Source: Gimesia algae (GTDB lineage: Bacteria; Planctomycetota; Planctomycetia; Planctomycetales; Planctomycetaceae). From it: a stretch of DNA of 64,000 nucleotides. The notes beneath the pieces were generated by a model, which saw nothing but the letters and a program-made list of their open reading frames with translations, did not search any database and had not been told where the DNA came from. Below, in pieces: positions 1-64,000 of this stretch. How positions within the stretch are numbered: the stretch's first letter is position 1; each line of letters starts with the position of its first letter. The position numbers and the translations under genes are program-made. The stretch covers positions 2,593,369 through 2,657,368 of the forward strand of contig NZ_CP036343.1 of NCBI RefSeq assembly GCF_007746795.1, written 5' to 3'.

Positions 1-1000
1 CCAGAAACGCCTGCCCGATGTGGAAACGCGGGCGCTCAATGCCGATTCTCATTCAGAGCTCCTGCAGTTGATGCAGGGTTGTACCGCCGTCATTTCCGCG
101 CTTAGCTTTCGTGAGAACCCCGGAGTCGCCCGCGCCGCACTTGAAGCGGGCATCAACTATTTTGATCTGACTGAAGACCGCCAGACCACCGCCGCCGTCA
201 AGGAAATTGCCTCAGGTGCTGCCGCCGGTCAGGTCTTCCTGCCACAGTCAGGGCTGGCACCCGGTTTTGTCACCATTGTCACCAAACATGTCATGGAATG
301 GTTCGAAGAAATCGACACCGTCCGCATGCGCGTGGGTGCCCTGCCCCAGCACCCGACGAACGCGCTGGCCTACAACCTGACCTGGTCGACAGATGGCCTG
401 ATTAACGAATACTGTAACCCCTGCGAAGTGATCCATTCGCATCACGTCAAAAATCACCTCCCCCTGGAGGGACTCGAACAGTTCACACTCGACGGCAATG
501 TCTACGAAGCCTTCAATACCTCCGGTGGACTGGGCACGCTTTGTGAAACCATGCACGGCCAGGTGCGCGAGCTCAATTACAAAACGATCCGCTACCCCGG
601 CCATCACATGCTGATGAAATTTCTACTGCAGGACCTGAGGCTCTCTGAACGGCGGGCCCTGCTCAAAGATGTCATGGAACATGCGATTCCTGTGACCTTC
701 CAGGATGTGGTGGTCGTCTTCTGCACCGTGCGGGGTACCCGGAATGGTCAGTTCGTCGAAAAAAGCGATTTGCGAAAACTGTACGCCAAGGAAATCAATG
801 GTGAAATCTGGAGTGCGATTCAGCTCACCACCGGTGCAGGTATCTGCGCCGTCGTCGATCTCGTCCAGCAACATCAACTGAAAGGGACCGGATTGATAAA
901 ACAGGAAGAAATCCCTTTCGATCAGTTCATCAACAACCGGTTCGGCCAGTTCTACGAATCAGAAACCTTTGGACTCGAAAAATTGAATTCAGACAGGTAA
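1..1000 (+). CDS. Saccharopine dehydrogenase family protein (5' truncated by window edge)
   Basis: The reading frame is open from base 2, so the true start and most of the N-terminal NAD(P)-binding Rossmann half lie before the window. About 330 residues remain. They include the end of the Rossmann part (AGINYFDLTED) and the saccharopine-dehydrogenase C-terminal domain (LPQSGLAPGFV near the front, then FNTSGGLGTL and YKTIRYPGHH). In the family this enzyme oxidises saccharopine to 2-aminoadipate 6-semialdehyde plus glutamate. An aldehyde dehydrogenase of the aminoadipate-semialdehyde type starts 7 bases after the stop, which supports a role in lysine degradation. Other members of this superfamily (for example carboxynorspermidine synthase) are possible but fit the neighbour less well. 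Confidence 0.85.
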   Translation, partial: QKRLPDVETRALNADSHSELLQLMQGCTAVISALSFRENPGVARAALEAGINYFDLTEDRQTTAAVKEIASGAAAGQVFLPQSGLAPGFVTIVTKHVMEWFEEIDTVRMRVGALPQHPTNALAYNLTWSTDGLINEYCNPCEVIHSHHVKNHLPLEGLEQFTLDGNVYEAFNTSGGLGTLCETMHGQVRELNYKTIRYPGHHMLMKFLLQDLRLSERRALLKDVMEHAIPVTFQDVVVVFCTVRGTRNGQFVEKSDLRKLYAKEINGEIWSAIQLTTGAGICAVVDLVQQHQLKGTGLIKQEEIPFDQFINNRFGQFYESETFGLEKLNSDR

Positions 1001-1007
1001 GGATCTC

Positions 1008-2546
1008 ATGACGCATCCCATCCACGAAGTTCTCCAGCGCATCGACGTAGCTGATCATCCGGCAGCGGTCGCGATTGGCAATACCTGGCAGGTCGGCAGT
1101 GGAGAGACGTTGACAGCGATCTCTCCCATCGATGGTTCAACCCTGGTCAGGCTGCCGCAGGCCACCCATAGCGATGTCCATCTGGCCGTCGAAACCAGCA
1201 AAAATGCCTTTGTTCATTGGCGACAGGTCCCCGCGCCCCGACGCGGTGAATTTGTTCGCCTGTTGGGTGAAGCGCTCCGCAAACACAAAGCCGATCTCGC
1301 TGCCATCGTCAGCTGGGAAGCCGGTAAGATCACCCAGGAAGCGTTAGGCGAAGTGCAGGAGATGATTGACATCTGCGACTTCGCCGTCGGTCTCTCACGT
1401 CAGCTCTACGGTAAAACAATCGCCAGCGAACGACCGGGACATCGCCTGATGGAACAGTGGCAGCCTCTCGGACCCGTGGGCGTGATCAGCGCATTCAATT
1501 TCCCCGTCGCGGTCTGGTCGTGGAATACCATGCTCGCTTTTGTCTGCGGCGATACAATCGTCTGGAAACCATCTGAAAAAACCCCACTCTGCGCGATCGC
1601 CTGTCAGCAGATCGTCAATCAGGTTGCCCATGACTTTCCCGAAACGCCTGATGGCATCTCCAGTCTGCTGATAGGTGGCGCAGAGGTCGGTAAGGCCCTC
1701 GCCGCACATCCTGACCTACCCCTCATTTCTGCGACAGGCTCCGTGCCCATGGGTCGCGCCGTCGCCGAGACGGTCGCCCGTCGCCTGGGTCGCAGCCTGT
1801 TGGAACTGGGCGGCAACAACGCCATGATCGTCACTGAATCCGCAGATCTGGAAATGACAGTCCGCTCTGCCCTGTTCTCCGCCGTCGGTACCTGCGGTCA
1901 ACGCTGTACGAGTCTACGTCGTTTAATCGTCCATGAAAGTATCGCCGAAAAACTCCTCACCGCGCTGAAAAAAGCATACCAGAAATTACCCATTGGCAAT
2001 CCCCTTGATGAGGGAACGCTGGTCGGCCCGCTCGTCGATCAACGCGCGCTTGACGCCATGCAACAGGCGCTCCGCACGGCTGAAGAACAGGGGGGCACCG
2101 TTCACTTCGGCAATCCGATTCTCGCAGACATCCCCGCGGGTGGCAGTTACGTGCACCCTGCAATTGTAGAGATGCCCGACCAGACGGAAATCGTGCAGCA
2201 GGAAACCTTCGCTCCCATCCTGTACGTGATGCGCTATCAGCATCTTGAGGAAGCCATCGAAATGCACAACGCGGTCCCGCAGGGCCTTTCCTCCGCGATT
2301 ATGACCAACGATATCCGTCAGGCAGAACAGTTCCTCTCCCCCGCCGGCTCGGATTGTGGCATCGCCAATGTCAACGTCGGTCCCAGCGGTGCCGAGATCG
2401 GCGGCGCATTCGGTGGCGAAAAAGAAACCGGCGGCGGTCGCGAGTCCGGCTCCGATGCCTGGAAAATCTACATGCGCCGCGCCACTAATACGATCAACTA
2501 CTCGACCGAACTCCCCCTGGCACAAGGCATCAAGTTCGACCTGTAA
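1008..2546 (+). CDS. Aldehyde dehydrogenase, ALDH7 / aminoadipate-semialdehyde dehydrogenase type
   Basis: A 512-residue full-length aldehyde dehydrogenase. It shows the oxyanion Asn in FNFP (N164), the general base Glu in LELGGN (E266) and the catalytic Cys in CGQRCT (C300). The CGQRCTS..RR context and the FNFPVAVWSWN signature are typical of the ALDH7 (antiquitin) group, which oxidises 2-aminoadipate 6-semialdehyde to 2-aminoadipate. It has no signal peptide and should be cytosolic. The ATG follows GGATCTC and lies 7 bases after the saccharopine dehydrogenase stop, so the two are almost certainly one transcript. The step before them (lysine-ketoglutarate reductase) is not in the window and may lie to the left. 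Confidence 0.92.
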   Translation: MTHPIHEVLQRIDVADHPAAVAIGNTWQVGSGETLTAISPIDGSTLVRLPQATHSDVHLAVETSKNAFVHWRQVPAPRRGEFVRLLGEALRKHKADLAAIVSWEAGKITQEALGEVQEMIDICDFAVGLSRQLYGKTIASERPGHRLMEQWQPLGPVGVISAFNFPVAVWSWNTMLAFVCGDTIVWKPSEKTPLCAIACQQIVNQVAHDFPETPDGISSLLIGGAEVGKALAAHPDLPLISATGSVPMGRAVAETVARRLGRSLLELGGNNAMIVTESADLEMTVRSALFSAVGTCGQRCTSLRRLIVHESIAEKLLTALKKAYQKLPIGNPLDEGTLVGPLVDQRALDAMQQALRTAEEQGGTVHFGNPILADIPAGGSYVHPAIVEMPDQTEIVQQETFAPILYVMRYQHLEEAIEMHNAVPQGLSSAIMTNDIRQAEQFLSPAGSDCGIANVNVGPSGAEIGGAFGGEKETGGGRESGSDAWKIYMRRATNTINYSTELPLAQGIKFDL

Positions 2547-2555
2547 GGAAACATC

Positions 2556-2748
2556 GGGTGGGCCCGAATAAAATTCGGGCCGAGCGCAGCGAGCAGGAAA
2601 CTGACAGTGTTGCGTTCAAGCAAGAAACAGCTCCTTTGCTCTCAAAACCATTATGGACTGAGTACGGAAAAAGAATTACCAGTTCGCACCTTTACCCTGC
2701 AACCTCCTGTTACCTCCGGCAATATCGGATTATATCCGATACCACCCA
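2556..2748. repeat. Dispersed structured intergenic repeat, copy A
   Basis: A 193-bp element bounded by about 49-bp imperfect inverted repeats: GGGTGGGCC at the left and ACCACCCA at the right. The left end holds a 9-bp perfect hairpin with a 3-base loop (2561-2581). The right end holds TATCGGAT/ATCCGATA (2723-2741). It sits between the convergent aldehyde dehydrogenase and DUF1501 genes. Just outside the right end (about 2778-2812) is a TTTCGTG-rich tract that follows other copies too. The interior resembles copy D and differs from B and C. Confidence 0.85.
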
Positions 2749-2832
2749 CCTTCTTTACCGCACACTCGCCAGTAATCTTTTTCGTGTCTTTTCGTACTGG
2801 CCGTGGTAGAAATATTTTAAGCAATGCACGAA

Positions 2833-4284
2833 CTACCCGAACACCTCGCTGATCACTTCCCCGCCGAGAACTGTCGCGATTTCTTTTCGGTTGTTATGCC
2901 TGTAAAACAGTTTGTGCTGGTCCAGTCCCAAAGCGTGTAACAGCGTCGCATGCAGGTCCGCAGGCGAAACAGGACGTTCCACAGGCGTATAACCCAGCTC
3001 ATCAGTCTCACCCAGAATCTGCCCCCCCTTCACGCCGCCCCCTGCCATCCACATGCAGTACGTCGTCGGCAGATGATCGCGACCGCGCCGATCTCCTTTG
3101 GCAGAACCTTCCGTGGTGGGCGTGCGGCCAAACTCGCCTCCCCAGATGACCAGTGTCTCATCCAGCAGTCCGCGCTGCTTCAGATCTTTGAGCAGTCCCG
3201 CGATCGGCACATCCGTGGCTCGCGCCTGCTTCAAGTGATTCCCCTTCAGCGAACCATGGGCGTCCCAACCGCCATTCCGCAGTTGCACCACACGCACACC
3301 CCGCTCTACCAGTCGCCGCGCGATCAGGCAATGCCGCCCGAACTCCGCAGTCGGCTTGTCATCCAGACCATATAATTTCGCTGTGTCCGCCGTTTCACTT
3401 TCCAGATCGAATACTTCCGGAGCCGACGTCTGCAGGCGAAAGCCAAGTTCATACGAAGCAATCCGCGCTTCCAGTTCGGAATCCTCTCCCAGCTGATTCA
3501 GATGTGCCTCGTTCATCCACTTAATAAAATCCAGTTGCTCGCGGCGATTCTCATTCGAATAACCGGCAGGCATACGTGTATAGGGAATGCCCCGTTTCCC
3601 ATCGACCAGCGTCCCCTGGAAACGGGACGGCAGAAAGCCGGCGCCCCAGCCGGGAGTCTGTGGAGCCGGACCGGTACTGTTTGACAGCAGGGAAATAAAA
3701 GCGGGCAGGTCACGGCTTTCACTTCCCAGTCCATACGTCATCCACGCCCCCAGGCTGGGTCGGTCTCCGACTGCGGAACCGGTCAACGCAATACATTCCC
3801 CGGGTCCATGCACGGGGACACGATGATTCACCGATCGCAGCACACACAGTTCATCTACCATCTCCGCCGTCGCCGGAAACAGATTTGATACCGGAATCCC
3901 GCTCTCCCCGTATTGTTGAAATGTAAACGGAGACGCCATCAGTTTCGAACCCAGACCGGCCCGCGGAATATTCGGAACCCGCGCCGCAATCGCATCAGGC
4001 ACTGCCTGTCCTTCCAGCTTCGTCAACAGAGGCTTGGGATCGAATGTATCCACCTGGCTCGGCCCGCCCGACATGAACAGGAAAATCACATTCTTCGCCG
4101 TCGCCGGGAAGTGGCTTTGACCAGCGTGCACAGGCGAACCTTCGTCTGCACACAGCAACCCCTCTTCCGCCAGCAATGACATCAGCCCGACCGCACCGAA
4201 GCCCAACACACTTTCTTTCAGCATCGATCGCCGACTGCGCTGCGGGAACACAAAACCATTTTTATAATTTGAATCAAATAACAT
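2833..4284 (-). CDS. DUF1501 domain protein (sulfatase-like fold, Tat-exported)
   Basis: A 483-residue DUF1501 protein. The N-terminus RSRRSMLKE followed by a hydrophobic stretch ([14 protein letters not shown]) looks like a twin-arginine signal. Family motifs are [22 protein letters not shown] near residue 65, GWDAHGS, and the late WGGEFGRTP and GRDHLP. DUF1501 proteins belong to the alkaline phosphatase/sulfatase superfamily, but their substrate is unknown. The start is supported by GAGGG six bases before the ATG. It is the last gene of a minus-strand operon, 14 bases after the PSD1 gene, the usual planctomycete pairing. Confidence 0.9.
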
Positions 4285-4298
4285 TCAGGCCCTCTGAT

Positions 4299-7200
4299 TT
4301 AAGGGATATAAACAAACTCATTCAGATTCAGCAGCGCATGGCACAGCATCGACAGCCGCCGCTCTGTATCCGCGTCTGAACCACCACTTTGCAGCAGTGA
4401 AACAGATCGTCCCTGTTCGTCGGGATTTGGCTTGCGTCCCAACACTCTCAGAAACACTGCTTCCACCTGAAGACTGGCATCATCGCCTGTCTCTTCAACA
4501 ATCTTCTTCGCCAGCACATGCGCCCGTCGATCCATGAACTGGCTGTTCAACATGAATAAAGGCTGCAGCGCCACCGTCGAAACCTGCCGACGCGAACAGC
4601 TGGTAATACTGTCTGGTGCATCAAACATCGCCATCACTGACGGCATCTCGCTCCGACGCTGAAACAGATAAATCGTGCGTCGCAAGTTCTCTTCTTCTCG
4701 CTCCTGAGGTACGCTCGGCCCCCCCAGTTCCCGTTTCAATTCCCCCGTTGCACACAGGATCGAATCGCGGATCGCCTCTGCCTCCAGCCGCCGTCGTGGC
4801 CAGCTCCAGAGATACCGGTTCTCCGGGTCTTTCTCAAAGTTCGCTTCATCAAACGTTCGTGCCTGCCGATACGCTGACGACAGCACAATCAGCCGATGAA
4901 TGTGTTTTGTACTCCAGCGCTGCTCCATCAGTTCGATCGCCAGCCAGTCCAATAGTTCGGGATGCGACGGCGGTTCGCCCTGCACACCGAAATCGCTGGG
5001 TGTCGACACCAGCCCCCGCCCGAAGTGATACTGCCATAACCGATTCACCCACACGCGCGAGACCAGCGGATTCTTGCGGTCGCTCATCCATTCAGCCAGC
5101 CCTGCCCGCGAGAGTTTCTCTGAATCAATGTTTGTCGCTCCCAGGACGGCGGGCCAGCCTTTCCCCACTTCCAGTCCCGGCTTATGTACATCGCCGCGAA
5201 TCAGAATCTGCGACTTCATCTGTTTCAACCGTTCCGCAGAATACGGAATCGGATCGCGGTTCACCACCGGCAGCCGCTCAATATTTTCATGTCCTGTCAA
5301 CGGAGAAAGATATCCCCACGTGTGTGGCTGCTTTGTATGCGCAAACCGTTTTCGGTTGATCAGTTTCTTCGCTTCACGCTGATAAAAATCAAACGTTCCT
5401 TTGGTCATCCACGAATTCAGATCGGTCGGGTTCGGCAGATCGTCTCCCTGCAGTGACAGGTTCCCCAGCTGACCATTCACAAAGAAACCCTGCAGCCGAT
5501 AGTAGTCCCGCTGCGTCAATGGATCAAATTTATGATTGTGGCATTGTGCGCATTCCAGTGTGAGCCCCAGCAGCGCACTGCTTGTTACATTCACAATATC
5601 GACCAGCACGTCGTTCCGCTGCGCCGCCTTATCCATATTGTTCCCGCTGATCCGGGCCGACGCCAGAAATCCGGTCGCAACCACATGCTCGTCTTCGTAA
5701 GGCGTCAGTTCATCCCCCGCCAGTTGCTCTTTGATGAATTGATCATAGGGCTTGTCTGCATTAAAACTTTCAATCACATAATCTCGATACCGCCAGGCAT
5801 AAGGTCGCGGCAGATCGTGCTGGTAACCGTGACTCTCCGCCCAGCGCGTCAGATCCAGCCAGTACCGCGCCCAGCGCTCGCCATAATGTTTCGACGCCAG
5901 CAAACGTTCCACCAGTTTTTCATAGGCCCGTGGATCGGTATTTTTTTTAAACGCCTCCACCTCAGCCAGCGTGGGCGGCAGACCTGTCAGATCGAGTGAC
6001 AGCCGCCGAATCAGTGTTGCCTTGTCTGCTTCCTCCGCCGGTTTGATCTCCTGCTGCTGCCAGGCACGGGTGATGAATGCATCCACGGGAGTGCGTATCG
6101 GCTTAGGACCTGTCACCTCGGGAACCGCCGGTCGTTTGATCGTCTGAAACGCCCAGTGATCTGATTCCGTTCGCGGCGTCGGCAACACGGAAAAATCCCA
6201 CTTCGCCCCCTGATCGATCCACGCACGCAACAACGCAATCTCTTTTTTTGACAATGCCGACGCTGAATCTGCAGGCGGCATCCGCGTTTCAGCCACCTGC
6301 GAGGAAACCAGTTCGATCAGCTTACTCTGTCCGCTTTCGCCCGGCACAATCAGTTTTTCGCCGGTGCTGAACCCCAGTAACTCATCATACACGTCCAGTC
6401 GATACCCCGAATCCGGATTCGTTCCGGCGTGACAGCTGAAACATTTTTGCTTGAGCAACGGGACGATCTCGTCTTTGAAATGCACCGGCTTATGCCACGC
6501 CGTCTGTGATTTTGTACCACCGGTCGGAATCTGTCCCGGCGAAACATCCAGTACATCGCTCCACGTGCGACTCAACACCAGATCGCTGACGTAAATCCGA
6601 TCGTCCAGTTCGGTTTTATAACCGGTCGCAAAACCAACCCAGCGCACACCGTTCACACTTTGCGGATTCACCGTCGTTGCCACTGGTTTTTCCAGATCAC
6701 CGGGTTTCGGATCGACCCATAACTCAAACCGCGTGAACCCGGCCCGCAATGATTTCTCCGGCTTCGACAGCCGCCCTACGATCAGATAATCCCGATCCCG
6801 TTCCAGTTCCACCGAACTCCAGGCGGTTTTCTGCGCACCAATCCGTACCATGAAAACCACTTTTCCCTTCTGCGGTCCACTGGAGGCAATGTGCACGCCG
6901 ATATTCGGGACATGATTGGCATGTACGGCTTTATCCGAACCCTCGTAACGATCCAGCCAGAAGACGAAGAACTCTCCCTCATCGCGGGGCTTCTGATCGG
7001 CGGCATAGCGAAAGCGAAACCGCATAAACAGCTCCTGGTCCTGGTACGTCTTCGTCAGTTCACGCCGCAACGGATTGTTCCGCTGTACCGATCCTTGAAT
7101 TAACGCTTCATGCTGAATTGCCTGCGGTTTACTCTCGGCACTCTCAGGTTTTGTTTCGACGAACAGCGCCGGTTGCCGCTGGGAAAGAATCCAGCCACCG

Positions 7201-7382
7201 TTCCAGCCAAACCCCTTCTGATCTTTTTTGACTGTATCAACCTGCCGATTCACCAGTCCCTGCGCAAGCCGCGGAGCTTCCCCGGCAAACGTCTGCACAG
7301 AACAGACCAGCAGTCCGCAAACCAACAGTGCCGTTGCCAGATGCCTGCACTTTCGATTCGATGTCAGAGCCCGATTTATCAT
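4299..7382 (-). CDS. PSD1/PSCyt cytochrome-type protein with N-terminal LamG-like domain
   Basis: About 1,027 residues from the chosen ATG at 7382 (MINRALTSNRK), which gives a normal signal peptide ending near QTFAG. ATGs at 7385 and 7394 are alternatives. Order of parts: signal peptide; a roughly 250-residue LamG/concanavalin-like region; PSCyt1 with a CFSCH haem-c type motif; PSCyt2/DUF1549 with a second CxxCH in CAQCHNHKFDP; then PSD1/DUF1553. The biochemical role of this planctomycete family is not established; the haem motifs suggest electron transfer in the cell envelope. The LamG-like region resembles the C-terminal part of the upstream FecR-like protein. The partner DUF1501 gene follows after 14 bases. 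Confidence 0.9.
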   Translation of the reverse strand: MINRALTSNRKCRHLATALLVCGLLVCSVQTFAGEAPRLAQGLVNRQVDTVKKDQKGFGWNGGWILSQRQPALFVETKPESAESKPQAIQHEALIQGSVQRNNPLRRELTKTYQDQELFMRFRFRYAADQKPRDEGEFFVFWLDRYEGSDKAVHANHVPNIGVHIASSGPQKGKVVFMVRIGAQKTAWSSVELERDRDYLIVGRLSKPEKSLRAGFTRFELWVDPKPGDLEKPVATTVNPQSVNGVRWVGFATGYKTELDDRIYVSDLVLSRTWSDVLDVSPGQIPTGGTKSQTAWHKPVHFKDEIVPLLKQKCFSCHAGTNPDSGYRLDVYDELLGFSTGEKLIVPGESGQSKLIELVSSQVAETRMPPADSASALSKKEIALLRAWIDQGAKWDFSVLPTPRTESDHWAFQTIKRPAVPEVTGPKPIRTPVDAFITRAWQQQEIKPAEEADKATLIRRLSLDLTGLPPTLAEVEAFKKNTDPRAYEKLVERLLASKHYGERWARYWLDLTRWAESHGYQHDLPRPYAWRYRDYVIESFNADKPYDQFIKEQLAGDELTPYEDEHVVATGFLASARISGNNMDKAAQRNDVLVDIVNVTSSALLGLTLECAQCHNHKFDPLTQRDYYRLQGFFVNGQLGNLSLQGDDLPNPTDLNSWMTKGTFDFYQREAKKLINRKRFAHTKQPHTWGYLSPLTGHENIERLPVVNRDPIPYSAERLKQMKSQILIRGDVHKPGLEVGKGWPAVLGATNIDSEKLSRAGLAEWMSDRKNPLVSRVWVNRLWQYHFGRGLVSTPSDFGVQGEPPSHPELLDWLAIELMEQRWSTKHIHRLIVLSSAYRQARTFDEANFEKDPENRYLWSWPRRRLEAEAIRDSILCATGELKRELGGPSVPQEREEENLRRTIYLFQRRSEMPSVMAMFDAPDSITSCSRRQVSTVALQPLFMLNSQFMDRRAHVLAKKIVEETGDDASLQVEAVFLRVLGRKPNPDEQGRSVSLLQSGGSDADTERRLSMLCHALLNLNEFVYIP

Positions 7383-7606
7383 CATGATTTCCATCTGATT
7401 AAACGTGAGCAGATTCGCCACGTAGCATTTTTTTAATGGTATTAAATGTGCTTCACACTTTGCCAGCCGGTATGACAAATTAGCCGCAGGGCCTTAGCCC
7501 CGGTTATGTATCTTTGGTAAGAACCATTTCGATTTTTTAAACACTAAACAACCCCCGGTTTCTCCCATTTATTTAGACTCATCCTGATAAAAAAATATGA
7601 ATGGCA

Positions 7607-9340
7607 TTACTCTACAGGTTGTGTCACTGATTCAAAAGTCTTTCCTATCACCAGTCGATCCACGAACAGTGAGTCGCCGACCTCTGTGTATTGTCCAATT
7701 CGCATGCCCAGAACGTGAACTGCATTCAGCTTCTTTGCCCCTTTACCCAACTCCACGACCGCATCAGGAGTCTCACTCCGATCCCCGACCGGATTCACCC
7801 AGATTTCCAGACGATTGAAATAAGACGACTGCTCTTTCATCACACGCCCCACCAGCAGAAAACATTCCCCTTCCACCAGTCCCGCGGAAAACCCTTCCTG
7901 ATTCACCTCAAAACGGGCGAAGAACCGTTTCTCTTTCAAGCCGAAATTGGGCACACGCGAATGACTGTTCCCCTTGCTTCCCAGCGAATCGTCAAACCAC
8001 AGTGCAAAGAAATCATTCTTGTCCAGCCCTTCATACTTCACCAGCAGACTGAAATAAAAGTCCCTGGTGAGCGGCGTTTCCAGTTTGCGCGCCATCCGAT
8101 GTGCCAGCGCCGGATACGCATGATGATGTCCCCGCGACTGCAAAACCATCGGGTTCGCATCCAGTTCGCCCCACTGCATTCTCTGCTCGGGAACCATCAG
8201 CCGGGTAAAATTCGGATCGGCCCACCAGCCTTCATAGTGAAAACCCACGCCCCCGGTCTGCTGTAACAGTGACGTCGCCGGATACTCAAACGCTTCACCA
8301 GCCAGAATCCCTTTCGGCAACGCCGACTTCGTCTGAATCAAGGCATATTCATTCCGTGGTGTTTCGTGATCAAAGGGAACCGCTTCCACGGGGGGATAGT
8401 TCCCCGATTTGGCTGCCGTCAGCTGTTCGAGGGACGGCACATCGGCAAATTTGGTCGGAGTCAATCGGATCGCAGATCCCAGTTCATTCTGTCGTGAGAA
8501 CAGCACCGCCTGACTCGCTTTCAGATTAAGCGTCTTTGCAGCGGCCTGCGGTTTGACATCCACCTGCCCTTCAAACACATGCACTTCCGCTTTACCCAGT
8601 GGATCAACGACTGCACCGAACCGTGTCCCCTGATCGACGATCTGAATCTCAGGGGTATCGATGGTAAAACCGTGTGCTTCGTCAGGGACATAAGCGGCAA
8701 TCTTGCCATAGTTCAGCTTTGCATTCAGCGGCGAACACAGTTCAATCTGCGCCGGACCTTCCAGCACGATTCCAGCACCACTTTCAAAGCGTATCCTGCC
8801 AATCCCCGACTTCAACCACAGTTTTTTTCCCGCCGGAAACCGGGTTCCATAGGCAATCTCCTCGCCCAGTTCCTCGTCTTCCCACACTGCATCCTCCGTA
8901 TCCAGCAACATCCCGACATGGCTTAGCGCAGGCGGAGCCGGTTCAGAAATTACAGCGACCTGATTCACCGGTTTCACATCCCACCAGCCCGCATTCAGCC
9001 ACAGCGCAATGCCTACCAGCAACACGACAATCACCACAGTGACCGACTGCCACAACGAGATGGTTCGTCCCGCCTCGATTTCCACTTCTTCCGCGACGAC
9101 CGTTGGATAGGCAGTGGTTTCCAGTGTTTCCAGGTCAACCCCTTCCGGCACCGCAGCATACAGATCAGCTGTCAGCACTGCATCAGCCTGGATCTGATTC
9201 GTATAGTCTTCGATCAGTTCAGGGTATTCAGACAGAATCTCGGTCAGTCGCGCGTCTTCTGCATGGGTCAGACTATGATCCAGAACCCGACAGGTCAGCG
9301 CGGCGAGTTCTTTTTGAATGGCGTCGTTTGATGAATTCAT
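7607..9340 (-). CDS. FecR-like transmembrane protein (putative anti-sigma) with LamG-like domain
   Basis: 577 residues starting at ATG 9340 (MNSSNDAIQKEL), which overlaps the sigma factor stop by one base (TGATG), an arrangement that implies translational coupling. A short cytosolic N-terminal part like a planctomycete anti-sigma region is followed by one membrane helix (VTVVIVVLLVGIALWL, around residue 95). Next comes a FecR domain (LKSGIGRIRFESGAGIVLEG, then DQGTRFGAVV and EVHVFEGQVDV). The C-terminal 230 residues are LamG-like. The likely role is to sense a signal outside the membrane and control the ECF sigma factor upstream. An in-frame start 36 bases earlier would lie inside the sigma gene and is less likely. 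Confidence 0.85.
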   Translation of the reverse strand: MNSSNDAIQKELAALTCRVLDHSLTHAEDARLTEILSEYPELIEDYTNQIQADAVLTADLYAAVPEGVDLETLETTAYPTVVAEEVEIEAGRTISLWQSVTVVIVVLLVGIALWLNAGWWDVKPVNQVAVISEPAPPALSHVGMLLDTEDAVWEDEELGEEIAYGTRFPAGKKLWLKSGIGRIRFESGAGIVLEGPAQIELCSPLNAKLNYGKIAAYVPDEAHGFTIDTPEIQIVDQGTRFGAVVDPLGKAEVHVFEGQVDVKPQAAAKTLNLKASQAVLFSRQNELGSAIRLTPTKFADVPSLEQLTAAKSGNYPPVEAVPFDHETPRNEYALIQTKSALPKGILAGEAFEYPATSLLQQTGGVGFHYEGWWADPNFTRLMVPEQRMQWGELDANPMVLQSRGHHHAYPALAHRMARKLETPLTRDFYFSLLVKYEGLDKNDFFALWFDDSLGSKGNSHSRVPNFGLKEKRFFARFEVNQEGFSAGLVEGECFLLVGRVMKEQSSYFNRLEIWVNPVGDRSETPDAVVELGKGAKKLNAVHVLGMRIGQYTEVGDSLFVDRLVIGKTFESVTQPVE

Positions 9341-9873
9341 CACTGTGCCTCCCGGGCCACCTGTTTTTGAATGCATTCCATAAGCGCTTTTCGAATTCGA
9401 TATAATGTCATCGAAACCGCATCCGCCGAACGTCCTGCCTGTGATGCAATCTGGTTCACCGGTGTCGCATCGCAGTAGCGACTCTCCACCAGCTGTCGAT
9501 GTTCAAGAGGCAGCTTTTCCATGCAATGCGTCAGCGCGACGGTGTGAGAATGCGTCTCTACCGCTCTGCTGGTCGCAACAGCAGCAATCTGTTCCAGCGT
9601 CTGCTCGTCCACAGCCGACTGCCCGTGATGGCGCACCCGTTTGAAATACGCCAGCGACTGCAACTGTGCGATGCGACACGCCCAGGGAAGAAACGGACGA
9701 TCCCGATCAAATTCCTGTCGCTTCCGCCACAGCACGGTATTCGTCTCCTGCAGCACATCATCCACGTCTGCTGCCCGACGAACCAACGCCCTCAACAGCC
9801 CCCGCAACGCAGGCTGACTGCCAGCAATCAACGCGACATATTCTTCATCGAGATCACTGTCCGACAAAACCAA
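9340..9873 (-). CDS. ECF-type RNA polymerase sigma factor
   Basis: 177 residues with the two expected parts. Region 2 is in the first 90 residues (ADVDDVLQETNTVLWRKR, then FLPWACRIAQLQSLAYFKR). Region 4 lies near 120-175 (LEHRQLVESRYCDATPVNQI, then the helix-turn-helix ending YRIRKALMECI). It resembles the planctomycete-specific ECF groups that sit next to FecR/LamG proteins. Its stop codon overlaps the start of the FecR-like gene, so the two are translated together. It is the first gene of a four-gene minus-strand operon whose other products are envelope proteins (FecR-like, PSD1, DUF1501), so it probably activates its own operon. Confidence 0.92.
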   Translation of the reverse strand: MVLSDSDLDEEYVALIAGSQPALRGLLRALVRRAADVDDVLQETNTVLWRKRQEFDRDRPFLPWACRIAQLQSLAYFKRVRHHGQSAVDEQTLEQIAAVATSRAVETHSHTVALTHCMEKLPLEHRQLVESRYCDATPVNQIASQAGRSADAVSMTLYRIRKALMECIQKQVAREAQ

Positions 9874-10285
9874 GGCCCTTCCGCGCGAATCAGATAATTT
9901 AAAAACGTCCTGTATCAGTTCATTAGTTCAACAGACTCCAATCTAACGCAGATTCTGATAAAAAGAAATTTATTCATTAAAACGAGTGAAATAATAAAGA
10001 CATAAAGCACTGCAATTATTGAACATGCGCAATATCAGCGGGGTGGGCCCGAATAAAATTCGGGCCGAGCGCAGCGAGCAGGAAGTTGCAGCTCACCAGG
10101 TCAATTCACAACAGAGCAACCAACTCGAATAGCACCTGAATGAGGTACGTCCACTCAACACATAACAATCCCCTGCAACCTCCTGTTGCCTCCGGCAATA
10201 TCGGATTGCATCCGATACCACCCACTCACCAGCAAAATTTTTCGTGTCTTTCGGGGTAGATAATTTTCGAGCCCCTTAGTGGTCC
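9874..10285. other. Intergenic region upstream of the sigma factor
   Basis: 412 bases without a gene. The right half is repeat copy B with its TTTCGTG tail. The left part, roughly 9895-10020, is AT-rich and must hold the promoter of the sigma factor operon on the minus strand, but I see no convincing -35/-10 pair. Confidence 0.6.
10041..10224. repeat. Dispersed structured intergenic repeat, copy B
   Basis: A 184-bp core with the same terminal inverted repeats as copy A. The left hairpin is at 10046-10066. The right end holds TTGCC/GGCAA and TATCGGAT/ATCCGATA (10199-10217). The interior is close to identical to copy C (same core length) and unlike A and D. A TTTCGTG-type tail follows at about 10238-10262. 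Confidence 0.85.
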
Positions 10286-12589
10286 TTACCGCCCGTCATA
10301 ACCAAACACCCCGATCACCCGCACCGGCTCCCCCTTTGCCTGTAACCGAATCCGATGCTTCCCGAACGGCAGCCCCAGCACGCCGCGACGGTTCTCAATA
10401 AAGTGCTTCCTCCCCTGCGAATCGGTAAACGGCTCATTGGTCGGCTGTGCCCAGACCTGTTTACCATCCACTTCCGCTATCAGCGTGCCTCCGTCCGGAT
10501 CATCCAGCCAGGCGATCGACAATTCATCCGCTTCCACATCAATTTCCAGCGTCTCACCCGGCTGCAGAAAGAACGCCTTCTCCCCGTAAGGTGCGCCCCA
10601 CTTCGATTCGAATGTCTTTACCGCAGATGCTCCCTGCCAGTCCTTTGAGTCGACGCCAAAGAACCGGCGGTTCAGACCCACTTTGCAGTCCACGGTGTTC
10701 AACCGCGCATTCTTATGGGGAATTTCAATAATATGTCGATCGCCGCGCGACAGTCGACCATGCACGAACGTCGAATTGCGTGGATTGGGTCGCGACCAGC
10801 TATGCCGTCCATGTCCCGCGTGTTGCGCCGGCTGACCATCGATCTGCAACTGCATCTTCTCTCGTTTGTTATCCGCCCAGAGATTGAACGCGGTGTCTTC
10901 CAGAATCATCATTCGCCCGTCCACAATCCGCGGACTGTCGGCAGCGAACCGGACTATCTCCCCTTCCCAGTTCGCCGTAAAGTCATTCATCCGCGCAGGT
11001 AGCTGCTGCTGAGCGATTCCCGGCTGCGGATCGTCGGGCATCTCGAACACCTGCTCCAGCTGTTTGAACCAGAGATAATGACTGGCAGCACCAGGATGAC
11101 CGCCATCAGGAGCAATCGCATATTGATTACACGTCGTCTTCAGATCGATCAACAATTCTCCCAGATCGACAAACGGAATTCCATAATGTGTACAGAGCTG
11201 CTGCATCGGCCCGGTCATCGAATTCGGCTGGCCTTTATCGCGGATCCACATGCAAGAAACGAACTCTACGCCAGGATAATGTCGTTGAAACCAGCGAATC
11301 GCCCCTTCATACGCGGCGATTTCATCGGGACGGTCAATATGCTCATTGTGCCCATGCCCGAAGATTACCAGATCAGGACCGGGCTTTTTTCCGTTTTCAA
11401 ATAACGCAGGATAAAGTTCCTGCCACGACTTACCCGTAGGATGCCCGTTGTCATTCGGATCAGGCGGTAGCTCCAGCGCCGCGTATTCTTGAAAGCCGCT
11501 ATGCGATTCGCCAATCGATGAACCATCGGCGGCCATCACGTTCAGCAGAATCTTGTCAACCGGATAATGAAACTTCCGCAGCAGTTCCCGCCGCATCCGG
11601 CCGGTATACATAAAATAATGTTGCGACCAGCCCACATAATCCTGCAGATCGGGACGCTCCATCCGTTCTGCGATCAGCTGTTTCATCGCATCTGGCTTTC
11701 CCGGTCGGGCTTCAACCAGGGGCTCTTTATAATGCGGACTCGCGGGATCTTCGTCGTAGAAATACAACCGCGGGTTGGCACTCCCCCGGTCGATGCTTGA
11801 ACCGAGCGTCAGAATCGTCACCGGTTGGCCTGACGTCAGCTTCTCCATCGTACGGGGAATCCGTCGATACAAGTCCGGCAGCGCGCGGGACGCGGCAGCC
11901 TCAGTCACCACCTGATCCCTTTTAACCAGCACAGGCGAATCAATCCAGACCCGTTTGTCAGAGTCATTCACAAACTCCACCAGCACACCTACCACATTTC
12001 GGAACGCAGCATCCGACTCTCGCTGATGCTTAAACCGGGGATCGACCTTGAGGCCATTCACTTGCAGTTGAAATACTTTTCCGGTCTCCTTCGCAGACAC
12101 ATCCCGCTGCGGCGCACGGATCAGTTCCCCTCGCCCCTGCTTCGCAAACGTTCGCTTATCGGGCAGACGAAAATCCGAAGGCGACCACTCACCATCGGCA
12201 CTTTCAATCAGCATCAGACTGAGCCGCGCTTTGAGGGCGCCGCTCGTTTCCTGGTACCCGTTGACCGACAGACTGACCGCATCGCCAGACTTCAGTCCCA
12301 GTTCCGGCAGCGTCGCAAACTGCCAGATCCGCTTGCCCGGCAGAATCTCCACCATATTCTCGGTTGGCTGGAGCACCAGTTTTCCGTTGCCCTTCCCGGC
12401 AATCACATCTCCCCAGCGATCCGTATTCCAGCAGAGAATCGATCGTCCCGGCTCTATTGCAGCCGTCTTCCGCAATCGGAACGCCGGGTTCTGCAGGAGA
12501 TTCTGCACTGGCTTCGTTTCCTCAGCGCAGACAGCGGAAACCAGGGGACAGGCAACAACAGACAAAAATAAAAGAAATACGTTTTTCAC
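10286..12589 (-). CDS. Secreted SGNH/GDSL-type hydrolase
   Basis: 767 residues. Signal peptide at residues 1-22 (MKNVFLLFLSVVACPLVSA). The SGNH blocks are visible: block I LTLGSSIDRGS with the presumed nucleophile Ser, block III GHGHNEH, and block V DGGHPG with the Asp/His pair. The roughly 230 residues before block I look like a beta-sandwich (carbohydrate-binding-type) region, and about 200 residues after block V form another. Family members deacetylate or de-esterify polysaccharides or lipids; the substrate here is unknown. It stands alone between repeat copies B and C, on the same strand as the next two genes. Confidence 0.82.
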   Translation of the reverse strand: MKNVFLLFLSVVACPLVSAVCAEETKPVQNLLQNPAFRLRKTAAIEPGRSILCWNTDRWGDVIAGKGNGKLVLQPTENMVEILPGKRIWQFATLPELGLKSGDAVSLSVNGYQETSGALKARLSLMLIESADGEWSPSDFRLPDKRTFAKQGRGELIRAPQRDVSAKETGKVFQLQVNGLKVDPRFKHQRESDAAFRNVVGVLVEFVNDSDKRVWIDSPVLVKRDQVVTEAAASRALPDLYRRIPRTMEKLTSGQPVTILTLGSSIDRGSANPRLYFYDEDPASPHYKEPLVEARPGKPDAMKQLIAERMERPDLQDYVGWSQHYFMYTGRMRRELLRKFHYPVDKILLNVMAADGSSIGESHSGFQEYAALELPPDPNDNGHPTGKSWQELYPALFENGKKPGPDLVIFGHGHNEHIDRPDEIAAYEGAIRWFQRHYPGVEFVSCMWIRDKGQPNSMTGPMQQLCTHYGIPFVDLGELLIDLKTTCNQYAIAPDGGHPGAASHYLWFKQLEQVFEMPDDPQPGIAQQQLPARMNDFTANWEGEIVRFAADSPRIVDGRMMILEDTAFNLWADNKREKMQLQIDGQPAQHAGHGRHSWSRPNPRNSTFVHGRLSRGDRHIIEIPHKNARLNTVDCKVGLNRRFFGVDSKDWQGASAVKTFESKWGAPYGEKAFFLQPGETLEIDVEADELSIAWLDDPDGGTLIAEVDGKQVWAQPTNEPFTDSQGRKHFIENRRGVLGLPFGKHRIRLQAKGEPVRVIGVFGYDGR

Positions 12590-12995
12590 GGCAGGACTCT
12601 CAGGTAGGGGAATTCAGGAAGTAGAAATAAGAAAAGAATCATCCATCGATCATACCGGAGACCACAACCGGATCACAACAAAACAAAGGTTTCCAACACA
12701 GAAAACACATCAGAATATAGATCAGGGGGTGGGCCCGAATGAAATTCGGGCCGAGCGCAGCGAGCAGGAGGTTGCAGCTCACGAGATCAATTCACAACAG
12801 AGCAACCAACTCGAATAGCACCTGAATGAGGTAAGTCCACTCATCACATTACAATCCACTGCAACCTCCTGTTGCCTGCGGCAATATCGGATTGCATCCG
12901 ATACCACCCACTCTCTCCCGTACTCCTGCCAGAAACCGTTTCGTGTCTTTCGTGATTTTCGTGGTAGAATAATTTTCACGTCTTTCGTGGTAACA
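12590..12995. other. Intergenic region between esterase and SGNH genes
   Basis: 406 bases with no gene. Most of it is repeat copy C and its tail. The stretch 12590-12726, upstream of the SGNH hydrolase start, must hold that gene's promoter; nothing clear is seen. Confidence 0.6.
12727..12910. repeat. Dispersed structured intergenic repeat, copy C
   Basis: A 184-bp core with the same ends as copies A and B. The interior is nearly identical to copy B. The right end holds TTGCC/GGCAA and TATCGGAT/ATCCGATA. Its TTTCGTG tail (about 12938-12992) is the longest here, with several TTTCGTG units and two GTGGTA ends. Confidence 0.85.
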
Positions 12996-13859
12996 TTAAT
13001 TTCGCTGTAACACGCGTTTTGTAAACGCCAGTACCAGCGGTATCGCGGCCTGCACTACGGGAAATGTGTGCCCCCCTTTGAGCTCTACATATTGATGAGG
13101 TATCTCCAGCGCGGTCAGCCGGTCGCGAAAATGCTCGTTCATTGTTCGGTCAAAGGCATTATCAGCCGTGATGATCAGGACCGATGTCCCGCGTAGCTTT
13201 CCCGCTCCCTGCAGCGGATTAAACTTTTTCCACACTGCTTCATCGGAACCGAATCGTTCGACAGGCACTTTATACGACTGTCCTTTCGGTAATCCATCGC
13301 GCGGAAAATCCAGAAGCCCGATGATGGAGCTCACCGCTGCAAACCGACCGGGATGCTGTTCAGCAAAACGCACGCAGCCAAAGCCTCCCATCGACCAGCC
13401 GGCAATCGCCCACTGTTTTTGTGATGTCGGCAGTTCATACTGCTCAGAGACAATCGCCAGGACCTCTTCCAGATACGTCTCATACATATCCTGCTTCCGT
13501 AGCGGCGAATTAAGATACCAGCCATCATCACCGTCCGGCAGGATGACAAACAAGCCGGAATCTAAAAGCTGTTTGCGGATCAGCTTGTCATCAATCAGTG
13601 ATCGCTCATGCCGCCCTCGTCCGTGTAGAATGACCAGCGTCCGCCGCTCCGCAGGTTTGATCGACCGCCACTCTTCAGGCAGCACGACCACTGCCTGCTT
13701 TCGTTTTTTCAAACTCGCACTCTCAAATGAAAGCGCAACAATCCGCGAAAAGAGTTCCTCAGTTTCCAGTTCTGCAGACCTCACTTCAACAACAGACAGC
13801 CAGACTCCCACCATCAGACCAACCCGCATCAGAGAACTCATAAATCGTCTCAGTAACAT
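12996..13859 (-). CDS. Secreted alpha/beta-hydrolase, esterase D-like
   Basis: 287 residues from ATG 13859. This start is preceded by AGGAAAG at good spacing and gives a signal peptide (MLLRRFMSSLMRVGLMVGVW, cleavage near VRSA). An upstream in-frame start would place the N-terminus inside repeat copy D and is rejected. The nucleophile elbow is GWSMGG, the oxyanion region LVILHGRGRHE, and the likely catalytic His is in KGGHTFPV near the end. It resembles the esterase D/S-formylglutathione hydrolase group, but the signal peptide argues for an extracytoplasmic ester substrate, for example acyl or feruloyl groups on polysaccharide. Confidence 0.82.
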   Translation of the reverse strand: MLLRRFMSSLMRVGLMVGVWLSVVEVRSAELETEELFSRIVALSFESASLKKRKQAVVVLPEEWRSIKPAERRTLVILHGRGRHERSLIDDKLIRKQLLDSGLFVILPDGDDGWYLNSPLRKQDMYETYLEEVLAIVSEQYELPTSQKQWAIAGWSMGGFGCVRFAEQHPGRFAAVSSIIGLLDFPRDGLPKGQSYKVPVERFGSDEAVWKKFNPLQGAGKLRGTSVLIITADNAFDRTMNEHFRDRLTALEIPHQYVELKGGHTFPVVQAAIPLVLAFTKRVLQRN

Positions 13860-13888
13860 CACACTTTCCTGATTATTAAAAACATCAT

Positions 13889-14080
13889 GGGTGGGCCCGA
13901 ATAAAATTCGGGCCGAGCACAGCGAGCAGGAAACAGTCAGTGTTGCGTTCAATCAAGAAACAGTTCGTCAGCTCTCAAGTTGACTTTGCTGAGATTGGTA
14001 AAGAGAAATACCAGATCGCACCTCTTCTCTGACAGTTTCCTGTTGCCTGCGGCAATACCGGATTGCATCCGGTACTACCC
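13889..14080. repeat. Dispersed structured intergenic repeat, copy D
   Basis: A 192-bp core lying between the esterase start and the oxidoreductase stop. It has the same ends, but the right hairpin is TACCGGAT/ATCCGGTA where A, B and C have TATCGGAT/ATCCGATA, so both sides of the stem changed. The interior matches copy A (TGTTGCGTTCAA block). I see no TTTCGTG tail. Confidence 0.85.
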
Positions 14081-14101
14081 TTTATTTTTCAAATCACATT
14101 A

Positions 14102-16015
14102 TCAATACACCCGCACTTCACAGATCCGCGCGTGATCCACACCGTTCGTCGCAGTCACAACAATTCGCAACTGCTTCACAGCGATCTCTGATTCCAGGTG
14201 ATGCACACGCCGCCGCTGAACATTCCCCGTAACGTTAACAATCTGTTGCCAGCAAGAATCGTCGTGCACTTCAATCTGATAATCCCGCACGGTTTCCGGT
14301 TGCGGCGTTCCCCACTGCATCTTCTCAGTATAACCATCGTGATGGCTCAAAGTCAGATGCCGATGCAGGCCCGTATCGAAAATCAACTGAATCTCACTGA
14401 CGTTCGTCGGCGTCTCCCACTCCAGCAACAGCGTCGCCGGCAAACCTTCCGCAGGATCGGACAGCCAGCGATGTCCGCCGGGAAAGGCACGCCCCTCGGG
14501 TGCGCCGGTTACACCATGCACACTTCGCGTCTGCCCCGAGTTGATGTTGCACGCTTCGTATCCAGCCTGCTCACTACTGGCGATGATTTTAGCGGAGCGT
14601 GCGAGATCAACCGAATCTTTATTTCTTATCCCCACGAGATACGCATCATCGCGCAACAACTGCTGCTGAATCTGTAACATGATTTCCGAATTCGTACTTA
14701 ACTCAGCTGGTTCCTGCTGTTGCTGAATCGCCAAAGCAGCCGCCGTCCCCACTCCCTGACCGATCGTCGCACAGGTCGCCATCACGCGAGTTGATGAGAA
14801 CGCCACATGCGTCGCAGAAATATTGCGTCCCGCAAACATCAGATTTTTACGATTTACCGAAACACAGACCGAAAGCGGAATATCATATAAATGAGGCACC
14901 GGATGCTGTGTGCAGGGTTCCAGCCCGGGCGCATCGATGCCTTCTGGTGGATGCAGATCCAGCGACCAGCCACCATAGGCAATCGCATCTGGAAATGCGC
15001 GGGACGAGAGTAGATCGTGTTCAGTCAAAACATGTTGCCCAATGAAACGGCGGCTCTCGCGTTTGCCTGGCACGAAACCAAACCAGTCCAGCGCCCAGTG
15101 TGCGGCCTGAAATGGATCTTGCCTGGCAGGTGTGCCCGGCGGACCGTTTTTGACATGATCCCAGATCCCCATCACAATCGCCAGCAGTTCATCGCGGATC
15201 CGTTCATTCTCTTTGATTGTATCCAGCACACCTCCCCACTCGGCCCACCAGTATCCGTACTCATGCGTCGGCTCCTCTTCTCCCGGTGTCGCATACAGTC
15301 GCAGCTTCAACTCTGCGGGATCAAATTTCCGCGCCCACTCGGGCGCTGCAAACGGCATCGGCCGCTCATGACGTCGGGCCTGCATGAGAATCGTCGAACC
15401 CAGTCGATGCTGATCCGCCGTCTCAGGCGCCAGACTTTCATTGAACTGCTGCCGCCCTTCGCGCCCTTCCATGAATCGGGCTCCTGACTCCGCCGCCAGT
15501 CGACCATCGCCGGTACAGTCAATAAATATTTTCGCATTGATCCTGAAACGGTCTTCCGTACTCTGTCGCTCCGCAGTCGCACTTTCGATTCGATCTCCAT
15601 TCAATCGAACTGCAGTCACGCAGGTATTGAGCATGAGTCTGAGATTCGGTTCCGCCTGGCATTTCTCATACAGAATCAGATCGAACATGGAAGCCGACCG
15701 TTGCGGATTGCGGATGCAATTCTCCAGCCGCAACTCTTCGATGATCCCCCCTTCGCGGGCTTCCGTCTCCAGCTCTGCTCCTCGATCAAATCGGCCCGTG
15801 CCATTCGCTCCCACGATATGCATGCGAACTTCACTCGATGCATTTCCGCCGAGTACCGAACGATCCTGACACAATATCACCTGTGCCCCACACCGCGCCG
15901 CCGCCAGCGCCGCACAGCAGCCAGCCATCCCTCCTCCGGCGATGAGAATCTCAGAATTCAAGACATGTTCTTCCAGAATCGTCATTTTGATTTCATAACC
16001 CTTTTCGTTTGACAC
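14102..16015 (-). CDS. FAD-dependent oxidoreductase with C-terminal carbohydrate-binding-like domain
   Basis: 637 residues. The dinucleotide-binding motif is ILIAGGGMAGCCAA near residue 23, followed by the family-typical LGGNASSEVRMHI. A later motif, FIDCTGDGRLA, closes the FAD_oxidored region. The last 140 residues (LLLEWETPTNVSEIQLIFDT onward) look like a discoidin/F5-8C-type beta-sandwich, often a carbohydrate-binding module. No signal peptide is evident. The start is GTG at 16015 or ATG 30 bases further in (MTILEEHVLN). The gene is divergent from a GntR regulator, which probably controls it. The substrate is unknown; a sugar or sugar-derived compound is plausible from context. Confidence 0.82.
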   Translation of the reverse strand: MSNEKGYEIKMTILEEHVLNSEILIAGGGMAGCCAALAAARCGAQVILCQDRSVLGGNASSEVRMHIVGANGTGRFDRGAELETEAREGGIIEELRLENCIRNPQRSASMFDLILYEKCQAEPNLRLMLNTCVTAVRLNGDRIESATAERQSTEDRFRINAKIFIDCTGDGRLAAESGARFMEGREGRQQFNESLAPETADQHRLGSTILMQARRHERPMPFAAPEWARKFDPAELKLRLYATPGEEEPTHEYGYWWAEWGGVLDTIKENERIRDELLAIVMGIWDHVKNGPPGTPARQDPFQAAHWALDWFGFVPGKRESRRFIGQHVLTEHDLLSSRAFPDAIAYGGWSLDLHPPEGIDAPGLEPCTQHPVPHLYDIPLSVCVSVNRKNLMFAGRNISATHVAFSSTRVMATCATIGQGVGTAAALAIQQQQEPAELSTNSEIMLQIQQQLLRDDAYLVGIRNKDSVDLARSAKIIASSEQAGYEACNINSGQTRSVHGVTGAPEGRAFPGGHRWLSDPAEGLPATLLLEWETPTNVSEIQLIFDTGLHRHLTLSHHDGYTEKMQWGTPQPETVRDYQIEVHDDSCWQQIVNVTGNVQRRRVHHLESEIAVKQLRIVVTATNGVDHARICEVRVY

Positions 16016-16036
16016 ACACTTTAAATGACATATAAT
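16009..16036 (+). promoter_or_regulatory. Sigma-70-type promoter for the GntR regulator
   Basis: TTGACA, a 16-base spacer, then TATAAT, all matching the sigma-70 consensus, about 50 bases before the regulator's ATG at 16087. The -35 box touches the start of the divergent oxidoreductase gene if its GTG start is used, so expression of the two genes is probably linked. Confidence 0.6.
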
Positions 16037-16086
16037 AACCTTTAATACTGACTTTTCAATGTATTTTGCAACAACATCGATCTATA

Positions 16087-16800
16087 ATGACACTTATTCA
16101 AAAAGTACCGCCTCATTCATTGGCGCTGGAACTGTCTGAACGCATTCGGCATCGAATCCAGTCCGCTGAATTTACGGACGGCGATTTTTTTCTAACCGAA
16201 GCCGAACTGGCTGAAGAATATCAGGTTTCGCGGCGCATTGCCCGCGAAGCAGTCAACCGCCTGTGTGCCCTGGGTCTGCTGGAAGGTCGTAAGCGTAAAG
16301 GGCTGATCGTCCGCCACCCCGATCCCGTGGAAGTCTGGGCCAACTGCCTCCCTTCACTGGCACGTTCGCAGGAAAAACTGGCCGAACTCGCTTCGTTCCG
16401 CTATGCCCTGGAAGTCGGCGCAGTCGAACTCGCTATCAAAAATGCCAGTGAAGCACAAATTGAAGCGCTGGCAGAACTCGCCGAACAGTTCAAACAGATT
16501 GCCCGCCAGAAGAAAGATCGCCCGCGCCGCATCGGAATTGAACGCGAGTTTCATGGCCTGATTCTGGAGATGTCCGGCGTGCCACTGATCGCCGACATGC
16601 AGAAACTGTTGGCCACTCTCTTTGAAACTTCGTATCCCACACGGAAGTCTCCCATGCTGGATGATGATGTCAATGAACGCATCATCTGGCAGCACTTTGA
16701 ACTGGTCAGCGCGATTCAGGATCGCGACGTAGAACGGGCACGCTCAGTCATGCGGGCTCACTTGAAATATCTGTTGATGCCGGAACGGGAAATCGACTGA
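16087..16800 (+). CDS. GntR family regulator, FCD (FadR-type) subfamily
   Basis: 237 residues from ATG 16087; a TTG 21 bases earlier is a weaker alternative. Winged helix in the first 75 residues (LTEAELAEEYQVSRRIAREA, then LCALGLLEGRKRKGLIV), then an all-helical FCD ligand-binding domain (FRYALEVGAVELAI, REFHGLILEMSG, RSVMRAHLKYLL). Such proteins bind small carboxylic acids or sugar acids and repress nearby catabolic genes. It lies between a divergent FAD oxidoreductase and a BNR sialidase-like gene 34 bases downstream, both likely targets. Confidence 0.9.
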   Translation: MTLIQKVPPHSLALELSERIRHRIQSAEFTDGDFFLTEAELAEEYQVSRRIAREAVNRLCALGLLEGRKRKGLIVRHPDPVEVWANCLPSLARSQEKLAELASFRYALEVGAVELAIKNASEAQIEALAELAEQFKQIARQKKDRPRRIGIEREFHGLILEMSGVPLIADMQKLLATLFETSYPTRKSPMLDDDVNERIIWQHFELVSAIQDRDVERARSVMRAHLKYLLMPEREID

Positions 16801-16834
16801 AGAACCAGGACACTCTTTCAGAAAGCGTAGCATA

Positions 16835-17908
16835 ATGAGAAAAACACAATACTGCCTGATCACTCTGATAACACTGCTCTGCTGCAGCGTGATGACAACC
16901 TCTCCTCTCCCTGCAGGTGAGAATACTGACTTACCCGAAGTGGAAGTCAGCAATGTTCATAAAGTATTCGATAACGGCGAGCACAATGCGTTCACCGATA
17001 TGATTGAATTCAAAGGCAAATACTATCTCACGTTCCGCACCTGCCCGGGCGGTCATATGCTGTTCCCGACTTCGCGCATTCTGATCATGCAGAGTGATGA
17101 CGCGAAAACCTGGAAACAGGTCAATGAATTCTCAGTCCCCAAACGGGATGTCCGCGACCCGCATTTCCTGATCTTCAAGGACAAACTGTTCGTCTACACT
17201 GGCACCTGGTACTGCGGCGATTCTGCCCCCGAAACCCGGACCATCAACGAACATCTGGGCTTCGCCGTCTGGTCCGCCGACGGTAAAGCATGGTCGAAAC
17301 CGATTATGCTGGAAGGAACCTACGGCCATTACATCTGGCGGGCCGCTGCCTATAAAGACAAAGCCTACCTCTGTGGCCGCCGTATCCGGCACTTTGCACA
17401 AGGAGATAAGGATCGCGAACTGATTGAAACCGCGATCCTGGAAAGCGACGACGGCCTGGTCTGGAAAACTGCCAGCCTGTTCAATGAAAAACAGGGAGAC
17501 GAAACCGCATTTCTGTTCGAGAAGAACGGCGACCTGCTGGCCATCGGCCGCAGCGGCTCAAATCCTGCCTGGGTGATGCGATCGCGGCCCCCCTTCGAAA
17601 AATGGGATCGGAAGCAACTCGACCGTTATATCGGCGGACCGCTGCTTGCCAAGTGGGGTGATCGCTATCTCGTGGGTGGACGCCAGCGTAAGAATGGGAG
17701 ATATGTGACTTCACTCTACTGGTTCAAAGATAATCAACTGCACGAATTCGCTTCCCTTCCCAGTGGCGGAGACAATTCTTACCCCGGAATTCTGATTCTG
17801 AGCCCTGAACATGCTTTGATTTCCTATTATTCCAGCCATGAAAAAGACGAAGACGGTAAGCCAATCACCGCCATCTACATGGCAGATCTGAAACTGAAAA
17901 ACAAATAA
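16835..17908 (+). CDS. Secreted BNR/sialidase-like beta-propeller
   Basis: 357 residues with a signal peptide (MRKTQYCLITLITLLCCSVM). Asp-box type repeats are present but weak: QSDDAKTWKQV, SADGKAWSKP, SDDGLVWKTA. It resembles the exo-alpha-sialidase-like/BNR family with a six-bladed propeller, but I cannot see a full sialidase active site (for example a clear RIP motif), so glycan binding or another glycosidase activity is equally possible. It follows the GntR regulator by 34 bases and is followed by a good terminator, so regulator and propeller form a two-gene unit. Confidence 0.78.
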   Translation: MRKTQYCLITLITLLCCSVMTTSPLPAGENTDLPEVEVSNVHKVFDNGEHNAFTDMIEFKGKYYLTFRTCPGGHMLFPTSRILIMQSDDAKTWKQVNEFSVPKRDVRDPHFLIFKDKLFVYTGTWYCGDSAPETRTINEHLGFAVWSADGKAWSKPIMLEGTYGHYIWRAAAYKDKAYLCGRRIRHFAQGDKDRELIETAILESDDGLVWKTASLFNEKQGDETAFLFEKNGDLLAIGRSGSNPAWVMRSRPPFEKWDRKQLDRYIGGPLLAKWGDRYLVGGRQRKNGRYVTSLYWFKDNQLHEFASLPSGGDNSYPGILILSPEHALISYYSSHEKDEDGKPITAIYMADLKLKNK

Positions 17909-17927
17909 CATCGTTTCAGCCAATTCT

Positions 17928-17966
17928 TAAAGGGAAAGCGTCTTTCGGGCGACTTTCCCTTTTTTC
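17928..17966 (+). terminator. Rho-independent terminator after the BNR gene
   Basis: A stem AAAGGGAAAGCGTC pairs with GGCGACTTTCCCTTT (one mismatch) around the loop TTTCG, followed by a run of T. It ends the regulator-BNR unit just after the stop codon. Confidence 0.85.
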
Positions 17967-18035
17967 TATCCTGCATCACGGTATAGCAGCAACACCGGTT
18001 GTCGCATTCTGAATGAACATCATTGCTTTCAAAAC

Positions 18036-18066
18036 TTGACGGCGTTGATATATCACGATATATTAA
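18036..18066 (+). promoter_or_regulatory. Promoter with embedded palindromic operator (GntR gene)
   Basis: TTGACG (18036-18041), a 17-base spacer, then TATATT (18059-18064). The near-palindrome TTGATATATCACGATATATT spans the spacer and the -10 box (18045-18064). Almost the same palindrome, in perfect form, occurs upstream of the DUF1559 gene at 20249-20264. The placement fits autorepression by the GntR protein encoded just downstream. Confidence 0.6.
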
Positions 18067-18112
18067 TAGTGTTAACTTAGTCTATCACCGAATGTACATA
18101 CAGTGGACGCTG

Positions 18113-18832
18113 ATGGAAGATACCTCAAAAAATCTCACCGAATATTCGTATCAGTATATCAAACAACAGATGGAGCAGAATGTGCTCTCCCCGGGTGCCC
18201 GCCTGGTGAACCGCAAACTGGCTGCGGAACTGGGGGTGAGTGCGATTCCCGTACGCGAAGCAATCTGCCGCCTGGCATCGGAAGGCTTCGTGGAACACAT
18301 TCAGGGGTCCGGTGCATTCGTCCGGGAGATTGGACGCGAAGACCTGGACGAATTGTACGTGCTGCGGGATCTGCTCGAAAGTTTCGCAGCTGGCGAAGCG
18401 GCCCTGTATATCACACCGCAACAACTGGACGATCTGCAGTTTATCATTGACGAACTGCGCGAAATCACCGTCGCCATCACTGAGCGAAAGGCGAAACACA
18501 CCACGCCGACCCAATTCAATCGCTGGGTGGACTGCGAAACGGAATTTCATGAAATTCTGATCGAAGCTTCGCGGAATCGACTGCTGAAAAAAGTCATCCA
18601 GGAACAGCGGGCGATTACCGATGTCTTTTATGCCCTGCGTCAGCTAAAGCATAAAATCATCACTCCCCAGAGTGCAGAAGAAACCTGCGCGGGCAAAGAG
18701 CAGATCCTGGCAGCGTTCCGTAACCGTGATGCGGACCTGGCGCGCCAGATTATGAGCGAACAGATTCAGGCAGGTCGTCGCGACGTCCTGGCTTTTATGC
18801 GAAAACAGGAACGAGGCCGCAATGCAACTTAA
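18113..18832 (+). CDS. GntR family regulator, FCD subfamily
   Basis: 239 residues from ATG 18113 (MEDTSKNLTEYSYQYIKQQM); an in-frame start 90 bases upstream would overlap the promoter and is rejected. Winged helix LVNRKLAAELGVSAIPVREA and FVEHIQGSGAFVRE, then an FCD domain (LRDLLESFAAGEAAL, ETEFHEILIEASRNRLL). Effector unknown. Its last 11 bases overlap the following sialidase-like gene, so the two are coupled. The promoter contains a palindrome shared with the DUF1559 operon at 20.3 kb, its likely second target. Confidence 0.9.
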   Translation: MEDTSKNLTEYSYQYIKQQMEQNVLSPGARLVNRKLAAELGVSAIPVREAICRLASEGFVEHIQGSGAFVREIGREDLDELYVLRDLLESFAAGEAALYITPQQLDDLQFIIDELREITVAITERKAKHTTPTQFNRWVDCETEFHEILIEASRNRLLKKVIQEQRAITDVFYALRQLKHKIITPQSAEETCAGKEQILAAFRNRDADLARQIMSEQIQAGRRDVLAFMRKQERGRNAT

Positions 18833-19982
18833 ACAGCTGAAAACAGGAATCCTGTTCAAGAACGCCAAACCCCATGTCAAAAGCGTACACGCTTATTTTC
18901 CGTCAGTCGTATCCCTGCTTGATGGCTCGCTGCTGGCCATGTATATGCTGGGGGAAGCTTTTGAAGCAGTCAACCTTAAACTGCATCTGTCGCGTTCGAA
19001 AGACCAGGGACAGACCTGGGAATACCAGGGCCCGATTGACACCAGTGTCACCGAGCGACTGACTTCCACCTTCGGGCGGCTCGCAGTCACGGAATCAGGA
19101 GAACTGATTGCTAACCTGGTTCGCTTTGATCGTACCGATTTCCCCGGGGAAGGCTTATGCAATCCTCAGACACTAGGCATGGTCCCTTCCGAACTGCTAA
19201 TGATTCGCTCCCTTGACCTGGGCAAGACCTGGGCAGAACCAGAACTCGTCTCTCCACCACTGGAGGGCCCCGAATTCGAAATGTGCAGCCCGATCACAGT
19301 CCTCAATGATGGCCGCTGGATCTGGCCCACTTCCACCTGGCGAGACTGGACAGGCCATCTACCTAATGGAAATCGCATGCTGGCGCTGGTCTCCACCGAT
19401 CAAGGCAACTCCTGGGATGAATACCTCAACATTATGCACAGCGAAAATAACAACCTGATCTTCTGGGAATCCAAAGTTGTTGAATACCCTGAAGGACGTC
19501 TGCTGGCGGTAGCGTGGTGCTACGACGAAGCATCGTCAACCGATCTCCCGAATCACTATGCAATCAGTGATGACGGCGGAACTTCCTGGTCGGAACCTGC
19601 TTCCACACAGATTCAGGGCCAGACTTTGACACCCTGCCTGCTCGAAGATGGCAGCCTGCTTAATATCTATCGTCGTATGGATCAGCCGGGACTCTGGGCC
19701 TGCCTGTCCCGTTTAGATGACGCAGGCAACTGGATCAACGGCGACCAGCAGCCACTCTGGGGGCACAATAAGCTGGAAGGCATTACGTCCACGGGAGAAA
19801 ACATGTCCGATAATTTCGCCGTGCTCAAGTTTGGTGCGCCCCATATTACCCGTCTCTCTGACGGCGAACTGTTTGTCACTTTCTGGTGCTACGAACAATG
19901 CGTCAGCGTGATTCGCTGGTTCCGCTTTCAGGTTGAACAGCAATCGATTGAACAACACCAGAAGACAGTCGTCAATTGTTAA
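18822..19982 (+). CDS. Cytosolic BNR/sialidase-like protein
   Basis: 386 residues, no signal peptide (MQLKQLKTGILFKNAKPH). Asp-box repeats are clear: SRSKDQGQTWEY, SLDLGKTWAEP, STDQGNSWDEY, SDDGGTSWSEP. The start overlaps the GntR gene by 11 bases in another frame, so translation is coupled. Without an export signal it would act on internalised oligosaccharides, unlike the exported BNR proteins nearby. Sialidase activity itself is not proven by the visible motifs. Confidence 0.8.
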   Translation: MQLKQLKTGILFKNAKPHVKSVHAYFPSVVSLLDGSLLAMYMLGEAFEAVNLKLHLSRSKDQGQTWEYQGPIDTSVTERLTSTFGRLAVTESGELIANLVRFDRTDFPGEGLCNPQTLGMVPSELLMIRSLDLGKTWAEPELVSPPLEGPEFEMCSPITVLNDGRWIWPTSTWRDWTGHLPNGNRMLALVSTDQGNSWDEYLNIMHSENNNLIFWESKVVEYPEGRLLAVAWCYDEASSTDLPNHYAISDDGGTSWSEPASTQIQGQTLTPCLLEDGSLLNIYRRMDQPGLWACLSRLDDAGNWINGDQQPLWGHNKLEGITSTGENMSDNFAVLKFGAPHITRLSDGELFVTFWCYEQCVSVIRWFRFQVEQQSIEQHQKTVVNC

Positions 19983-20350
19983 TCTGTAACTCACTGCTTG
20001 AGGTACACTTTTGACATTCATCAAACCAGGCCAGGCGTTACTTCAAGCAGCAATCGAACAACTACTGACCGGGAACGGCAGTTCGCATTGAAATGCGTGA
20101 GCTGAATATTTACTCCCCGCTGCCTTAATTCCCCTGGGACCTGCTTCCCCGGTCCGCATACCGTTCCCGATAATGACTTCGCTGGAACTCTCTGATTTTG
20201 GGTCAATTCTTCATTTTTCAGTTGACAATATTTCAAAACCACACAATGATATATCATGATATATATTTTACCCCTATAATATAACTCGTTGACTTACAGG
20301 GTTATCCTTTTGTGAGTTCTTATTTTTACACCTCATCGGGAGACTTGGAA
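19983..20350. other. Intergenic region before the DUF1559 operon
   Basis: 368 bases without a gene. It holds a long-range inverted repeat (CTGCTTGAGGTA near 19996 with TACTTCAAGCAG near 20038, 11 of 12 paired), a second pair GGGAACGG/CCGTTCCC, and the operator-like palindrome at 20249-20264. A leader with RNA structure before the DUF1559 gene is possible. Confidence 0.5.
20222..20266 (+). promoter_or_regulatory. Palindromic operator and possible -35 box upstream of DUF1559 operon
   Basis: The perfect 16-bp palindrome ATATATCATGATATAT lies at 20249-20264, 85 bases before the likely DUF1559 start. A TTGACA box at 20222-20227 lies upstream, but the -10 is not clear. Fourteen of 16 bases match the palindrome in the GntR promoter at 18049-18064. 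Confidence 0.55.
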
Positions 20351-21259
20351 ATGACGACACGACATCGAGATACAGAAACGGCTACCAGGGGCTTTACCTT
20401 AATCGAGTTACTGGTCGTGATCGCCATCATCGCGATTCTGATTGCACTGCTGCTGCCCGCGGTTCAGCAGGCTCGTGAATCAGCGCGTCGCAGTACCTGC
20501 AAAAACAATCTCAAACAGCTTGGGCTCGCACTGCACAACTACCACGACTCTCACAGCATGTTCCCCTTTGGTCGCAGTTATACCGACAATTCCACTTCCG
20601 CTCCGCAGAACTTCGGCTCTCAAATGTGCTCCACCATGCTGCTTCCTTTTCTCGATCAGACGAACGTTTACAATCAGTTCAATTTCCTGGCAGCGTTTAA
20701 TCACTCTTCGAATGCACCGATTACCCAAAACAAAATCAACGTGTTCCTCTGCCCCAGCAATCCACAGGATGAGGGCCTGAACTGGACAGGGGCTGGAGGT
20801 CCCGACGACTCCTGGGGCAGTCACTATCAGCCAGTCGCGCATAGCGGCCGAGATGGAAACCCCGCACGGGACGGACAAGACGCGGTCGGTTTTAATAAGG
20901 ACGGCATGTTTTACCGTAATTCAAAAACCAAATTCCGCGACGTTCTGGATGGTACCAGTAATACACTGGCATTCGCGGAAACGGTGGGCGATGCCCCTGG
21001 CTCGCATGAAATCTTTGCCTGGGGCTCCTACGGCGGCGGTGGCATTGGCGTGCGCAGCGGGATCAATGCCAACTTTCCCCTGCTCACGGGCTGGAGCTGG
21101 AACGGCGATGATTTTACCGGCCCCGGCAGTTATCACACCGGGGGCTGTCACTTTCTGATGGGAGATGGTGCCGTCCGGTTCATTTCTGAAAATATTGACC
21201 TGGGAACACTGCAGGATCTGACAACCCGCGCAGGTCGTGAAGTCATCGGAGAATTCTAA
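20351..21259 (+). CDS. DUF1559 pseudopilin-like protein
   Basis: 302 residues from ATG 20351; a GTG 39 bases upstream is possible. The N-terminus has the type IV prepilin/pseudopilin cleavage and methylation motif [14 protein letters not shown], then a hydrophobic helix and QQARESARR. The body ends with the H-X9-DG motif ([12 protein letters not shown]) and VRFISENID. This is the planctomycete-expanded DUF1559 family. Members are thought to be exported or assembled by type II secretion/pilus-like machinery, but the function is unknown. It opens a unit with the small lipoprotein and the BNR gene downstream. Confidence 0.93.
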
Positions 21260-21326
21260 AAGACATTGACCCTAATTCGCTGTTCCCCTTTGTTTTAAAG
21301 ACGCCTCTTGTTACAGGTTTCGGAAT

Positions 21327-21743
21327 ATGAGCAATCGATACATCATCTGCAGCTGCCTGCTTTTACTGACTGGTTGCGGTCAAGCAAGCGACGGGATGGC
21401 ACTTACCCCCGTGAGCGGAACAATCAATTACCAGGGGGAACCGATTCAGGAAGGGGTGATTCGACTCATCCCCCAGACAGGGAATTCCGCTCCGGCGAGA
21501 ACTGCGCAAATCAATGCTGGAAATTATCAGTTCACCGACCGCTCCGCCGTTAAACCAGGCACATATCAGGTAAAGATCAGCGCCTACCAGGGTGAGACGG
21601 GACTGCCCGGAGATCAGCCCGGAGGCAGTTCTTCAAGCCGCAAGCAATACCTGCCAGAACAGTTTAATACGAAATCAACAATTGAACCAATCACCATTCC
21701 GCCGGATAGCGACCCGATCCAGCATGACTTTCATCTTCAATAA
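21327..21743 (+). CDS. Small lipoprotein with transthyretin/carboxypeptidase-regulatory-like fold
   Basis: 138 residues. Lipobox LLTGC at residues 13-17. The rest is one Ig/transthyretin-like beta domain (VSGTINYQGEPIQEGVIRLI, GNYQF, KPGTYQVKISA). Such proteins routinely follow DUF1559 genes in planctomycetes. Similar ones follow the DUF1559 genes at 35.3 and 52.3 kb in this window. The gene lies 67 bases after DUF1559 and 13 bases before the BNR gene. Confidence 0.82.
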   Translation: MSNRYIICSCLLLLTGCGQASDGMALTPVSGTINYQGEPIQEGVIRLIPQTGNSAPARTAQINAGNYQFTDRSAVKPGTYQVKISAYQGETGLPGDQPGGSSSSRKQYLPEQFNTKSTIEPITIPPDSDPIQHDFHLQ

Positions 21744-21756
21744 AAAAGGCCCCCCC

Positions 21757-22872
21757 ATGAAATCGCATTTGAATTTTCCTACCATCTGTGAGCTCGGGAT
21801 CAGCCTGTTGGTACTGGTTACGATATCGACCACTCAATTAAATAACAGCCAGGCTGAATCGCGTCTGCTGATCAAAGCCACCAAAGCGCTGCCGCGACAC
21901 GGTGAGGGTTCATTGATTACTTTGGATGATGGTCGCCTGCTGCTCGTTTACACTCAATGGTACGGCGCCACCGGAAACGACCATGATCCGGCACGACTGG
22001 TCGAAATCCATTCCGACGATGGCGGCAAAACCTGGTCGGCCCCGCAAACCGTTCAGGAAAATATCGGCAAGATGAACGTGATGTCGGCCAGTCTCGTAAA
22101 AACAACCAGTGGGAAAATTTTTCTGACCTACATCCGCATCGACAGCAATCGCTTCGCCAATTTATGGTTTAAAGAATCCAGCGATGAAGGCAAAACCTGG
22201 AGCGAACCCAAACAACTGTCACATGGTAAAAAGGGATTAATTTTCACCGTCAACTCAGCAGCCATCCGTCTGAAATCCGGACGCATTCTGCTGGCAGCCT
22301 TTGGTTCTCCGAGCGCCTGGCAGAAAGACGAACACTTTGTCTCGTTCAGTTTTTACACCGATGACGAAGGTAAGACCTGGCATCGATCAGCCAATGAAGT
22401 GGATTGTCCTCGACGGGGTGCGATGGAACCGGAAATTGAACAACTCAACGATGGGCGTATCCTGATGCTCATCCGCACTCAGACCACCCGCATGTATCGC
22501 GCTTACAGCAGTGATGGGGGAGAAACCTGGAGTCCTGCTGAGAAAACCGACATTGTACATCCCGAAGCCCCCATGCTGCTGCAGCGTGTACCAGGCAAAG
22601 ACGCGCCGCTGATCCTGATCTGGAACAATGCTGTTGTCCCCGGAGCCGACCATCAGGGACCACGCACGCCGCTGACACTCGGTCTTTCCTATGATGAAGG
22701 AAAAACCTGGGAGAACCTGACCCAAATCGAAGATGATCCGAAAGGCTCTTACTCTTATGCCAGCATGGATTTTCGCAATGATTCGCTGCACCTGGTGTAT
22801 TACGGTCCGGGTGGACTGCGCTACCAGGAAATCCCATTAGCGACTCTGTTGCAGAAAAACAGTGAGCCCTGA
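21757..22872 (+). CDS. Secreted BNR/sialidase-like beta-propeller
   Basis: 371 residues from ATG 21757 (MKSHLNFPTICELG), which gives a signal peptide ending near SQAES. An upstream in-frame start would overlap the lipoprotein gene in another frame. Five good Asp-boxes: SDDGGKTWSAP, SSDEGKTWSEP, TDDEGKTWHRS, SSDGGETWSPA, SYDEGKTWEN. The conserved GAMEPEIEQLNDGRILMLIR block is also in the paralogue at 36.8 kb (GAMEGTIVELKDGRIYALIR). It belongs to the exo-alpha-sialidase-like family (BNR_2); the true substrate is not known. Confidence 0.85.
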   Translation: MKSHLNFPTICELGISLLVLVTISTTQLNNSQAESRLLIKATKALPRHGEGSLITLDDGRLLLVYTQWYGATGNDHDPARLVEIHSDDGGKTWSAPQTVQENIGKMNVMSASLVKTTSGKIFLTYIRIDSNRFANLWFKESSDEGKTWSEPKQLSHGKKGLIFTVNSAAIRLKSGRILLAAFGSPSAWQKDEHFVSFSFYTDDEGKTWHRSANEVDCPRRGAMEPEIEQLNDGRILMLIRTQTTRMYRAYSSDGGETWSPAEKTDIVHPEAPMLLQRVPGKDAPLILIWNNAVVPGADHQGPRTPLTLGLSYDEGKTWENLTQIEDDPKGSYSYASMDFRNDSLHLVYYGPGGLRYQEIPLATLLQKNSEP

Positions 22873-22946
22873 CAGACTTCGGCTGGCAGATTCAATCAGC
22901 AGAGCCTGCGTTGATTTCAGTGAAACAGGGAATAAATATAGGCGGC

Positions 22947-23204
22947 AGCTGCAACCTCCTGCTCGCTGCGCTCGGCCCGGATTGTATCCGGGCTCACCCA
23001 CTGTCTCGCTTTCGTGTGGTTTCGTGTTTTTCGTGGTAGAAACATCCACTTCGATGGTTTCATCGGTTCCCATTACGGTGTGAAACGGGTTCGAACTTCG
23101 AGAGGCGGGCGGACACTTGGGTACCGCCTGTATGGGAAGGCAGGTTAGTGACGTGAAACTTAATTGGGTGATTTCACTGACAGTTTCCTGTTGTCTGCGA
23201 CAAC
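22947..23204. repeat. Tandem repeat unit E (rearranged form of the dispersed element)
   Basis: It begins with the inverted-repeat end in the form GCAACCTCCTGCTCGCTGCG, including the hairpin GCCCGGAT/ATCCGGGC. A TTTCGTG tract follows (about 22998-23044), then a unit-specific block ending with the other element end (TTTCCTGTTGTCTGCGACAA). From 23090 to 23204 it is base-for-base the same as unit F, 360 bases on. Confidence 0.8.
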
Positions 23205-23306
23205 CCCTGTTTTCTTTCACCTTAGCCGTACGGCATTAGCCGCGGTTTCTGCGATTTCGTCTGACCGTGCCGAGTATCGTAGCAGCCCTGTTTCGAATTG
23301 AACGTA

Positions 23307-23602
23307 ACAGCTGCAACCTCCTGCTCGCTGCGCTCGGCCCGGATTGCATCCGGGCTTACCCACTTTCACTTTCGTGTCATTTTGTGTTTTTCGTGGTAGA
23401 AACATTGATTTCGAAAGTTTCATCGGTTTGCAATGCGGTGTGAAACGGGGGCGAACTTCGAGAGGCGGGCGGACACTTGGGTACCGCCTGTATGGGAAGG
23501 CAGGTTAGTGACGTGAAACTTAATTGGGTGATTTCACTGACAGTTTCCTGTTGTCTGCGACAACACCGGATTGCATCCGGGGGCACTCTTTCTTTCACAT
23601 TA
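23307..23602. repeat. Tandem repeat unit F (second copy of unit E)
   Basis: The same organisation as unit E at a 360-base offset. At least 113 bases (23452-23564) are identical to unit E, and the flanks are diverged. The first hairpin is GCCCGGAT/ATCCGGGC. The far end is more complete than in unit E, with CCGGATTGCATCCGG after TTGTC/GACAA. Confidence 0.8.
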
Positions 23603-23867
23603 GTCTTATAAAGCCAGCCGCGGTTCCTGCAGACTGGAAGACAACCGCTGCTAACGCACTGCGGCTTATGGGGTTCGTTTCGCGGAGGTTTACCCGTTGT
23701 CTGTTTTCAGTGGTGCGGGATTTTCATCTGCGGGGCGTGGGAGCTGATCTTTATAATTTGTGGTGAACCACGTCAGGGAACCGTGATCACAATCACAGTC
23801 GGACAAGCTGACTGTGGAACTCGGACGGTTCTCTTTTCTGGTTGATTTAGTCGTGGGGAATAAAATT

Positions 23868-23903
23868 TTACTACCACGAAAAACACGAAATGACACGAAA
23901 GGA
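23868..23903. repeat. CACGAAA-type tract, inverted orientation
   Basis: ACTACCACGAAAAACACGAA continues with ATGACACGAAAGG. It is the reverse complement of the TTTCGTG...GTGGTAG tracts that follow repeat copies A, B, C, E and F. It marks the right boundary of the repeat region. Confidence 0.7.
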
Positions 23904-24466
23904 GGTCGTGATGTCTGGGTTTTGGGGAATCGGGTTTGTTTTTTTGTTCGAGGGTTATCTTAAGGAGTGGAGTGTGGGGAGCAAGGAGAATTTTCGAATC
24001 TTGTGGCGATGTCTGTTGATACAGGTACGATGCTGGTGTGAGCAGTGGCGGTTCCGGTGTGAAAGACCGCGAAGTGCGGCGACCCGCAGGCATACATTCG
24101 GAACAGGTGCTGTTCTGCGAACTGCTTATCTGGAAAAAACCGGCTGTTTTACGGTGAAGATCAGGAACAAGTGGCCCGTGTTTCGGTGCACTGTAAACTG
24201 GGCACGCGCGCGACACAGGTCTACGCTTATCGCCGGTGGCGCGCAGCGGTCAAGTTCATTTTATGCAGCGGGAGTGCGAAAATGCGTCGCTACCGATGTG
24301 GAAAATTCAGTTCTACAGGCGAATGGCGGCGTGGGTGGTGATGAACTTCTAACAGTTGTTTTTTGACTGTTATCGGTGACAAGCCCGCAAACATGGATTA
24401 ACATAACAGATCAATAAATCCTGATTCGTATTCCTGTCCGAATAAACTGACCTTCCGAGGCGTTCC

Positions 24467-27400
24467 ATGAAACTCTTGTCTTCATTCGCTTTCCTGATCA
24501 TCGGTTGTGCTTTCTCAACACCTGCGTCAGCAGACTGGCCGCAATTTCGCGGAGATGCGGCCCGCAGCGGCTACACCGAAGCCCCCCTGCCCAACCGCAT
24601 GGAACTGCAATGGACGTTTCGGACAAAACACGCTCCCGCTCCCGCCTGGCCAACGCATACCCGCATCAAGTTTGATGAAGTTTTTCAGCCCATCATTGTC
24701 AATCAGACGGTGCTGTTCGGCAGTTCGGCTGATGACCAGCTTTATGCCCTGGATCTGAAAACGGGAGAATTGAAATGGAAATTCTTCACTGAAGGCCCGA
24801 TCCGTTTTGCACCGGCGGCCTGGAAAGACCGCGTGTTTGTCGCCAGCGATGATGGCTGTCTTTACGCGCTGGCCATCAAAGACGGTGCTCTGCTCTGGAA
24901 AAAACAGGGAGGCCCCGAGAAAAAATATATCATGGGCAATGATCGGCTCATTTCACACTGGCCTGCTCGTGGCGGCCCGGTGGTGCATGGAGACCAGGTT
25001 TATTTTGCGGCCGGTATCTGGCCTTCCGATGGTGTTTATCTCTACGCCCTGGATGCGGAAACCGGAGACGACGTCTGGCAGAACCAGAATTCCGGTCAAC
25101 TCCTGATGAATCAGCCTCACGGTGGTGCATCCGCGAGAAGTGGCGTCTCCTCCCAGGGTTATCTGGCTGCCAGTCAAGACCAGATCTTTATGCCCACCGG
25201 ACGCGCAGTTCCCGCGGCCTTTGAACGGGCCAGCGGTAAGTTTCAATATTATCATCTGCAGAAGAACCAGCAGCGCGGCGGTTCGGATGTCGTGCTCGCC
25301 GATCAATTTTTCTGTAACGCAGGTTGTCTTTACGATCAGACGAACGGCGACCTGACACAACAAACGGGTACCGGCCCGATGGTGGCTACCCCCCAAGGCA
25401 TTCTTCGCGGTAATGGCCAGTCCCTGATTTACAGCCAATGGTCAGATACACAGACTCGTGACCGCAAAGGAAAGCCGATTTCTGTCAGACAGCTTAAAGA
25501 GAAACGACTCATCCCCCTGGATTACACCATCACCGATGTCATTGTGGCGGGTAATGATGCGTATTGTGGTTCTCATAACAAAGTAACTGGCGTCGACTTT
25601 AAAGCACAGGCAAACTCCTGGTGGTCACATGAAATTGAAGGGACGGTTCGTGGCCTGGCGGCGGCGGATGAATGCCTCATCGTCAGCACCGACCAAGGCA
25701 GCATCAGCTGTTTCGCCAATGCGGAACCACGGGAAGAAAACAACGTTATTCCCGCCAGTCCTCTCGCGACAGATCCTGTTTCTCAGAAAGCCGCTCAAGC
25801 GATCTGCAATCAAACGGACGTCAAGACTGGCATCTGCGTCGACCTGGGTGCCGAAAACGCCAGGCTGGCTCTCGAACTGGCCCGGCAATCAGAATTACAG
25901 ATTTATGTCGTTATGCAAGATGCTGAAAAAGCAACGGCCGCGCGTGAACTCTTGCACGAAGCAGGCCTGTATGGCTCGCGAGTCGTCGTGCATATCGCGA
26001 ATCCGGAGCAGGCTCCTTACTCTAAGAACTTTGCGAATCTGGTGATCTGCTCTACTTCTCTGAAGCAGGACGTGAGCCCGCAACTGCTGCAGGAAGCCCG
26101 TCGCCTTCAACGTCCGTATGGAGGACAGCTCTGCTGGGGACCTGTGGAAAAACTGCAGGTAGAAACCAAAGCTGACCTGAAAGGGGCCGGCAGTTGGACT
26201 CACCAGTATTCCAATTCTACAAACACGGTCAACTCCGATGATGAAATCGTCAAAGGACCACTCAAAATGTACTGGTACCGTGATGTCGATTTCCAGATTC
26301 CCAATCGTCACGGCCAGGGTCCCGCACCGCTGGTGAATCGGGGCGTGATGGTTGTGGGCGGTCTGCATGGCTTATGCGGTCTCGATGCTTACAACGGACA
26401 TACGCTCTGGAAATACAAGCTCAAGAATAATCTCACTGACATGAATGGCATTCACCATGATGTCAGCACCGCGGAAGTGGGTAGCAACTTTTGTCTGGGA
26501 GGTGACTATGCTTTTGTCTGCAAGGACGAGTTCTGTCATCAGATTGAATTGAAAACCGGCAAACTGGTGAGAAAGATTTCTACGCCCGTCAGCCGTGACG
26601 ATCCGAATCAGAACTGGGGCTATCTGGGTTATCATCAGGGTGTGATCTATGGTACCGTCAGCAATGACGCACATTACACCAGCCCCCGCTACAAAGGCCT
26701 GACACTGCGAAACGAATCCGTTCTGTTTTACGCCATTGACGCCAAGACCGGAAATGTGCTCTGGACTTATCAGCCCGAATATTCGATTCGCAACAACGCG
26801 ATCACCATCGGCAACGACAGTGTATTTCTGGTCGACCGGGAAATCGCTAAAGCTGACCACATCAAAGAAGCACGGCGAAACGGACGCCCCAATCCGCCCT
26901 CTGCTGAAGATGCTCAGCGCAAAGGGAAGCTCAAAGCATTTCAGGCCAAAACCGGTAAGGATCTCTGGGAGGATGACCAGGACGTCTTCGGCACCCAGTT
27001 GGCGGTTTCAGAGGACCATGAAATCCTGCTGATGTTCTATCAGGGAATCCGACATAAGTTTTTCAGGCTTCCCTCCGAAGTCGGCGGTCGCCTGGCCGCC
27101 ATCGATGCGAAGTCTGGAAAGCGAATCTGGGATATCAAAGCGGAGTACCAGTCGCACCCTATCATCAATGGCGACAAGATCTATGCACAAGGCGGTGCCT
27201 GGGAACTGAAGACGGGGACCCCCGTGGATTTCCAATTCGACCGATCTTATGGCTGCGGACAGATCTCCGCGAGTAAGCATATGATGGTCTTTCGCTCGGC
27301 TACACTTGGATATGTTGATCTGACCCGCAAAGCAGGGGTAGAAAACTTCGGGGGTATCCGCCTGGGTTGTTACATCAATGCCATCCCCGCTGGCGGCCTG

Positions 27401-27481
27401 GTGCTCGTTCCTGATGGTTCATCCCAGTGTAACTGCTCCTACCAGATGCAGGCCTGGTTCGCACTGGAGGGGAGCGAGTGA
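24467..27481 (+). CDS. Large secreted PQQ-type beta-propeller protein with internal Rossmann-like segment
   Basis: 1,004 residues with a signal peptide (MKLLSSFAFLIIGCAFSTPA) followed by DWPQFRGDAARSGY, the usual start of planctomycete PQQ-like propellers. Propeller repeats such as LYALDLKTGELKWKF, LYALAIKDGALLWKK, LYALDAETGDDVWQ and FYAIDAKTGNVLWTY occur in both halves. Between about residues 440 and 565 lies a non-propeller segment with a methyltransferase-like Rossmann pattern (GICVDLGAENARLALELAR, then IYVVMQDAEKATAARELL). PQQ-dependent catalysis is not shown; many such proteins are structural or bind other ligands. It stands alone, more than 180 bases from its neighbours. Confidence 0.85.
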   Translation: MKLLSSFAFLIIGCAFSTPASADWPQFRGDAARSGYTEAPLPNRMELQWTFRTKHAPAPAWPTHTRIKFDEVFQPIIVNQTVLFGSSADDQLYALDLKTGELKWKFFTEGPIRFAPAAWKDRVFVASDDGCLYALAIKDGALLWKKQGGPEKKYIMGNDRLISHWPARGGPVVHGDQVYFAAGIWPSDGVYLYALDAETGDDVWQNQNSGQLLMNQPHGGASARSGVSSQGYLAASQDQIFMPTGRAVPAAFERASGKFQYYHLQKNQQRGGSDVVLADQFFCNAGCLYDQTNGDLTQQTGTGPMVATPQGILRGNGQSLIYSQWSDTQTRDRKGKPISVRQLKEKRLIPLDYTITDVIVAGNDAYCGSHNKVTGVDFKAQANSWWSHEIEGTVRGLAAADECLIVSTDQGSISCFANAEPREENNVIPASPLATDPVSQKAAQAICNQTDVKTGICVDLGAENARLALELARQSELQIYVVMQDAEKATAARELLHEAGLYGSRVVVHIANPEQAPYSKNFANLVICSTSLKQDVSPQLLQEARRLQRPYGGQLCWGPVEKLQVETKADLKGAGSWTHQYSNSTNTVNSDDEIVKGPLKMYWYRDVDFQIPNRHGQGPAPLVNRGVMVVGGLHGLCGLDAYNGHTLWKYKLKNNLTDMNGIHHDVSTAEVGSNFCLGGDYAFVCKDEFCHQIELKTGKLVRKISTPVSRDDPNQNWGYLGYHQGVIYGTVSNDAHYTSPRYKGLTLRNESVLFYAIDAKTGNVLWTYQPEYSIRNNAITIGNDSVFLVDREIAKADHIKEARRNGRPNPPSAEDAQRKGKLKAFQAKTGKDLWEDDQDVFGTQLAVSEDHEILLMFYQGIRHKFFRLPSEVGGRLAAIDAKSGKRIWDIKAEYQSHPIINGDKIYAQGGAWELKTGTPVDFQFDRSYGCGQISASKHMMVFRSATLGYVDLTRKAGVENFGGIRLGCYINAIPAGGLVLVPDGSSQCNCSYQMQAWFALEGSE

Positions 27482-27671
27482 GCAGATGTATGGTCAGAAA
27501 ACCTATTGAAACAGGGGATCCTCAATTATTTAAGAATTAAGCAGTAGTTCTCCTGCAATGCGTGCGTTAGGGTTTCTGACGGATCTTGTTCTACGAAATT
27601 TCTAAGGAGATGAAATTAAGTAAACAGGACAAATCGAACTTACAGGGCCCCCAGCAGGGAGATCGATTCTG

Positions 27672-28541
27672 ATGAAATTTTTGATTGCGTTTGCAGCTGT
27701 CGCCATATTGATTGCGACGGGAGTCTCTTCTCATCCGCCACGTGACCAGAGAGATCGGGGCTGCCAGCGACCGGAGGGGCCCCCTCCTGACCCGTTTATG
27801 ATTCTGTTTGATACTGACCAGGATGGCGAGATTTCACCCCGGGAAATCGAACAGTCAGGCTCTGTGCTCAAGAAACTGGACCGTGACCAGAGTGGCACAC
27901 TGACACGAAATGAAATGCCACGCCCCCCACATCCTCCACGAGATCATCAACCCGGTGAGAGTCATCACCGACGACCAGGAGCCAATCGCCCCCCTCGCCG
28001 CAGAGCAGAACCAATGCCAGACCAAAGACCACAGAAAGCATTCTCAAAAAACACGCCCGCTGACACGGTCATTTTCACAGGCGGTTACGAAACGGATCCT
28101 CGCGATCACGGACGCCCTGTCACTCTGATTGCCGCGGCACTCGGCGTGAAACCGGAAGTCTTTCGACAGGCATTCAGTAACGTGAAACCGGCACGAGGCG
28201 GTGACCCTTCACCTGCAAGGGCGCGAGCTAATAAAGAAGTCCTGATGGCAGCTCTTGGTAAACATGGTATTTCTGACGATCGGCTGGATACCGTTTCCAA
28301 TTATTATCGCTATCAGCCTGAGCGTGGAGGGCTCTGGAAACATACACCGGCCACCGCCCAGGCCATAATCAAAGAGGGAAAGGTGACCGGCTTGCAGATC
28401 ACCAATGCAGGTTCAGGTTATATGACGCCTCCCACAGTAACGATAGCAGGCCATAAGGAAGTGAAAGTACAGGCGACACTCGAATTCAGTCAGGACTTTT
28501 CAAAAAATGGCAGCATCAAGTCACTGATCATCGTGAATTGA
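27672..28541 (+). CDS. Secreted EF-hand protein
   Basis: 289 residues with a signal peptide (MKFLIAFAAVAILIATGVSS). Two adjacent EF-hand loops, DTDQDGEISPRE and DRDQSGTLTRNE, around residues 50-80 suggest calcium binding. A basic, proline-rich linker follows (about 85-125, PRPPHPPRDHQP and similar). The C-terminal 160 residues (VTLIAAALGVKPEVFRQAF, then LQITNAGSGYMTPPTVTIAG) end with a segment seen in other secreted beta-rich proteins. The role is unknown. The ATG at 27672 follows GGGAG. Confidence 0.8.
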   Translation: MKFLIAFAAVAILIATGVSSHPPRDQRDRGCQRPEGPPPDPFMILFDTDQDGEISPREIEQSGSVLKKLDRDQSGTLTRNEMPRPPHPPRDHQPGESHHRRPGANRPPRRRAEPMPDQRPQKAFSKNTPADTVIFTGGYETDPRDHGRPVTLIAAALGVKPEVFRQAFSNVKPARGGDPSPARARANKEVLMAALGKHGISDDRLDTVSNYYRYQPERGGLWKHTPATAQAIIKEGKVTGLQITNAGSGYMTPPTVTIAGHKEVKVQATLEFSQDFSKNGSIKSLIIVN

Positions 28542-28594
28542 TGTCATCGGTGATCGCACGCGATTGATTGTGCGCGCGATCACCAGATTCCAAT

Positions 28595-28975
28595 TCAGTC
28601 GGCAGACGACAGGGCATTCGCTTTTTGCTGCAGCACTTCCAGTTGTGCATCGATTTTATCTTTCGCAGCCGAACTCTGATACAGCGACAACAGTTCTTTG
28701 GCCGCATCACGCAGATCGATGTACGGTCCTTCGTATTCGCTGGCGTAAGCATCCAGGGACTCCATCAGAATTGTCAGATCCTTTTCAGCCGTCTTGGGAC
28801 TTTTCTTTGCCGCTGCGACGAATTCATCAATCGACTTTTTCGCAACTTCACTTTTCTGAGTCTCTGAAGGAGGCGGTGCTGAAGGCGCTCCACACCCAGT
28901 TAATATTGGCGAGAATAGAAGCAACATTGCCAAGCAGATCAGCCGCCTGCAGAGCCCCAGACTGTTTTTTTTCAT
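28595..28975 (-). CDS. Small lipoprotein downstream of DUF1559
   Basis: 126 residues from ATG 28975 (MKKNSLGLCRRLICLAML). Lipobox ILTGC, then a short Pro/Ser linker and an all-helical body (KSEVAKKSIDEFVAAAKKSP, ILMESLDAYASEY, KIDAQLEVLQQKANALSS). No known domain is recognised. It lies 91 bases after the DUF1559 gene on the same strand and takes the position where the transthyretin-like lipoprotein sits in the other cassettes. Confidence 0.75.
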   Translation of the reverse strand: MKKNSLGLCRRLICLAMLLLFSPILTGCGAPSAPPPSETQKSEVAKKSIDEFVAAAKKSPKTAEKDLTILMESLDAYASEYEGPYIDLRDAAKELLSLYQSSAAKDKIDAQLEVLQQKANALSSAD

Positions 28976-29066
28976 TTCTTTGTTCCTGTTTTTGTTTAAA
29001 AAAGCAGCTCCAATGTAAAACACGGGAGCTGCAGATTCATGCTATAGTTTCAGTACGTCTTATTGG

Positions 29067-30041
29067 TTAATACTCACCAAGTACGTTTCCATCGTCAATC
29101 GACAGCAGGTTCAGATAAGTATTCTGATCCACATTTTCGGAGACGAATCGTACCGAACCATCAGCCAATGTCACATGCACACCCCCCACATGGAAGCTGC
29201 GTGCCCCTTGACCGGCACCGGCACCTGTGATGTCTGCATTATTACGCCGATTAAAATTCTTATCTGTAGTATTATTTGAAGCATAAGGAGTACCATCAGT
29301 GACCCTGGTTGTATTGGGAGTCAGGATACCGTTGTTGTTTCTCCCGCTGAACAAGGCTCCGGTACACCAGCCCCAGGCACCTTTGTCGTCACCCGTGTTG
29401 GTTCCCACTACGATTTCCGACAGCATGATTGCATTAGAGGTACCATCAGTAATATCGCGAATTTTGGCACCGTTCTGGGCGATCGGACTGAAAATACCAC
29501 GGCGGGTGCTGTTGAAGTCGGAAATGTTCAAACTCGAACCAGCGCCGACAGAACCAGCATAGGTAATTTTGGAAAAGTTTCCATCTGCTGGTTGAGTCAA
29601 TAAATAACGATCAATGCCTGGTTGAGAGGGACAACGCAGGATCGGAATCTTCGCCTGAAGTACGCTGTCCGAGGTGTTTGAATTCGCACTTTGAGCAGGC
29701 AAAGTCATGTTGTATTTATTGTACAAAGGAGCCTGATCCATGAATGGCAAAACCTGAACAACCCAGGTGGTTCCCCAGCTAGCATGCCGCCCATCGGCAG
29801 GCGCTGAACCAATACCATACCACACAGCTCCCGGAGGAAAGGTGCGATGTGTATCGGCGTAGTTGTGCAACGCCAGTCCAATTTGCTTCAGACTGTTTTT
29901 ACAGGTACTCCGACGGGCTGCTTCACGTGCCTGTTGGACAGCGGGAAGTAACAGCGCAATCAGAATCGCGATAATGGCAATGACCACCAGCAATTCGATC
30001 AATGTAAAACCTCGCTTGAGTGAGACGTTCTTCGATCTCAT
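29067..30041 (-). CDS. DUF1559 pseudopilin-like protein
   Basis: 324 residues. Prepilin motif [15 protein letters not shown] at residues 10-24, [14 protein letters not shown], and the late H-X9-DG motif (HVGGVHVTLADG) with VRFVSENVD. The start MRSKNVSLKRG is short and suits a prepilin leader. It is the first gene of a minus-strand pair with the small lipoprotein; no BNR gene follows this copy. Confidence 0.93.
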   Translation of the reverse strand: MRSKNVSLKRGFTLIELLVVIAIIAILIALLLPAVQQAREAARRSTCKNSLKQIGLALHNYADTHRTFPPGAVWYGIGSAPADGRHASWGTTWVVQVLPFMDQAPLYNKYNMTLPAQSANSNTSDSVLQAKIPILRCPSQPGIDRYLLTQPADGNFSKITYAGSVGAGSSLNISDFNSTRRGIFSPIAQNGAKIRDITDGTSNAIMLSEIVVGTNTGDDKGAWGWCTGALFSGRNNNGILTPNTTRVTDGTPYASNNTTDKNFNRRNNADITGAGAGQGARSFHVGGVHVTLADGSVRFVSENVDQNTYLNLLSIDDGNVLGEY

Positions 30042-30587
30042 GAGTTCAACCCTTTTAACAATAGAAATATGAATAGAGACAATACCGGAATAACAGGTAT
30101 TGAAATAAGAGCCCAGGTTTACCGCTTTAATAGATTAAAGCAGGGCGGATAAGAATGGCTTAACAATTGGAGGGAACACCAACACACTGAAAACAGAATC
30201 AAGTAAAGCAGCACTCTTCTTTCGTTAATCTGTCGTGAATTTTATAGTTTTATCGGTTTGAGGCAACTAGTAGAATTCTTTTATTCACAGAGTAGTTGAA
30301 AAAAAGAGATCCCGTACAGTGCATTAACAGTGAACACGCATTTCTCAACAAAGCTAAATATTAGTTTATACATAAACTATACCCCTACGTATCAATCCAG
30401 GATGACCTCCGCATCCCATAAAATATGATCGTTCATGATGCCAAATCCGATTTCCTGGCTGCTGCTGTTTTGCAGGGAAAATTCACTTCCAACTTGCGAC
30501 ACCGCCTTTCTTAACTTACATTAGAAAGCTCGTGCATCACAGACCCAATCGTGTTAACAATCAGGATCAGCTCACAAGGAAAACCAC
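30042..30587. other. Divergent intergenic region, DUF1559 / ceramidase-like gene
   Basis: 546 bases, AT-rich, with promoters needed in both directions. The clearest structure is the inverted repeat at 30124-30141, listed separately. I see no confident promoter and no RNA gene. Confidence 0.5.
30124..30141. promoter_or_regulatory. Perfect inverted repeat upstream of DUF1559
   Basis: GCTTTAAT, AG, ATTAAAGC: 8-bp arms with a 2-base spacer, 83-100 bases upstream of the DUF1559 start on the minus strand. There is no T-run, so an operator is more likely than a terminator. The cognate regulator is unknown. Confidence 0.4.
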
Positions 30588-32000
30588 ATGAAAATATTGA
30601 CCGCAAACCTGGAGTCAACTGCCAGACTCGCGATCTGGTTCAGTTTGTTGATCGTCAGCATTTTTCATTCTGGACAATCTGAAGTCCAGGCCGCCACACA
30701 GTGGAAAGCGGGTATCGCCAAGGCAGTCATCACACCTCAAACCGGCGTCTGGCTCGCCGGCTATGGTTCGAAACGACTACCGGATGGAAAGCTGCATGAC
30801 ATCTGGATGAAAGCGCTGGCTCTGGAAGATGACAAAGGTCATCGGGCCGTGCTGATCACCAGTGATTTTCAGGGTGTGCCTCGCAGCATGAGCGACCGTG
30901 TCTTCGCAGAAATCAAACAGAAGTTCCAGCTGGAACGCCAGCAGATCATGTTTACCTTCTCACACAATCATTGTGGCCCTCGCCTCGGTGATGACCTTTA
31001 CGATTACTATCCCGTCGACCCGATGCAGGTCAAACTAGTCAATGAATACACCGACCGCATGGTTGTTAAAACCGTAGAGATGATCGGCGAGTCGCTGAAA
31101 AACCTGGCCCCTGCCCGACTGCAAATGGGCACAGGTCACACCACCTTCGCCGTCAACCGTCGCAATAATCGCGAAGCCGATATTCCCAATCTCATCAAAG
31201 CCGGTAAGGAACTGGTCGGCCCCGTCGACCATAATGTTCCTGTTATGACAGTCACGCGCCCCGATGGCAAACTGGATGCCGTTCTGTTTGGTTATGCCTG
31301 TCACCCCACGACACTCAGTTTCACCAAAGTCTGCGGTGATTATCCCGGCTTTGCCCAGCTGGAACTCGAAGAGAAACATCCCGGCGTCACAGCCATGTTC
31401 GTCAACACCTGTGGAGGAGACCAGAACCCACTCCCCCGACGCAAAGTCGAGCTCTGTGAAAAATATGGACACATGCTGGCAGTCGCTGTGGAAGAAGTCC
31501 TGCAGAAACCACTACAACCCATCTCAGATGGATTATCGACCGCGTTTGAATACGTTGACCTCCCCTATCTGAAAACCGTCACCCGTGCTGATCTGGAAGC
31601 TGACCTGAAAAGCAGCAGTGCCATCAAAAAACGCTGGGCTGAACGACTGCTGAAAAAACTGGACGCCGGAGAAATATTCCCTTCCGCCTATCCTTACCCG
31701 CTCCATGCCTGGCGACTGGGCAGCGAAATGCTGATGATCGGCATGGGTGCGGAAACGGTTGTTGACTACGCATTGAAATTCAAACGCGAATTCGGTCCGG
31801 GTACCTGGGTCTGCGGTTATGCAGATGACATGATCTCCTACATCCCCTCCAAAAGGGTCTGGCTCGAAGGGGGCTACGAAGGAGGTTATAACCTGTATGA
31901 ATATGGTCGTCCTGCTTATCGCTGGGGACCAGATACAGAGACACTGATTTCAAACAGTGTTGACAAACTGGTCAAACAGGTTGAACCCAAGTCCGATTAA
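30588..32000 (+). CDS. Neutral/alkaline ceramidase-family protein (putative secreted hydrolase)
   Basis: 470 residues with a signal region near residues 12-36. The neutral ceramidase N-terminal fold is recognised by AGIAKAVITP at the mature start, the zinc-ligand motif TFSHNHCGP (H126, H128) and GYACHPTT (H239). The position of the ceramidase nucleophile motif GDVSPN reads GDQNPL (D278-N280), so the catalytic Ser is absent. The C-terminal Ig-like domain of true ceramidases is also missing (the usual length is above 600). Planctomycetes carry many such short homologues of unknown substrate. The ATG follows AAGGAAA. The gene converges on the aldolase gene, only 16 bases away. Confidence 0.8.
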   Translation: MKILTANLESTARLAIWFSLLIVSIFHSGQSEVQAATQWKAGIAKAVITPQTGVWLAGYGSKRLPDGKLHDIWMKALALEDDKGHRAVLITSDFQGVPRSMSDRVFAEIKQKFQLERQQIMFTFSHNHCGPRLGDDLYDYYPVDPMQVKLVNEYTDRMVVKTVEMIGESLKNLAPARLQMGTGHTTFAVNRRNNREADIPNLIKAGKELVGPVDHNVPVMTVTRPDGKLDAVLFGYACHPTTLSFTKVCGDYPGFAQLELEEKHPGVTAMFVNTCGGDQNPLPRRKVELCEKYGHMLAVAVEEVLQKPLQPISDGLSTAFEYVDLPYLKTVTRADLEADLKSSSAIKKRWAERLLKKLDAGEIFPSAYPYPLHAWRLGSEMLMIGMGAETVVDYALKFKREFGPGTWVCGYADDMISYIPSKRVWLEGGYEGGYNLYEYGRPAYRWGPDTETLISNSVDKLVKQVEPKSD

Positions 32001-32016
32001 ATCAGTTCGCATCAAC

Positions 32017-32934
32017 TTATGCTTCGACCGCAGAGGTTGGTTTCCCTGCCAGTACCTTTTGTACCAGCGGATGGGCGCGCAGTTGCTCCCGTTCTGCTGC
32101 AGTCACAGGTCGCATCGGCTGCGGTGCAAAGTTGCCGGGAATGCCTCTCAAATTCATCAGAGTCGTTACCGTCGAAAACAGGGGTGCAGAGAAAGTCGTC
32201 AGCAATTTCAGTAAAGCCGACAGATCCTGTTGCACCTGCGCCAGCCGGTTCCAGTCTTCGGCAAGAGTCGCTTCCACCATCGCTTCAATCCACTCCGGAA
32301 CTACAATATAAATTCCATCCAGATGTTCGCGTACCCCTGCCTGCAATAACACATCCATGAGATTGGGTTGCGCGACGATTACGCGGAACTCTTCACCCAC
32401 GGCATCGATCACAGGACGAATCGTCGTGAATTGATCCGAACATTTAATCCCTCGAATATTGGGATGCTTCGCCAGTTGCAGAACGGTCTCCACCTCCAGT
32501 TTCGTACCCGTTGTTTGCGGCAGATCGTAGAGAAACACCGGCCTGGTACTCAGATCGGCCAGCGCCTCAAAGTAATCAATCAGATCACTCTGACTGTACT
32601 TGAGGAAGTAGGGGGAGATCACCACGATTCCATCAATGGCAAAATCCTCAACCATCCGTATCCGCTCACGCGTACGTACGAAACTGGTATCCCCCACTCC
32701 CACCAGCAGCTCGGCATGCCCCGCATTGAACTGCACGCTCTGCTCCACAAGCTGTCGGCACGTAGAATCTTTCAGCAGCTGCATCAGCCCCATTGTCCCG
32801 GCGACCAGAAAGCCATTGATCCCATGCGCCAGCTGGTCCCGAATCTGGGCTTCCAACCCCGCTGAATGCAGATCCTCTTCCGCTGTCAGAGGTGTTCCTA
32901 AAGCCGTAATCATTTTCAATGAATGGGTCATCAT
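32017..32934 (-). CDS. Dihydrodipicolinate synthase/N-acetylneuraminate lyase family aldolase
   Basis: 305 residues, class I aldolase TIM barrel. Schiff-base Lys in IKCSDQ (K164) and the partner Tyr in YDLP (Y136) are present. The GTTGE loop reads GTMGL (T47-M48), and the residue after YDLP is Gln where DapA has the substrate-binding Arg segment (YNxPxRT). So it is a pyruvate-dependent lyase or aldolase of the superfamily, but probably not DapA. N-acetylneuraminate lyase or a 2-keto-3-deoxy-sugar-acid aldolase are options. It follows the threonine-synthase-like gene by 21 bases on the same strand. Confidence 0.82.
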   Translation of the reverse strand: MMTHSLKMITALGTPLTAEEDLHSAGLEAQIRDQLAHGINGFLVAGTMGLMQLLKDSTCRQLVEQSVQFNAGHAELLVGVGDTSFVRTRERIRMVEDFAIDGIVVISPYFLKYSQSDLIDYFEALADLSTRPVFLYDLPQTTGTKLEVETVLQLAKHPNIRGIKCSDQFTTIRPVIDAVGEEFRVIVAQPNLMDVLLQAGVREHLDGIYIVVPEWIEAMVEATLAEDWNRLAQVQQDLSALLKLLTTFSAPLFSTVTTLMNLRGIPGNFAPQPMRPVTAAEREQLRAHPLVQKVLAGKPTSAVEA

Positions 32935-32955
32935 CTTAACTTTCTCAATAAGGAA

Positions 32956-34008
32956 TTAAGCCGTCTGTTCGATAAATTCAGATAAGGAAATGACAGGACA
33001 GGTTGTTTCAGCTAACATGCGATCAACCGATTCCTGATCTTTAAACCCGCTGCCTGTGATCACACAGACAACGGTCTCTTCACTCTTAATATTACCCTCG
33101 GCGGCTGACTGTAACACACCTGCCAGTGAAACCGCTGCAGCAGGTTCGCAGAAAATGCCTTCCTGGCGCGCGAGCAGCGCCTGGACTTCATATACATATT
33201 CGTCTTCCACCAGATATCCTCTGCCTCCGGTTTCCCGGCAGGCGGTAATCACATCATCTCCATCCAGTACATTGGCCACCTGCAGACCACCAATCTTCGT
33301 TGTACTCTGACAGGTTTGGGCACGATCACTTCCCGCACGTAACGGGCCGGCGATCGTATTGTTTCCCACGGGCTGCACACAATGAAACGACGGTAAGCGT
33401 TCAATTTGCTGCTCCCGAAGGGCTGCCTGAAATCCGCGATAGACTGCCAGCAACAGTCCTCCCCCTCCGGCACAGCAGAACAGATGATCGATGATCCCCT
33501 GCTCTTCAGAGAGCTGTTCTACCAGCTCCTTACCTATGGATTCGACTCCCGCCATCCCGGTGGGACTATACTGATAGCTGCTCACCTGCAGCTCTGTCTT
33601 CGCGGCGGCTCCCAGATGTTTCAGATATTTGAATACTCTCCCCGAAATTTGTGGATCTGCACCAAACCCCTCAATGCGCCACACCGTAGCGCCATACGCC
33701 AGCATCTGTTTCAATTTGTTTTCCGGAGCGCCAATAAATACCGCAACCTGACAAGTCATTCCTGCTGCCGCACAATATGCCGCCAACGCCGAACCTGCGT
33801 TTCCACTCGAACAGGTCACCACTCTACTCTTCCCCTGAGACAGCATGTCTGTCATGGCAGCAGCAGCAAAGCGGTCTTTGTAAGAACCAGTGGGGTTCAC
33901 CGTTTCCAGCTTGAAATATAAGTTATCAAGTCCCGCGTCAGGACCGATTCGACGCGATTTGATCAAAGGCGTATTCCCTTCTCCCAGCGTAAAAAACGCC
34001 GACTTCAT
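32956..34008 (-). CDS. Threonine-synthase-like PLP-dependent enzyme
   Basis: 350 residues of the fold type II PLP family. The PLP Lys is in NPTGSYKDR (K44), the phosphate-binding loop is SSGNAGSA, and the glycine-rich CCAGGGGLL loop is present. It resembles threonine synthase/threonine dehydratase-type enzymes, but its pairing with an aldolase and a divergent GntR regulator suggests a catabolic or special-purpose beta-eliminase or replacement enzyme rather than housekeeping ThrC. It is the first gene of the pair on the minus strand and diverges from the GntR gene at 34327. Confidence 0.82.
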   Translation of the reverse strand: MKSAFFTLGEGNTPLIKSRRIGPDAGLDNLYFKLETVNPTGSYKDRFAAAAMTDMLSQGKSRVVTCSSGNAGSALAAYCAAAGMTCQVAVFIGAPENKLKQMLAYGATVWRIEGFGADPQISGRVFKYLKHLGAAAKTELQVSSYQYSPTGMAGVESIGKELVEQLSEEQGIIDHLFCCAGGGGLLLAVYRGFQAALREQQIERLPSFHCVQPVGNNTIAGPLRAGSDRAQTCQSTTKIGGLQVANVLDGDDVITACRETGGRGYLVEDEYVYEVQALLARQEGIFCEPAAAVSLAGVLQSAAEGNIKSEETVVCVITGSGFKDQESVDRMLAETTCPVISLSEFIEQTA

Positions 34009-34326
34009 AACACTTCCTCTAACAAAGATGCCAACCGGGATACCGCATGACTCACAGAGACCATGAGGAGCTATTCAATCAGAATCCCGCTCTCGACATC
34101 AGTAATATTCGTCAAAACTTCATGAAAAGTCTTGACGCGTTTATAACCGGTTATATGATAATAAATCAGATTGTCATATAATCTTTCGATTTATAGTATA
34201 ATGCGAGAGCAGAGACAATGAACACCTCTTCTGGAATTTCAAACCAGATTTTAACGGGCTGTCCTGCTTTCATTTTAAATACCCTTCTACTGTCATCTAT
34301 CGCGCTCACAGGAAAGCAGTTAACCG
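34009..34326. other. Divergent intergenic region with GntR promoter
   Basis: 318 bases between the PLP enzyme and the GntR gene. It holds the palindromic promoter at 34132-34159 and a second TATAAT at 34197-34202 without a well-spaced -35. Confidence 0.5.
34132..34159 (+). promoter_or_regulatory. Promoter with embedded perfect palindrome
   Basis: TTGACG (34132-34137), 16 bases, then TATGAT (34154-34159). The perfect 14-bp palindrome TATAACCGGTTATA (34142-34155) fills most of the spacer, a position where a bound repressor would block RNA polymerase. The likely ligand is the GntR protein encoded downstream. Confidence 0.5.
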
Positions 34327-35052
34327 ATGGAAGTATCGCGTGAAGATATCTCAGTTTCAACAACGGAATCCAAAACATTGAGTGCCGAACTCGCAGACCA
34401 TCTTTGTGAACGCATTCGCAGCGATCGCCTGGCTCCAGGCGATCGACTGGGAACGGAAGCAGAACTGGCAGACCAGTTTGGTGTTTCCCGAACGGTTGTT
34501 CGTGAAGCTGTTGGCTCCCTCAGAGGTCTGGGCGTGGTCATTGGGCGACAGGGACGCGGTCTCTGTGTAGCAGAAGCGGATAATTTTTCCAATGTACTCA
34601 GAAAAGCGCTGGTCCCCCAGGTAGCCAGCCCCCAGGGTTGGCGGGAGTTACAGCAGTTACGTGCCGTGATCGAAATCGGCTCGATCGCACTGGCAGTCGA
34701 GCTGATCACTTCAGAAGAAATCATCCGCCTGCAGACCATCGTCTCGGAAATGAAACGCGTGATGAAAAAAATGAAGCAGGACCCTAAGGGGACCAGTAAA
34801 GCATATAAAGAGATGGATTGTCTATTTCATCAGACGATTCTGGCAGCCTCGCATGGTAACTTTGTCAAGCAGTTCCATGGGGTCCTGCTGGATTATTTTC
34901 ATGCTGGTGACCTGTATGGTCAGTCCCCCACGCTGCAGGGACTCCGGCAACATGAATGGATCGCCAACGCGATTGCCGACCGGGATACCGATCAGGCCAC
35001 CAGACATCTGACTGACCATTTGAAACCTCAATTAAAAGCACCGACCCAGTAA
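34327..35052 (+). CDS. GntR family regulator, FCD subfamily
   Basis: 241 residues. Winged helix at about 17-90 (LGTEAELADQFGVSRTVVRE, then LGVVIGRQGRGLCVAEADN), FCD domain after that (LRAVIEIGSIALAVEL, MDCLFHQTILAASHGNFV). It stands 228 bases before a DUF1559 - lipoprotein - BNR cassette and divergent from a PLP enzyme/aldolase pair, so both are candidate targets. The upstream palindrome differs from that of the 18.1-kb regulator, so the two probably do not share sites. Confidence 0.9.
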   Translation: MEVSREDISVSTTESKTLSAELADHLCERIRSDRLAPGDRLGTEAELADQFGVSRTVVREAVGSLRGLGVVIGRQGRGLCVAEADNFSNVLRKALVPQVASPQGWRELQQLRAVIEIGSIALAVELITSEEIIRLQTIVSEMKRVMKKMKQDPKGTSKAYKEMDCLFHQTILAASHGNFVKQFHGVLLDYFHAGDLYGQSPTLQGLRQHEWIANAIADRDTDQATRHLTDHLKPQLKAPTQ

Positions 35053-35280
35053 GAACGGAGACGAGTGAGTCGCTCTGACATCAGAATACAGAAATAGAAA
35101 CTACGATACTTCCGGCGCGAATATCGGAACAAAAAACAACAGCTTCAGCTTGATGAATTTGATTCCTGCAGACCTCAGACAGAACCAATGGTGTTCCGTC
35201 TCGCATTATAACATGCACCTGTGTGCCAGGGTGATTATATCGTTTATATTTTCTGAGCTTCGTTTGATGGAGACGATTCA

Positions 35281-36192
35281 ATGTTGCTGATTAATAACGA
35301 AAAACGACGTCGTGGATTCACTTTAATCGAGTTACTGGTGGTGATTGCCATTATCGCGATCCTGATCGCCCTCCTGCTGCCTGCGGTCCAGCAGGCCCGC
35401 GAAGCGGCCCGCCGCTCATCCTGTAAAAACAATTTCAAGCAGGTCGGACTGGCTTTGCATAATTACCACGACACATTTACTGCCTTTCCCATCGGGGCAG
35501 GCATCAGTGGAGGATGCAGTGGCTACTCGGGTGCCCATCTGTTTTCCTGGGGCGTGCGAATTCTACCTTATCTCGATCAGTCAAATATTTACAACAACCT
35601 CAACTTTTCCGGCTCGACTCCCTTCGTACCAGCAAACTTCAATTCCAGTACCTGCCTTGCTCCCGTTCAGCCCTTCCTCTGCCCCAGTAACCCACAACCT
35701 GATACCATCGTCAACAGGGCAGGCGCTTTTGCCGGCGCGCTACCAAACGGTATGGGTAGAACCGATATGGGAGGCGTTGCCGACTCGATCAGCTGGAAAT
35801 GCAACAGTGGCTCCGGTGTGCGTCCGACTTCGGTGGGTAATGGCGTCCTGTTTGCCATCTCGCGAGTCAAAATGCGTGATATCATTGATGGTGCCAGCAA
35901 CACACTGATGGTCGGAGAAGTTACAGGTTCTCTAGCCTCTTCCGGTCTCAACGGTAACTCTTATACCGGTTACGATGTCTTCGACACCAGCAACGGTATC
36001 AACAGCATCGACACTGTTCCTGGCGGGGGCACATTTGCTTTTCGCCCCCAGGGATTCTCCAGCTTTCACGTTGGTGGAGCCCATTTTGTGCTCGGCGATG
36101 GCTCCGTTCGCTTCATCTCGGAAAACGTCGATCAAGGCACACTCTCCGGAATTAGCACCCGAAATGGACGCGAAGTTGTAGGTGAATTCTAG
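35281..36192 (+). CDS. DUF1559 pseudopilin-like protein
   Basis: 303 residues. Prepilin motif [15 protein letters not shown] right after a short basic leader (MLLINNEKRRR), [14 protein letters not shown], and the end motif H-X9-DG (HVGGAHFVLGDG) with VRFISENVD. First gene of the second DUF1559 - lipoprotein - BNR cassette. Confidence 0.93.
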   Translation: MLLINNEKRRRGFTLIELLVVIAIIAILIALLLPAVQQAREAARRSSCKNNFKQVGLALHNYHDTFTAFPIGAGISGGCSGYSGAHLFSWGVRILPYLDQSNIYNNLNFSGSTPFVPANFNSSTCLAPVQPFLCPSNPQPDTIVNRAGAFAGALPNGMGRTDMGGVADSISWKCNSGSGVRPTSVGNGVLFAISRVKMRDIIDGASNTLMVGEVTGSLASSGLNGNSYTGYDVFDTSNGINSIDTVPGGGTFAFRPQGFSSFHVGGAHFVLGDGSVRFISENVDQGTLSGISTRNGREVVGEF

Positions 36193-36350
36193 AGCGCATC
36201 ACATTTAACCATAGCGTCTCTCGTACCATTATACTTGATCCAAAGGGAACCGGAGCCGCTACAGTGAAACGGAGCTAATACCAGCCTACCGGGAATCAAC
36301 GGTTAAGCTCACAATCACAGAGCAGATCAATCTGTCGAAAGGAGGCAGAA

Positions 36351-36776
36351 ATGCCTGAACTGAGAATTGGATTATACATTCTGATCACTCTGCTGCTGGC
36401 AGGCTGTGGAGGGATCGGCGATGCCCCCGACCGCCGCATTGTCACGGGAACAGTTACCCTCAATGGCACCCCACTTGAGGGAGGCGTCATTCGTTTTCTC
36501 CCTCAACCCACTGGCCCCATTGCTGCGGGAAAAATCCGTGACGGCAAATACGAAGTCATCAATAAAGGGGGAGTCCCGCTCGGAAAACATCGCGTCGAGA
36601 TCAAAGGCACTCCGATTCTTCCTGACGATACCACCGGCATGTCACTCGGGGAAATGGATGCAGCGACCAAACCTGCCATCAAAGTTCCCGAAAAATATTA
36701 TAAAGACTCCCAGCTCGAAGCGACCGTGGAAGCAGGCAACGCCCCCTTCACTGTTGACTTTGAATTGAAAGACTGA
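36351..36776 (+). CDS. Small transthyretin-like lipoprotein
   Basis: 141 residues. Lipobox LLAGC, then one Ig/transthyretin-like domain (VTGTVTLNGTPLEGGVIRFL, GKYEVINKGGVPLGKHRVEI) and PEKYYKDSQLEATVEAG near the end. A strong GGAGG lies 8 bases before the ATG. Same position and domain as the lipoproteins at 21.3 and 53.3 kb. Confidence 0.85.
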   Translation: MPELRIGLYILITLLLAGCGGIGDAPDRRIVTGTVTLNGTPLEGGVIRFLPQPTGPIAAGKIRDGKYEVINKGGVPLGKHRVEIKGTPILPDDTTGMSLGEMDAATKPAIKVPEKYYKDSQLEATVEAGNAPFTVDFELKD

Positions 36777-36844
36777 CTCAACAAATCGAACGACACCTTA
36801 CATCTGGAATCATTACTCCTCAATTAATATCAAGGCCCAGAGAA

Positions 36845-37912
36845 ATGCCACAGCGCTTCATCATGACCTGCTTCTTCGTTTCACTTTGCTTTGCGTCAGC
36901 AGTTGCACAGGCAGAATGGAATCACCCCCAGACAAAAAAACTGCCGCATCAGCATCTGGGCCCCTTCATTAAACTCCAGCATGGCAGCCTGCTTGCTCCG
37001 GACACTAAACAGTCTTTACTCAGCACCGATCAGGGAGCAACCTGGGAACCCACGCCCCTGTATCAGGAACCAGCAAAGTTCCATACCAGCAACGAACGCG
37101 CGCTGCTTCAGACTAAAAAAGGAACCATCGTCCTCGCCTACATGAATCTGGCTGAACGGAAATTCCACTGGAACGACAAACAGGGTGGTCCGCAATCCGA
37201 CTGTTATCTGCCCGTGTACATTGTCCGTAGTACCGATAACGGAAAATCATGGCTCCCGCCTCAGATCCTGCAGGATCATGGCTGGTGTGGCGCTGTCCGC
37301 AGCATCATTCAGACCCGCTCTGGTCGCATCATTGTTGTTGTCTCCCAGGCCATCGCCAACCCGGGTCGACACGTGATGTTGACCTATTACTCTGATGACG
37401 AAGGGGCTACCTGGAACCATAGCAACATGATTGACCTGGGTGGCTCCGGCGATCATGACGGAGCCATGGAAGGGACGATCGTCGAACTGAAGGATGGACG
37501 TATCTACGCTTTGATCCGTACGAAATTCGGACGCTTCTGGGAAGCCTTCTCCACCGATGAAGGCGCTTCCTGGCGTACCATTCGTCCTTCGCAGATCCCT
37601 GCCAGCAGTTCACCTGCGATCCTGCAGCGGCTGGAAAGTGGACGGATCGTGATGCTCTGGAACCGTTTCCGTGACCCCGAACACAAACGCGGTCGACGCG
37701 AAGAACTCTCGATCGCCTTCTCCGACGATGAATGCAAAACCTGGAGCGAACCGGTGGTCATTGCCCGCGATCTGACACCAGCCGGAAAGAAATACGAAAA
37801 CCGCGTCTCCTATCCTTACGTGACAGAAGTCACACCCGGAGAACTCTGGATTACAACGATGCAGGGCCCCGTCCGTTTGTCCCTGAAGGAAGCCGATTTC
37901 ATCGCAGAATAA
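36845..37912 (+). CDS. Secreted BNR/sialidase-like beta-propeller
   Basis: 355 residues with a signal peptide (MPQRFIMTCFFVSLCFASAV). Five Asp-boxes: STDQGATWEP, STDNGKSWLPP, SDDEGATWNHS, STDEGASWRTI, SDDECKTWSEP. It shares the GAME..I.EL.DGRI..LIRT block with the 21.8-kb protein, so they are paralogues. Third gene of the cassette, 68 bases after the lipoprotein. The substrate is not known; the family name does not prove sialidase activity. Confidence 0.85.
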   Translation: MPQRFIMTCFFVSLCFASAVAQAEWNHPQTKKLPHQHLGPFIKLQHGSLLAPDTKQSLLSTDQGATWEPTPLYQEPAKFHTSNERALLQTKKGTIVLAYMNLAERKFHWNDKQGGPQSDCYLPVYIVRSTDNGKSWLPPQILQDHGWCGAVRSIIQTRSGRIIVVVSQAIANPGRHVMLTYYSDDEGATWNHSNMIDLGGSGDHDGAMEGTIVELKDGRIYALIRTKFGRFWEAFSTDEGASWRTIRPSQIPASSSPAILQRLESGRIVMLWNRFRDPEHKRGRREELSIAFSDDECKTWSEPVVIARDLTPAGKKYENRVSYPYVTEVTPGELWITTMQGPVRLSLKEADFIAE

Positions 37913-37966
37913 ATATTCTACGACTTCAAAAGAAGTGCACCAGGCTTGATTTCGATTCTTATTTTA

Positions 37967-38443
37967 TCAACCCTCTGATTCTTCTCTGCTGTCAAATTCA
38001 TTTGAAGCCGAGGTATCTTCGACACCTTTTCCAGAGGACTTTTTCCAGCCTGGGAAATGATGTGATGCCAGCACTCCAAAAATAATGAGAGAAGTGAGCG
38101 TCGCCAGCAGATACATCCCAAAACCGACAGCAGTCCCCACGGCGGCAGTCGACCAAATGGTCGCCGCAGTCGTCAATCCAACCGTCCGACCACGGTCCCG
38201 CAGGATGATACCAGCACCTAAAAAACCTACGCCGGTCACAATATTTGCAGCGAGTCGTGATGGATCAGCTCCAGGAATATGCGACGAGACAAGGGCAAAG
38301 ACGCACGAGCCAAGCGCTACCGAAGCATAAGTTCGTATACCGGCTTCACGTCCATGCCATTCGCGTTCCCAGCCAATGAAACCACCCAATACCGCAGCGA
38401 CGAAAGCACGTACTGCGAACATCAATTCTAATTTCCAATCCAT
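37967..38443 (-). CDS. MgtC/SapB family membrane protein
   Basis: 158 residues, nearly all membrane helices: AVLGGFIGWEREWHGREAGI, then SVALGSCVFALVSS, IVTGVGFLGAGIILRDRG and LTTAATIWSTAAVGTAVGFG. The GxxIGxERE and GFLGAGxI motifs define the MgtC/SapB domain. MgtC proteins modulate membrane transport or ATPase activity under magnesium limitation. The C-terminal ACT-like domain of longer MgtC proteins is absent. Single gene on the minus strand. Confidence 0.88.
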   Translation of the reverse strand: MDWKLELMFAVRAFVAAVLGGFIGWEREWHGREAGIRTYASVALGSCVFALVSSHIPGADPSRLAANIVTGVGFLGAGIILRDRGRTVGLTTAATIWSTAAVGTAVGFGMYLLATLTSLIIFGVLASHHFPGWKKSSGKGVEDTSASNEFDSREESEG

Positions 38444-38957
38444 AATTCATACCTGACGTTTCATGTTCCTGATTCAAAACAGTCAATTTCCCATCGCAGG
38501 GCTATCCGTTTCAATACCCGATGTCAGTATCAGATCCCTCAACTTGAGAGACTTATCAAGTTTCGAATAACTTTGGATTATCACAATACAGGGTCCCGTT
38601 CAACTTAGCTTCAAAGAGAAAGCCTTTCTGGCAAAACAAATCTCACTTGCGGATACGACTGCGCCCCAAAACACTCGACAGTATCTTCATTTAATTCAGT
38701 CATCCCACCCAAACACATCAAAACAAACATATGCAATTAAACACTATTTGCGTAATTCATTCTTAGTTCTCTCTGCGCTCGATTTTCATCAATTTTAGTA
38801 CATATGTTTTAAATCCACTTTACATCTATCACTCAATCGTTTATCTACAAGAGTAAAGCGAGCAAACAGCGTATTTCGATAACACGCAACTTCCGGTTAT
38901 ATGCATTTACTTGCGTCACATCAATTATTAACGATCATTACACCAACGAGGCCCCCT
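38444..38957. other. Intergenic region upstream of the LacI regulator
   Basis: About 510 bases of AT-rich sequence without a gene. It should hold promoters for MgtC (minus) and the LacI regulator (plus), but I see no convincing box or LacI-type palindrome. Confidence 0.5.
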
Positions 38958-40055
38958 GTGAGTAAAACTGCTGAACTCGTCACAGTCAAGACGGTCGCGA
39001 AAGCAGCCGATTGCGCAGTCAGCACTGTCAGCCGTGCATTGCGAGACGATCCCTCGATTAGCGATGCAGCCAAACAACGCATTCGCCAGGTCGCTGAGTC
39101 TTTAGACTATCGCCCGCTCCGGCGTCGACGCCCGAAGAGGGAGACCAGCCACAACTCCACCAGCATCCTGACTGGTAAACGACTGCTCGTCGTCTCTTTA
39201 GGTCTGGATCGATCCCTGATCTCCCTCCCGGTAGTCAGCTCTGCCATCAGCGGCGTTGAAGACGCGTTCTCCGAACTGGGCGTTCGTTTTCAGATCGCCC
39301 ATATCCCCGACCTGCAGGCTGTCCCTGCTCACCTGGATTTCAACCAGACGGATGGCCTGTTTCTGATAGGTGCCCTGCAGGGAAAAATGCTGATCGAATC
39401 AAACAGAACGTTAATGGATCGACTCTCAAACATCCCGTCGGTCTGGCTCCTCGGACGGCCACAAGGTTGCTGGGGTGACTGTGTCGGCGCCAACGATGTG
39501 CAACTGGGTGCAAAAGCAGCCGACTATCTCGCCGATCACGGACACCAGCATGTCGCCTTCCTCAGTCCTAAACCAGATCACCTGATTATGATGAATCGCG
39601 AAACCGGTTTCGTCTCACAGGCGATGCGGCGTGGACTGGAAGTGCAACGCTTTGTCGATCCTCCCTCCCGCGGCTGGAAACTGCCGATCAAACCTCCGCT
39701 TTCCACAGACGCCGTACAGCATCTGGTTGATCAACTGTTGAATGCCAGCAAACGTCCCACAGCGATTTTCGCAGGAGCAGACAGTGTCGCGGCTGTCGTC
39801 TATGGATCTCTGGCCCGCCGCGGAATCAAAGTGGGTGAAGAGATCAGTGTCATTTCAGGCAACAATGACCACGCATTTATTACCGGCCTGTATCCACAAC
39901 TGACCACGTTTGACATTCACGCGCATGACATCGGTCGCCTGGCAGTCCGGCAGCTGGAAACCCGCCTGACAATGTACAACTCCATTGCCAATGTTGACTT
40001 AACTCTCGAACCACATTTGACTCCAGGCGAATCAGTCCGCCAGCTCAACAGCTAA
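38958..40055 (+). CDS. LacI family transcriptional regulator
   Basis: About 365 residues from GTG 38958, which is preceded by GAGG; an ATG 57 bases upstream is possible. The LacI DNA-binding domain is at the N-terminus (VKTVAKAADCAVSTVSRALR, SDAAKQRIRQVAESLDYRP). A periplasmic-binding-protein-like sugar-binding domain follows (LLVVSLGLDRSLISLPVVSS, GHQHVAFLSPK, TAIFAGADSVAAVVY). The downstream genes (isomerase-like, PSD1, DUF1501) on the same strand are its likely targets. Confidence 0.9.
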   Translation: MSKTAELVTVKTVAKAADCAVSTVSRALRDDPSISDAAKQRIRQVAESLDYRPLRRRRPKRETSHNSTSILTGKRLLVVSLGLDRSLISLPVVSSAISGVEDAFSELGVRFQIAHIPDLQAVPAHLDFNQTDGLFLIGALQGKMLIESNRTLMDRLSNIPSVWLLGRPQGCWGDCVGANDVQLGAKAADYLADHGHQHVAFLSPKPDHLIMMNRETGFVSQAMRRGLEVQRFVDPPSRGWKLPIKPPLSTDAVQHLVDQLLNASKRPTAIFAGADSVAAVVYGSLARRGIKVGEEISVISGNNDHAFITGLYPQLTTFDIHAHDIGRLAVRQLETRLTMYNSIANVDLTLEPHLTPGESVRQLNS

Positions 40056-40091
40056 CTTACATCATTCTGCAACCATTGAGGAAATCCCGAT

Positions 40092-41036
40092 ATGCAGCCG
40101 CTCAACAGACGTCAGTTTCTCACCACCGCCAGTGCCGGTGCCGGCACCGCTGGTCTACTGGGGCTCAACAGATTACAGGCAGAAAAACCAGCCAAACCGG
40201 AACTCACGCTCGGCTTCAGCCTGTATGGCATGCCCCACATGAAAACCGAAGAAGCACTCCACATCGTCGCCGACATCGGCTATGACTCGGTGGAACTGAC
40301 TCTCATGGATGACTGGGATGCCACACCTGCCAAACTGAATGCCGAACGTCGGGCAGCAGTCTCCAAAACACTTGACGAAACCGGTTTAAAACTGACTTCA
40401 TTAATGGAGCACTGTAACCTGACCGGTTCCAAAGCCAGTCAGCAGAAAGTAATCGAACGCCTCAAACAGACCGCCGAACTGGGACATGATCTGCGACCAG
40501 CACAGCCACCACTCATCGAAACAGTAGCCGGCAGTGGTAAATGGGATGCCCTCAAAAATGAAATGCGAGATAACCTGGGAGAATGGGCCAAAGTCGCCGC
40601 CAGTACGAAAACCATCATCGCCGTCAAGCCACATCGGGGCGGAGTAGTGGATCACCCTGACCAGGGAGTCTGGCTGGTCGAACAGATCAACAGCCCCTGG
40701 ATTCGCCTCGATTATGACTACAGCCACTTTACGCATCGAAATATCTCTCTGAAAGAGTCGCTGCAAACCATGCTGCCTTACACCAGTTTCATCCAGGTTA
40801 AAGACACTGTCATGAAAAATGGTAAGGTTAGCTTTGCGCTGCCCGGTGAAAGTGGTGAGATCGACTACGTTCGCCTGCTTAAACTGGCCGTCGCAGGCGG
40901 CTACCGGGGAGATATCTGCTGCGAAGTCAGCAGTATGGTCTTCCGCCAGAAAGGCTACGATCCCGTTGCTGCTGCTAAAACCTGCTACCAGAACCTGGCC
41001 CCCGCTTTCAAACAGGCGGGAATTGCACGAGGTTAA
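40092..41036 (+). CDS. Tat-exported sugar isomerase/epimerase-like TIM-barrel protein
   Basis: 314 residues. The N-terminus LNRRQFLTTASAGAGTAGLL is a clear twin-arginine signal. The rest is an AP-endonuclease-2/xylose-isomerase-like TIM barrel (IVADIGYDSVELTL, RLDYDYSHF, RGDICCEVSS). Family members act on sugars or inositols; the substrate here is unknown and the export signal places it outside the cytoplasm. It lies 36 bases after the LacI gene and about 35 bases before the PSD1 gene. Confidence 0.85.
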   Translation: MQPLNRRQFLTTASAGAGTAGLLGLNRLQAEKPAKPELTLGFSLYGMPHMKTEEALHIVADIGYDSVELTLMDDWDATPAKLNAERRAAVSKTLDETGLKLTSLMEHCNLTGSKASQQKVIERLKQTAELGHDLRPAQPPLIETVAGSGKWDALKNEMRDNLGEWAKVAASTKTIIAVKPHRGGVVDHPDQGVWLVEQINSPWIRLDYDYSHFTHRNISLKESLQTMLPYTSFIQVKDTVMKNGKVSFALPGESGEIDYVRLLKLAVAGGYRGDICCEVSSMVFRQKGYDPVAAAKTCYQNLAPAFKQAGIARG

Positions 41037-41071
41037 ACCATTTTCAGAACTTGAGCACAAATGATTCCTCT

Positions 41072-43618
41072 ATGACTCAGCACAAACAAATTCAACGACT
41101 TGTTCTGACACTGGCAGTATCTTTCAGTCTGCTCTGTTCTGTGCGCGCAGCAGAACCTGTGAAGCCTGATGCCAGCCAGCTTGAATTCTTCGAACAGCAT
41201 ATTCGTCCTGTGCTGATCGAGAAATGTGCGGACTGCCACTCAGGTGATGCCGACGCCGAAAGTACTCTTGCCGTCCACTCTCGCGCAGCTCTCATGAAAG
41301 GCGGTGATTACGGCCCCGCGATTCTTCCCGGAAATGCGCAACAGAGCCTGTTGTTTCAATCCATCCAGCGGACACACAAAGCTCTGAAAATGCCCCCTGA
41401 TGCAGAGGAGAAACTGAAACCGGAAACCATTGCCCATTTCAAACGCTGGATTGACGGGGGTGCTCCCTGGCCTGCTGAAAAACCAAAACCACTTCCGACA
41501 TCACAAAAAAACAAAGCACAGAAACTGACTACCTCACACTGGTGTTTTCTACCGCGAACAACAGTCGCTCCCCCCGCCGTCAACAATCCCCAATGGTCGG
41601 CATCTCCCATAGATCGCTTTGTCTACGCACGACTGCAGAAAGAAAATCTTAAACCGGTCGACCTCGCTCCCCGGAGAACCTTAATCAGACGCGCTACCTT
41701 CGATCTCACAGGACTGCCTCCCACGCCACAGGAAGTCAAAGAGTTCCGGAACGACACGGCATCTGATCAGACAGCGTTTGCAAAGGTCATCGATCGACTG
41801 CTGGCATCACCGGCGTACGGCGAGCGCTGGGGACGTCACTGGCTCAATGTCGCGCGCTATGCAGACACACAGGGCGATGTGGGTGATTTCCCCATTCCCG
41901 GCGCGTACCTCTATCGTAACTGGGTCATTGATGCGTTCAACGCCGATCTCCCCTATGATCAGTTTCTGAAAGCCCAGCTCGCCGGAGATATCTTGGCAGA
42001 ACGGGAAGCCGATCCAAAACAGGCACAGCAGCTCAAAATCGCGACAGGCTTCATCGCGCTCTCTCGACGCTTCGGAAATACACGCTATGAAGACCAGAAC
42101 CTGACCATCGATGATACCATCGACACCGTCGGGCGGGGCATCATGGGCGTTACTTTAAAGTGTGCACGCTGTCATGACCACAAATTCGATCCGATGCTGG
42201 CCACCGATTACTACGGCCTCTACGGTATTTTTGAAAGCACGCTTTATCCCAGCATGGGTGCTTCCAATCAACCCTCACCCACACAACTCGTCTCTGCAGA
42301 GAACGATCCCGACTCGCAACAGAAAATCGACGAATACTGGGATTTGCTCAGCTATTATCAACATCAGATTCGCAATCACTTCCGTCCCTGGTTAAAGCCG
42401 ACTCTCGAAGAATACAAAGAAGTCACCGCTCAAATCGAAGCAGCGAAAAAAGCGGGAAACCCGACAGACAAACTTGAACTGCGCCGTCAGAAACTTCTGG
42501 CGACACACAAAGGCAAATTCAGGGAACTCATGCTGCACGGTTTACCCTGGCTCAAAGCCGAAAAAGCCCGAATGGTGAAAGAACCTCCCGCGGAAATGCT
42601 GTATGCGGTCATCGATGGCAAGCCCCACCACTCCCGACTGCATCGACGCGGCAATCCGGAAAATCCAGGAGACATCGTTCCCCGCCAGTTCATCAACGTC
42701 ATCTCCAATTCAAAACCGGAGATCGATAAAACGGAATCCGGTCGCGAAGAACTGGCCGACTGGCTCACCGCCCCGGCACATCCCCTGACCGCACGCGTCA
42801 TCGTCAATCGGCTCTGGTATCACCACTTCGGACAGGGGCTCGTCAAAACAGTCGATAACTTTGGTGTCCTCGGCGATACCCCGTCTCACCCGCAACTGCT
42901 AGATTACCTCGCCGGTCAACTGATTGAACAACAATGGTCGCTCAAAGCCCTGCATCGTCAAATCATGTTGAGCCGCGTCTATCGACTCGACAGCCGTGAT
43001 CTCACCGAAAATATGAACCGTGATCCAGACAACGTGTATCTCTGGCAGCATTCCCGTAGACGGCTGGATGCCGAATCCATCCGAGACGCCCTGCTTTCAG
43101 TCTCTGGCGAACTTGATCGCGAACAGGGGGGACCGCATCCCTTCATCCCCTGGCACAAAAAAGGATACAGCCTGAATCGTCCGTTCCATGAGGACTTTCC
43201 TACCAAGAAACGCAGTGTCTATCTGATGACGCAGAGACTCTATAAACACCCGTTCCTCGGACGATTCAATGGACCGGAAACCAATGAAACTTCGGGAACT
43301 CGGGACAGCTCCCATCTGCCGACACAGGCGCTTTACCTGATGAATGCACCACTCCTTCCCGAACTGGCAGCAGCATTTGGCAAACGAATCCAACAGGCAG
43401 CAGCGACAGAAGAATCGCAGATCATTCAGGCGTACCAGCTCGCCTTCTGTCGCAACCCGACCGCTGCAGAGTTGTCAGAAGCAGCGCAGTTTCTGGAATA
43501 CTATCGCGAGGAATTAAAAACAGAACGATCAGATAAAGACACGAAAACCAACCAGATTGCCTGGGCAGGGCTCGCGAAAGTCCTGCTCACGAGTAACGAG
43601 TTCTTTTTTATCGATTAA
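41072..43618 (+). CDS. PSD1/PSCyt cytochrome-type protein
   Basis: 848 residues from ATG 41072 (MTQHKQIQRLVL); a TTG 21 bases upstream is an alternative. Signal peptide ending near SVRAAE. PSCyt1 haem motif CADCHSGD, PSCyt2/DUF1549 with CARCHDHKFDP, then PSD1/DUF1553 (ARVIVNRLWYHHFGQGLV, NFGVLGDTPSHP). It lacks the LamG domain of the 4.3-kb paralogue. Followed after 40 bases by its DUF1501 partner. Confidence 0.9.
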   Translation: MTQHKQIQRLVLTLAVSFSLLCSVRAAEPVKPDASQLEFFEQHIRPVLIEKCADCHSGDADAESTLAVHSRAALMKGGDYGPAILPGNAQQSLLFQSIQRTHKALKMPPDAEEKLKPETIAHFKRWIDGGAPWPAEKPKPLPTSQKNKAQKLTTSHWCFLPRTTVAPPAVNNPQWSASPIDRFVYARLQKENLKPVDLAPRRTLIRRATFDLTGLPPTPQEVKEFRNDTASDQTAFAKVIDRLLASPAYGERWGRHWLNVARYADTQGDVGDFPIPGAYLYRNWVIDAFNADLPYDQFLKAQLAGDILAEREADPKQAQQLKIATGFIALSRRFGNTRYEDQNLTIDDTIDTVGRGIMGVTLKCARCHDHKFDPMLATDYYGLYGIFESTLYPSMGASNQPSPTQLVSAENDPDSQQKIDEYWDLLSYYQHQIRNHFRPWLKPTLEEYKEVTAQIEAAKKAGNPTDKLELRRQKLLATHKGKFRELMLHGLPWLKAEKARMVKEPPAEMLYAVIDGKPHHSRLHRRGNPENPGDIVPRQFINVISNSKPEIDKTESGREELADWLTAPAHPLTARVIVNRLWYHHFGQGLVKTVDNFGVLGDTPSHPQLLDYLAGQLIEQQWSLKALHRQIMLSRVYRLDSRDLTENMNRDPDNVYLWQHSRRRLDAESIRDALLSVSGELDREQGGPHPFIPWHKKGYSLNRPFHEDFPTKKRSVYLMTQRLYKHPFLGRFNGPETNETSGTRDSSHLPTQALYLMNAPLLPELAAAFGKRIQQAAATEESQIIQAYQLAFCRNPTAAELSEAAQFLEYYREELKTERSDKDTKTNQIAWAGLAKVLLTSNEFFFID

Positions 43619-43658
43619 TGTTTAACGTCTGGAATTGAAAACGATCAGGTTCGAACTA

Positions 43659-45047
43659 ATGCACGACTCATCCTTATCCTCACGTCGTCAGCTTCTGCAG
43701 GCAGGACTCGGTACAGCCGCCGGGCTCGCCTTGCCGATAACACTGTCCGCAGGTCTGGAATTGCCTCATCATCGCCCGGCAGCCAAACATGTCATCATGC
43801 TGTACATGTCAGGCGGTTATTCGCATGTTGACACGTTTGACCCCAAACCCGAACTGACCAGACAACATGATCAGTCAATCGGTGATGAAAACAAAGCCGC
43901 CGTCTCCGGGCAGCCAATTGTCGAACGCTACTTGAAAGCGCCGCTATGGAAATTTCGCCCCAATCAGGAATGTGGTACGGAAGTCAGTGACCTGTTTCCT
44001 CACATTCGCGAGATCATGCATGAGACGGCTCTCATCCGCTCGATGAACTGTGATCATCGCGATCACGGCGAAGCCACGCTCCAACTGCATACAGGCAGCA
44101 CCACAGCCGCCATGCCCGGTATCGGTGCCTGGTTAAGTTACGGGCTGAAATCATTCAACCCGAATCTGCCTTCGCATGTCGTCATTTCAGAACATCGTCC
44201 CTACAATGGTCCCCAGCTCTGGGACTCCAACTTCCTGCCCGCTGCCAATACAGGCGTACGCGTGGTTCCCGGCGATGATCCGATCCCGTTTCTCAAGTCG
44301 CCCACTTCACAGTCTCGTCAGCAGTTGGAACTTGCTTTGTTGAGAAAGATGAATCAGCGTCACTTCAGTCAGCGTGATCACGATGCCCAACTGGCAGGCC
44401 GCATGTCGACGTTCGCCACGGCCGCCGGTCTGCAGAAACAGGCTCCCGAAGCACTTGATTTATCAAAAGAAAGCAGTACCACGCTCAAACTTTATGGTGC
44501 CGACAAAAAAGATCAGTCGAGCTACGCCGCGCAATGTATTATGGCACGTCGACTGGTTGAACGGGGAGTCCGCTTTGTCGAGATCATCGACGCCGTCGGT
44601 GCCTGCCGAGACAACTGGGATGCCGCCCACCGCGATATCGCTTCCCACGAAAAATATGCCCGCCGTGTCGACCAGCCGGTCGCCGCTTTACTACAGGATC
44701 TGAAACAACGCGGCCTGCTGCAGGATACGCTGCTGGTCTTCTGCACCGAATTCGGCCGAACTCCCTGGGCCCAGGATGGCAAAGGAACCAAATCGCGCAA
44801 CCATCACCCGGAAGCCTTTTCCTGCTGGCTCGCTGGCGGCAATGTCCGCGGCGGCGTGATTCACGGGCAGACCGACGACATCGGCAATTATGTCGTGAAA
44901 GACCTGGTGCACGTGCACGACTTTCACGCCACCATTCTGCATATCATGGGACTGGACCACGAAAAACTGACCTACCGCCACGCAGGTCGTGACTTCCGAC
45001 TGACCGATGTGCATGGACACGTCGTCAAACAAATACTCCACTCCTAA
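43659..45047 (+). CDS. DUF1501 domain protein (Tat-exported)
   Basis: 462 residues from ATG 43659 (MHDSSLSSRRQLLQAG), a twin-arginine type leader. The family block HVIMLYMSGGYSHVDTFDPK, the late FCTEFGRTP and the end GLDHEKLTYRHAGRD are present. Sulfatase/alkaline-phosphatase-like fold, function unknown. Partner of the preceding PSD1 gene; last clear member of the LacI-linked unit. Confidence 0.9.
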   Translation: MHDSSLSSRRQLLQAGLGTAAGLALPITLSAGLELPHHRPAAKHVIMLYMSGGYSHVDTFDPKPELTRQHDQSIGDENKAAVSGQPIVERYLKAPLWKFRPNQECGTEVSDLFPHIREIMHETALIRSMNCDHRDHGEATLQLHTGSTTAAMPGIGAWLSYGLKSFNPNLPSHVVISEHRPYNGPQLWDSNFLPAANTGVRVVPGDDPIPFLKSPTSQSRQQLELALLRKMNQRHFSQRDHDAQLAGRMSTFATAAGLQKQAPEALDLSKESSTTLKLYGADKKDQSSYAAQCIMARRLVERGVRFVEIIDAVGACRDNWDAAHRDIASHEKYARRVDQPVAALLQDLKQRGLLQDTLLVFCTEFGRTPWAQDGKGTKSRNHHPEAFSCWLAGGNVRGGVIHGQTDDIGNYVVKDLVHVHDFHATILHIMGLDHEKLTYRHAGRDFRLTDVHGHVVKQILHS

Positions 45048-45253
45048 AACCTCATTTCTGTAAAACAGGCAACGGCTGGCGTTTTTTTCGACAGCACTGA
45101 TGTTTTTTTCAACGCTCCTTCTGAAACAAAATCACTGACTTTTGAATTTTGTCTCCCTATACTGAAGTGGGCTGCCGCATCTCAAATCGGAACAGCTTTT
45201 GCGGCTTCTTTAAGAAAAACACCTCTCAGTAATCATATTCTGGAGCATTAAAA

Positions 45254-46369
45254 ATGAACTGGTTTCTTCGCCTGATGATTATCGGCTGTCTCTGTTGGAA
45301 TGTCAGCCCTCTCTCAGCAGCAGGCCCGGATGCAGCAGAGCTAAAAGCATCGCGTGACAAAGCGATCAACTTCTTAAAGAACTCACAGAACGAAGATGGC
45401 ACCTGGACCTTCAGTGAAGCGGCGGGAATCTCGGCTCTGGTCACATCTGCTCTGATTGAATCAGGAGTTCCGCTAAGCGACCCGACAGTAGACAAGGCAT
45501 TAAAAAAACTGGTCTCCTTCTGCCAGGAAGATGGCCGTATCTGCTCTGCCCGCAGCCAGCACTCCGGTTATGAAACGGCTGTCGCCTTGATGGCGTTACA
45601 GGATGCCAACCAGTCAGGCAAGTACACGCCTCAGATCAAAAAAGCAGAACAGTTTCTCCGCAGCCTGCAGTTTGACGAAAGCAAAGACGTCAAACCCAGC
45701 GACCTGGAATATGGTGGCGCAGGTTATGGTCCGGATGGAGGCCGCCCTGATCTGTCGAATACCGTCTTCATGATTGAAGCCCTTAAAGCCGCTGGCGCGA
45801 AAGCCGATGATCCCGATATTCAGAAAGCACTCACTTTCGTTTCCCGTTGTCAGAATCTCGAAAGCGAATTCAATACTTCCCCGGCTGCCGCCAAAGTCAA
45901 TGACGGAGGTTTTTATTATAATGTCTCAGCCGGCGGTGCCTCACCCTCAGGAAAAAATCAAGATGGAGGCCTCCGCTCCTATGGCAGCATGACTTATGCC
46001 GGTCTGAAAAGCATGATCTACGCCGGGCTGACTCCCAAAGATCCTCGCGTCAAAGCAGCCCTTGACTGGATTCAGAAAAACTACACCGTCGAAAACAATC
46101 CCGGCATGGGAGATAACGGCCTCTACTACTATTACCAGCTGTTTGCCAAAGCCCTCGACACTGCGGAGCTGAAACAGGTCAAAGACAGCACAGGCCAGGA
46201 ACACGACTGGCGCAAAGAACTTGCCAGTCACCTGTTGAAAATCCAGCAGGAAAACGGCAGCTGGGTCAACTCCAAATCCAATCGCTGGTTTGAAGGAGAC
46301 CCGAACCTTGTGACCGCTTATTCGCTGCTCGCGTTGAAGAACTGTGAACCCACGCCAGCGGCTGACTGA
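45254..46369 (+). CDS. Secreted prenyltransferase/squalene-oxidase-repeat protein
   Basis: 371 residues with a signal peptide (MNWFLRLMIIGCLCWNVSPL). Alpha-alpha toroid repeats with the QNxDGxW pattern: LKNSQNEDGTWTF near residue 45 and LLKIQQENGSWVNS near the end, plus GGAGYGPDGGRPDLSNT. This fold occurs in terpene cyclases, prenyltransferases and complement-type domains. The exported planctomycete versions lack a known activity and I see no DxDD cyclase motif. It starts 206 bases after the DUF1501 gene and may have its own promoter. Confidence 0.82.
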   Translation: MNWFLRLMIIGCLCWNVSPLSAAGPDAAELKASRDKAINFLKNSQNEDGTWTFSEAAGISALVTSALIESGVPLSDPTVDKALKKLVSFCQEDGRICSARSQHSGYETAVALMALQDANQSGKYTPQIKKAEQFLRSLQFDESKDVKPSDLEYGGAGYGPDGGRPDLSNTVFMIEALKAAGAKADDPDIQKALTFVSRCQNLESEFNTSPAAAKVNDGGFYYNVSAGGASPSGKNQDGGLRSYGSMTYAGLKSMIYAGLTPKDPRVKAALDWIQKNYTVENNPGMGDNGLYYYYQLFAKALDTAELKQVKDSTGQEHDWRKELASHLLKIQQENGSWVNSKSNRWFEGDPNLVTAYSLLALKNCEPTPAAD

Positions 46370-46372
46370 CGA

Positions 46373-47311
46373 TCAGTCCTTTGTACTCGAATTCGCCAGA
46401 GATCGCTGTCGCAGCCAGTCTGTGGCGCGATCCGGCCAGGTATCGACGTAAGATTCATCGACGGGTCGCATCCCGTAACCATGGCCCCCATTCTCGTAAA
46501 TATGCAGCTCACTGGGCACGCCGTTTTTCTTGAGGTCAGTATAAAACAGAATACTACTGATGGGCGTCGCATGGTCATTGTGTGCATGAACCATCAGTGT
46601 TGGCGGCGTGGTCTTATTGATCGTCAATACCTCGTTTAACTCCCCTGTTTTTTCATCGACCAGTCGCCAGGGATAAATCAGCATACTGAAATCGGGGCGG
46701 CACGAAACCTGATCCACATCGTCAGCTGCTGCATAGGCTCGTTCCTCATATCGGGTAGTAATCAAAGCCGCAGCCTGACCTCCGGCGGAAAAACCAATCA
46801 CCCCGATCTGATCAGGCTTGATTCCCCATTCCGCAGCCCGTTTGCGAACCAGACTGACAGCACGTTGTCCATCCTGTAAAGGCCGTTCTGAAAAGGGAGG
46901 CAGATGAGAATCCGTCTGAGCGCGAGGCTGCGGTTCCTTGGTTCGATAATGCGCAACAAACGCTGTGATTCCCAGAGAATTCAACCATTCAGCTGTTTCA
47001 GAGCCTTCCTTGTCAGCCACTACATAATTATAAGCGCCTCCTGGAAAAATCAGGACTGCGGACCCGTTACGCTTTTCTGCCGGGGGTTGAAACAGATGCA
47101 ACTGAGGTCGTGTGATCTCTTTGATGCGAGTTGCCGGGGGATTTTCGTTCGCTCGCCGGTCCAGTTTGACGCCGGTCTCACGGGTCGTTTCTCCCGGTGC
47201 GTTCTGCTCCCAGAGATCAATCACCGCGTCGGGCTCGCGCGCTTCCACCAGCGAACTGAGACTCAAGCCTGCCGCGAACACCATTAACCATGTTATGTTG
47301 AACCGTCTCAT
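46373..47311 (-). CDS. Secreted alpha/beta-hydrolase, acetyl-xylan-esterase/lipase-like
   Basis: 312 residues with a signal peptide (MRRFNITWLMVFAAGLSLSS). Oxyanion segment VLIFPGGAYNYVVADKEG, nucleophile elbow GVIGFSAGG, likely Asp in MVHAHNDHATPI and His in ENGGHGYGM. It matches the group of exported BD-FAE/acetyl-xylan esterase-like enzymes. The ATG overlaps the DUF1501 stop by four bases (ATGA), so it is the third, coupled gene of a PSD1 - DUF1501 - esterase operon. Confidence 0.87.
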   Translation of the reverse strand: MRRFNITWLMVFAAGLSLSSLVEAREPDAVIDLWEQNAPGETTRETGVKLDRRANENPPATRIKEITRPQLHLFQPPAEKRNGSAVLIFPGGAYNYVVADKEGSETAEWLNSLGITAFVAHYRTKEPQPRAQTDSHLPPFSERPLQDGQRAVSLVRKRAAEWGIKPDQIGVIGFSAGGQAAALITTRYEERAYAAADDVDQVSCRPDFSMLIYPWRLVDEKTGELNEVLTINKTTPPTLMVHAHNDHATPISSILFYTDLKKNGVPSELHIYENGGHGYGMRPVDESYVDTWPDRATDWLRQRSLANSSTKD

Positions 47312-48765
47312 GCCAGTATCTCCTTGATGATGTTTGACGGTTCGACGCCCGTCAGTTTGAAATCTAATCCCTGATGTCGATAAGTAAATCGCTCATGATC
47401 GATGCCCAGCAGATGCAGTACAGTCGCATGCAAATCACGCACATGCACCGGGTTTTCGGCAACATTGTAACTGAATTCATCAGTGGCACCGTAGGTCAGC
47501 CCCGCTTTAACGCCGCCGCCAGCCAACCAGGTGGTGAAGCACCGTGGATGATGGTCTCGCCCCCCTTCAGGACTGTCCCACTTCCCCTGTCCGGCTACAC
47601 CGCGACCGAATTCACCACCCCAGATTACCAGTGTCTCATCTAAGAGACCGCGCTGCTTGAGATCTTTGACGAGCGCGGCACTCGCCTGATCTGTATCGCG
47701 ACAGCGGGCGACGCACCACGAGCTCAAACGACTGTGATGATCCCAGTCGGGGTGGAACAACTGCACGAACCGCACGCCCCGTTCAATCAACCGCCGGGCC
47801 TGCACACAATTGGCCGCATAACTTCCCGGACGTCGTGAATCGGGTCCGTATAACTCGAACGTTGATTCCGGTTCATCACTCAGATCATTCAGTTCGGGAA
47901 TACTGGACTGCATTCGCCACGCCATTTCATATTGACGAATCCGCGTTTCTATTTCCGGATCACCTGTCTGTTCCAGTCGCATCTGGTTCAGTTCTGAAAT
48001 TCCGTTTAACATCCCTCGACGGACACTGCGAGGCATGCCATCAGGGTCGCGCAGGTAAAGCACAGGCTCTTTCGCATTTCTGAGTTTGACGCCCTGATAT
48101 TGTGAGGGCAGAAATCCACTGCCCCAATAATGATCATACAATGGTTGATCACTGGGCCGTTTCATCTTCGAAATCAGCACCAGGTAATCAGGCAGATTCT
48201 GATTTTCGCTGCCCAGTCCGTAACTGCTCCAGGCACCCATAGAGGGTCTTCCCGGCAATTGGTGTCCGGTCAGGAATTTGGTCATCGCAGGCGCATGGTT
48301 GATCTCATCAGTCACCATCGACTTGATGAAACAGAGCTCATCAGCGATTTCACCATGATAAGGCAGCCACTCACCCAATGTCGCACCACTCTCACCATAC
48401 CGTTTAAACTTCGTGCGGGACGGCATGATCAGTTGCTTCTGATTGGCGGTCATCGTTGTCAGCCGCTGTCCGCCACGAATACTCTCAGGCAGTTCCTTGC
48501 CCGCCCACTTCATCAGATCCGGTTTATGATCGAACAATTCAATCTGAGAAGGGCCGCCCGACTGAGTCAGGAAAATCACATTCTTCGCTCGTGGTGAATT
48601 GTGAGGCAGATCCGGCAGCCCGAGATTCTGTTTCGGTTCTGCGATAGCCTGGCGTAAATTTTCTAACAGACCGAGCGCCATCGCCCCCAGGCTGACGCCT
48701 GCTCCCCGCCCCAGAAAATAGCGGCGGGTCTCCTCAAGTGCTGCATTTTCAAATCGATTATTCAT
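47308..48765 (-). CDS. DUF1501 domain protein
   Basis: 485 residues from ATG 48765 (MNNRFENAALEETRRYFLGR), whose RRYFLGRGAG segment is a twin-arginine-like leader. The longer upstream frame overlaps the PSD1 gene and is rejected. The family block [34 protein letters not shown] and GIDHERFTYRHQGLD are present. It overlaps the PSD1 gene by 8 bases and the esterase gene by 4, so all three are translationally coupled. Confidence 0.9.
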   Translation of the reverse strand: MNNRFENAALEETRRYFLGRGAGVSLGAMALGLLENLRQAIAEPKQNLGLPDLPHNSPRAKNVIFLTQSGGPSQIELFDHKPDLMKWAGKELPESIRGGQRLTTMTANQKQLIMPSRTKFKRYGESGATLGEWLPYHGEIADELCFIKSMVTDEINHAPAMTKFLTGHQLPGRPSMGAWSSYGLGSENQNLPDYLVLISKMKRPSDQPLYDHYWGSGFLPSQYQGVKLRNAKEPVLYLRDPDGMPRSVRRGMLNGISELNQMRLEQTGDPEIETRIRQYEMAWRMQSSIPELNDLSDEPESTFELYGPDSRRPGSYAANCVQARRLIERGVRFVQLFHPDWDHHSRLSSWCVARCRDTDQASAALVKDLKQRGLLDETLVIWGGEFGRGVAGQGKWDSPEGGRDHHPRCFTTWLAGGGVKAGLTYGATDEFSYNVAENPVHVRDLHATVLHLLGIDHERFTYRHQGLDFKLTGVEPSNIIKEILA

Positions 48766-51700
48766 GGGTGATCGCCTCATCCAGATTAAAGACCATGCTG
48801 GCAACCACCATATAAGCAGCCAGTTCGTCGGGCGCAACTTTGTTTACGACAGGTGGCTGTCCACTGGAAATCAGCTTTAAAGCTTCTTCCTGTTTTCGCT
48901 GATAAAATGTGAAAGACTGCTGCTGTTCCTGTTTCAGAACTTTCATCTCCCGCTCCTGTAGAGCTCGCGACAGAATATGCTGTGCGATGAAATCCAGTCG
49001 ATCCTCAACCGTTTTCTTTTGCTGGATCGCCGTTCGCGCCAGTTCCCGTGAAGATTCCAGAACACTTTGATCATTAAGTAACGTCAAAGCCTGCAGCGGT
49101 GTATTGGTACGCCGTGGCTGTACTTCACACACTCGCCGCTGTGCACTGTCGAACAGAAACGTCGGTGCGCTCGAACGACGCCAGAAAGCATACAGACTGC
49201 GTCGATACTGGGCTGCTCCCTGACTGGGTTCGTAGCGGAAGCGGCCCATAAACATTTCGGTCCAGACTCCCTGTGGCTGATAAGGCATCACCGGAGGTCC
49301 CCCGAGTGCCGGGTTGAGCAGTCCACTTGCCTGCAGAGCCGCATCACGAATCATCCAACTGGGCAAACGGAAACGAGCCCCGCGTGCCAGAAGACGATTT
49401 TCCGGATCGCGTTCCAGCAGTTCCGCGGTGACTTTGCTCTGCTGCTGATAAGTCCGGCTGGTGACAATCAGCCTGAGAATATGTTGTAGGTCCCAGTCAT
49501 GTTCCATCAACTCCACTGCCAGCCAGTCAAGCACCGCTGGATGTGTGGGCAACTCGCCCTGCAAACCAAAGTCTCCAGGCGTGCGAACCAGTCCCGTTCC
49601 AAAACAATTCTGCCACAAGTGATTCACTACAACCCGCGCCGTTAATGGATTCTGACGTGAGACCAGCCACTCTGCCAGATCCAACCGGTCTTTAGTCTTC
49701 TCTGCAGGAAAAGAGAGAACCGCAATGGGCAGGGCACGTGAAACTTCTTTGCCATGCTTGTCCCAAACGCCCCGCTCCAGCACAAATGTTTTACGGGGTT
49801 CCTTGCGCTCTGCCAGAACCATCACATTCAAATCGCCTGCCGCCTTTTTCACCTGTGACAGCTGTGTATTTGCCTGATCCAGCTCTGCTTTTCTCTGCTG
49901 ATAGATCGCGTGATCGACCAGAAACTGATCCAGCAGTCGCTGCTTCAATTTCGGATCGAGTTTTTCAGGTTCGTTATTTTTTGCAGCCGCGAGTGCTTCT
50001 AAAGGCATCGGATCCAACGATCGAACAGCGGGCCCCGGTTGATCGGTCAGCATGACACGAAAACGGCCAATATTCGCATCCCCCTCTGTGGACCGATGCA
50101 GCATCACAAAGATCAACTCTTCACCCTTATCCAGAATCAATGGCTCTGCCAGTTCGAATACGGCGACATGTTTTTTCAGTGGATCATGAGATTCGGTCGT
50201 CCAGCCGTTCCGGGGATCGTCATCGAGCGTATCTTTGATTTTTCCGTAGTTACGACCTTTGACATCTTTTTCCACATCGGCAATCGCGGAGACAAAGTCA
50301 ATATCTTTCAGCTGAGAACTCCCTTCGCGACGGACCTGCAGTTTCACGTCGGTCAGAATAAATTCGCCGCTATCGCCGCGACTCAACTTTGCTGCCGTAT
50401 GAGATTCATGCGGAAATACTTCCAGCCTTAAACCGGTGACTCGGGGTAAGTCTGTCGCTGCGATCAGTCGATAATCATCCTGCCTGAGTTTCGGACCGCT
50501 GCTTTGAATCACCCCCGTTTTCTCTGCCGTCAGCATCGTCCCTTCAACAGAATTAACCGATCGGAGTTCCGGCAGATGCCAGGCGGTAAACCCCTTCTGT
50601 GTCCGCTGCATCTGTTCCATCAGCCATGGTTCGAATTCCTGTTTCGCCTGCTGAAGTGCTGCCGCTTCCAGTGGCCTGCGATCGTCAACCACCTGCTGAG
50701 CTTCTTTGACGGCACGTGCTGCCAGCGGAGATTGATAGTTTAAATACGGCTTCGCACGACTGCCGGCTTTGCCATCTTCATCGATACTGTTGAAGAATGC
50801 ATACAGACTGTAGTAGTCCGTCTGCGAGATGGGATCAAACTTATGAGAATGACATTGACAGCAACCCAGCGTCAATCCGAGCCAGACTGTCCCCGTTGTA
50901 TTGACCCGGTCAATCACATAATCGACGCGCGACTCTTCCGGATCGCGGCCCCCTTCTCCGTTGGTCATGTGATTCCGGTGAAAACAGGTCGCCAGTTTCT
51001 GCTCGTCCGTCGCATTCGGTAACAGATCACCGGCGAACTGCTCAATCGTAAACTGATTGAAGGGTTTATTCTCATTGAATGACTGAATCACCCAGTCCCG
51101 CCACGGCCAGTTTGTCCTGGTAGAATCCTGCTGAAAGCCGTCCGTATCAGAGTAGCGTGCCAGATCCAGCCACCACATCGCCATCCGCTCGCCATAATGT
51201 TTTGATTTGAGCAGACGATTTACCAGTTTCAAATCGGCATCGGGTGACTTGTCATTGACAAAGGCATCTACTTCCTGAACCGTAGGAGGCAGTCCCGTTA
51301 AATCAAAAGACAACCTGCGAATCAACGTCTGTTTTGCTGCGCGCGGTGATAATTTCAAGTGTTCTTCAGAAAGCCTGCGCTGCACCAGCACATCAATGGG
51401 ATTCAGCTTCGCCTCTGATTCGTTCAGAGTTACTTTGACGGGAGCCTCGAACGACCAGTGTTTCCCCCATTGTGCCCCTTCTGAGATCCATTGGCGGATA
51501 GTTGCGATCTGTTTTTTCGTTAATGGTTTGCGATGCGAATCAGCGGGCGGCATTAACAGATCAGCATCCGAACTGGTAATCCGCGCCAGGACTTCACTGA
51601 GTTCCGGCTTCCCCGGTGCAATGGCGTATGTACCATCTCGATTCTCAGTCGCCGCTTCGACCAGATCCAGCCTGAGATCGGCTTCACGATGTGTCGGGTC

Positions 51701-51838
51701 TGGACCATGACAGTGAAAGCAACGATCCGAAAGAATCGGCAGGATATCATGGCTGAAGTTGATCTTGTCCGCGGCGCGCAGCACGTTTCCTGAGGAGATC
51801 AATATAATGACAAGGATCAGCTTGGAAAGATCAGGCAT
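48758..51838 (-). CDS. PSD1/PSCyt cytochrome-type protein
   Basis: 1,026 residues from ATG 51838 (MPDLSKLILVIILISSGNVL), which gives a normal signal peptide; an ATG 54 bases upstream is possible. PSCyt1 with CFHCHGPDP, PSCyt2/DUF1549 with a second motif CCQCHSHKFDP, then a long insert (about 400-640) with predicted coiled-coil near its end (QQRKAELDQANTQLSQVKKA), then PSD1/DUF1553. The insert contains a beta-rich segment and makes this copy longer than the 41-kb one. First gene of the PSD1 - DUF1501 - esterase operon. Confidence 0.9.
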   Translation of the reverse strand: MPDLSKLILVIILISSGNVLRAADKINFSHDILPILSDRCFHCHGPDPTHREADLRLDLVEAATENRDGTYAIAPGKPELSEVLARITSSDADLLMPPADSHRKPLTKKQIATIRQWISEGAQWGKHWSFEAPVKVTLNESEAKLNPIDVLVQRRLSEEHLKLSPRAAKQTLIRRLSFDLTGLPPTVQEVDAFVNDKSPDADLKLVNRLLKSKHYGERMAMWWLDLARYSDTDGFQQDSTRTNWPWRDWVIQSFNENKPFNQFTIEQFAGDLLPNATDEQKLATCFHRNHMTNGEGGRDPEESRVDYVIDRVNTTGTVWLGLTLGCCQCHSHKFDPISQTDYYSLYAFFNSIDEDGKAGSRAKPYLNYQSPLAARAVKEAQQVVDDRRPLEAAALQQAKQEFEPWLMEQMQRTQKGFTAWHLPELRSVNSVEGTMLTAEKTGVIQSSGPKLRQDDYRLIAATDLPRVTGLRLEVFPHESHTAAKLSRGDSGEFILTDVKLQVRREGSSQLKDIDFVSAIADVEKDVKGRNYGKIKDTLDDDPRNGWTTESHDPLKKHVAVFELAEPLILDKGEELIFVMLHRSTEGDANIGRFRVMLTDQPGPAVRSLDPMPLEALAAAKNNEPEKLDPKLKQRLLDQFLVDHAIYQQRKAELDQANTQLSQVKKAAGDLNVMVLAERKEPRKTFVLERGVWDKHGKEVSRALPIAVLSFPAEKTKDRLDLAEWLVSRQNPLTARVVVNHLWQNCFGTGLVRTPGDFGLQGELPTHPAVLDWLAVELMEHDWDLQHILRLIVTSRTYQQQSKVTAELLERDPENRLLARGARFRLPSWMIRDAALQASGLLNPALGGPPVMPYQPQGVWTEMFMGRFRYEPSQGAAQYRRSLYAFWRRSSAPTFLFDSAQRRVCEVQPRRTNTPLQALTLLNDQSVLESSRELARTAIQQKKTVEDRLDFIAQHILSRALQEREMKVLKQEQQQSFTFYQRKQEEALKLISSGQPPVVNKVAPDELAAYMVVASMVFNLDEAITHE

Positions 51839-52273
51839 GCACGCTCGATTCGGTCTTTCAAGGCAGGGAGAGAGATAGAGGGAAAATACCATGTGGAGAC
51901 TTTAATTTCATGTTACGTGCGACCGTTACTCAGGTCTAGAGAAACCAGCAGAAACAGCAGACATGATTTGTTTTCAAAGGGTTTTCAAGGAACGCATTTG
52001 AAAAAGAATTAAATTTCTCTGAAAAACAGTCTCCAACCACAATATTTTTACACAAATTGTACGGAACCCACACTCTATAAAATAAATACATAAGCAGTTT
52101 TACTAATAAATGATTGACAACCCGGCTTCTTAGTATACCATTTTGTTTAGGATGTTTATTAAGTTTTTTAACAGAGAAATACGAGACCGATATAAAAAAA
52201 TAAATGACTCAATCACCCAGCCGCTCACTATTTCCTTTTTCCATACCATATTCATTTTATATGAGGAAAAACC
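51839..52273. other. AT-rich divergent intergenic region
   Basis: About 435 bases between the PSD1 operon (minus) and the DUF1559 gene (plus). Very AT-rich from 52000 on. A TTGACA at 52114-52119 with a weak TACCAT 16 bases on could serve the DUF1559 gene with a long leader. No operator palindrome like those at 18 or 20 kb is seen. Confidence 0.5.
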
Positions 52274-53230
52274 ATGGGCAATTTATCCAGAAAAAAAGCG
52301 TTCACGTTAATTGAATTACTCGTTGTCATCGCGATCATAGCAATTCTGATTGCTCTGCTGCTGCCGGCAGTCCAACAGGCACGGGAAGCGGCTCGTCGCT
52401 CTCAATGCAAGAACAACATGAAACAGTTGGGACTAGCCTTTCACAACTATCACGACACCTTCACCAGCTTTCCTAATGGCAGCCATCCGACACCCACATA
52501 TGTTGGTGGTGGTTATCACATGGGCTGGGCTCCCAAGATTTTCCCTTACATTGATGAAGCCAACCGTGTAAACGCCATGCAGAGTTTCTCGGCGAATCCC
52601 ATTACACAACTGGCACCCTGGCGGTATGATAGCGCCCCCCATAATGGGTCGAATCAGATCTGGGGGCCGGTACCTGTCTTTGCCTGTCCTTCCTCAGCTC
52701 TGGGAGATCGCTCACCAGATATTGTGAACTCCACACTCCCCTGGATTGTGGGACATGGTGCCCTGCACTATCGAGGCTGTGCGGGTCGCATAGAAGATGT
52801 GACGAACCCCTCAGACAGTAATAACTATCGCTGGGCTAACACAGGGCTAATGTTCCCTCACAGTAAAATTCGTTTCCGAGATATTACTGATGGAGCCACA
52901 AATACAATTCTACTGGGAGAATCTTCCTCATCACACGGCTGGTCCTCCTCCATGAAGGCAGGCTGGGGTGGAATCCAACCCTGGACGTGGGGAATGTACT
53001 GGTATACCGATACCCGCAGACTGACACTGGACAGTAAGAACATTCAGTTCCCCATCAACTATCGAGGAGATTTCGGTACCAATCATACGCCTTTTACCAG
53101 CTACCACATTGGGGGAGCTCATTTCATGATGGGAGATGGTTCGGTTCACTTTATCAGTGAAAATATCGATTTGGCACTGTTCAAAGCCTTGGGAACACGT
53201 GCCGGCGGTGAAGTTCTCGGCGAATGGTAA
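52274..53230 (+). CDS. DUF1559 pseudopilin-like protein
   Basis: 318 residues. Short leader MGNLSRKK, then [28 protein letters not shown], and the end motif H-X9-DG ([12 protein letters not shown]) with VHFISENID. Good GAGGAAA before the ATG. It forms a pair with the lipoprotein gene downstream; no BNR gene or regulator is next to this copy. Confidence 0.93.
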
Positions 53231-53345
53231 GTCTCAAATCGAATGCACTCTGCAAGCGGAAGTTACCGATCGCGGAAAAATTCGTCCGGAGTACTGTCAC
53301 AATTCATATTTCACTATTCTCATTCTACATCGAAAAGTGTTTCCC

Positions 53346-53843
53346 ATGATTATCGTACAACATTTTTTTTTGAGACATTCTTTGATCTTTTCATACTCAG
53401 TTTTATTTCTGATCTGTTTAATCATGGTTACCATGACAGGGTGTGGCGACGGTCACCCGGCGCGATCCCCGGTTTCGGGAACCATCAGTTATAATGGAAA
53501 GCCTTTAAAAATCGGCTCTCTACTTTTTGTCCCAGTCAAAGGGGGGCCTCCTGCTCAGGGAAAAGTCAAAGGTGATGGTTTTTATGTGATGGGAACTTTT
53601 GGCACAACAGATGGTGTAATACCCGGCGACTACAAAGTAATGATTACTGCTCTCACCAGTTCCGGAGGCTCCGGGCTACCCGAAGATACCGTGAAGGCAA
53701 ACGCGGAACCGGTCTCCGTCATTCCCGAATGGTATGGTGACCTGGAAAATTCTGGGCTGCTCGTGACAGTTGTTGCCGACAAACCAAATACCATTGATTT
53801 TCCCCTGACAGACGACAAACCCAAAGACCCTGTCACAAAATAA
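53346..53843 (+). CDS. Small transthyretin-like lipoprotein
   Basis: 165 residues from ATG 53346 (MIIVQHFFLRHSL). Long hydrophobic leader, lipobox MTGCG, then VSGTISYNGKPLKIGSLLFV, GFYVMGTFGTTDGVIPGDYK and VIPEWYGDLENSGLLVTV: the same Ig/transthyretin-like domain as the lipoproteins at 21.3 and 36.4 kb. It lies 115 bases after DUF1559. The upstream extension of the frame overlaps the DUF1559 gene and is rejected. Confidence 0.83.
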   Translation: MIIVQHFFLRHSLIFSYSVLFLICLIMVTMTGCGDGHPARSPVSGTISYNGKPLKIGSLLFVPVKGGPPAQGKVKGDGFYVMGTFGTTDGVIPGDYKVMITALTSSGGSGLPEDTVKANAEPVSVIPEWYGDLENSGLLVTVVADKPNTIDFPLTDDKPKDPVTK

Positions 53844-54143
53844 TTTATCTGACCACAGCAGTACGGAACATCGATTCCCTACTGCAATACTTTCATCCTG
53901 TCATCTCTCGAACCCCTTTAATTACTGGGTAATTCTGGTATTTTTCCAAGTGTCTGATCGGGCCAGGCGCGGCTGATGCCTGCAAAAGCCCCCTGCACTT
54001 TCCCTGCTGCAGAAGATTCCAGCATTCAATTCGCTTTCAGGCACGCTGTTGAATATAATCACAGTTACCTGTAATTCCCTGCATTCGCACGCCTCTCCTT
54101 AGATGATTTCGAGTTACAGAAATCATCAATACAAAGATCATTC

Positions 54144-56036
54144 ATGAGTACAAATTCGCCTTCGAGTCGCCAGCAGTTTGAAGAATATAAAGAAGAATTT
54201 CTGGAAGTACAGACCGCCGCTCAGGGAAAGCAATCCAAAACACGCGACCGCTCTTCGTGGGAGTTGGTCAAGAGTTTTCTGAGTTTGCTCAAAGTTCATC
54301 GCCGGTCGATGATTTTATCTCTGTTAACATTAACGGTCGCAACCTTACTCGCTTTGATCCCGCCAGCGGCAACGAAATTTGTCGTTGATTATGTGCTCGA
54401 TAAAAAACCGCTGCCGAAATTTATGCCAGCCTGGTTCCCGCATGACCCCTGGCCGATGCTGGTGTCGATTACGGTGGCCGTTATTCTTATTTCCCTGATT
54501 CGCATCGGACTGCAGATCTGGGGACGCTGGCACGCGACACGCGTGACCAAAATGATTCAGATGAAAGTTCGCAAGGATGTGTTTGCGCAAGCGGTCCGAC
54601 TGCCTCTGCATCGAGTACAGGAACTCAAATCAGGAGGCGCTGCGAGCATTTTGCGCGAAGATGCCGGCAGTGTAGGTGAACTTGTTTTTGGCATGCTTTA
54701 CAACCCCTGTCGTGCCATTATTCAATTGCTGGGCAGCCTGATGATCCTCGCCTGGGTCGACTGGCGCCTACTGCTGGGTGCCCTCTTTCTCGTCCCTCTG
54801 GTCTATCTGTCACATCGTACCTGGATTAGCCAGATCCGGCCACAACATAAAAAGATCCGGGCACAACGCGTCGCCGTTGATGCCTTGGCGACGGAATCGT
54901 TTGGCGGAATGCGCGTGGTCCGTGCCTTTGGACGCCAGCGATCAGAAACCAGCCGCGTACTGAGAGGTAATCACCTGATGGGACGCCAGGAACTGTATGC
55001 CTGGTGGTGGGCACGCTTCATTGAAATTGTCTGGGAAACTCTAATCCCCATCGCTTCGGCCTGCCTGCTCCTGTATGGAGGCTGGCAGGTCCTACAGGGA
55101 CAATTAACACTCGGTGACCTCGTCATGTTCCTGGCCTACCTGCTGATGCTGCTCGGTCCACTGGCAATTCTCGCCCAGAGTGCAGCACAGTTTCAGAACA
55201 GCCTGTCCGGGTTCGATCGCGTCCTGGAGCTGCTGGATGAACCACGTGAAATGGAATCGGCAACCGCGCGCACAATCAAGAAAACGGAAATCGAGGGACA
55301 GGTCACATTTGAAGACGTCAGCTTCCAGTATCCGAATTCAACACAGTATGCATTACAGGAGGTCTCACTCGATATCGCTCCCGGTGAAACAATTGCCCTG
55401 GTTGGCCCCAGCGGTGCCGGCAAAACCACCTTCTGCAATCTGGTCGCCCGCTTTTACGATCCCACATCGGGGCGAGTCCTCCTCGATGGTCGGAATCTGA
55501 TCGATCTTGATGTGGAAAGCTACCGGAATCATATCGGCGTCGTCGAACAGGATGTATTTCTGTTTGATGGTTCGATCGCCGATAACATTGGATACGGAGA
55601 TCGCAAAGCGACAATCGAACAGATTCAAAATGCTGCAGAAGTTGCGAACGCAGACGAATTCATCAGAATCTTACCAAACGGCTATCAGACTTTAATTGGG
55701 GAACGCGGCGTTAAACTGAGTGGCGGTCAACGTCAGCGACTGGCGATCGCCCGCGCCATTCTCGCTGACCCCAAAATATTAATTCTTGATGAAGCCACCA
55801 GCAATCTGGATACCGAAAGTGAACGGCTGATTCAAGATAGCCTGACTACGCTTATGCAGGATCGCACCTGCTTTGTAATTGCACACCGCTTAAGTACGAT
55901 CACCCACGCCAGTCGTATTGTCGTTTTCGAAGGGGGACGTATCATCGAAAGTGGCCCACATGAAACCTTAATGGATGCCGGCGGAAAGTATAAGGAGATG
56001 GTGCTGCTACAGACCAGCCCTGCGAGCGTTACTTAA
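54144..56036 (+). CDS. ABC exporter, fused permease and ATPase (MsbA-like)
   Basis: 630 residues. The N-terminal membrane domain (about 50-345) contains six helices, starting with MILSLLTLTVATLLALIPPA. The nucleotide-binding domain follows (about 370-620): Walker A GPSGAGKTT, Q-loop VVEQDVFLFDGSIADNIGYG, signature LSGGQRQRLAIARAI, Walker B ILILDEATS, and switch His in IAHRLST. It is a homodimeric half-transporter of the lipid/drug exporter type; the substrate cannot be read from the sequence. Stands alone. Confidence 0.92.
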   Translation: MSTNSPSSRQQFEEYKEEFLEVQTAAQGKQSKTRDRSSWELVKSFLSLLKVHRRSMILSLLTLTVATLLALIPPAATKFVVDYVLDKKPLPKFMPAWFPHDPWPMLVSITVAVILISLIRIGLQIWGRWHATRVTKMIQMKVRKDVFAQAVRLPLHRVQELKSGGAASILREDAGSVGELVFGMLYNPCRAIIQLLGSLMILAWVDWRLLLGALFLVPLVYLSHRTWISQIRPQHKKIRAQRVAVDALATESFGGMRVVRAFGRQRSETSRVLRGNHLMGRQELYAWWWARFIEIVWETLIPIASACLLLYGGWQVLQGQLTLGDLVMFLAYLLMLLGPLAILAQSAAQFQNSLSGFDRVLELLDEPREMESATARTIKKTEIEGQVTFEDVSFQYPNSTQYALQEVSLDIAPGETIALVGPSGAGKTTFCNLVARFYDPTSGRVLLDGRNLIDLDVESYRNHIGVVEQDVFLFDGSIADNIGYGDRKATIEQIQNAAEVANADEFIRILPNGYQTLIGERGVKLSGGQRQRLAIARAILADPKILILDEATSNLDTESERLIQDSLTTLMQDRTCFVIAHRLSTITHASRIVVFEGGRIIESGPHETLMDAGGKYKEMVLLQTSPASVT

Positions 56037-56292
56037 GAACCCCTATGTGGTGCACATTCGTTTTTTGAATTATGGACTTCTTGGTCACATTTTCAAATTG
56101 AAATCACGCACTCGCATGTTTACAATTTTATGTATCACACCTGAATCGTGAGTGCATCACGATCCCACCAGAAGTTGAACTGAAAATAGATTCACTCATT
56201 TCAACTGCGTTCACAAGAAACAAACAGATAATCATTACCTTTTTCAGTTAATGATTTGATACCGAAACCAACTCGAAAAGGAAATCAGTAGA

Positions 56293-57549
56293 ATGAAATC
56301 CATCGTTCTCAGTCCTGGTCAATCATTTTTTAAATTCAGCATCATTTGCGGAATGATAATTGGCTGCTTTCATCAGAGTAATCTGCAAGCTGAAAAACAG
56401 ACCATCCAAAAATCAAATCAAGTGCTGCTGGGAACAGCAGAGTTGACTTCAGGCATTCCTGGAAAAGGTCCTTTGACCGAGCAGGAAATCAAAAACTGGC
56501 TCAATGATCCTGAAAACCATGAAGTCCTGGAAATTACTCTGCCACTCGGCTTAAGTGCAGGTGCTACTCAGATGGTCGGACTCAAAGAGAACCCGCTTAC
56601 CCGTGCCAAGGTCGAACTCGGGCGTCAGCTCTATTTTGATACGCGTCTCTCTGCAGACAATACCATCAGTTGTGCCAGTTGTCATCACCCCGATGAAGGC
56701 TTTGGTAAACACACTCAATTCGGCATCGGAATCAGAGACCTTGAAGGGGGACGAAACTCACCCGTCAGTTACAACCGGATTTTGAGTGGCCCTCAATTTT
56801 GGGATGGCCGCGCTGCTACGCTGGAAGAACAGGCCGTCGGCCCCATCGCCAATCCAATTGAAATGGGACACACCCATGAAGCCGTCGTCAATTCCATTAA
56901 AGAAATTCCCGGTTACCGACTTCAATTCCATAAAATATTTAACGATGGCGTTAACATAGATAACATTGGCAAGGCCATTGCCGCCTTCGAACGCACACTG
57001 GTCTCAGGCCCTTCCCCCTTCGATTATTATGAGCAGCTGCGTCCGTTTCTGAAACTGGATAAAGAGGATCTGGAAGACTTCAAAGAAGAATACACGGCTG
57101 CTTTGAAACTCACTGAAGCGCATCCTATGTCCGAGAGTGCCAAACGGGGGCGCGAACTCTTTTTCAGCGAAAAGGTCAACTGTGCCGCCTGTCACCTGGG
57201 TCCCAACCTGGCTGATGAAAAATATCACAACCTGGGAATCGGCATGTCTGCCAAAGAACCAGACCTGGGACGTTATGTCGTCACGAAAAAAGAAGAAGAC
57301 AAAGGCGCCTTCAAAACTCCGACCATCCGAAACGTCGAATTCAGTGCTCCATATATGCATGATGGATCCCTGGAGACACTTGAAGAAGTCGTCGAACACT
57401 ATAACAAGGGGGGGGCCCCCAATCCTTATCTGAGTGAAAAGATCAAGAAGCTGAATCTTTCTGACCAGGATAAAAAAGATCTGGTCGCATTTATGAAAGC
57501 CTGCAGTGGTCCCTTTACCAAAGTTGAATCGGGACGGCTGCCTCAATAA
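56293..57549 (+). CDS. Di-haem cytochrome c peroxidase (CcpA/MauG family)
   Basis: 418 residues with a signal-like leader (FSIICGMIIGCFHQSNLQAE). Two haem c motifs: CASCHHPDEGFG in the N-terminal domain and CAACHLGPNLAD in the C-terminal domain. Also PVSYNRILSGPQFWDGRA, which marks the family, and the late PTIRNVEFSAPYMHDGSLET with its haem-ligand Met/His region. It reduces hydrogen peroxide in the periplasm in canonical members; MauG-like oxidation of another substrate is possible. A terminator follows. Confidence 0.9.
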   Translation: MKSIVLSPGQSFFKFSIICGMIIGCFHQSNLQAEKQTIQKSNQVLLGTAELTSGIPGKGPLTEQEIKNWLNDPENHEVLEITLPLGLSAGATQMVGLKENPLTRAKVELGRQLYFDTRLSADNTISCASCHHPDEGFGKHTQFGIGIRDLEGGRNSPVSYNRILSGPQFWDGRAATLEEQAVGPIANPIEMGHTHEAVVNSIKEIPGYRLQFHKIFNDGVNIDNIGKAIAAFERTLVSGPSPFDYYEQLRPFLKLDKEDLEDFKEEYTAALKLTEAHPMSESAKRGRELFFSEKVNCAACHLGPNLADEKYHNLGIGMSAKEPDLGRYVVTKKEEDKGAFKTPTIRNVEFSAPYMHDGSLETLEEVVEHYNKGGAPNPYLSEKIKKLNLSDQDKKDLVAFMKACSGPFTKVESGRLPQ

Positions 57550-57573
57550 CTCACCTGTTTTATCTATCTCCTT

Positions 57574-57607
57574 ACAGCCCGGTTTCCAGACCGGGCTGTT
57601 TTTTTGT
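57574..57607 (+). terminator. Rho-independent terminator after the peroxidase gene
   Basis: ACAGCCCGGT and ACCGGGCTGT form a perfect 10-bp stem around TTCCAG, followed directly by a run of T (57599-57606). Confidence 0.92.
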
Positions 57608-57719
57608 AGCATAGAACCGGTCCAGTTTCCTGTTGCATCTTTCGAAAGTCAGGTATCCTTAAAATTTATCGTAAAATCAGTGCCTGCTACGGCGCCGCTT
57701 TATTCAAGAAGGATTCAAT

Positions 57720-58436
57720 TTGTCCGGTGTACTGGAAGTCATTGTACTGACAACGCTCGCGGGTATCACCATTCCGCTGGGTGGCTTTCTTGCCAAAATC
57801 GAACACTTACATCCCCAATGGCTGGAAGACGAGTTTCGACACTCAGTCATCGCCTTTGGTGGCGGAGTGCTGTTGGCTGCGGTCGCTCTGGTGCTGGTGC
57901 CGGAAGGCATCTCTGAACAACCACCCTGGATTGCCTCCCTCGCCATTTTATCGGGTGGCATCTGCTTTATGTATTGCGACATTTTCCTGGCAACCCATCG
58001 CAGTTCTGCGGCGCAGCTGCTCGCCATGCTGCTCGACTTTGTTCCGGAATCTCTGGCATTAGGCGCCTCTTTTGCCACCAACAGTCAATCAGTCGGACTG
58101 CTGCTGGCCATCCTGATTGGACTGCAAAACCTGCCTGAAGGCTTCAACGCCTATCGAGAACTGGATAGTTCCTCAACCATGAGAAAGTCGGTCATCCTAC
58201 CCGGTTTTTGCCTGCTGGTCCTGCTGGGCCCTGCTTCAGGGTTAACAGGTTATTACCTGCTGTCTTTATTCCCCAGACTGGTGGGCCTGATCATGCTCTT
58301 CGCAGCGGGAGGCATTCTCTATCTGACATTTCAGGATATCGCACCCCAGGCGCAAATTGAGCAACGCTGGGCTCCCTCACTGGGTGCAGTGATTGGTTTT
58401 GTTTTCGGGCTGGTTGCTCAAATGATCATCGCCTGA
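57720..58436 (+). CDS. ZIP-like metal transporter family protein
   Basis: 238 residues from TTG 57720, supported by AAGAAGGA seven bases upstream. About seven to eight membrane helices (VIVLTTLAGITIPLGGFLA, VIAFGGGVLLAAVALVLV, GLLLAILIGLQNLPEG, LPGFCLLVLLGPASGLTGYY). The ZIP helix-4 and helix-5 motifs appear as DFVPESLALG and LQNLPEGFNA, so the usual metal-binding His of HNxPEG is replaced by Asp and Gln. It is a ZIP relative whose substrate may not be zinc. It precedes a P1B-type ATPase by 231 bases. Confidence 0.78.
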   Translation: MSGVLEVIVLTTLAGITIPLGGFLAKIEHLHPQWLEDEFRHSVIAFGGGVLLAAVALVLVPEGISEQPPWIASLAILSGGICFMYCDIFLATHRSSAAQLLAMLLDFVPESLALGASFATNSQSVGLLLAILIGLQNLPEGFNAYRELDSSSTMRKSVILPGFCLLVLLGPASGLTGYYLLSLFPRLVGLIMLFAAGGILYLTFQDIAPQAQIEQRWAPSLGAVIGFVFGLVAQMIIA

Positions 58437-58667
58437 CCATCAGCAGAACTTCGTGTAAGTACTGCTTCCTGGATTCCGACTGTTTACTCTTTGACATTCC
58501 CATCTATAGTGGATTGGTGTCTTATCAGACCTGGAATGACACGTTGGCAGAAGTGGTCCGCACGCTCGTTGGCGTGCTCGCCTGACATTGGTCACTTGTC
58601 AATACAGGTTTGATGGTCCACTGGTTATCATCTGTATTCAAGTATTTCTGACATTATTATAGAAGGG

Positions 58668-60569
58668 ATGAGCGTGCTGAACTCCAATCCATCGAAACCG
58701 AGTTCCGCTGTCTGGAAATCTCTGGAAACATTGATTGCCATATTTACGATCATTATGATCACCGCCCATTTAATTCTGCGATTTGGAACAGGTAGCTCTG
58801 AACTCGTTCAGAATCTACCGCTCTGGTCCGTATTGGCGCTGGGAGGGACTCCGCTGGTCTGGGGACTGCTGGTCAAAATGGTTCATCGAGAATTCGGTTC
58901 TGACCTGCTGGCGGGAATCTCCATCGTCGTATCCGCGTTGCTCGATGAATATCTGGCTGGCTCTCTGGTCGTGCTGATGCTGTCCGGCGGAGAAGCCCTC
59001 GAAGCGTATGCCGTCCGCAGCGCTTCTTCTGTCCTGCAGGCACTCAGTAATCGCATGCCTGCGGTCGCCCATAAAAAAACGGATGCGGACATCGACGATA
59101 TCTCTCTGGATCAGATCGCCATCAATGATACGATTGCCCTCTTCCCGCATGAAATCTGTCCCGTTGATGGAATTGTCATCGAAGGACATGGCGTAATGGA
59201 CGAATCCTATCTCACGGGGGAGCCTTACATGATGTCCAAAACGCCGGGCTCCCAGGTACTGTCCGGAGCCATCAACGGCGAAGCGGCTCTGGTCATCCGC
59301 GCGGAAAAACGAGCCGTCGACTCCCGCTATGCCAAAATCATGCAGGTGATGCAGACCTCCGAACAACATCGCCCGCGCATGAGACGTCTGGCCGACAGAC
59401 TTGGCGCCTGGTACACCCCCCTGGCAGTACTGATTGGACTGGCTGCCTGGGGACTGTCCGGTGAGCCAGTTCGCTTTCTGGCAGTCATGGTAGTTGCTAC
59501 TCCCTGCCCGCTGCTGATTGCCATCCCGGTTGCCATTATTGGATCCATCTCCCTCGCCGCGCGGAGGGCCATCATTGTCCGTGACCCTACCGCGTTGGAA
59601 ACGGCGGACACCTGTCGCGTCATTATCTTCGATAAAACGGGAACTCTAACTTATGGAGAGCCTCATCTCACCGACCAACTCTGCGCACCGGGCTTCGATC
59701 CGCTGGAAGTCCTTTCACTCGTGGGTAGTCTGGAACGTTTCTCCAAACATCCCCTCGCCGGGGCGATTCTGAAGACAATGCAGGAAGCAAATGCGGTCAG
59801 CCATGAAGCCACGGAAATCAGCGAACCCCCGGGACAGGGGATGCAGGGAACCGTTGCCGGGCATTCTGTGCAGATCACCAGTCGTAAAAAGTTGCTCAAA
59901 CAGCAGCCGGACCTGGAAACGCAACTCCCCCCACAGGCAGGAGGCCTGGAATGTGTGAACCTGATCGATGATCAATACGCCAGCATCTATCGATTTCGTG
60001 ATACTCCGCGAACAGATGGCCATTCTTTCATCTCGCATCTTTCACCACGACATCAGATTCAGAAAACCATGCTGGTTTCCGGCGACCGGGAATCAGAGGT
60101 ACGTTATCTGGCCGAGCAGGTCGGCATTGAAAATGTCTACTTTAGCCAGAGTCCCGAACAAAAACTGGAAATTGTCAATGCGGAAACCAGTCAGGCGAAT
60201 ACGATCTTTGTCGGCGATGGCATTAATGATGCACCTGCACTCATCGCAGCGACCGTCGGCATGGCCTTTGGTCAAAACAGTGATGTGACTACCGAAGCCG
60301 CCGATGTGATTGTCATGGACAGTTCACTACAGAAGATTGATGAATTCCTGCATATCAGCCGCCGTATGCGGCGCATCGCATTGCAAAGCGCCATCGGAGG
60401 CATGGCTTTGAGTATGTTGGGGATGCTGCTTGCTGCCTTTGGATATCTCCCTCCCGTAGCCGGTGCGCTCTCTCAGGAGGTCATCGATGTGCTTGCCGTA
60501 CTCAATGCACTGCGTGTTGCCATTCCGCTCAAAGCACTCATTGATTTCAATCCCGAACGCCCCGTCTGA
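58668..60569 (+). CDS. P1B-type heavy-metal-transporting ATPase (TPC subtype)
   Basis: 633 residues. Actuator TGEP (T183-E185), phosphorylation motif DKTGTLT (D322), the P1B-specific SKHPLA, hinge [11 protein letters not shown]. The membrane metal motif in the CPx position reads TPCP (T278-P279-C280), not CPC. There is no N-terminal metal-binding domain (no CxxC before residue 50). This makes the metal hard to predict. The start is ATG 58668, directly behind AGAAGGG; GTG at codon 3 has better spacing from that site. Downstream of a ZIP-like gene, so both may serve metal homeostasis. Confidence 0.87.
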
Positions 60570-60599
60570 TCTGATCTGCAGAATCATGTTTGCAACGCT

Positions 60600-61682
60600 T
60601 CACTTCGCTTCAAATCGCACGGCAGGAATTCCGTTCGCATAGGAAATCACATAGCGACCATCCGAAGTCGGATAGATCACATCCTGCTTCAGCTCAAAAT
60701 CGGTCGGCGACTGACGCAGGCGAAACTTCTTTTTCCCGGGGATCATATAAGGGCCACCATATTCCACAATCATCTTTGTCCGGTCACCCAGTGAATGTCC
60801 CGTTGACTTGAAGATCACTCCATCCAGATCCGCCTGCGTGACAAATTTGGCTTCGACGTCCAGTTCCGCCGCCTGCATATTCTGAACCATCTGTTTTGCA
60901 TCCTCATAAGGACAGGTCGTATCCCCTGCTCCATGGATAACCACGATTTTCCCTGCATGCCCCATCGTTTTCATGGCTTTCAGATGATCCGGATTACCAA
61001 TAAAACGAAGTTCCTGTGCCCCGGGTGAAAGATAATCAGCTGAGTTTTGATCCCGACTGTAGCGGGCATCCAGACTGCTCCCCCCCGGCAGATGAAAGGC
61101 GATATCATCCGAGAGACGAGGCATCCCACAGATATCAACCACACAGGTAAATGTATGTGGTGCAAACTTATTACACATCAGGGTCACATTCCCCCCTCCC
61201 GAGCCACCGGCAGAATAAATCCGACGCGAATTAAATGGGATGTTCTGTTCGTTCAAAGCATGGAATACATGTGAAAGTGCCCGTAATGCATCGATAGCCT
61301 GCAGATAACCAAAATCATAGGGAGCCCCTGACTGATTTTTCCAGGAACCACTCTGCACATAATCCACCGAGATGACAATCACATTCAACTCTTTCGTGAG
61401 CACTGCCGGATTTCCAGCTCCCGAGATATTCGTACCACCCCAATTATGCAGATTGAGCATCAGTCCGGTATCGGCATTCACATTCTTCAGTTCTTTTCCC
61501 GGATAATACAGATACACTTTGACCGAGCGGGGACCTGGTTGAAACGGCCATTCCTGAGTCGCGATAGAAAAACTACTGTCGCGTTCAGGTAATTCTGCTG
61601 CCCGCAACTCAGTACACACAAATCCAGACAGAAAGAGAACAAGAATAGAAAACAGAAATTGGATCATGAAAAGAACTTTCAT
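60600..61682 (-). CDS. Secreted alpha/beta-hydrolase (esterase/peptidase S9-like)
   Basis: 360 residues from ATG 61682 (MKVLFMIQFLFSILVLFLSG), giving a signal peptide ending near LRAAE; a TTG 42 bases upstream is weaker. Nucleophile elbow YSAGGSGGGNV (GGSGG), probable Asp in VIHGAGDTTCPY, His in KSTGHSLGD. Catalytic triad order fits the fold, but the substrate is unknown. It ends 30 bases from the convergent P-type ATPase and diverges from the beta-lactamase-fold gene. Confidence 0.8.
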   Translation of the reverse strand: MKVLFMIQFLFSILVLFLSGFVCTELRAAELPERDSSFSIATQEWPFQPGPRSVKVYLYYPGKELKNVNADTGLMLNLHNWGGTNISGAGNPAVLTKELNVIVISVDYVQSGSWKNQSGAPYDFGYLQAIDALRALSHVFHALNEQNIPFNSRRIYSAGGSGGGNVTLMCNKFAPHTFTCVVDICGMPRLSDDIAFHLPGGSSLDARYSRDQNSADYLSPGAQELRFIGNPDHLKAMKTMGHAGKIVVIHGAGDTTCPYEDAKQMVQNMQAAELDVEAKFVTQADLDGVIFKSTGHSLGDRTKMIVEYGGPYMIPGKKKFRLRQSPTDFELKQDVIYPTSDGRYVISYANGIPAVRFEAK

Positions 61683-61812
61683 TGAAAGCGACGACACAGA
61701 AACGGATTTACGGGAATTCAACAATCGATCGCTTGACGCTCCCCCAGAGATCGATCATGGTAAATGAGTCCCGCAGAGTCAACACTGACAATACTATATC
61801 AGGAATTAGCCG

Positions 61813-62940
61813 ATGACTACGCTGCCAATTGTCAAACCTCAGGAAATCAATCTCGACAGTCAGAGACTGCAACAGGCGGGAAGTTTGCTGAAAGAGTGGA
61901 CTGCGGAAGGCAGCGTTCCCGGAGCGGCCATCGTCGTCGGGCGGCACGGTAAAATGATCGAGCCACAATTCTTTGGAAAACAGGGGCCTGAAAAAAACGC
62001 AGAAGACATTCGATCTGATGGCATGTTTCTGCTGGCTTCCATCACTAAACCAATTGTCTACATGAGTGCCCTGCGTCTGGTGGAACGAGGCGAACTTGTC
62101 TTGTCTCTGCCCGTCACACACTATCTTCCCGATTTTGCGGCGCACCATAAAGAATCTATTCTGGTTCATCACCTGTTTACCCACACTTCCGGTATGCCTG
62201 ATATGCTGGAGAACAACGTCGAACTCCGCCAGTCCAGAGCCCCTCTCAAACAGTTTATCCAGGGTGCCATACACGATACCGTCCCGCTGTTTCAACCGGC
62301 GGGAACTGGACTCAGCTATCAGAGTATGGGAACTCTGATCGTAGCAGAAATTGTGCAGCGGCTGACTCGAAAAACGATTGCGCAGCATGTTCGAGATGAA
62401 ATCATCAAACCACTGGGCCTGCAGAATACCTGGCTGGGACGGGGAGACTTCCCCCGTGAACGACTGGTCCGCGTCGAAACGCCGGAATACCAGATTGGTT
62501 CCAATTTTGGCTGGAACAGTGATTACTGGCAGTATCTGGGAGTCCCCTGGGGGGGCATGTTCAGCTCTCCCGCAGATATGGCAGTTATCTGTCAGTGCAT
62601 GCTGGATTATGGCGAAGTACAAGACCGACGTCTGCTCTCCCGTTCCATGCTGGAGATGGCAACAACCAACCGATTGAATGACTATCCAGATCTCCCTGAA
62701 CCCATTCGCCGATCTCAACCCTGGGGACTGGGCTGGCGATTAAATCATCCCGGTCAGTCCGGAAGCTGGGGAAACCTGCTCGACCGCAGTGTATTTGGAC
62801 ACACAGGCGCCACTGGAACCATGGTCTGGATGGATCGCCGCCGCGATGGATTCGCAGTACTGCTGACAACCGCCATTCGTTCCCAGGCTCCCTGGCGCCT
62901 GGTAAAGCTGTCGAACATGATTGCATCTGCGTTTCAATAA
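61813..62940 (+). CDS. Serine hydrolase of the class C beta-lactamase/DD-peptidase fold
   Basis: 375 residues, no signal peptide. SxxK motif SITK (S76-K79), YxN-position motif YQS in LSYQSMG, and the KTG-position motif HTG in FGHTGATGTM. Known family activities include esterases and D-amino acid peptidases; the absence of a signal peptide argues against antibiotic resistance. Single gene; the ATG follows a weak site. Confidence 0.87.
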   Translation: MTTLPIVKPQEINLDSQRLQQAGSLLKEWTAEGSVPGAAIVVGRHGKMIEPQFFGKQGPEKNAEDIRSDGMFLLASITKPIVYMSALRLVERGELVLSLPVTHYLPDFAAHHKESILVHHLFTHTSGMPDMLENNVELRQSRAPLKQFIQGAIHDTVPLFQPAGTGLSYQSMGTLIVAEIVQRLTRKTIAQHVRDEIIKPLGLQNTWLGRGDFPRERLVRVETPEYQIGSNFGWNSDYWQYLGVPWGGMFSSPADMAVICQCMLDYGEVQDRRLLSRSMLEMATTNRLNDYPDLPEPIRRSQPWGLGWRLNHPGQSGSWGNLLDRSVFGHTGATGTMVWMDRRRDGFAVLLTTAIRSQAPWRLVKLSNMIASAFQ

Positions 62941-63332
62941 TCAGAATTGCTGTCCAGAAATACGTGACACACTTTAACGATAAATTAAAGTCTGACTCCT
63001 TCACATTACGATGGAAATGATGACCGTTGCTTGAAATTGCTCGAATTCTTATTCACATAGGTAAAATAGTTCAACTGGGTCCTGAACTATTTTGTCAGTG
63101 GATCAGTTTTTTTCATATTAGAAATTGATGAATTCACATTCATTAATCAGACTAATGCACTATACTGGGACACATCCATTTTAAAGAACGCATCTTCAAT
63201 GCACTTATTCCTGATAAGAATGAACGGGAAGAGGTAGATTTAAACCGGATTACTGCTGAGATCATCTCGCCGACTCAGTAACACATCAGCACGAAACAGA
63301 CACCTTTGAATACCAGATGCCAGGCATTGATT
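62941..63332. other. Intergenic region upstream of cytochrome oxidase subunit II
   Basis: About 390 bases, AT-rich. It should contain the promoter of the oxidase operon. No clear box, terminator or RNA gene is seen. Confidence 0.5.
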
Positions 63333-64000
63333 ATGAACTCTGTGATTCCTGTTCTTGACCCCGCGTCTCCGCAGGCAGAGGCCATTAACAATTTATTTCT
63401 TCAGGTGTTACTTATCAGTGCCGTCATCTTCGCGATTGTGTCAGGCTTAATTCTGATCGCTATCTCCCGTGGTCGACGTCGTGACACACTGCCAGAACAG
63501 GATTTCGGCAGCGAACGATCTGAAATCTTCTGGATGATTGGTCCTGTGATCATCGTCATCTGGCTGGTTGCCATCAGCGCGAATCTGGTCATCACCCTCA
63601 ACGCCATGCCTCAGGCTGACCCCGATGGAAAGACCAATTTTAATGATGTCGATCTGATCGTGACCGGTCATCAATGGTGGTGGGAAGTGAAATATCCCAA
63701 ATCGGGGATCATTACTGCGAACGAAATTCATATGCCCGCGGATAAAGACAAAAAATTCCGCATTCTGGTTACTTCTGCTGATGTGATTCATTGTTTTTGG
63801 GTCCCGCAACTGGGACGTAAGATCGATGCCATCCCCGGACGAGATAATTATATCTGGCTGCAGGCCACCAATCCGGGCTCGTACCAGGGACGCTGCTCCG
63901 AGTATTGTGGTGCTCAGCACGCCTGGATGAATTTCAAAGTCTATGCAGAGACAGATAAAGAGTTTCAGACCTGGCAAGCCAATGAGAAACAGGCGACCGA
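63333..64000 (+). CDS. coxB: Cytochrome c oxidase subunit II (3' end beyond window)
   Basis: 222 residues are visible from ATG 63333 (MNSVIPVLDPASPQAEAI); the frame is still open at the edge. Two membrane helices (about 21-45 and 64-88), the conserved HQWWWEVKYP, and the CuA site: H153 in VIHCFWVP, then C188, E190, C192, H196 and M199 in RCSEYCGAQHAWM. This subunit takes electrons from cytochrome c and passes them to the catalytic subunit in respiration. In many bacteria a cytochrome c domain follows at the C-terminus; whether it does here cannot be seen. Subunits I and III probably follow downstream. Confidence 0.93.
   Translation, partial: MNSVIPVLDPASPQAEAINNLFLQVLLISAVIFAIVSGLILIAISRGRRRDTLPEQDFGSERSEIFWMIGPVIIVIWLVAISANLVITLNAMPQADPDGKTNFNDVDLIVTGHQWWWEVKYPKSGIITANEIHMPADKDKKFRILVTSADVIHCFWVPQLGRKIDAIPGRDNYIWLQATNPGSYQGRCSEYCGAQHAWMNFKVYAETDKEFQTWQANEKQAT

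Follow-up and report, generated by a model that had tools for sequence, protein, structure and literature searches.

The open reading frame at positions 24467..27481 (+ strand) of the window, this being the whole stretch of 64,000 nucleotides of DNA that was analysed, starts with ATG and specifies a protein of 1,004 aa, which is probably (at a probability of about 0.72) an exported scaffold of two propellers joined by a non-catalytic pseudo-methyltransferase domain acting as a joint. The protein is laid out as a signal peptide, a first propeller, a methyltransferase (MT)-derived domain and a second propeller. The chain would be exported by Sec and would fold outside the cytoplasm into two separate PQQ/BamB-like propellers, and the joining domain would descend from a class I SAM-dependent methyltransferase, its fold having been kept and its SAM-holding residues replaced in the window lineage. 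Those replacements which are fixed among the orthologues of the window protein (the window group), namely Ala465 and Met483, would fill the pocket. The domain, being a unit with the C-terminal propeller, most probably has a structural role in setting the geometry between the two propellers, leaving binding of a partner protein or a glycan presumably to the propellers. The export signal (read by eye), the ancestry of the domain, its position between the propellers, its motif loss and the constraint on its sequence come from sequence and computation.

Residues 1-22 (MKLLSSFAFLIIGCAFSTPASA; 24467..24532, + strand) read by eye as a Sec-type signal peptide, with a helix at residues 4-15 in the predicted model and with no twin Arg (RR) in the first 30 residues, and the window protein therefore appears to be exported. 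A signal peptide was also called, by a crude home-made rule, in 75 of 89 sampled relatives, a set that is non-random since it consists of the window protein, its paralogues, near-identical congeneric orthologues (4 rows belonging to the window group) and relatives from 60 hand-picked matching regions. Among the 14 members without a signal call, L109, L110, L129 and L134 are truncated by the end of their contig, L017, L102, L107 and L115 visibly begin hydrophobic, and L055 is frame-split; in this last case, which derives from a metagenome assembly, two overlapping frames (L055:5974-8992) occur at the start of the MT domain, possibly due to an assembly error. Sec exports chains unfolded, and therefore no SAM or other cofactor would travel out with the domain; methyltransferase domains normally act where SAM is made, and no SAM supply outside the cytoplasm is known. 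Four Cys (residues 930, 968, 988 and 990, the last two forming CxC; 27254..27436, + strand), located in the last part of the C-terminal propeller, are invariant in 41/41 aligned relatives and would possibly suit disulfides outside the cytoplasm, or a metal site.

The sequence-only reading had pointed to a nucleotide-binding, methyltransferase-like segment at about residues 440-565, quoting residues 455-473 (GICVDLGAENARLALELAR) and 481-496 (VVMQDAEKATAARELL), and this assignment is borne out by Pfam, by PDB sequence and profile matches and by all 14 window-group orthologues. Residues 436-566 (25772..26164, + strand) are predicted to be a Rossmann domain derived from a class I methyltransferase. 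When the whole protein is searched, Methyltransf_25 matches residues 458-552 with an E value of 5.5e-5 and 24.2 bits, just below the 27-bit cut-off, and the PDB entry 3dlc (a putative SAM-dependent methyltransferase) matches residues 435-546 (phmmer, E 0.002). The isolated segment passes the Pfam cut-offs, scoring 28.1-28.4 bits for Methyltransf_25 and 24.3-24.7 for Methyltransf_11 (cut-off 21.2), and both families are matched by 14/14 window-group orthologues at E <= 0.01. A profile made from these 14 segments, none of which has the canonical motif, retrieves 3dlc at E 2.9e-8 and two further methyltransferase entries at 0.0043 and 0.022, and a profile built from 16 members across the family retrieves 3dlc at 9e-10 as the sole match up to 0.01, with 12 of those 16 members individually matching Methyltransf_25 at E <= 0.01. 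The resemblance of the segment to Rossmann-type methyltransferases in such profiles is above chance, and the proposed comparison with class I methyltransferases has, at the level of sequence profiles, turned out in favour of the assignment. An NAD-type Rossmann domain was considered and is disfavoured, the Pfam and PDB matches of the segment being nearly all methyltransferases; in addition, the intact relatives have both D-x-G-x-G-x-G and an acidic residue at the close of strand 2, which is the pattern of methyltransferases.

The elements predicted by AlphaFold for residues 437-557 follow a methyltransferase-like beta-alpha order and do not form blades, these being helix 437-449, strand 454-460, helix 466-474, strand 476-483, helix 486-498, strand 506-510, strand 525-528, helix 538-547 and strand 554-557, with a pLDDT of 66-85 per ten-residue block of the MT domain. 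The model as a whole, for which 12 sequences were used as input, has a middling overall confidence (mean pLDDT 66, pTM 0.49) and carries little information on inter-domain packing; a single-sequence structure model (mean pLDDT 35) was useless, rendering structural comparison on it meaningless.

With regard to the cofactor site, motif I of the window protein (residues 455-465, GICVDLGAENA; 25829..25861, + strand) reads D459-L-G-A-E-N-A465 in place of the (D/E)xGxGxG of an enzyme, such that the first Gly is kept, the second is replaced by Glu and the third by Ala. The acidic residue ending strand 2, the ribose contact in class I methyltransferases, is replaced by Met483 (25913..25915, + strand), which is identical in 14/14 window-group orthologues. 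The suggestion that the cofactor residues may be degenerate therefore holds for the window lineage. Conservation of these Gly and acidic residues, which had been proposed as a check, gave a divided outcome, as they are lost in the window lineage and partly retained in the family: among the 89 members, Gly461 is present in 82, Gly463 in 42, Gly465 in 50 and the full GxGxG in 34, with an acidic residue at position 483 in 72 and Asp or Glu at 459 in 22. A paralogue in the same genome (L013, 45% identity) has DVGCGDG, i.e. the canonical form, together with Glu at the acidic position. This gene (L013:1461-4505, at 61.7-68.0 kb of its own genome) has kept both the canonical motif I and the acidic residue in 10/10 of the congeneric sequences aligned, and the preservation of a cofactor motif in such a Sec-exported protein is without ready explanation.

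The history of the motif was followed on a quick tree calculated from the C-terminal propeller only, without the MT core, the columns of which begin in the linker just before this propeller. It comprises 87 of the 89 rows (L148 was removed by hand and L140 fell under the length limit) and was built with no bootstrap or outgroup, with 19 of 84 inner branches being weak and the L018 branch very long. The window group is placed within an 11-row clade (support 100) together with L050, L055 and five Verrucomicrobiaceae-type rows; L050 and L055, the nearest rows outside the window group, have GxGxG and the acidic residue intact, and the five Verrucomicrobiaceae-type rows have kept the acidic residue with GxGxG being absent. 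Across the 87 rows at least 18 changes are required for GxGxG and at least 11 for the acidic residue. Considering that 100 shuffles of the labels, performed for GxGxG only, gave a mean of 26.7 changes and a minimum of 21, GxGxG follows descent yet is frequently gained or lost. Given that methyltransferases carry the motif, the most parsimonious history would be that of an intact ancestral motif which was lost in the window lineage and in others, the direction of change being inferred, as the tree is unrooted.

The median dN/dS within the window group is 0.151 for the MT segment (45/91 pairs usable), 0.080 for the N-terminal propeller (58/91) and 0.050 for the C-terminal propeller (59/91), the respective values for the L013 group being 0.131 (18/45 pairs), 0.130 (27/45) and 0.042 (22/45), where dS is near saturation, so that these values can be trusted to within an order of magnitude only. 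As estimated in this manner, the MT segment is under purifying selection, though of a looser kind than that acting on the C-terminal propeller. At the level of individual columns, the L013 group shows no variation in 8 of 9 motif positions, as compared to 61 of 122 positions elsewhere in the MT segment (Fisher p 0.035), and the corresponding numbers for the window group are 6 of 9 versus 50 of 122 (p 0.17). The six positions which have a single residue type in 14/14 window-group orthologues are 459, 460, 462, 465, 483 and 485, with positions 461 and 463 each displaying four residue types. Fixation of Ala465 and Met483 beside variable positions 461 and 463 would fit a filled or re-tuned pocket better than free drift.

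The 6/9 invariant motif columns of the window group imply that the site may be re-specialised and not merely decayed, and from this arises the main rival to the joint reading, according to which the pocket would have been re-tuned to an extracytoplasmic compound (e.g. a nucleoside or an aromatic metabolite), with the propellers transmitting or presenting the ligand. The old cofactor site possessing invariant residues of its own, and an MT dN/dS well below 1, speak for such a pocket; the most variable positions, 461 and 463, being precisely glycine positions of motif I speaks against it, and packing constraints explain invariant hydrophobic residues equally well. This explanation is possible, and we regard it as unlikely. 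It speaks against the joint reading that GxGxG is found in 34/89 members and the acidic residue in 72/89, and that the motif columns of the L013 group are nearly all invariant (8/9), so that the pocket cannot be dismissed as a mere relic in the family as a whole. A broader proposal, somewhat more doubtful still, is that Planctomycetes and Verrucomicrobia have a large exported propeller family in which an extracytoplasmic SAM- or nucleoside-binding domain is still functional in the motif-intact members, the window lineage having since lost or re-tuned its site.

The joint reading places the MT-derived domain between two separate propellers. In the original description the segment lay buried within one propeller and interrupted its two halves, and this is not supported. 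The N-terminal propeller (residues 23-420; 24533..25726, + strand; PQQ_2 E 1.3e-34) is of the eight-bladed PQQ/BamB-like type, and in the predicted model residues 25-420 alone superpose on whole eight-bladed propellers with Z scores of 29-33 among the 50 rows shown, including tetrathionate hydrolase (Z 32.6, rmsd 2.8, 320 aligned), the designed Cake8 (6tjg; Z 31.9, rmsd 2.6, 297 of its 320 residues aligned) and BamB (Z 29-31). The N-terminal part is accordingly modelled as a whole, closed eight-bladed PQQ-like propeller; the lists of structural matches are filled by this propeller and are uninformative on the MT segment and the C-terminal propeller.

The C-terminal propeller (residues 573-1004; 26183..27478, + strand), which is also seen in the strands of the model, is homologous to the N-terminal one by hhalign (probability 97.7, columns 2-190 versus 6-203), the first residues of both being aligned and their starts, GSWTHQYSNSTNT and DWPQFRGDAARSG respectively, being similar. 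A shifted register scores nearly equally (97.5), as is expected of repeats. The model has a low pLDDT at residues 570-617 and 954-1004, and closure of the C-terminal propeller is therefore only putative.

The arrangement of domains in relatives is informative here (positions in L018, L148 and L123 being numbered from the stop that precedes the frame or from the frame's own start). A swapped order is seen in paralogue L018 of the window's genome (L018:1746-4775), with the MT domain at 53-162, the C-propeller at 181-590 and the N-propeller at 637-1021, and likewise in L148 (L148:652-3774), with the MT domain at 32-137, the C-propeller at 183-395 plus 521-594 and the N-propeller at 626-805. In L123 the MT domain (182-302) is followed by a complete C-propeller (349-770, covering columns 1-427 of the profile), and profile comparison of domains found no N-propeller match; upstream of its MT domain this gene (L123:1661-4003) specifies a short N-terminal region without Pfam match, possibly FN3-like by eye. 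The MT domain and C-propeller thus constitute one movable unit, and the wording of two propeller halves is therefore to be dropped in favour of an MT-derived domain that, as judged from sequence and model, links two separate propellers. That both flanks form one large propeller, truly interrupted by the MT domain, is very improbable: the weakness of the model at 570-617 and 954-1004, leaving C-terminal closure putative, is what can be said for it, and it has to contend with an N-terminal part that on its own covers entire eight-bladed propellers, with the swapped order and with L123.

Other members of the family carry additional domains. Laminin-G domains precede the MT domain in L133 and L122; in L136 the MT domain is preceded by a propeller, by laminin-G and by a weak match to a purple-acid-phosphatase N-domain; and malectin domains are located at the C-terminus of paralogues L014, L015 and L016. 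Malectin in some paralogues and laminin-G in some members hint at glycan binding. Paralogue L016 (L016:1373-4273, 966 aa) has a diverged MT-like segment and has kept malectin, with much of the C-propeller seemingly missing.

An active exported methyltransferase which uses periplasmic SAM would be suggested by exported relatives such as L013, given that these carry the full DxGxGxG and the acidic residue. The window protein itself is without motif I and without this residue, no supply of SAM is known in the periplasm, and only 24 residues separate GG553 from W577, as compared to a median of 49 in 55 longer relatives. This leaves little room for the helix and hairpin with which a full methyltransferase ends, and these are probably missing in the window branch. 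An active enzyme is even less probable than a single interrupted propeller. Shortness by itself is no proof of inactivity, because GxGxG is present in 19 of 34 short members (versus 15 of 55 long ones) and shortness and motif loss are hence separate matters. Finally, that the segment consists of further propeller blades or of a chance pattern, an outcome by which the original Rossmann assignment would have fallen, is scarcely credible, as no supporting point was found for it and it is opposed by the Pfam and PDB profile matches, by the predicted beta-alpha order and by an hhalign probability of 0.1-0.2% (i.e. no similarity) between the MT profile and both family propeller profiles.

At least seven places in the window's genome match the family profile (10 of 33 candidates scored). 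Within the window's phylum, 52 of 294 genomes yielded matches (40 of 209 when counted by genus), and so did 10 of 145 genomes in the phylum to which the Prosthecobacter relative belongs, that relative's own genome included; the window's own genus and the centre genome are counted in these two tallies, and copy numbers represent lower bounds since only part of the candidates was scored (10 per genome in the window's phylum and about 21 in the Prosthecobacter phylum). Eleven stretches of viral contigs match one peptide pattern, with 0/11 encoding a relative, and no record among 34 matching plasmid records covers 80% of the query; among the 20 listed of these 34, matches extend over at most 27% of the query and are all located in the N-terminal propeller.

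When nine loci were compared (E 1e-8), no neighbour was common to the Gimesia-type loci (window and L048) and the other seven; the five Verrucomicrobiaceae-type loci share several neighbours among themselves, and L050 and L055 share none. The genomic context of these nine loci points to no function. The downstream protein in the window (27672-28541) has an EF-hand-like stretch, FDTDQDGEIS, and a homologue is located directly downstream in L048. Three pilin-like genes with a common N-terminal stretch are present in the window at 20312-21259, 29067-30041 and 35281-36192.

An exported family with an MT fold, in which the motif is either intact or changed, represents a natural series for the role of a Rossmann domain that no longer has access to its cofactor, as well as a direct test for any SAM-like ligand in the planctomycete periplasm. 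The motif-intact exported relatives are the interesting part of this series; if the family were indeed partly functional in binding SAM or a nucleoside, this would imply an extracytoplasmic cofactor pool or a nucleoside signal. No description of the MT-plus-propeller architecture was found in the literature, as represented by titles and abstract openings in a collection with most subscription journals outside its coverage. The component families are already known, and there is no proof that their combination is undescribed.

Among known systems, class I SAM-dependent methyltransferases (Methyltransf_25/Methyltransf_11; 3dlc) resemble the window domain in profile and in strand-helix order over about residues 436-566; in contrast to these enzymes, the window domain lacks the second and third Gly of motif I and the acidic residue of strand 2, is short after strand 5, is exported and is fused to propellers. 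The BamB/PQQ_2 eight-bladed propellers are alike in their Pfam PQQ_2 match and in the whole-domain structural match of residues 25-420, whereas the window protein has two propellers and an extra domain; membership of BamB itself was rejected, as the NCBIfam equivalog cut-off is missed (80.2 versus 285.2 bits). PQQ-dependent alcohol dehydrogenases have related propeller blades, and a vicinal disulfide is a hallmark of PQQ-dependent dehydrogenases. Membership of this group was likewise rejected, the score being 82.3 bits versus a cut-off of 480.05 and the protein having neither a vicinal Cys-Cys nor a CxxCH haem site. The closest comparison is with the motif-intact L013 paralogue group of the same genus, which at 45% identity has the same architecture, the same length and, by eye, a signal peptide, and which, unlike the window protein, has retained DVGCGDG and the acidic residue.
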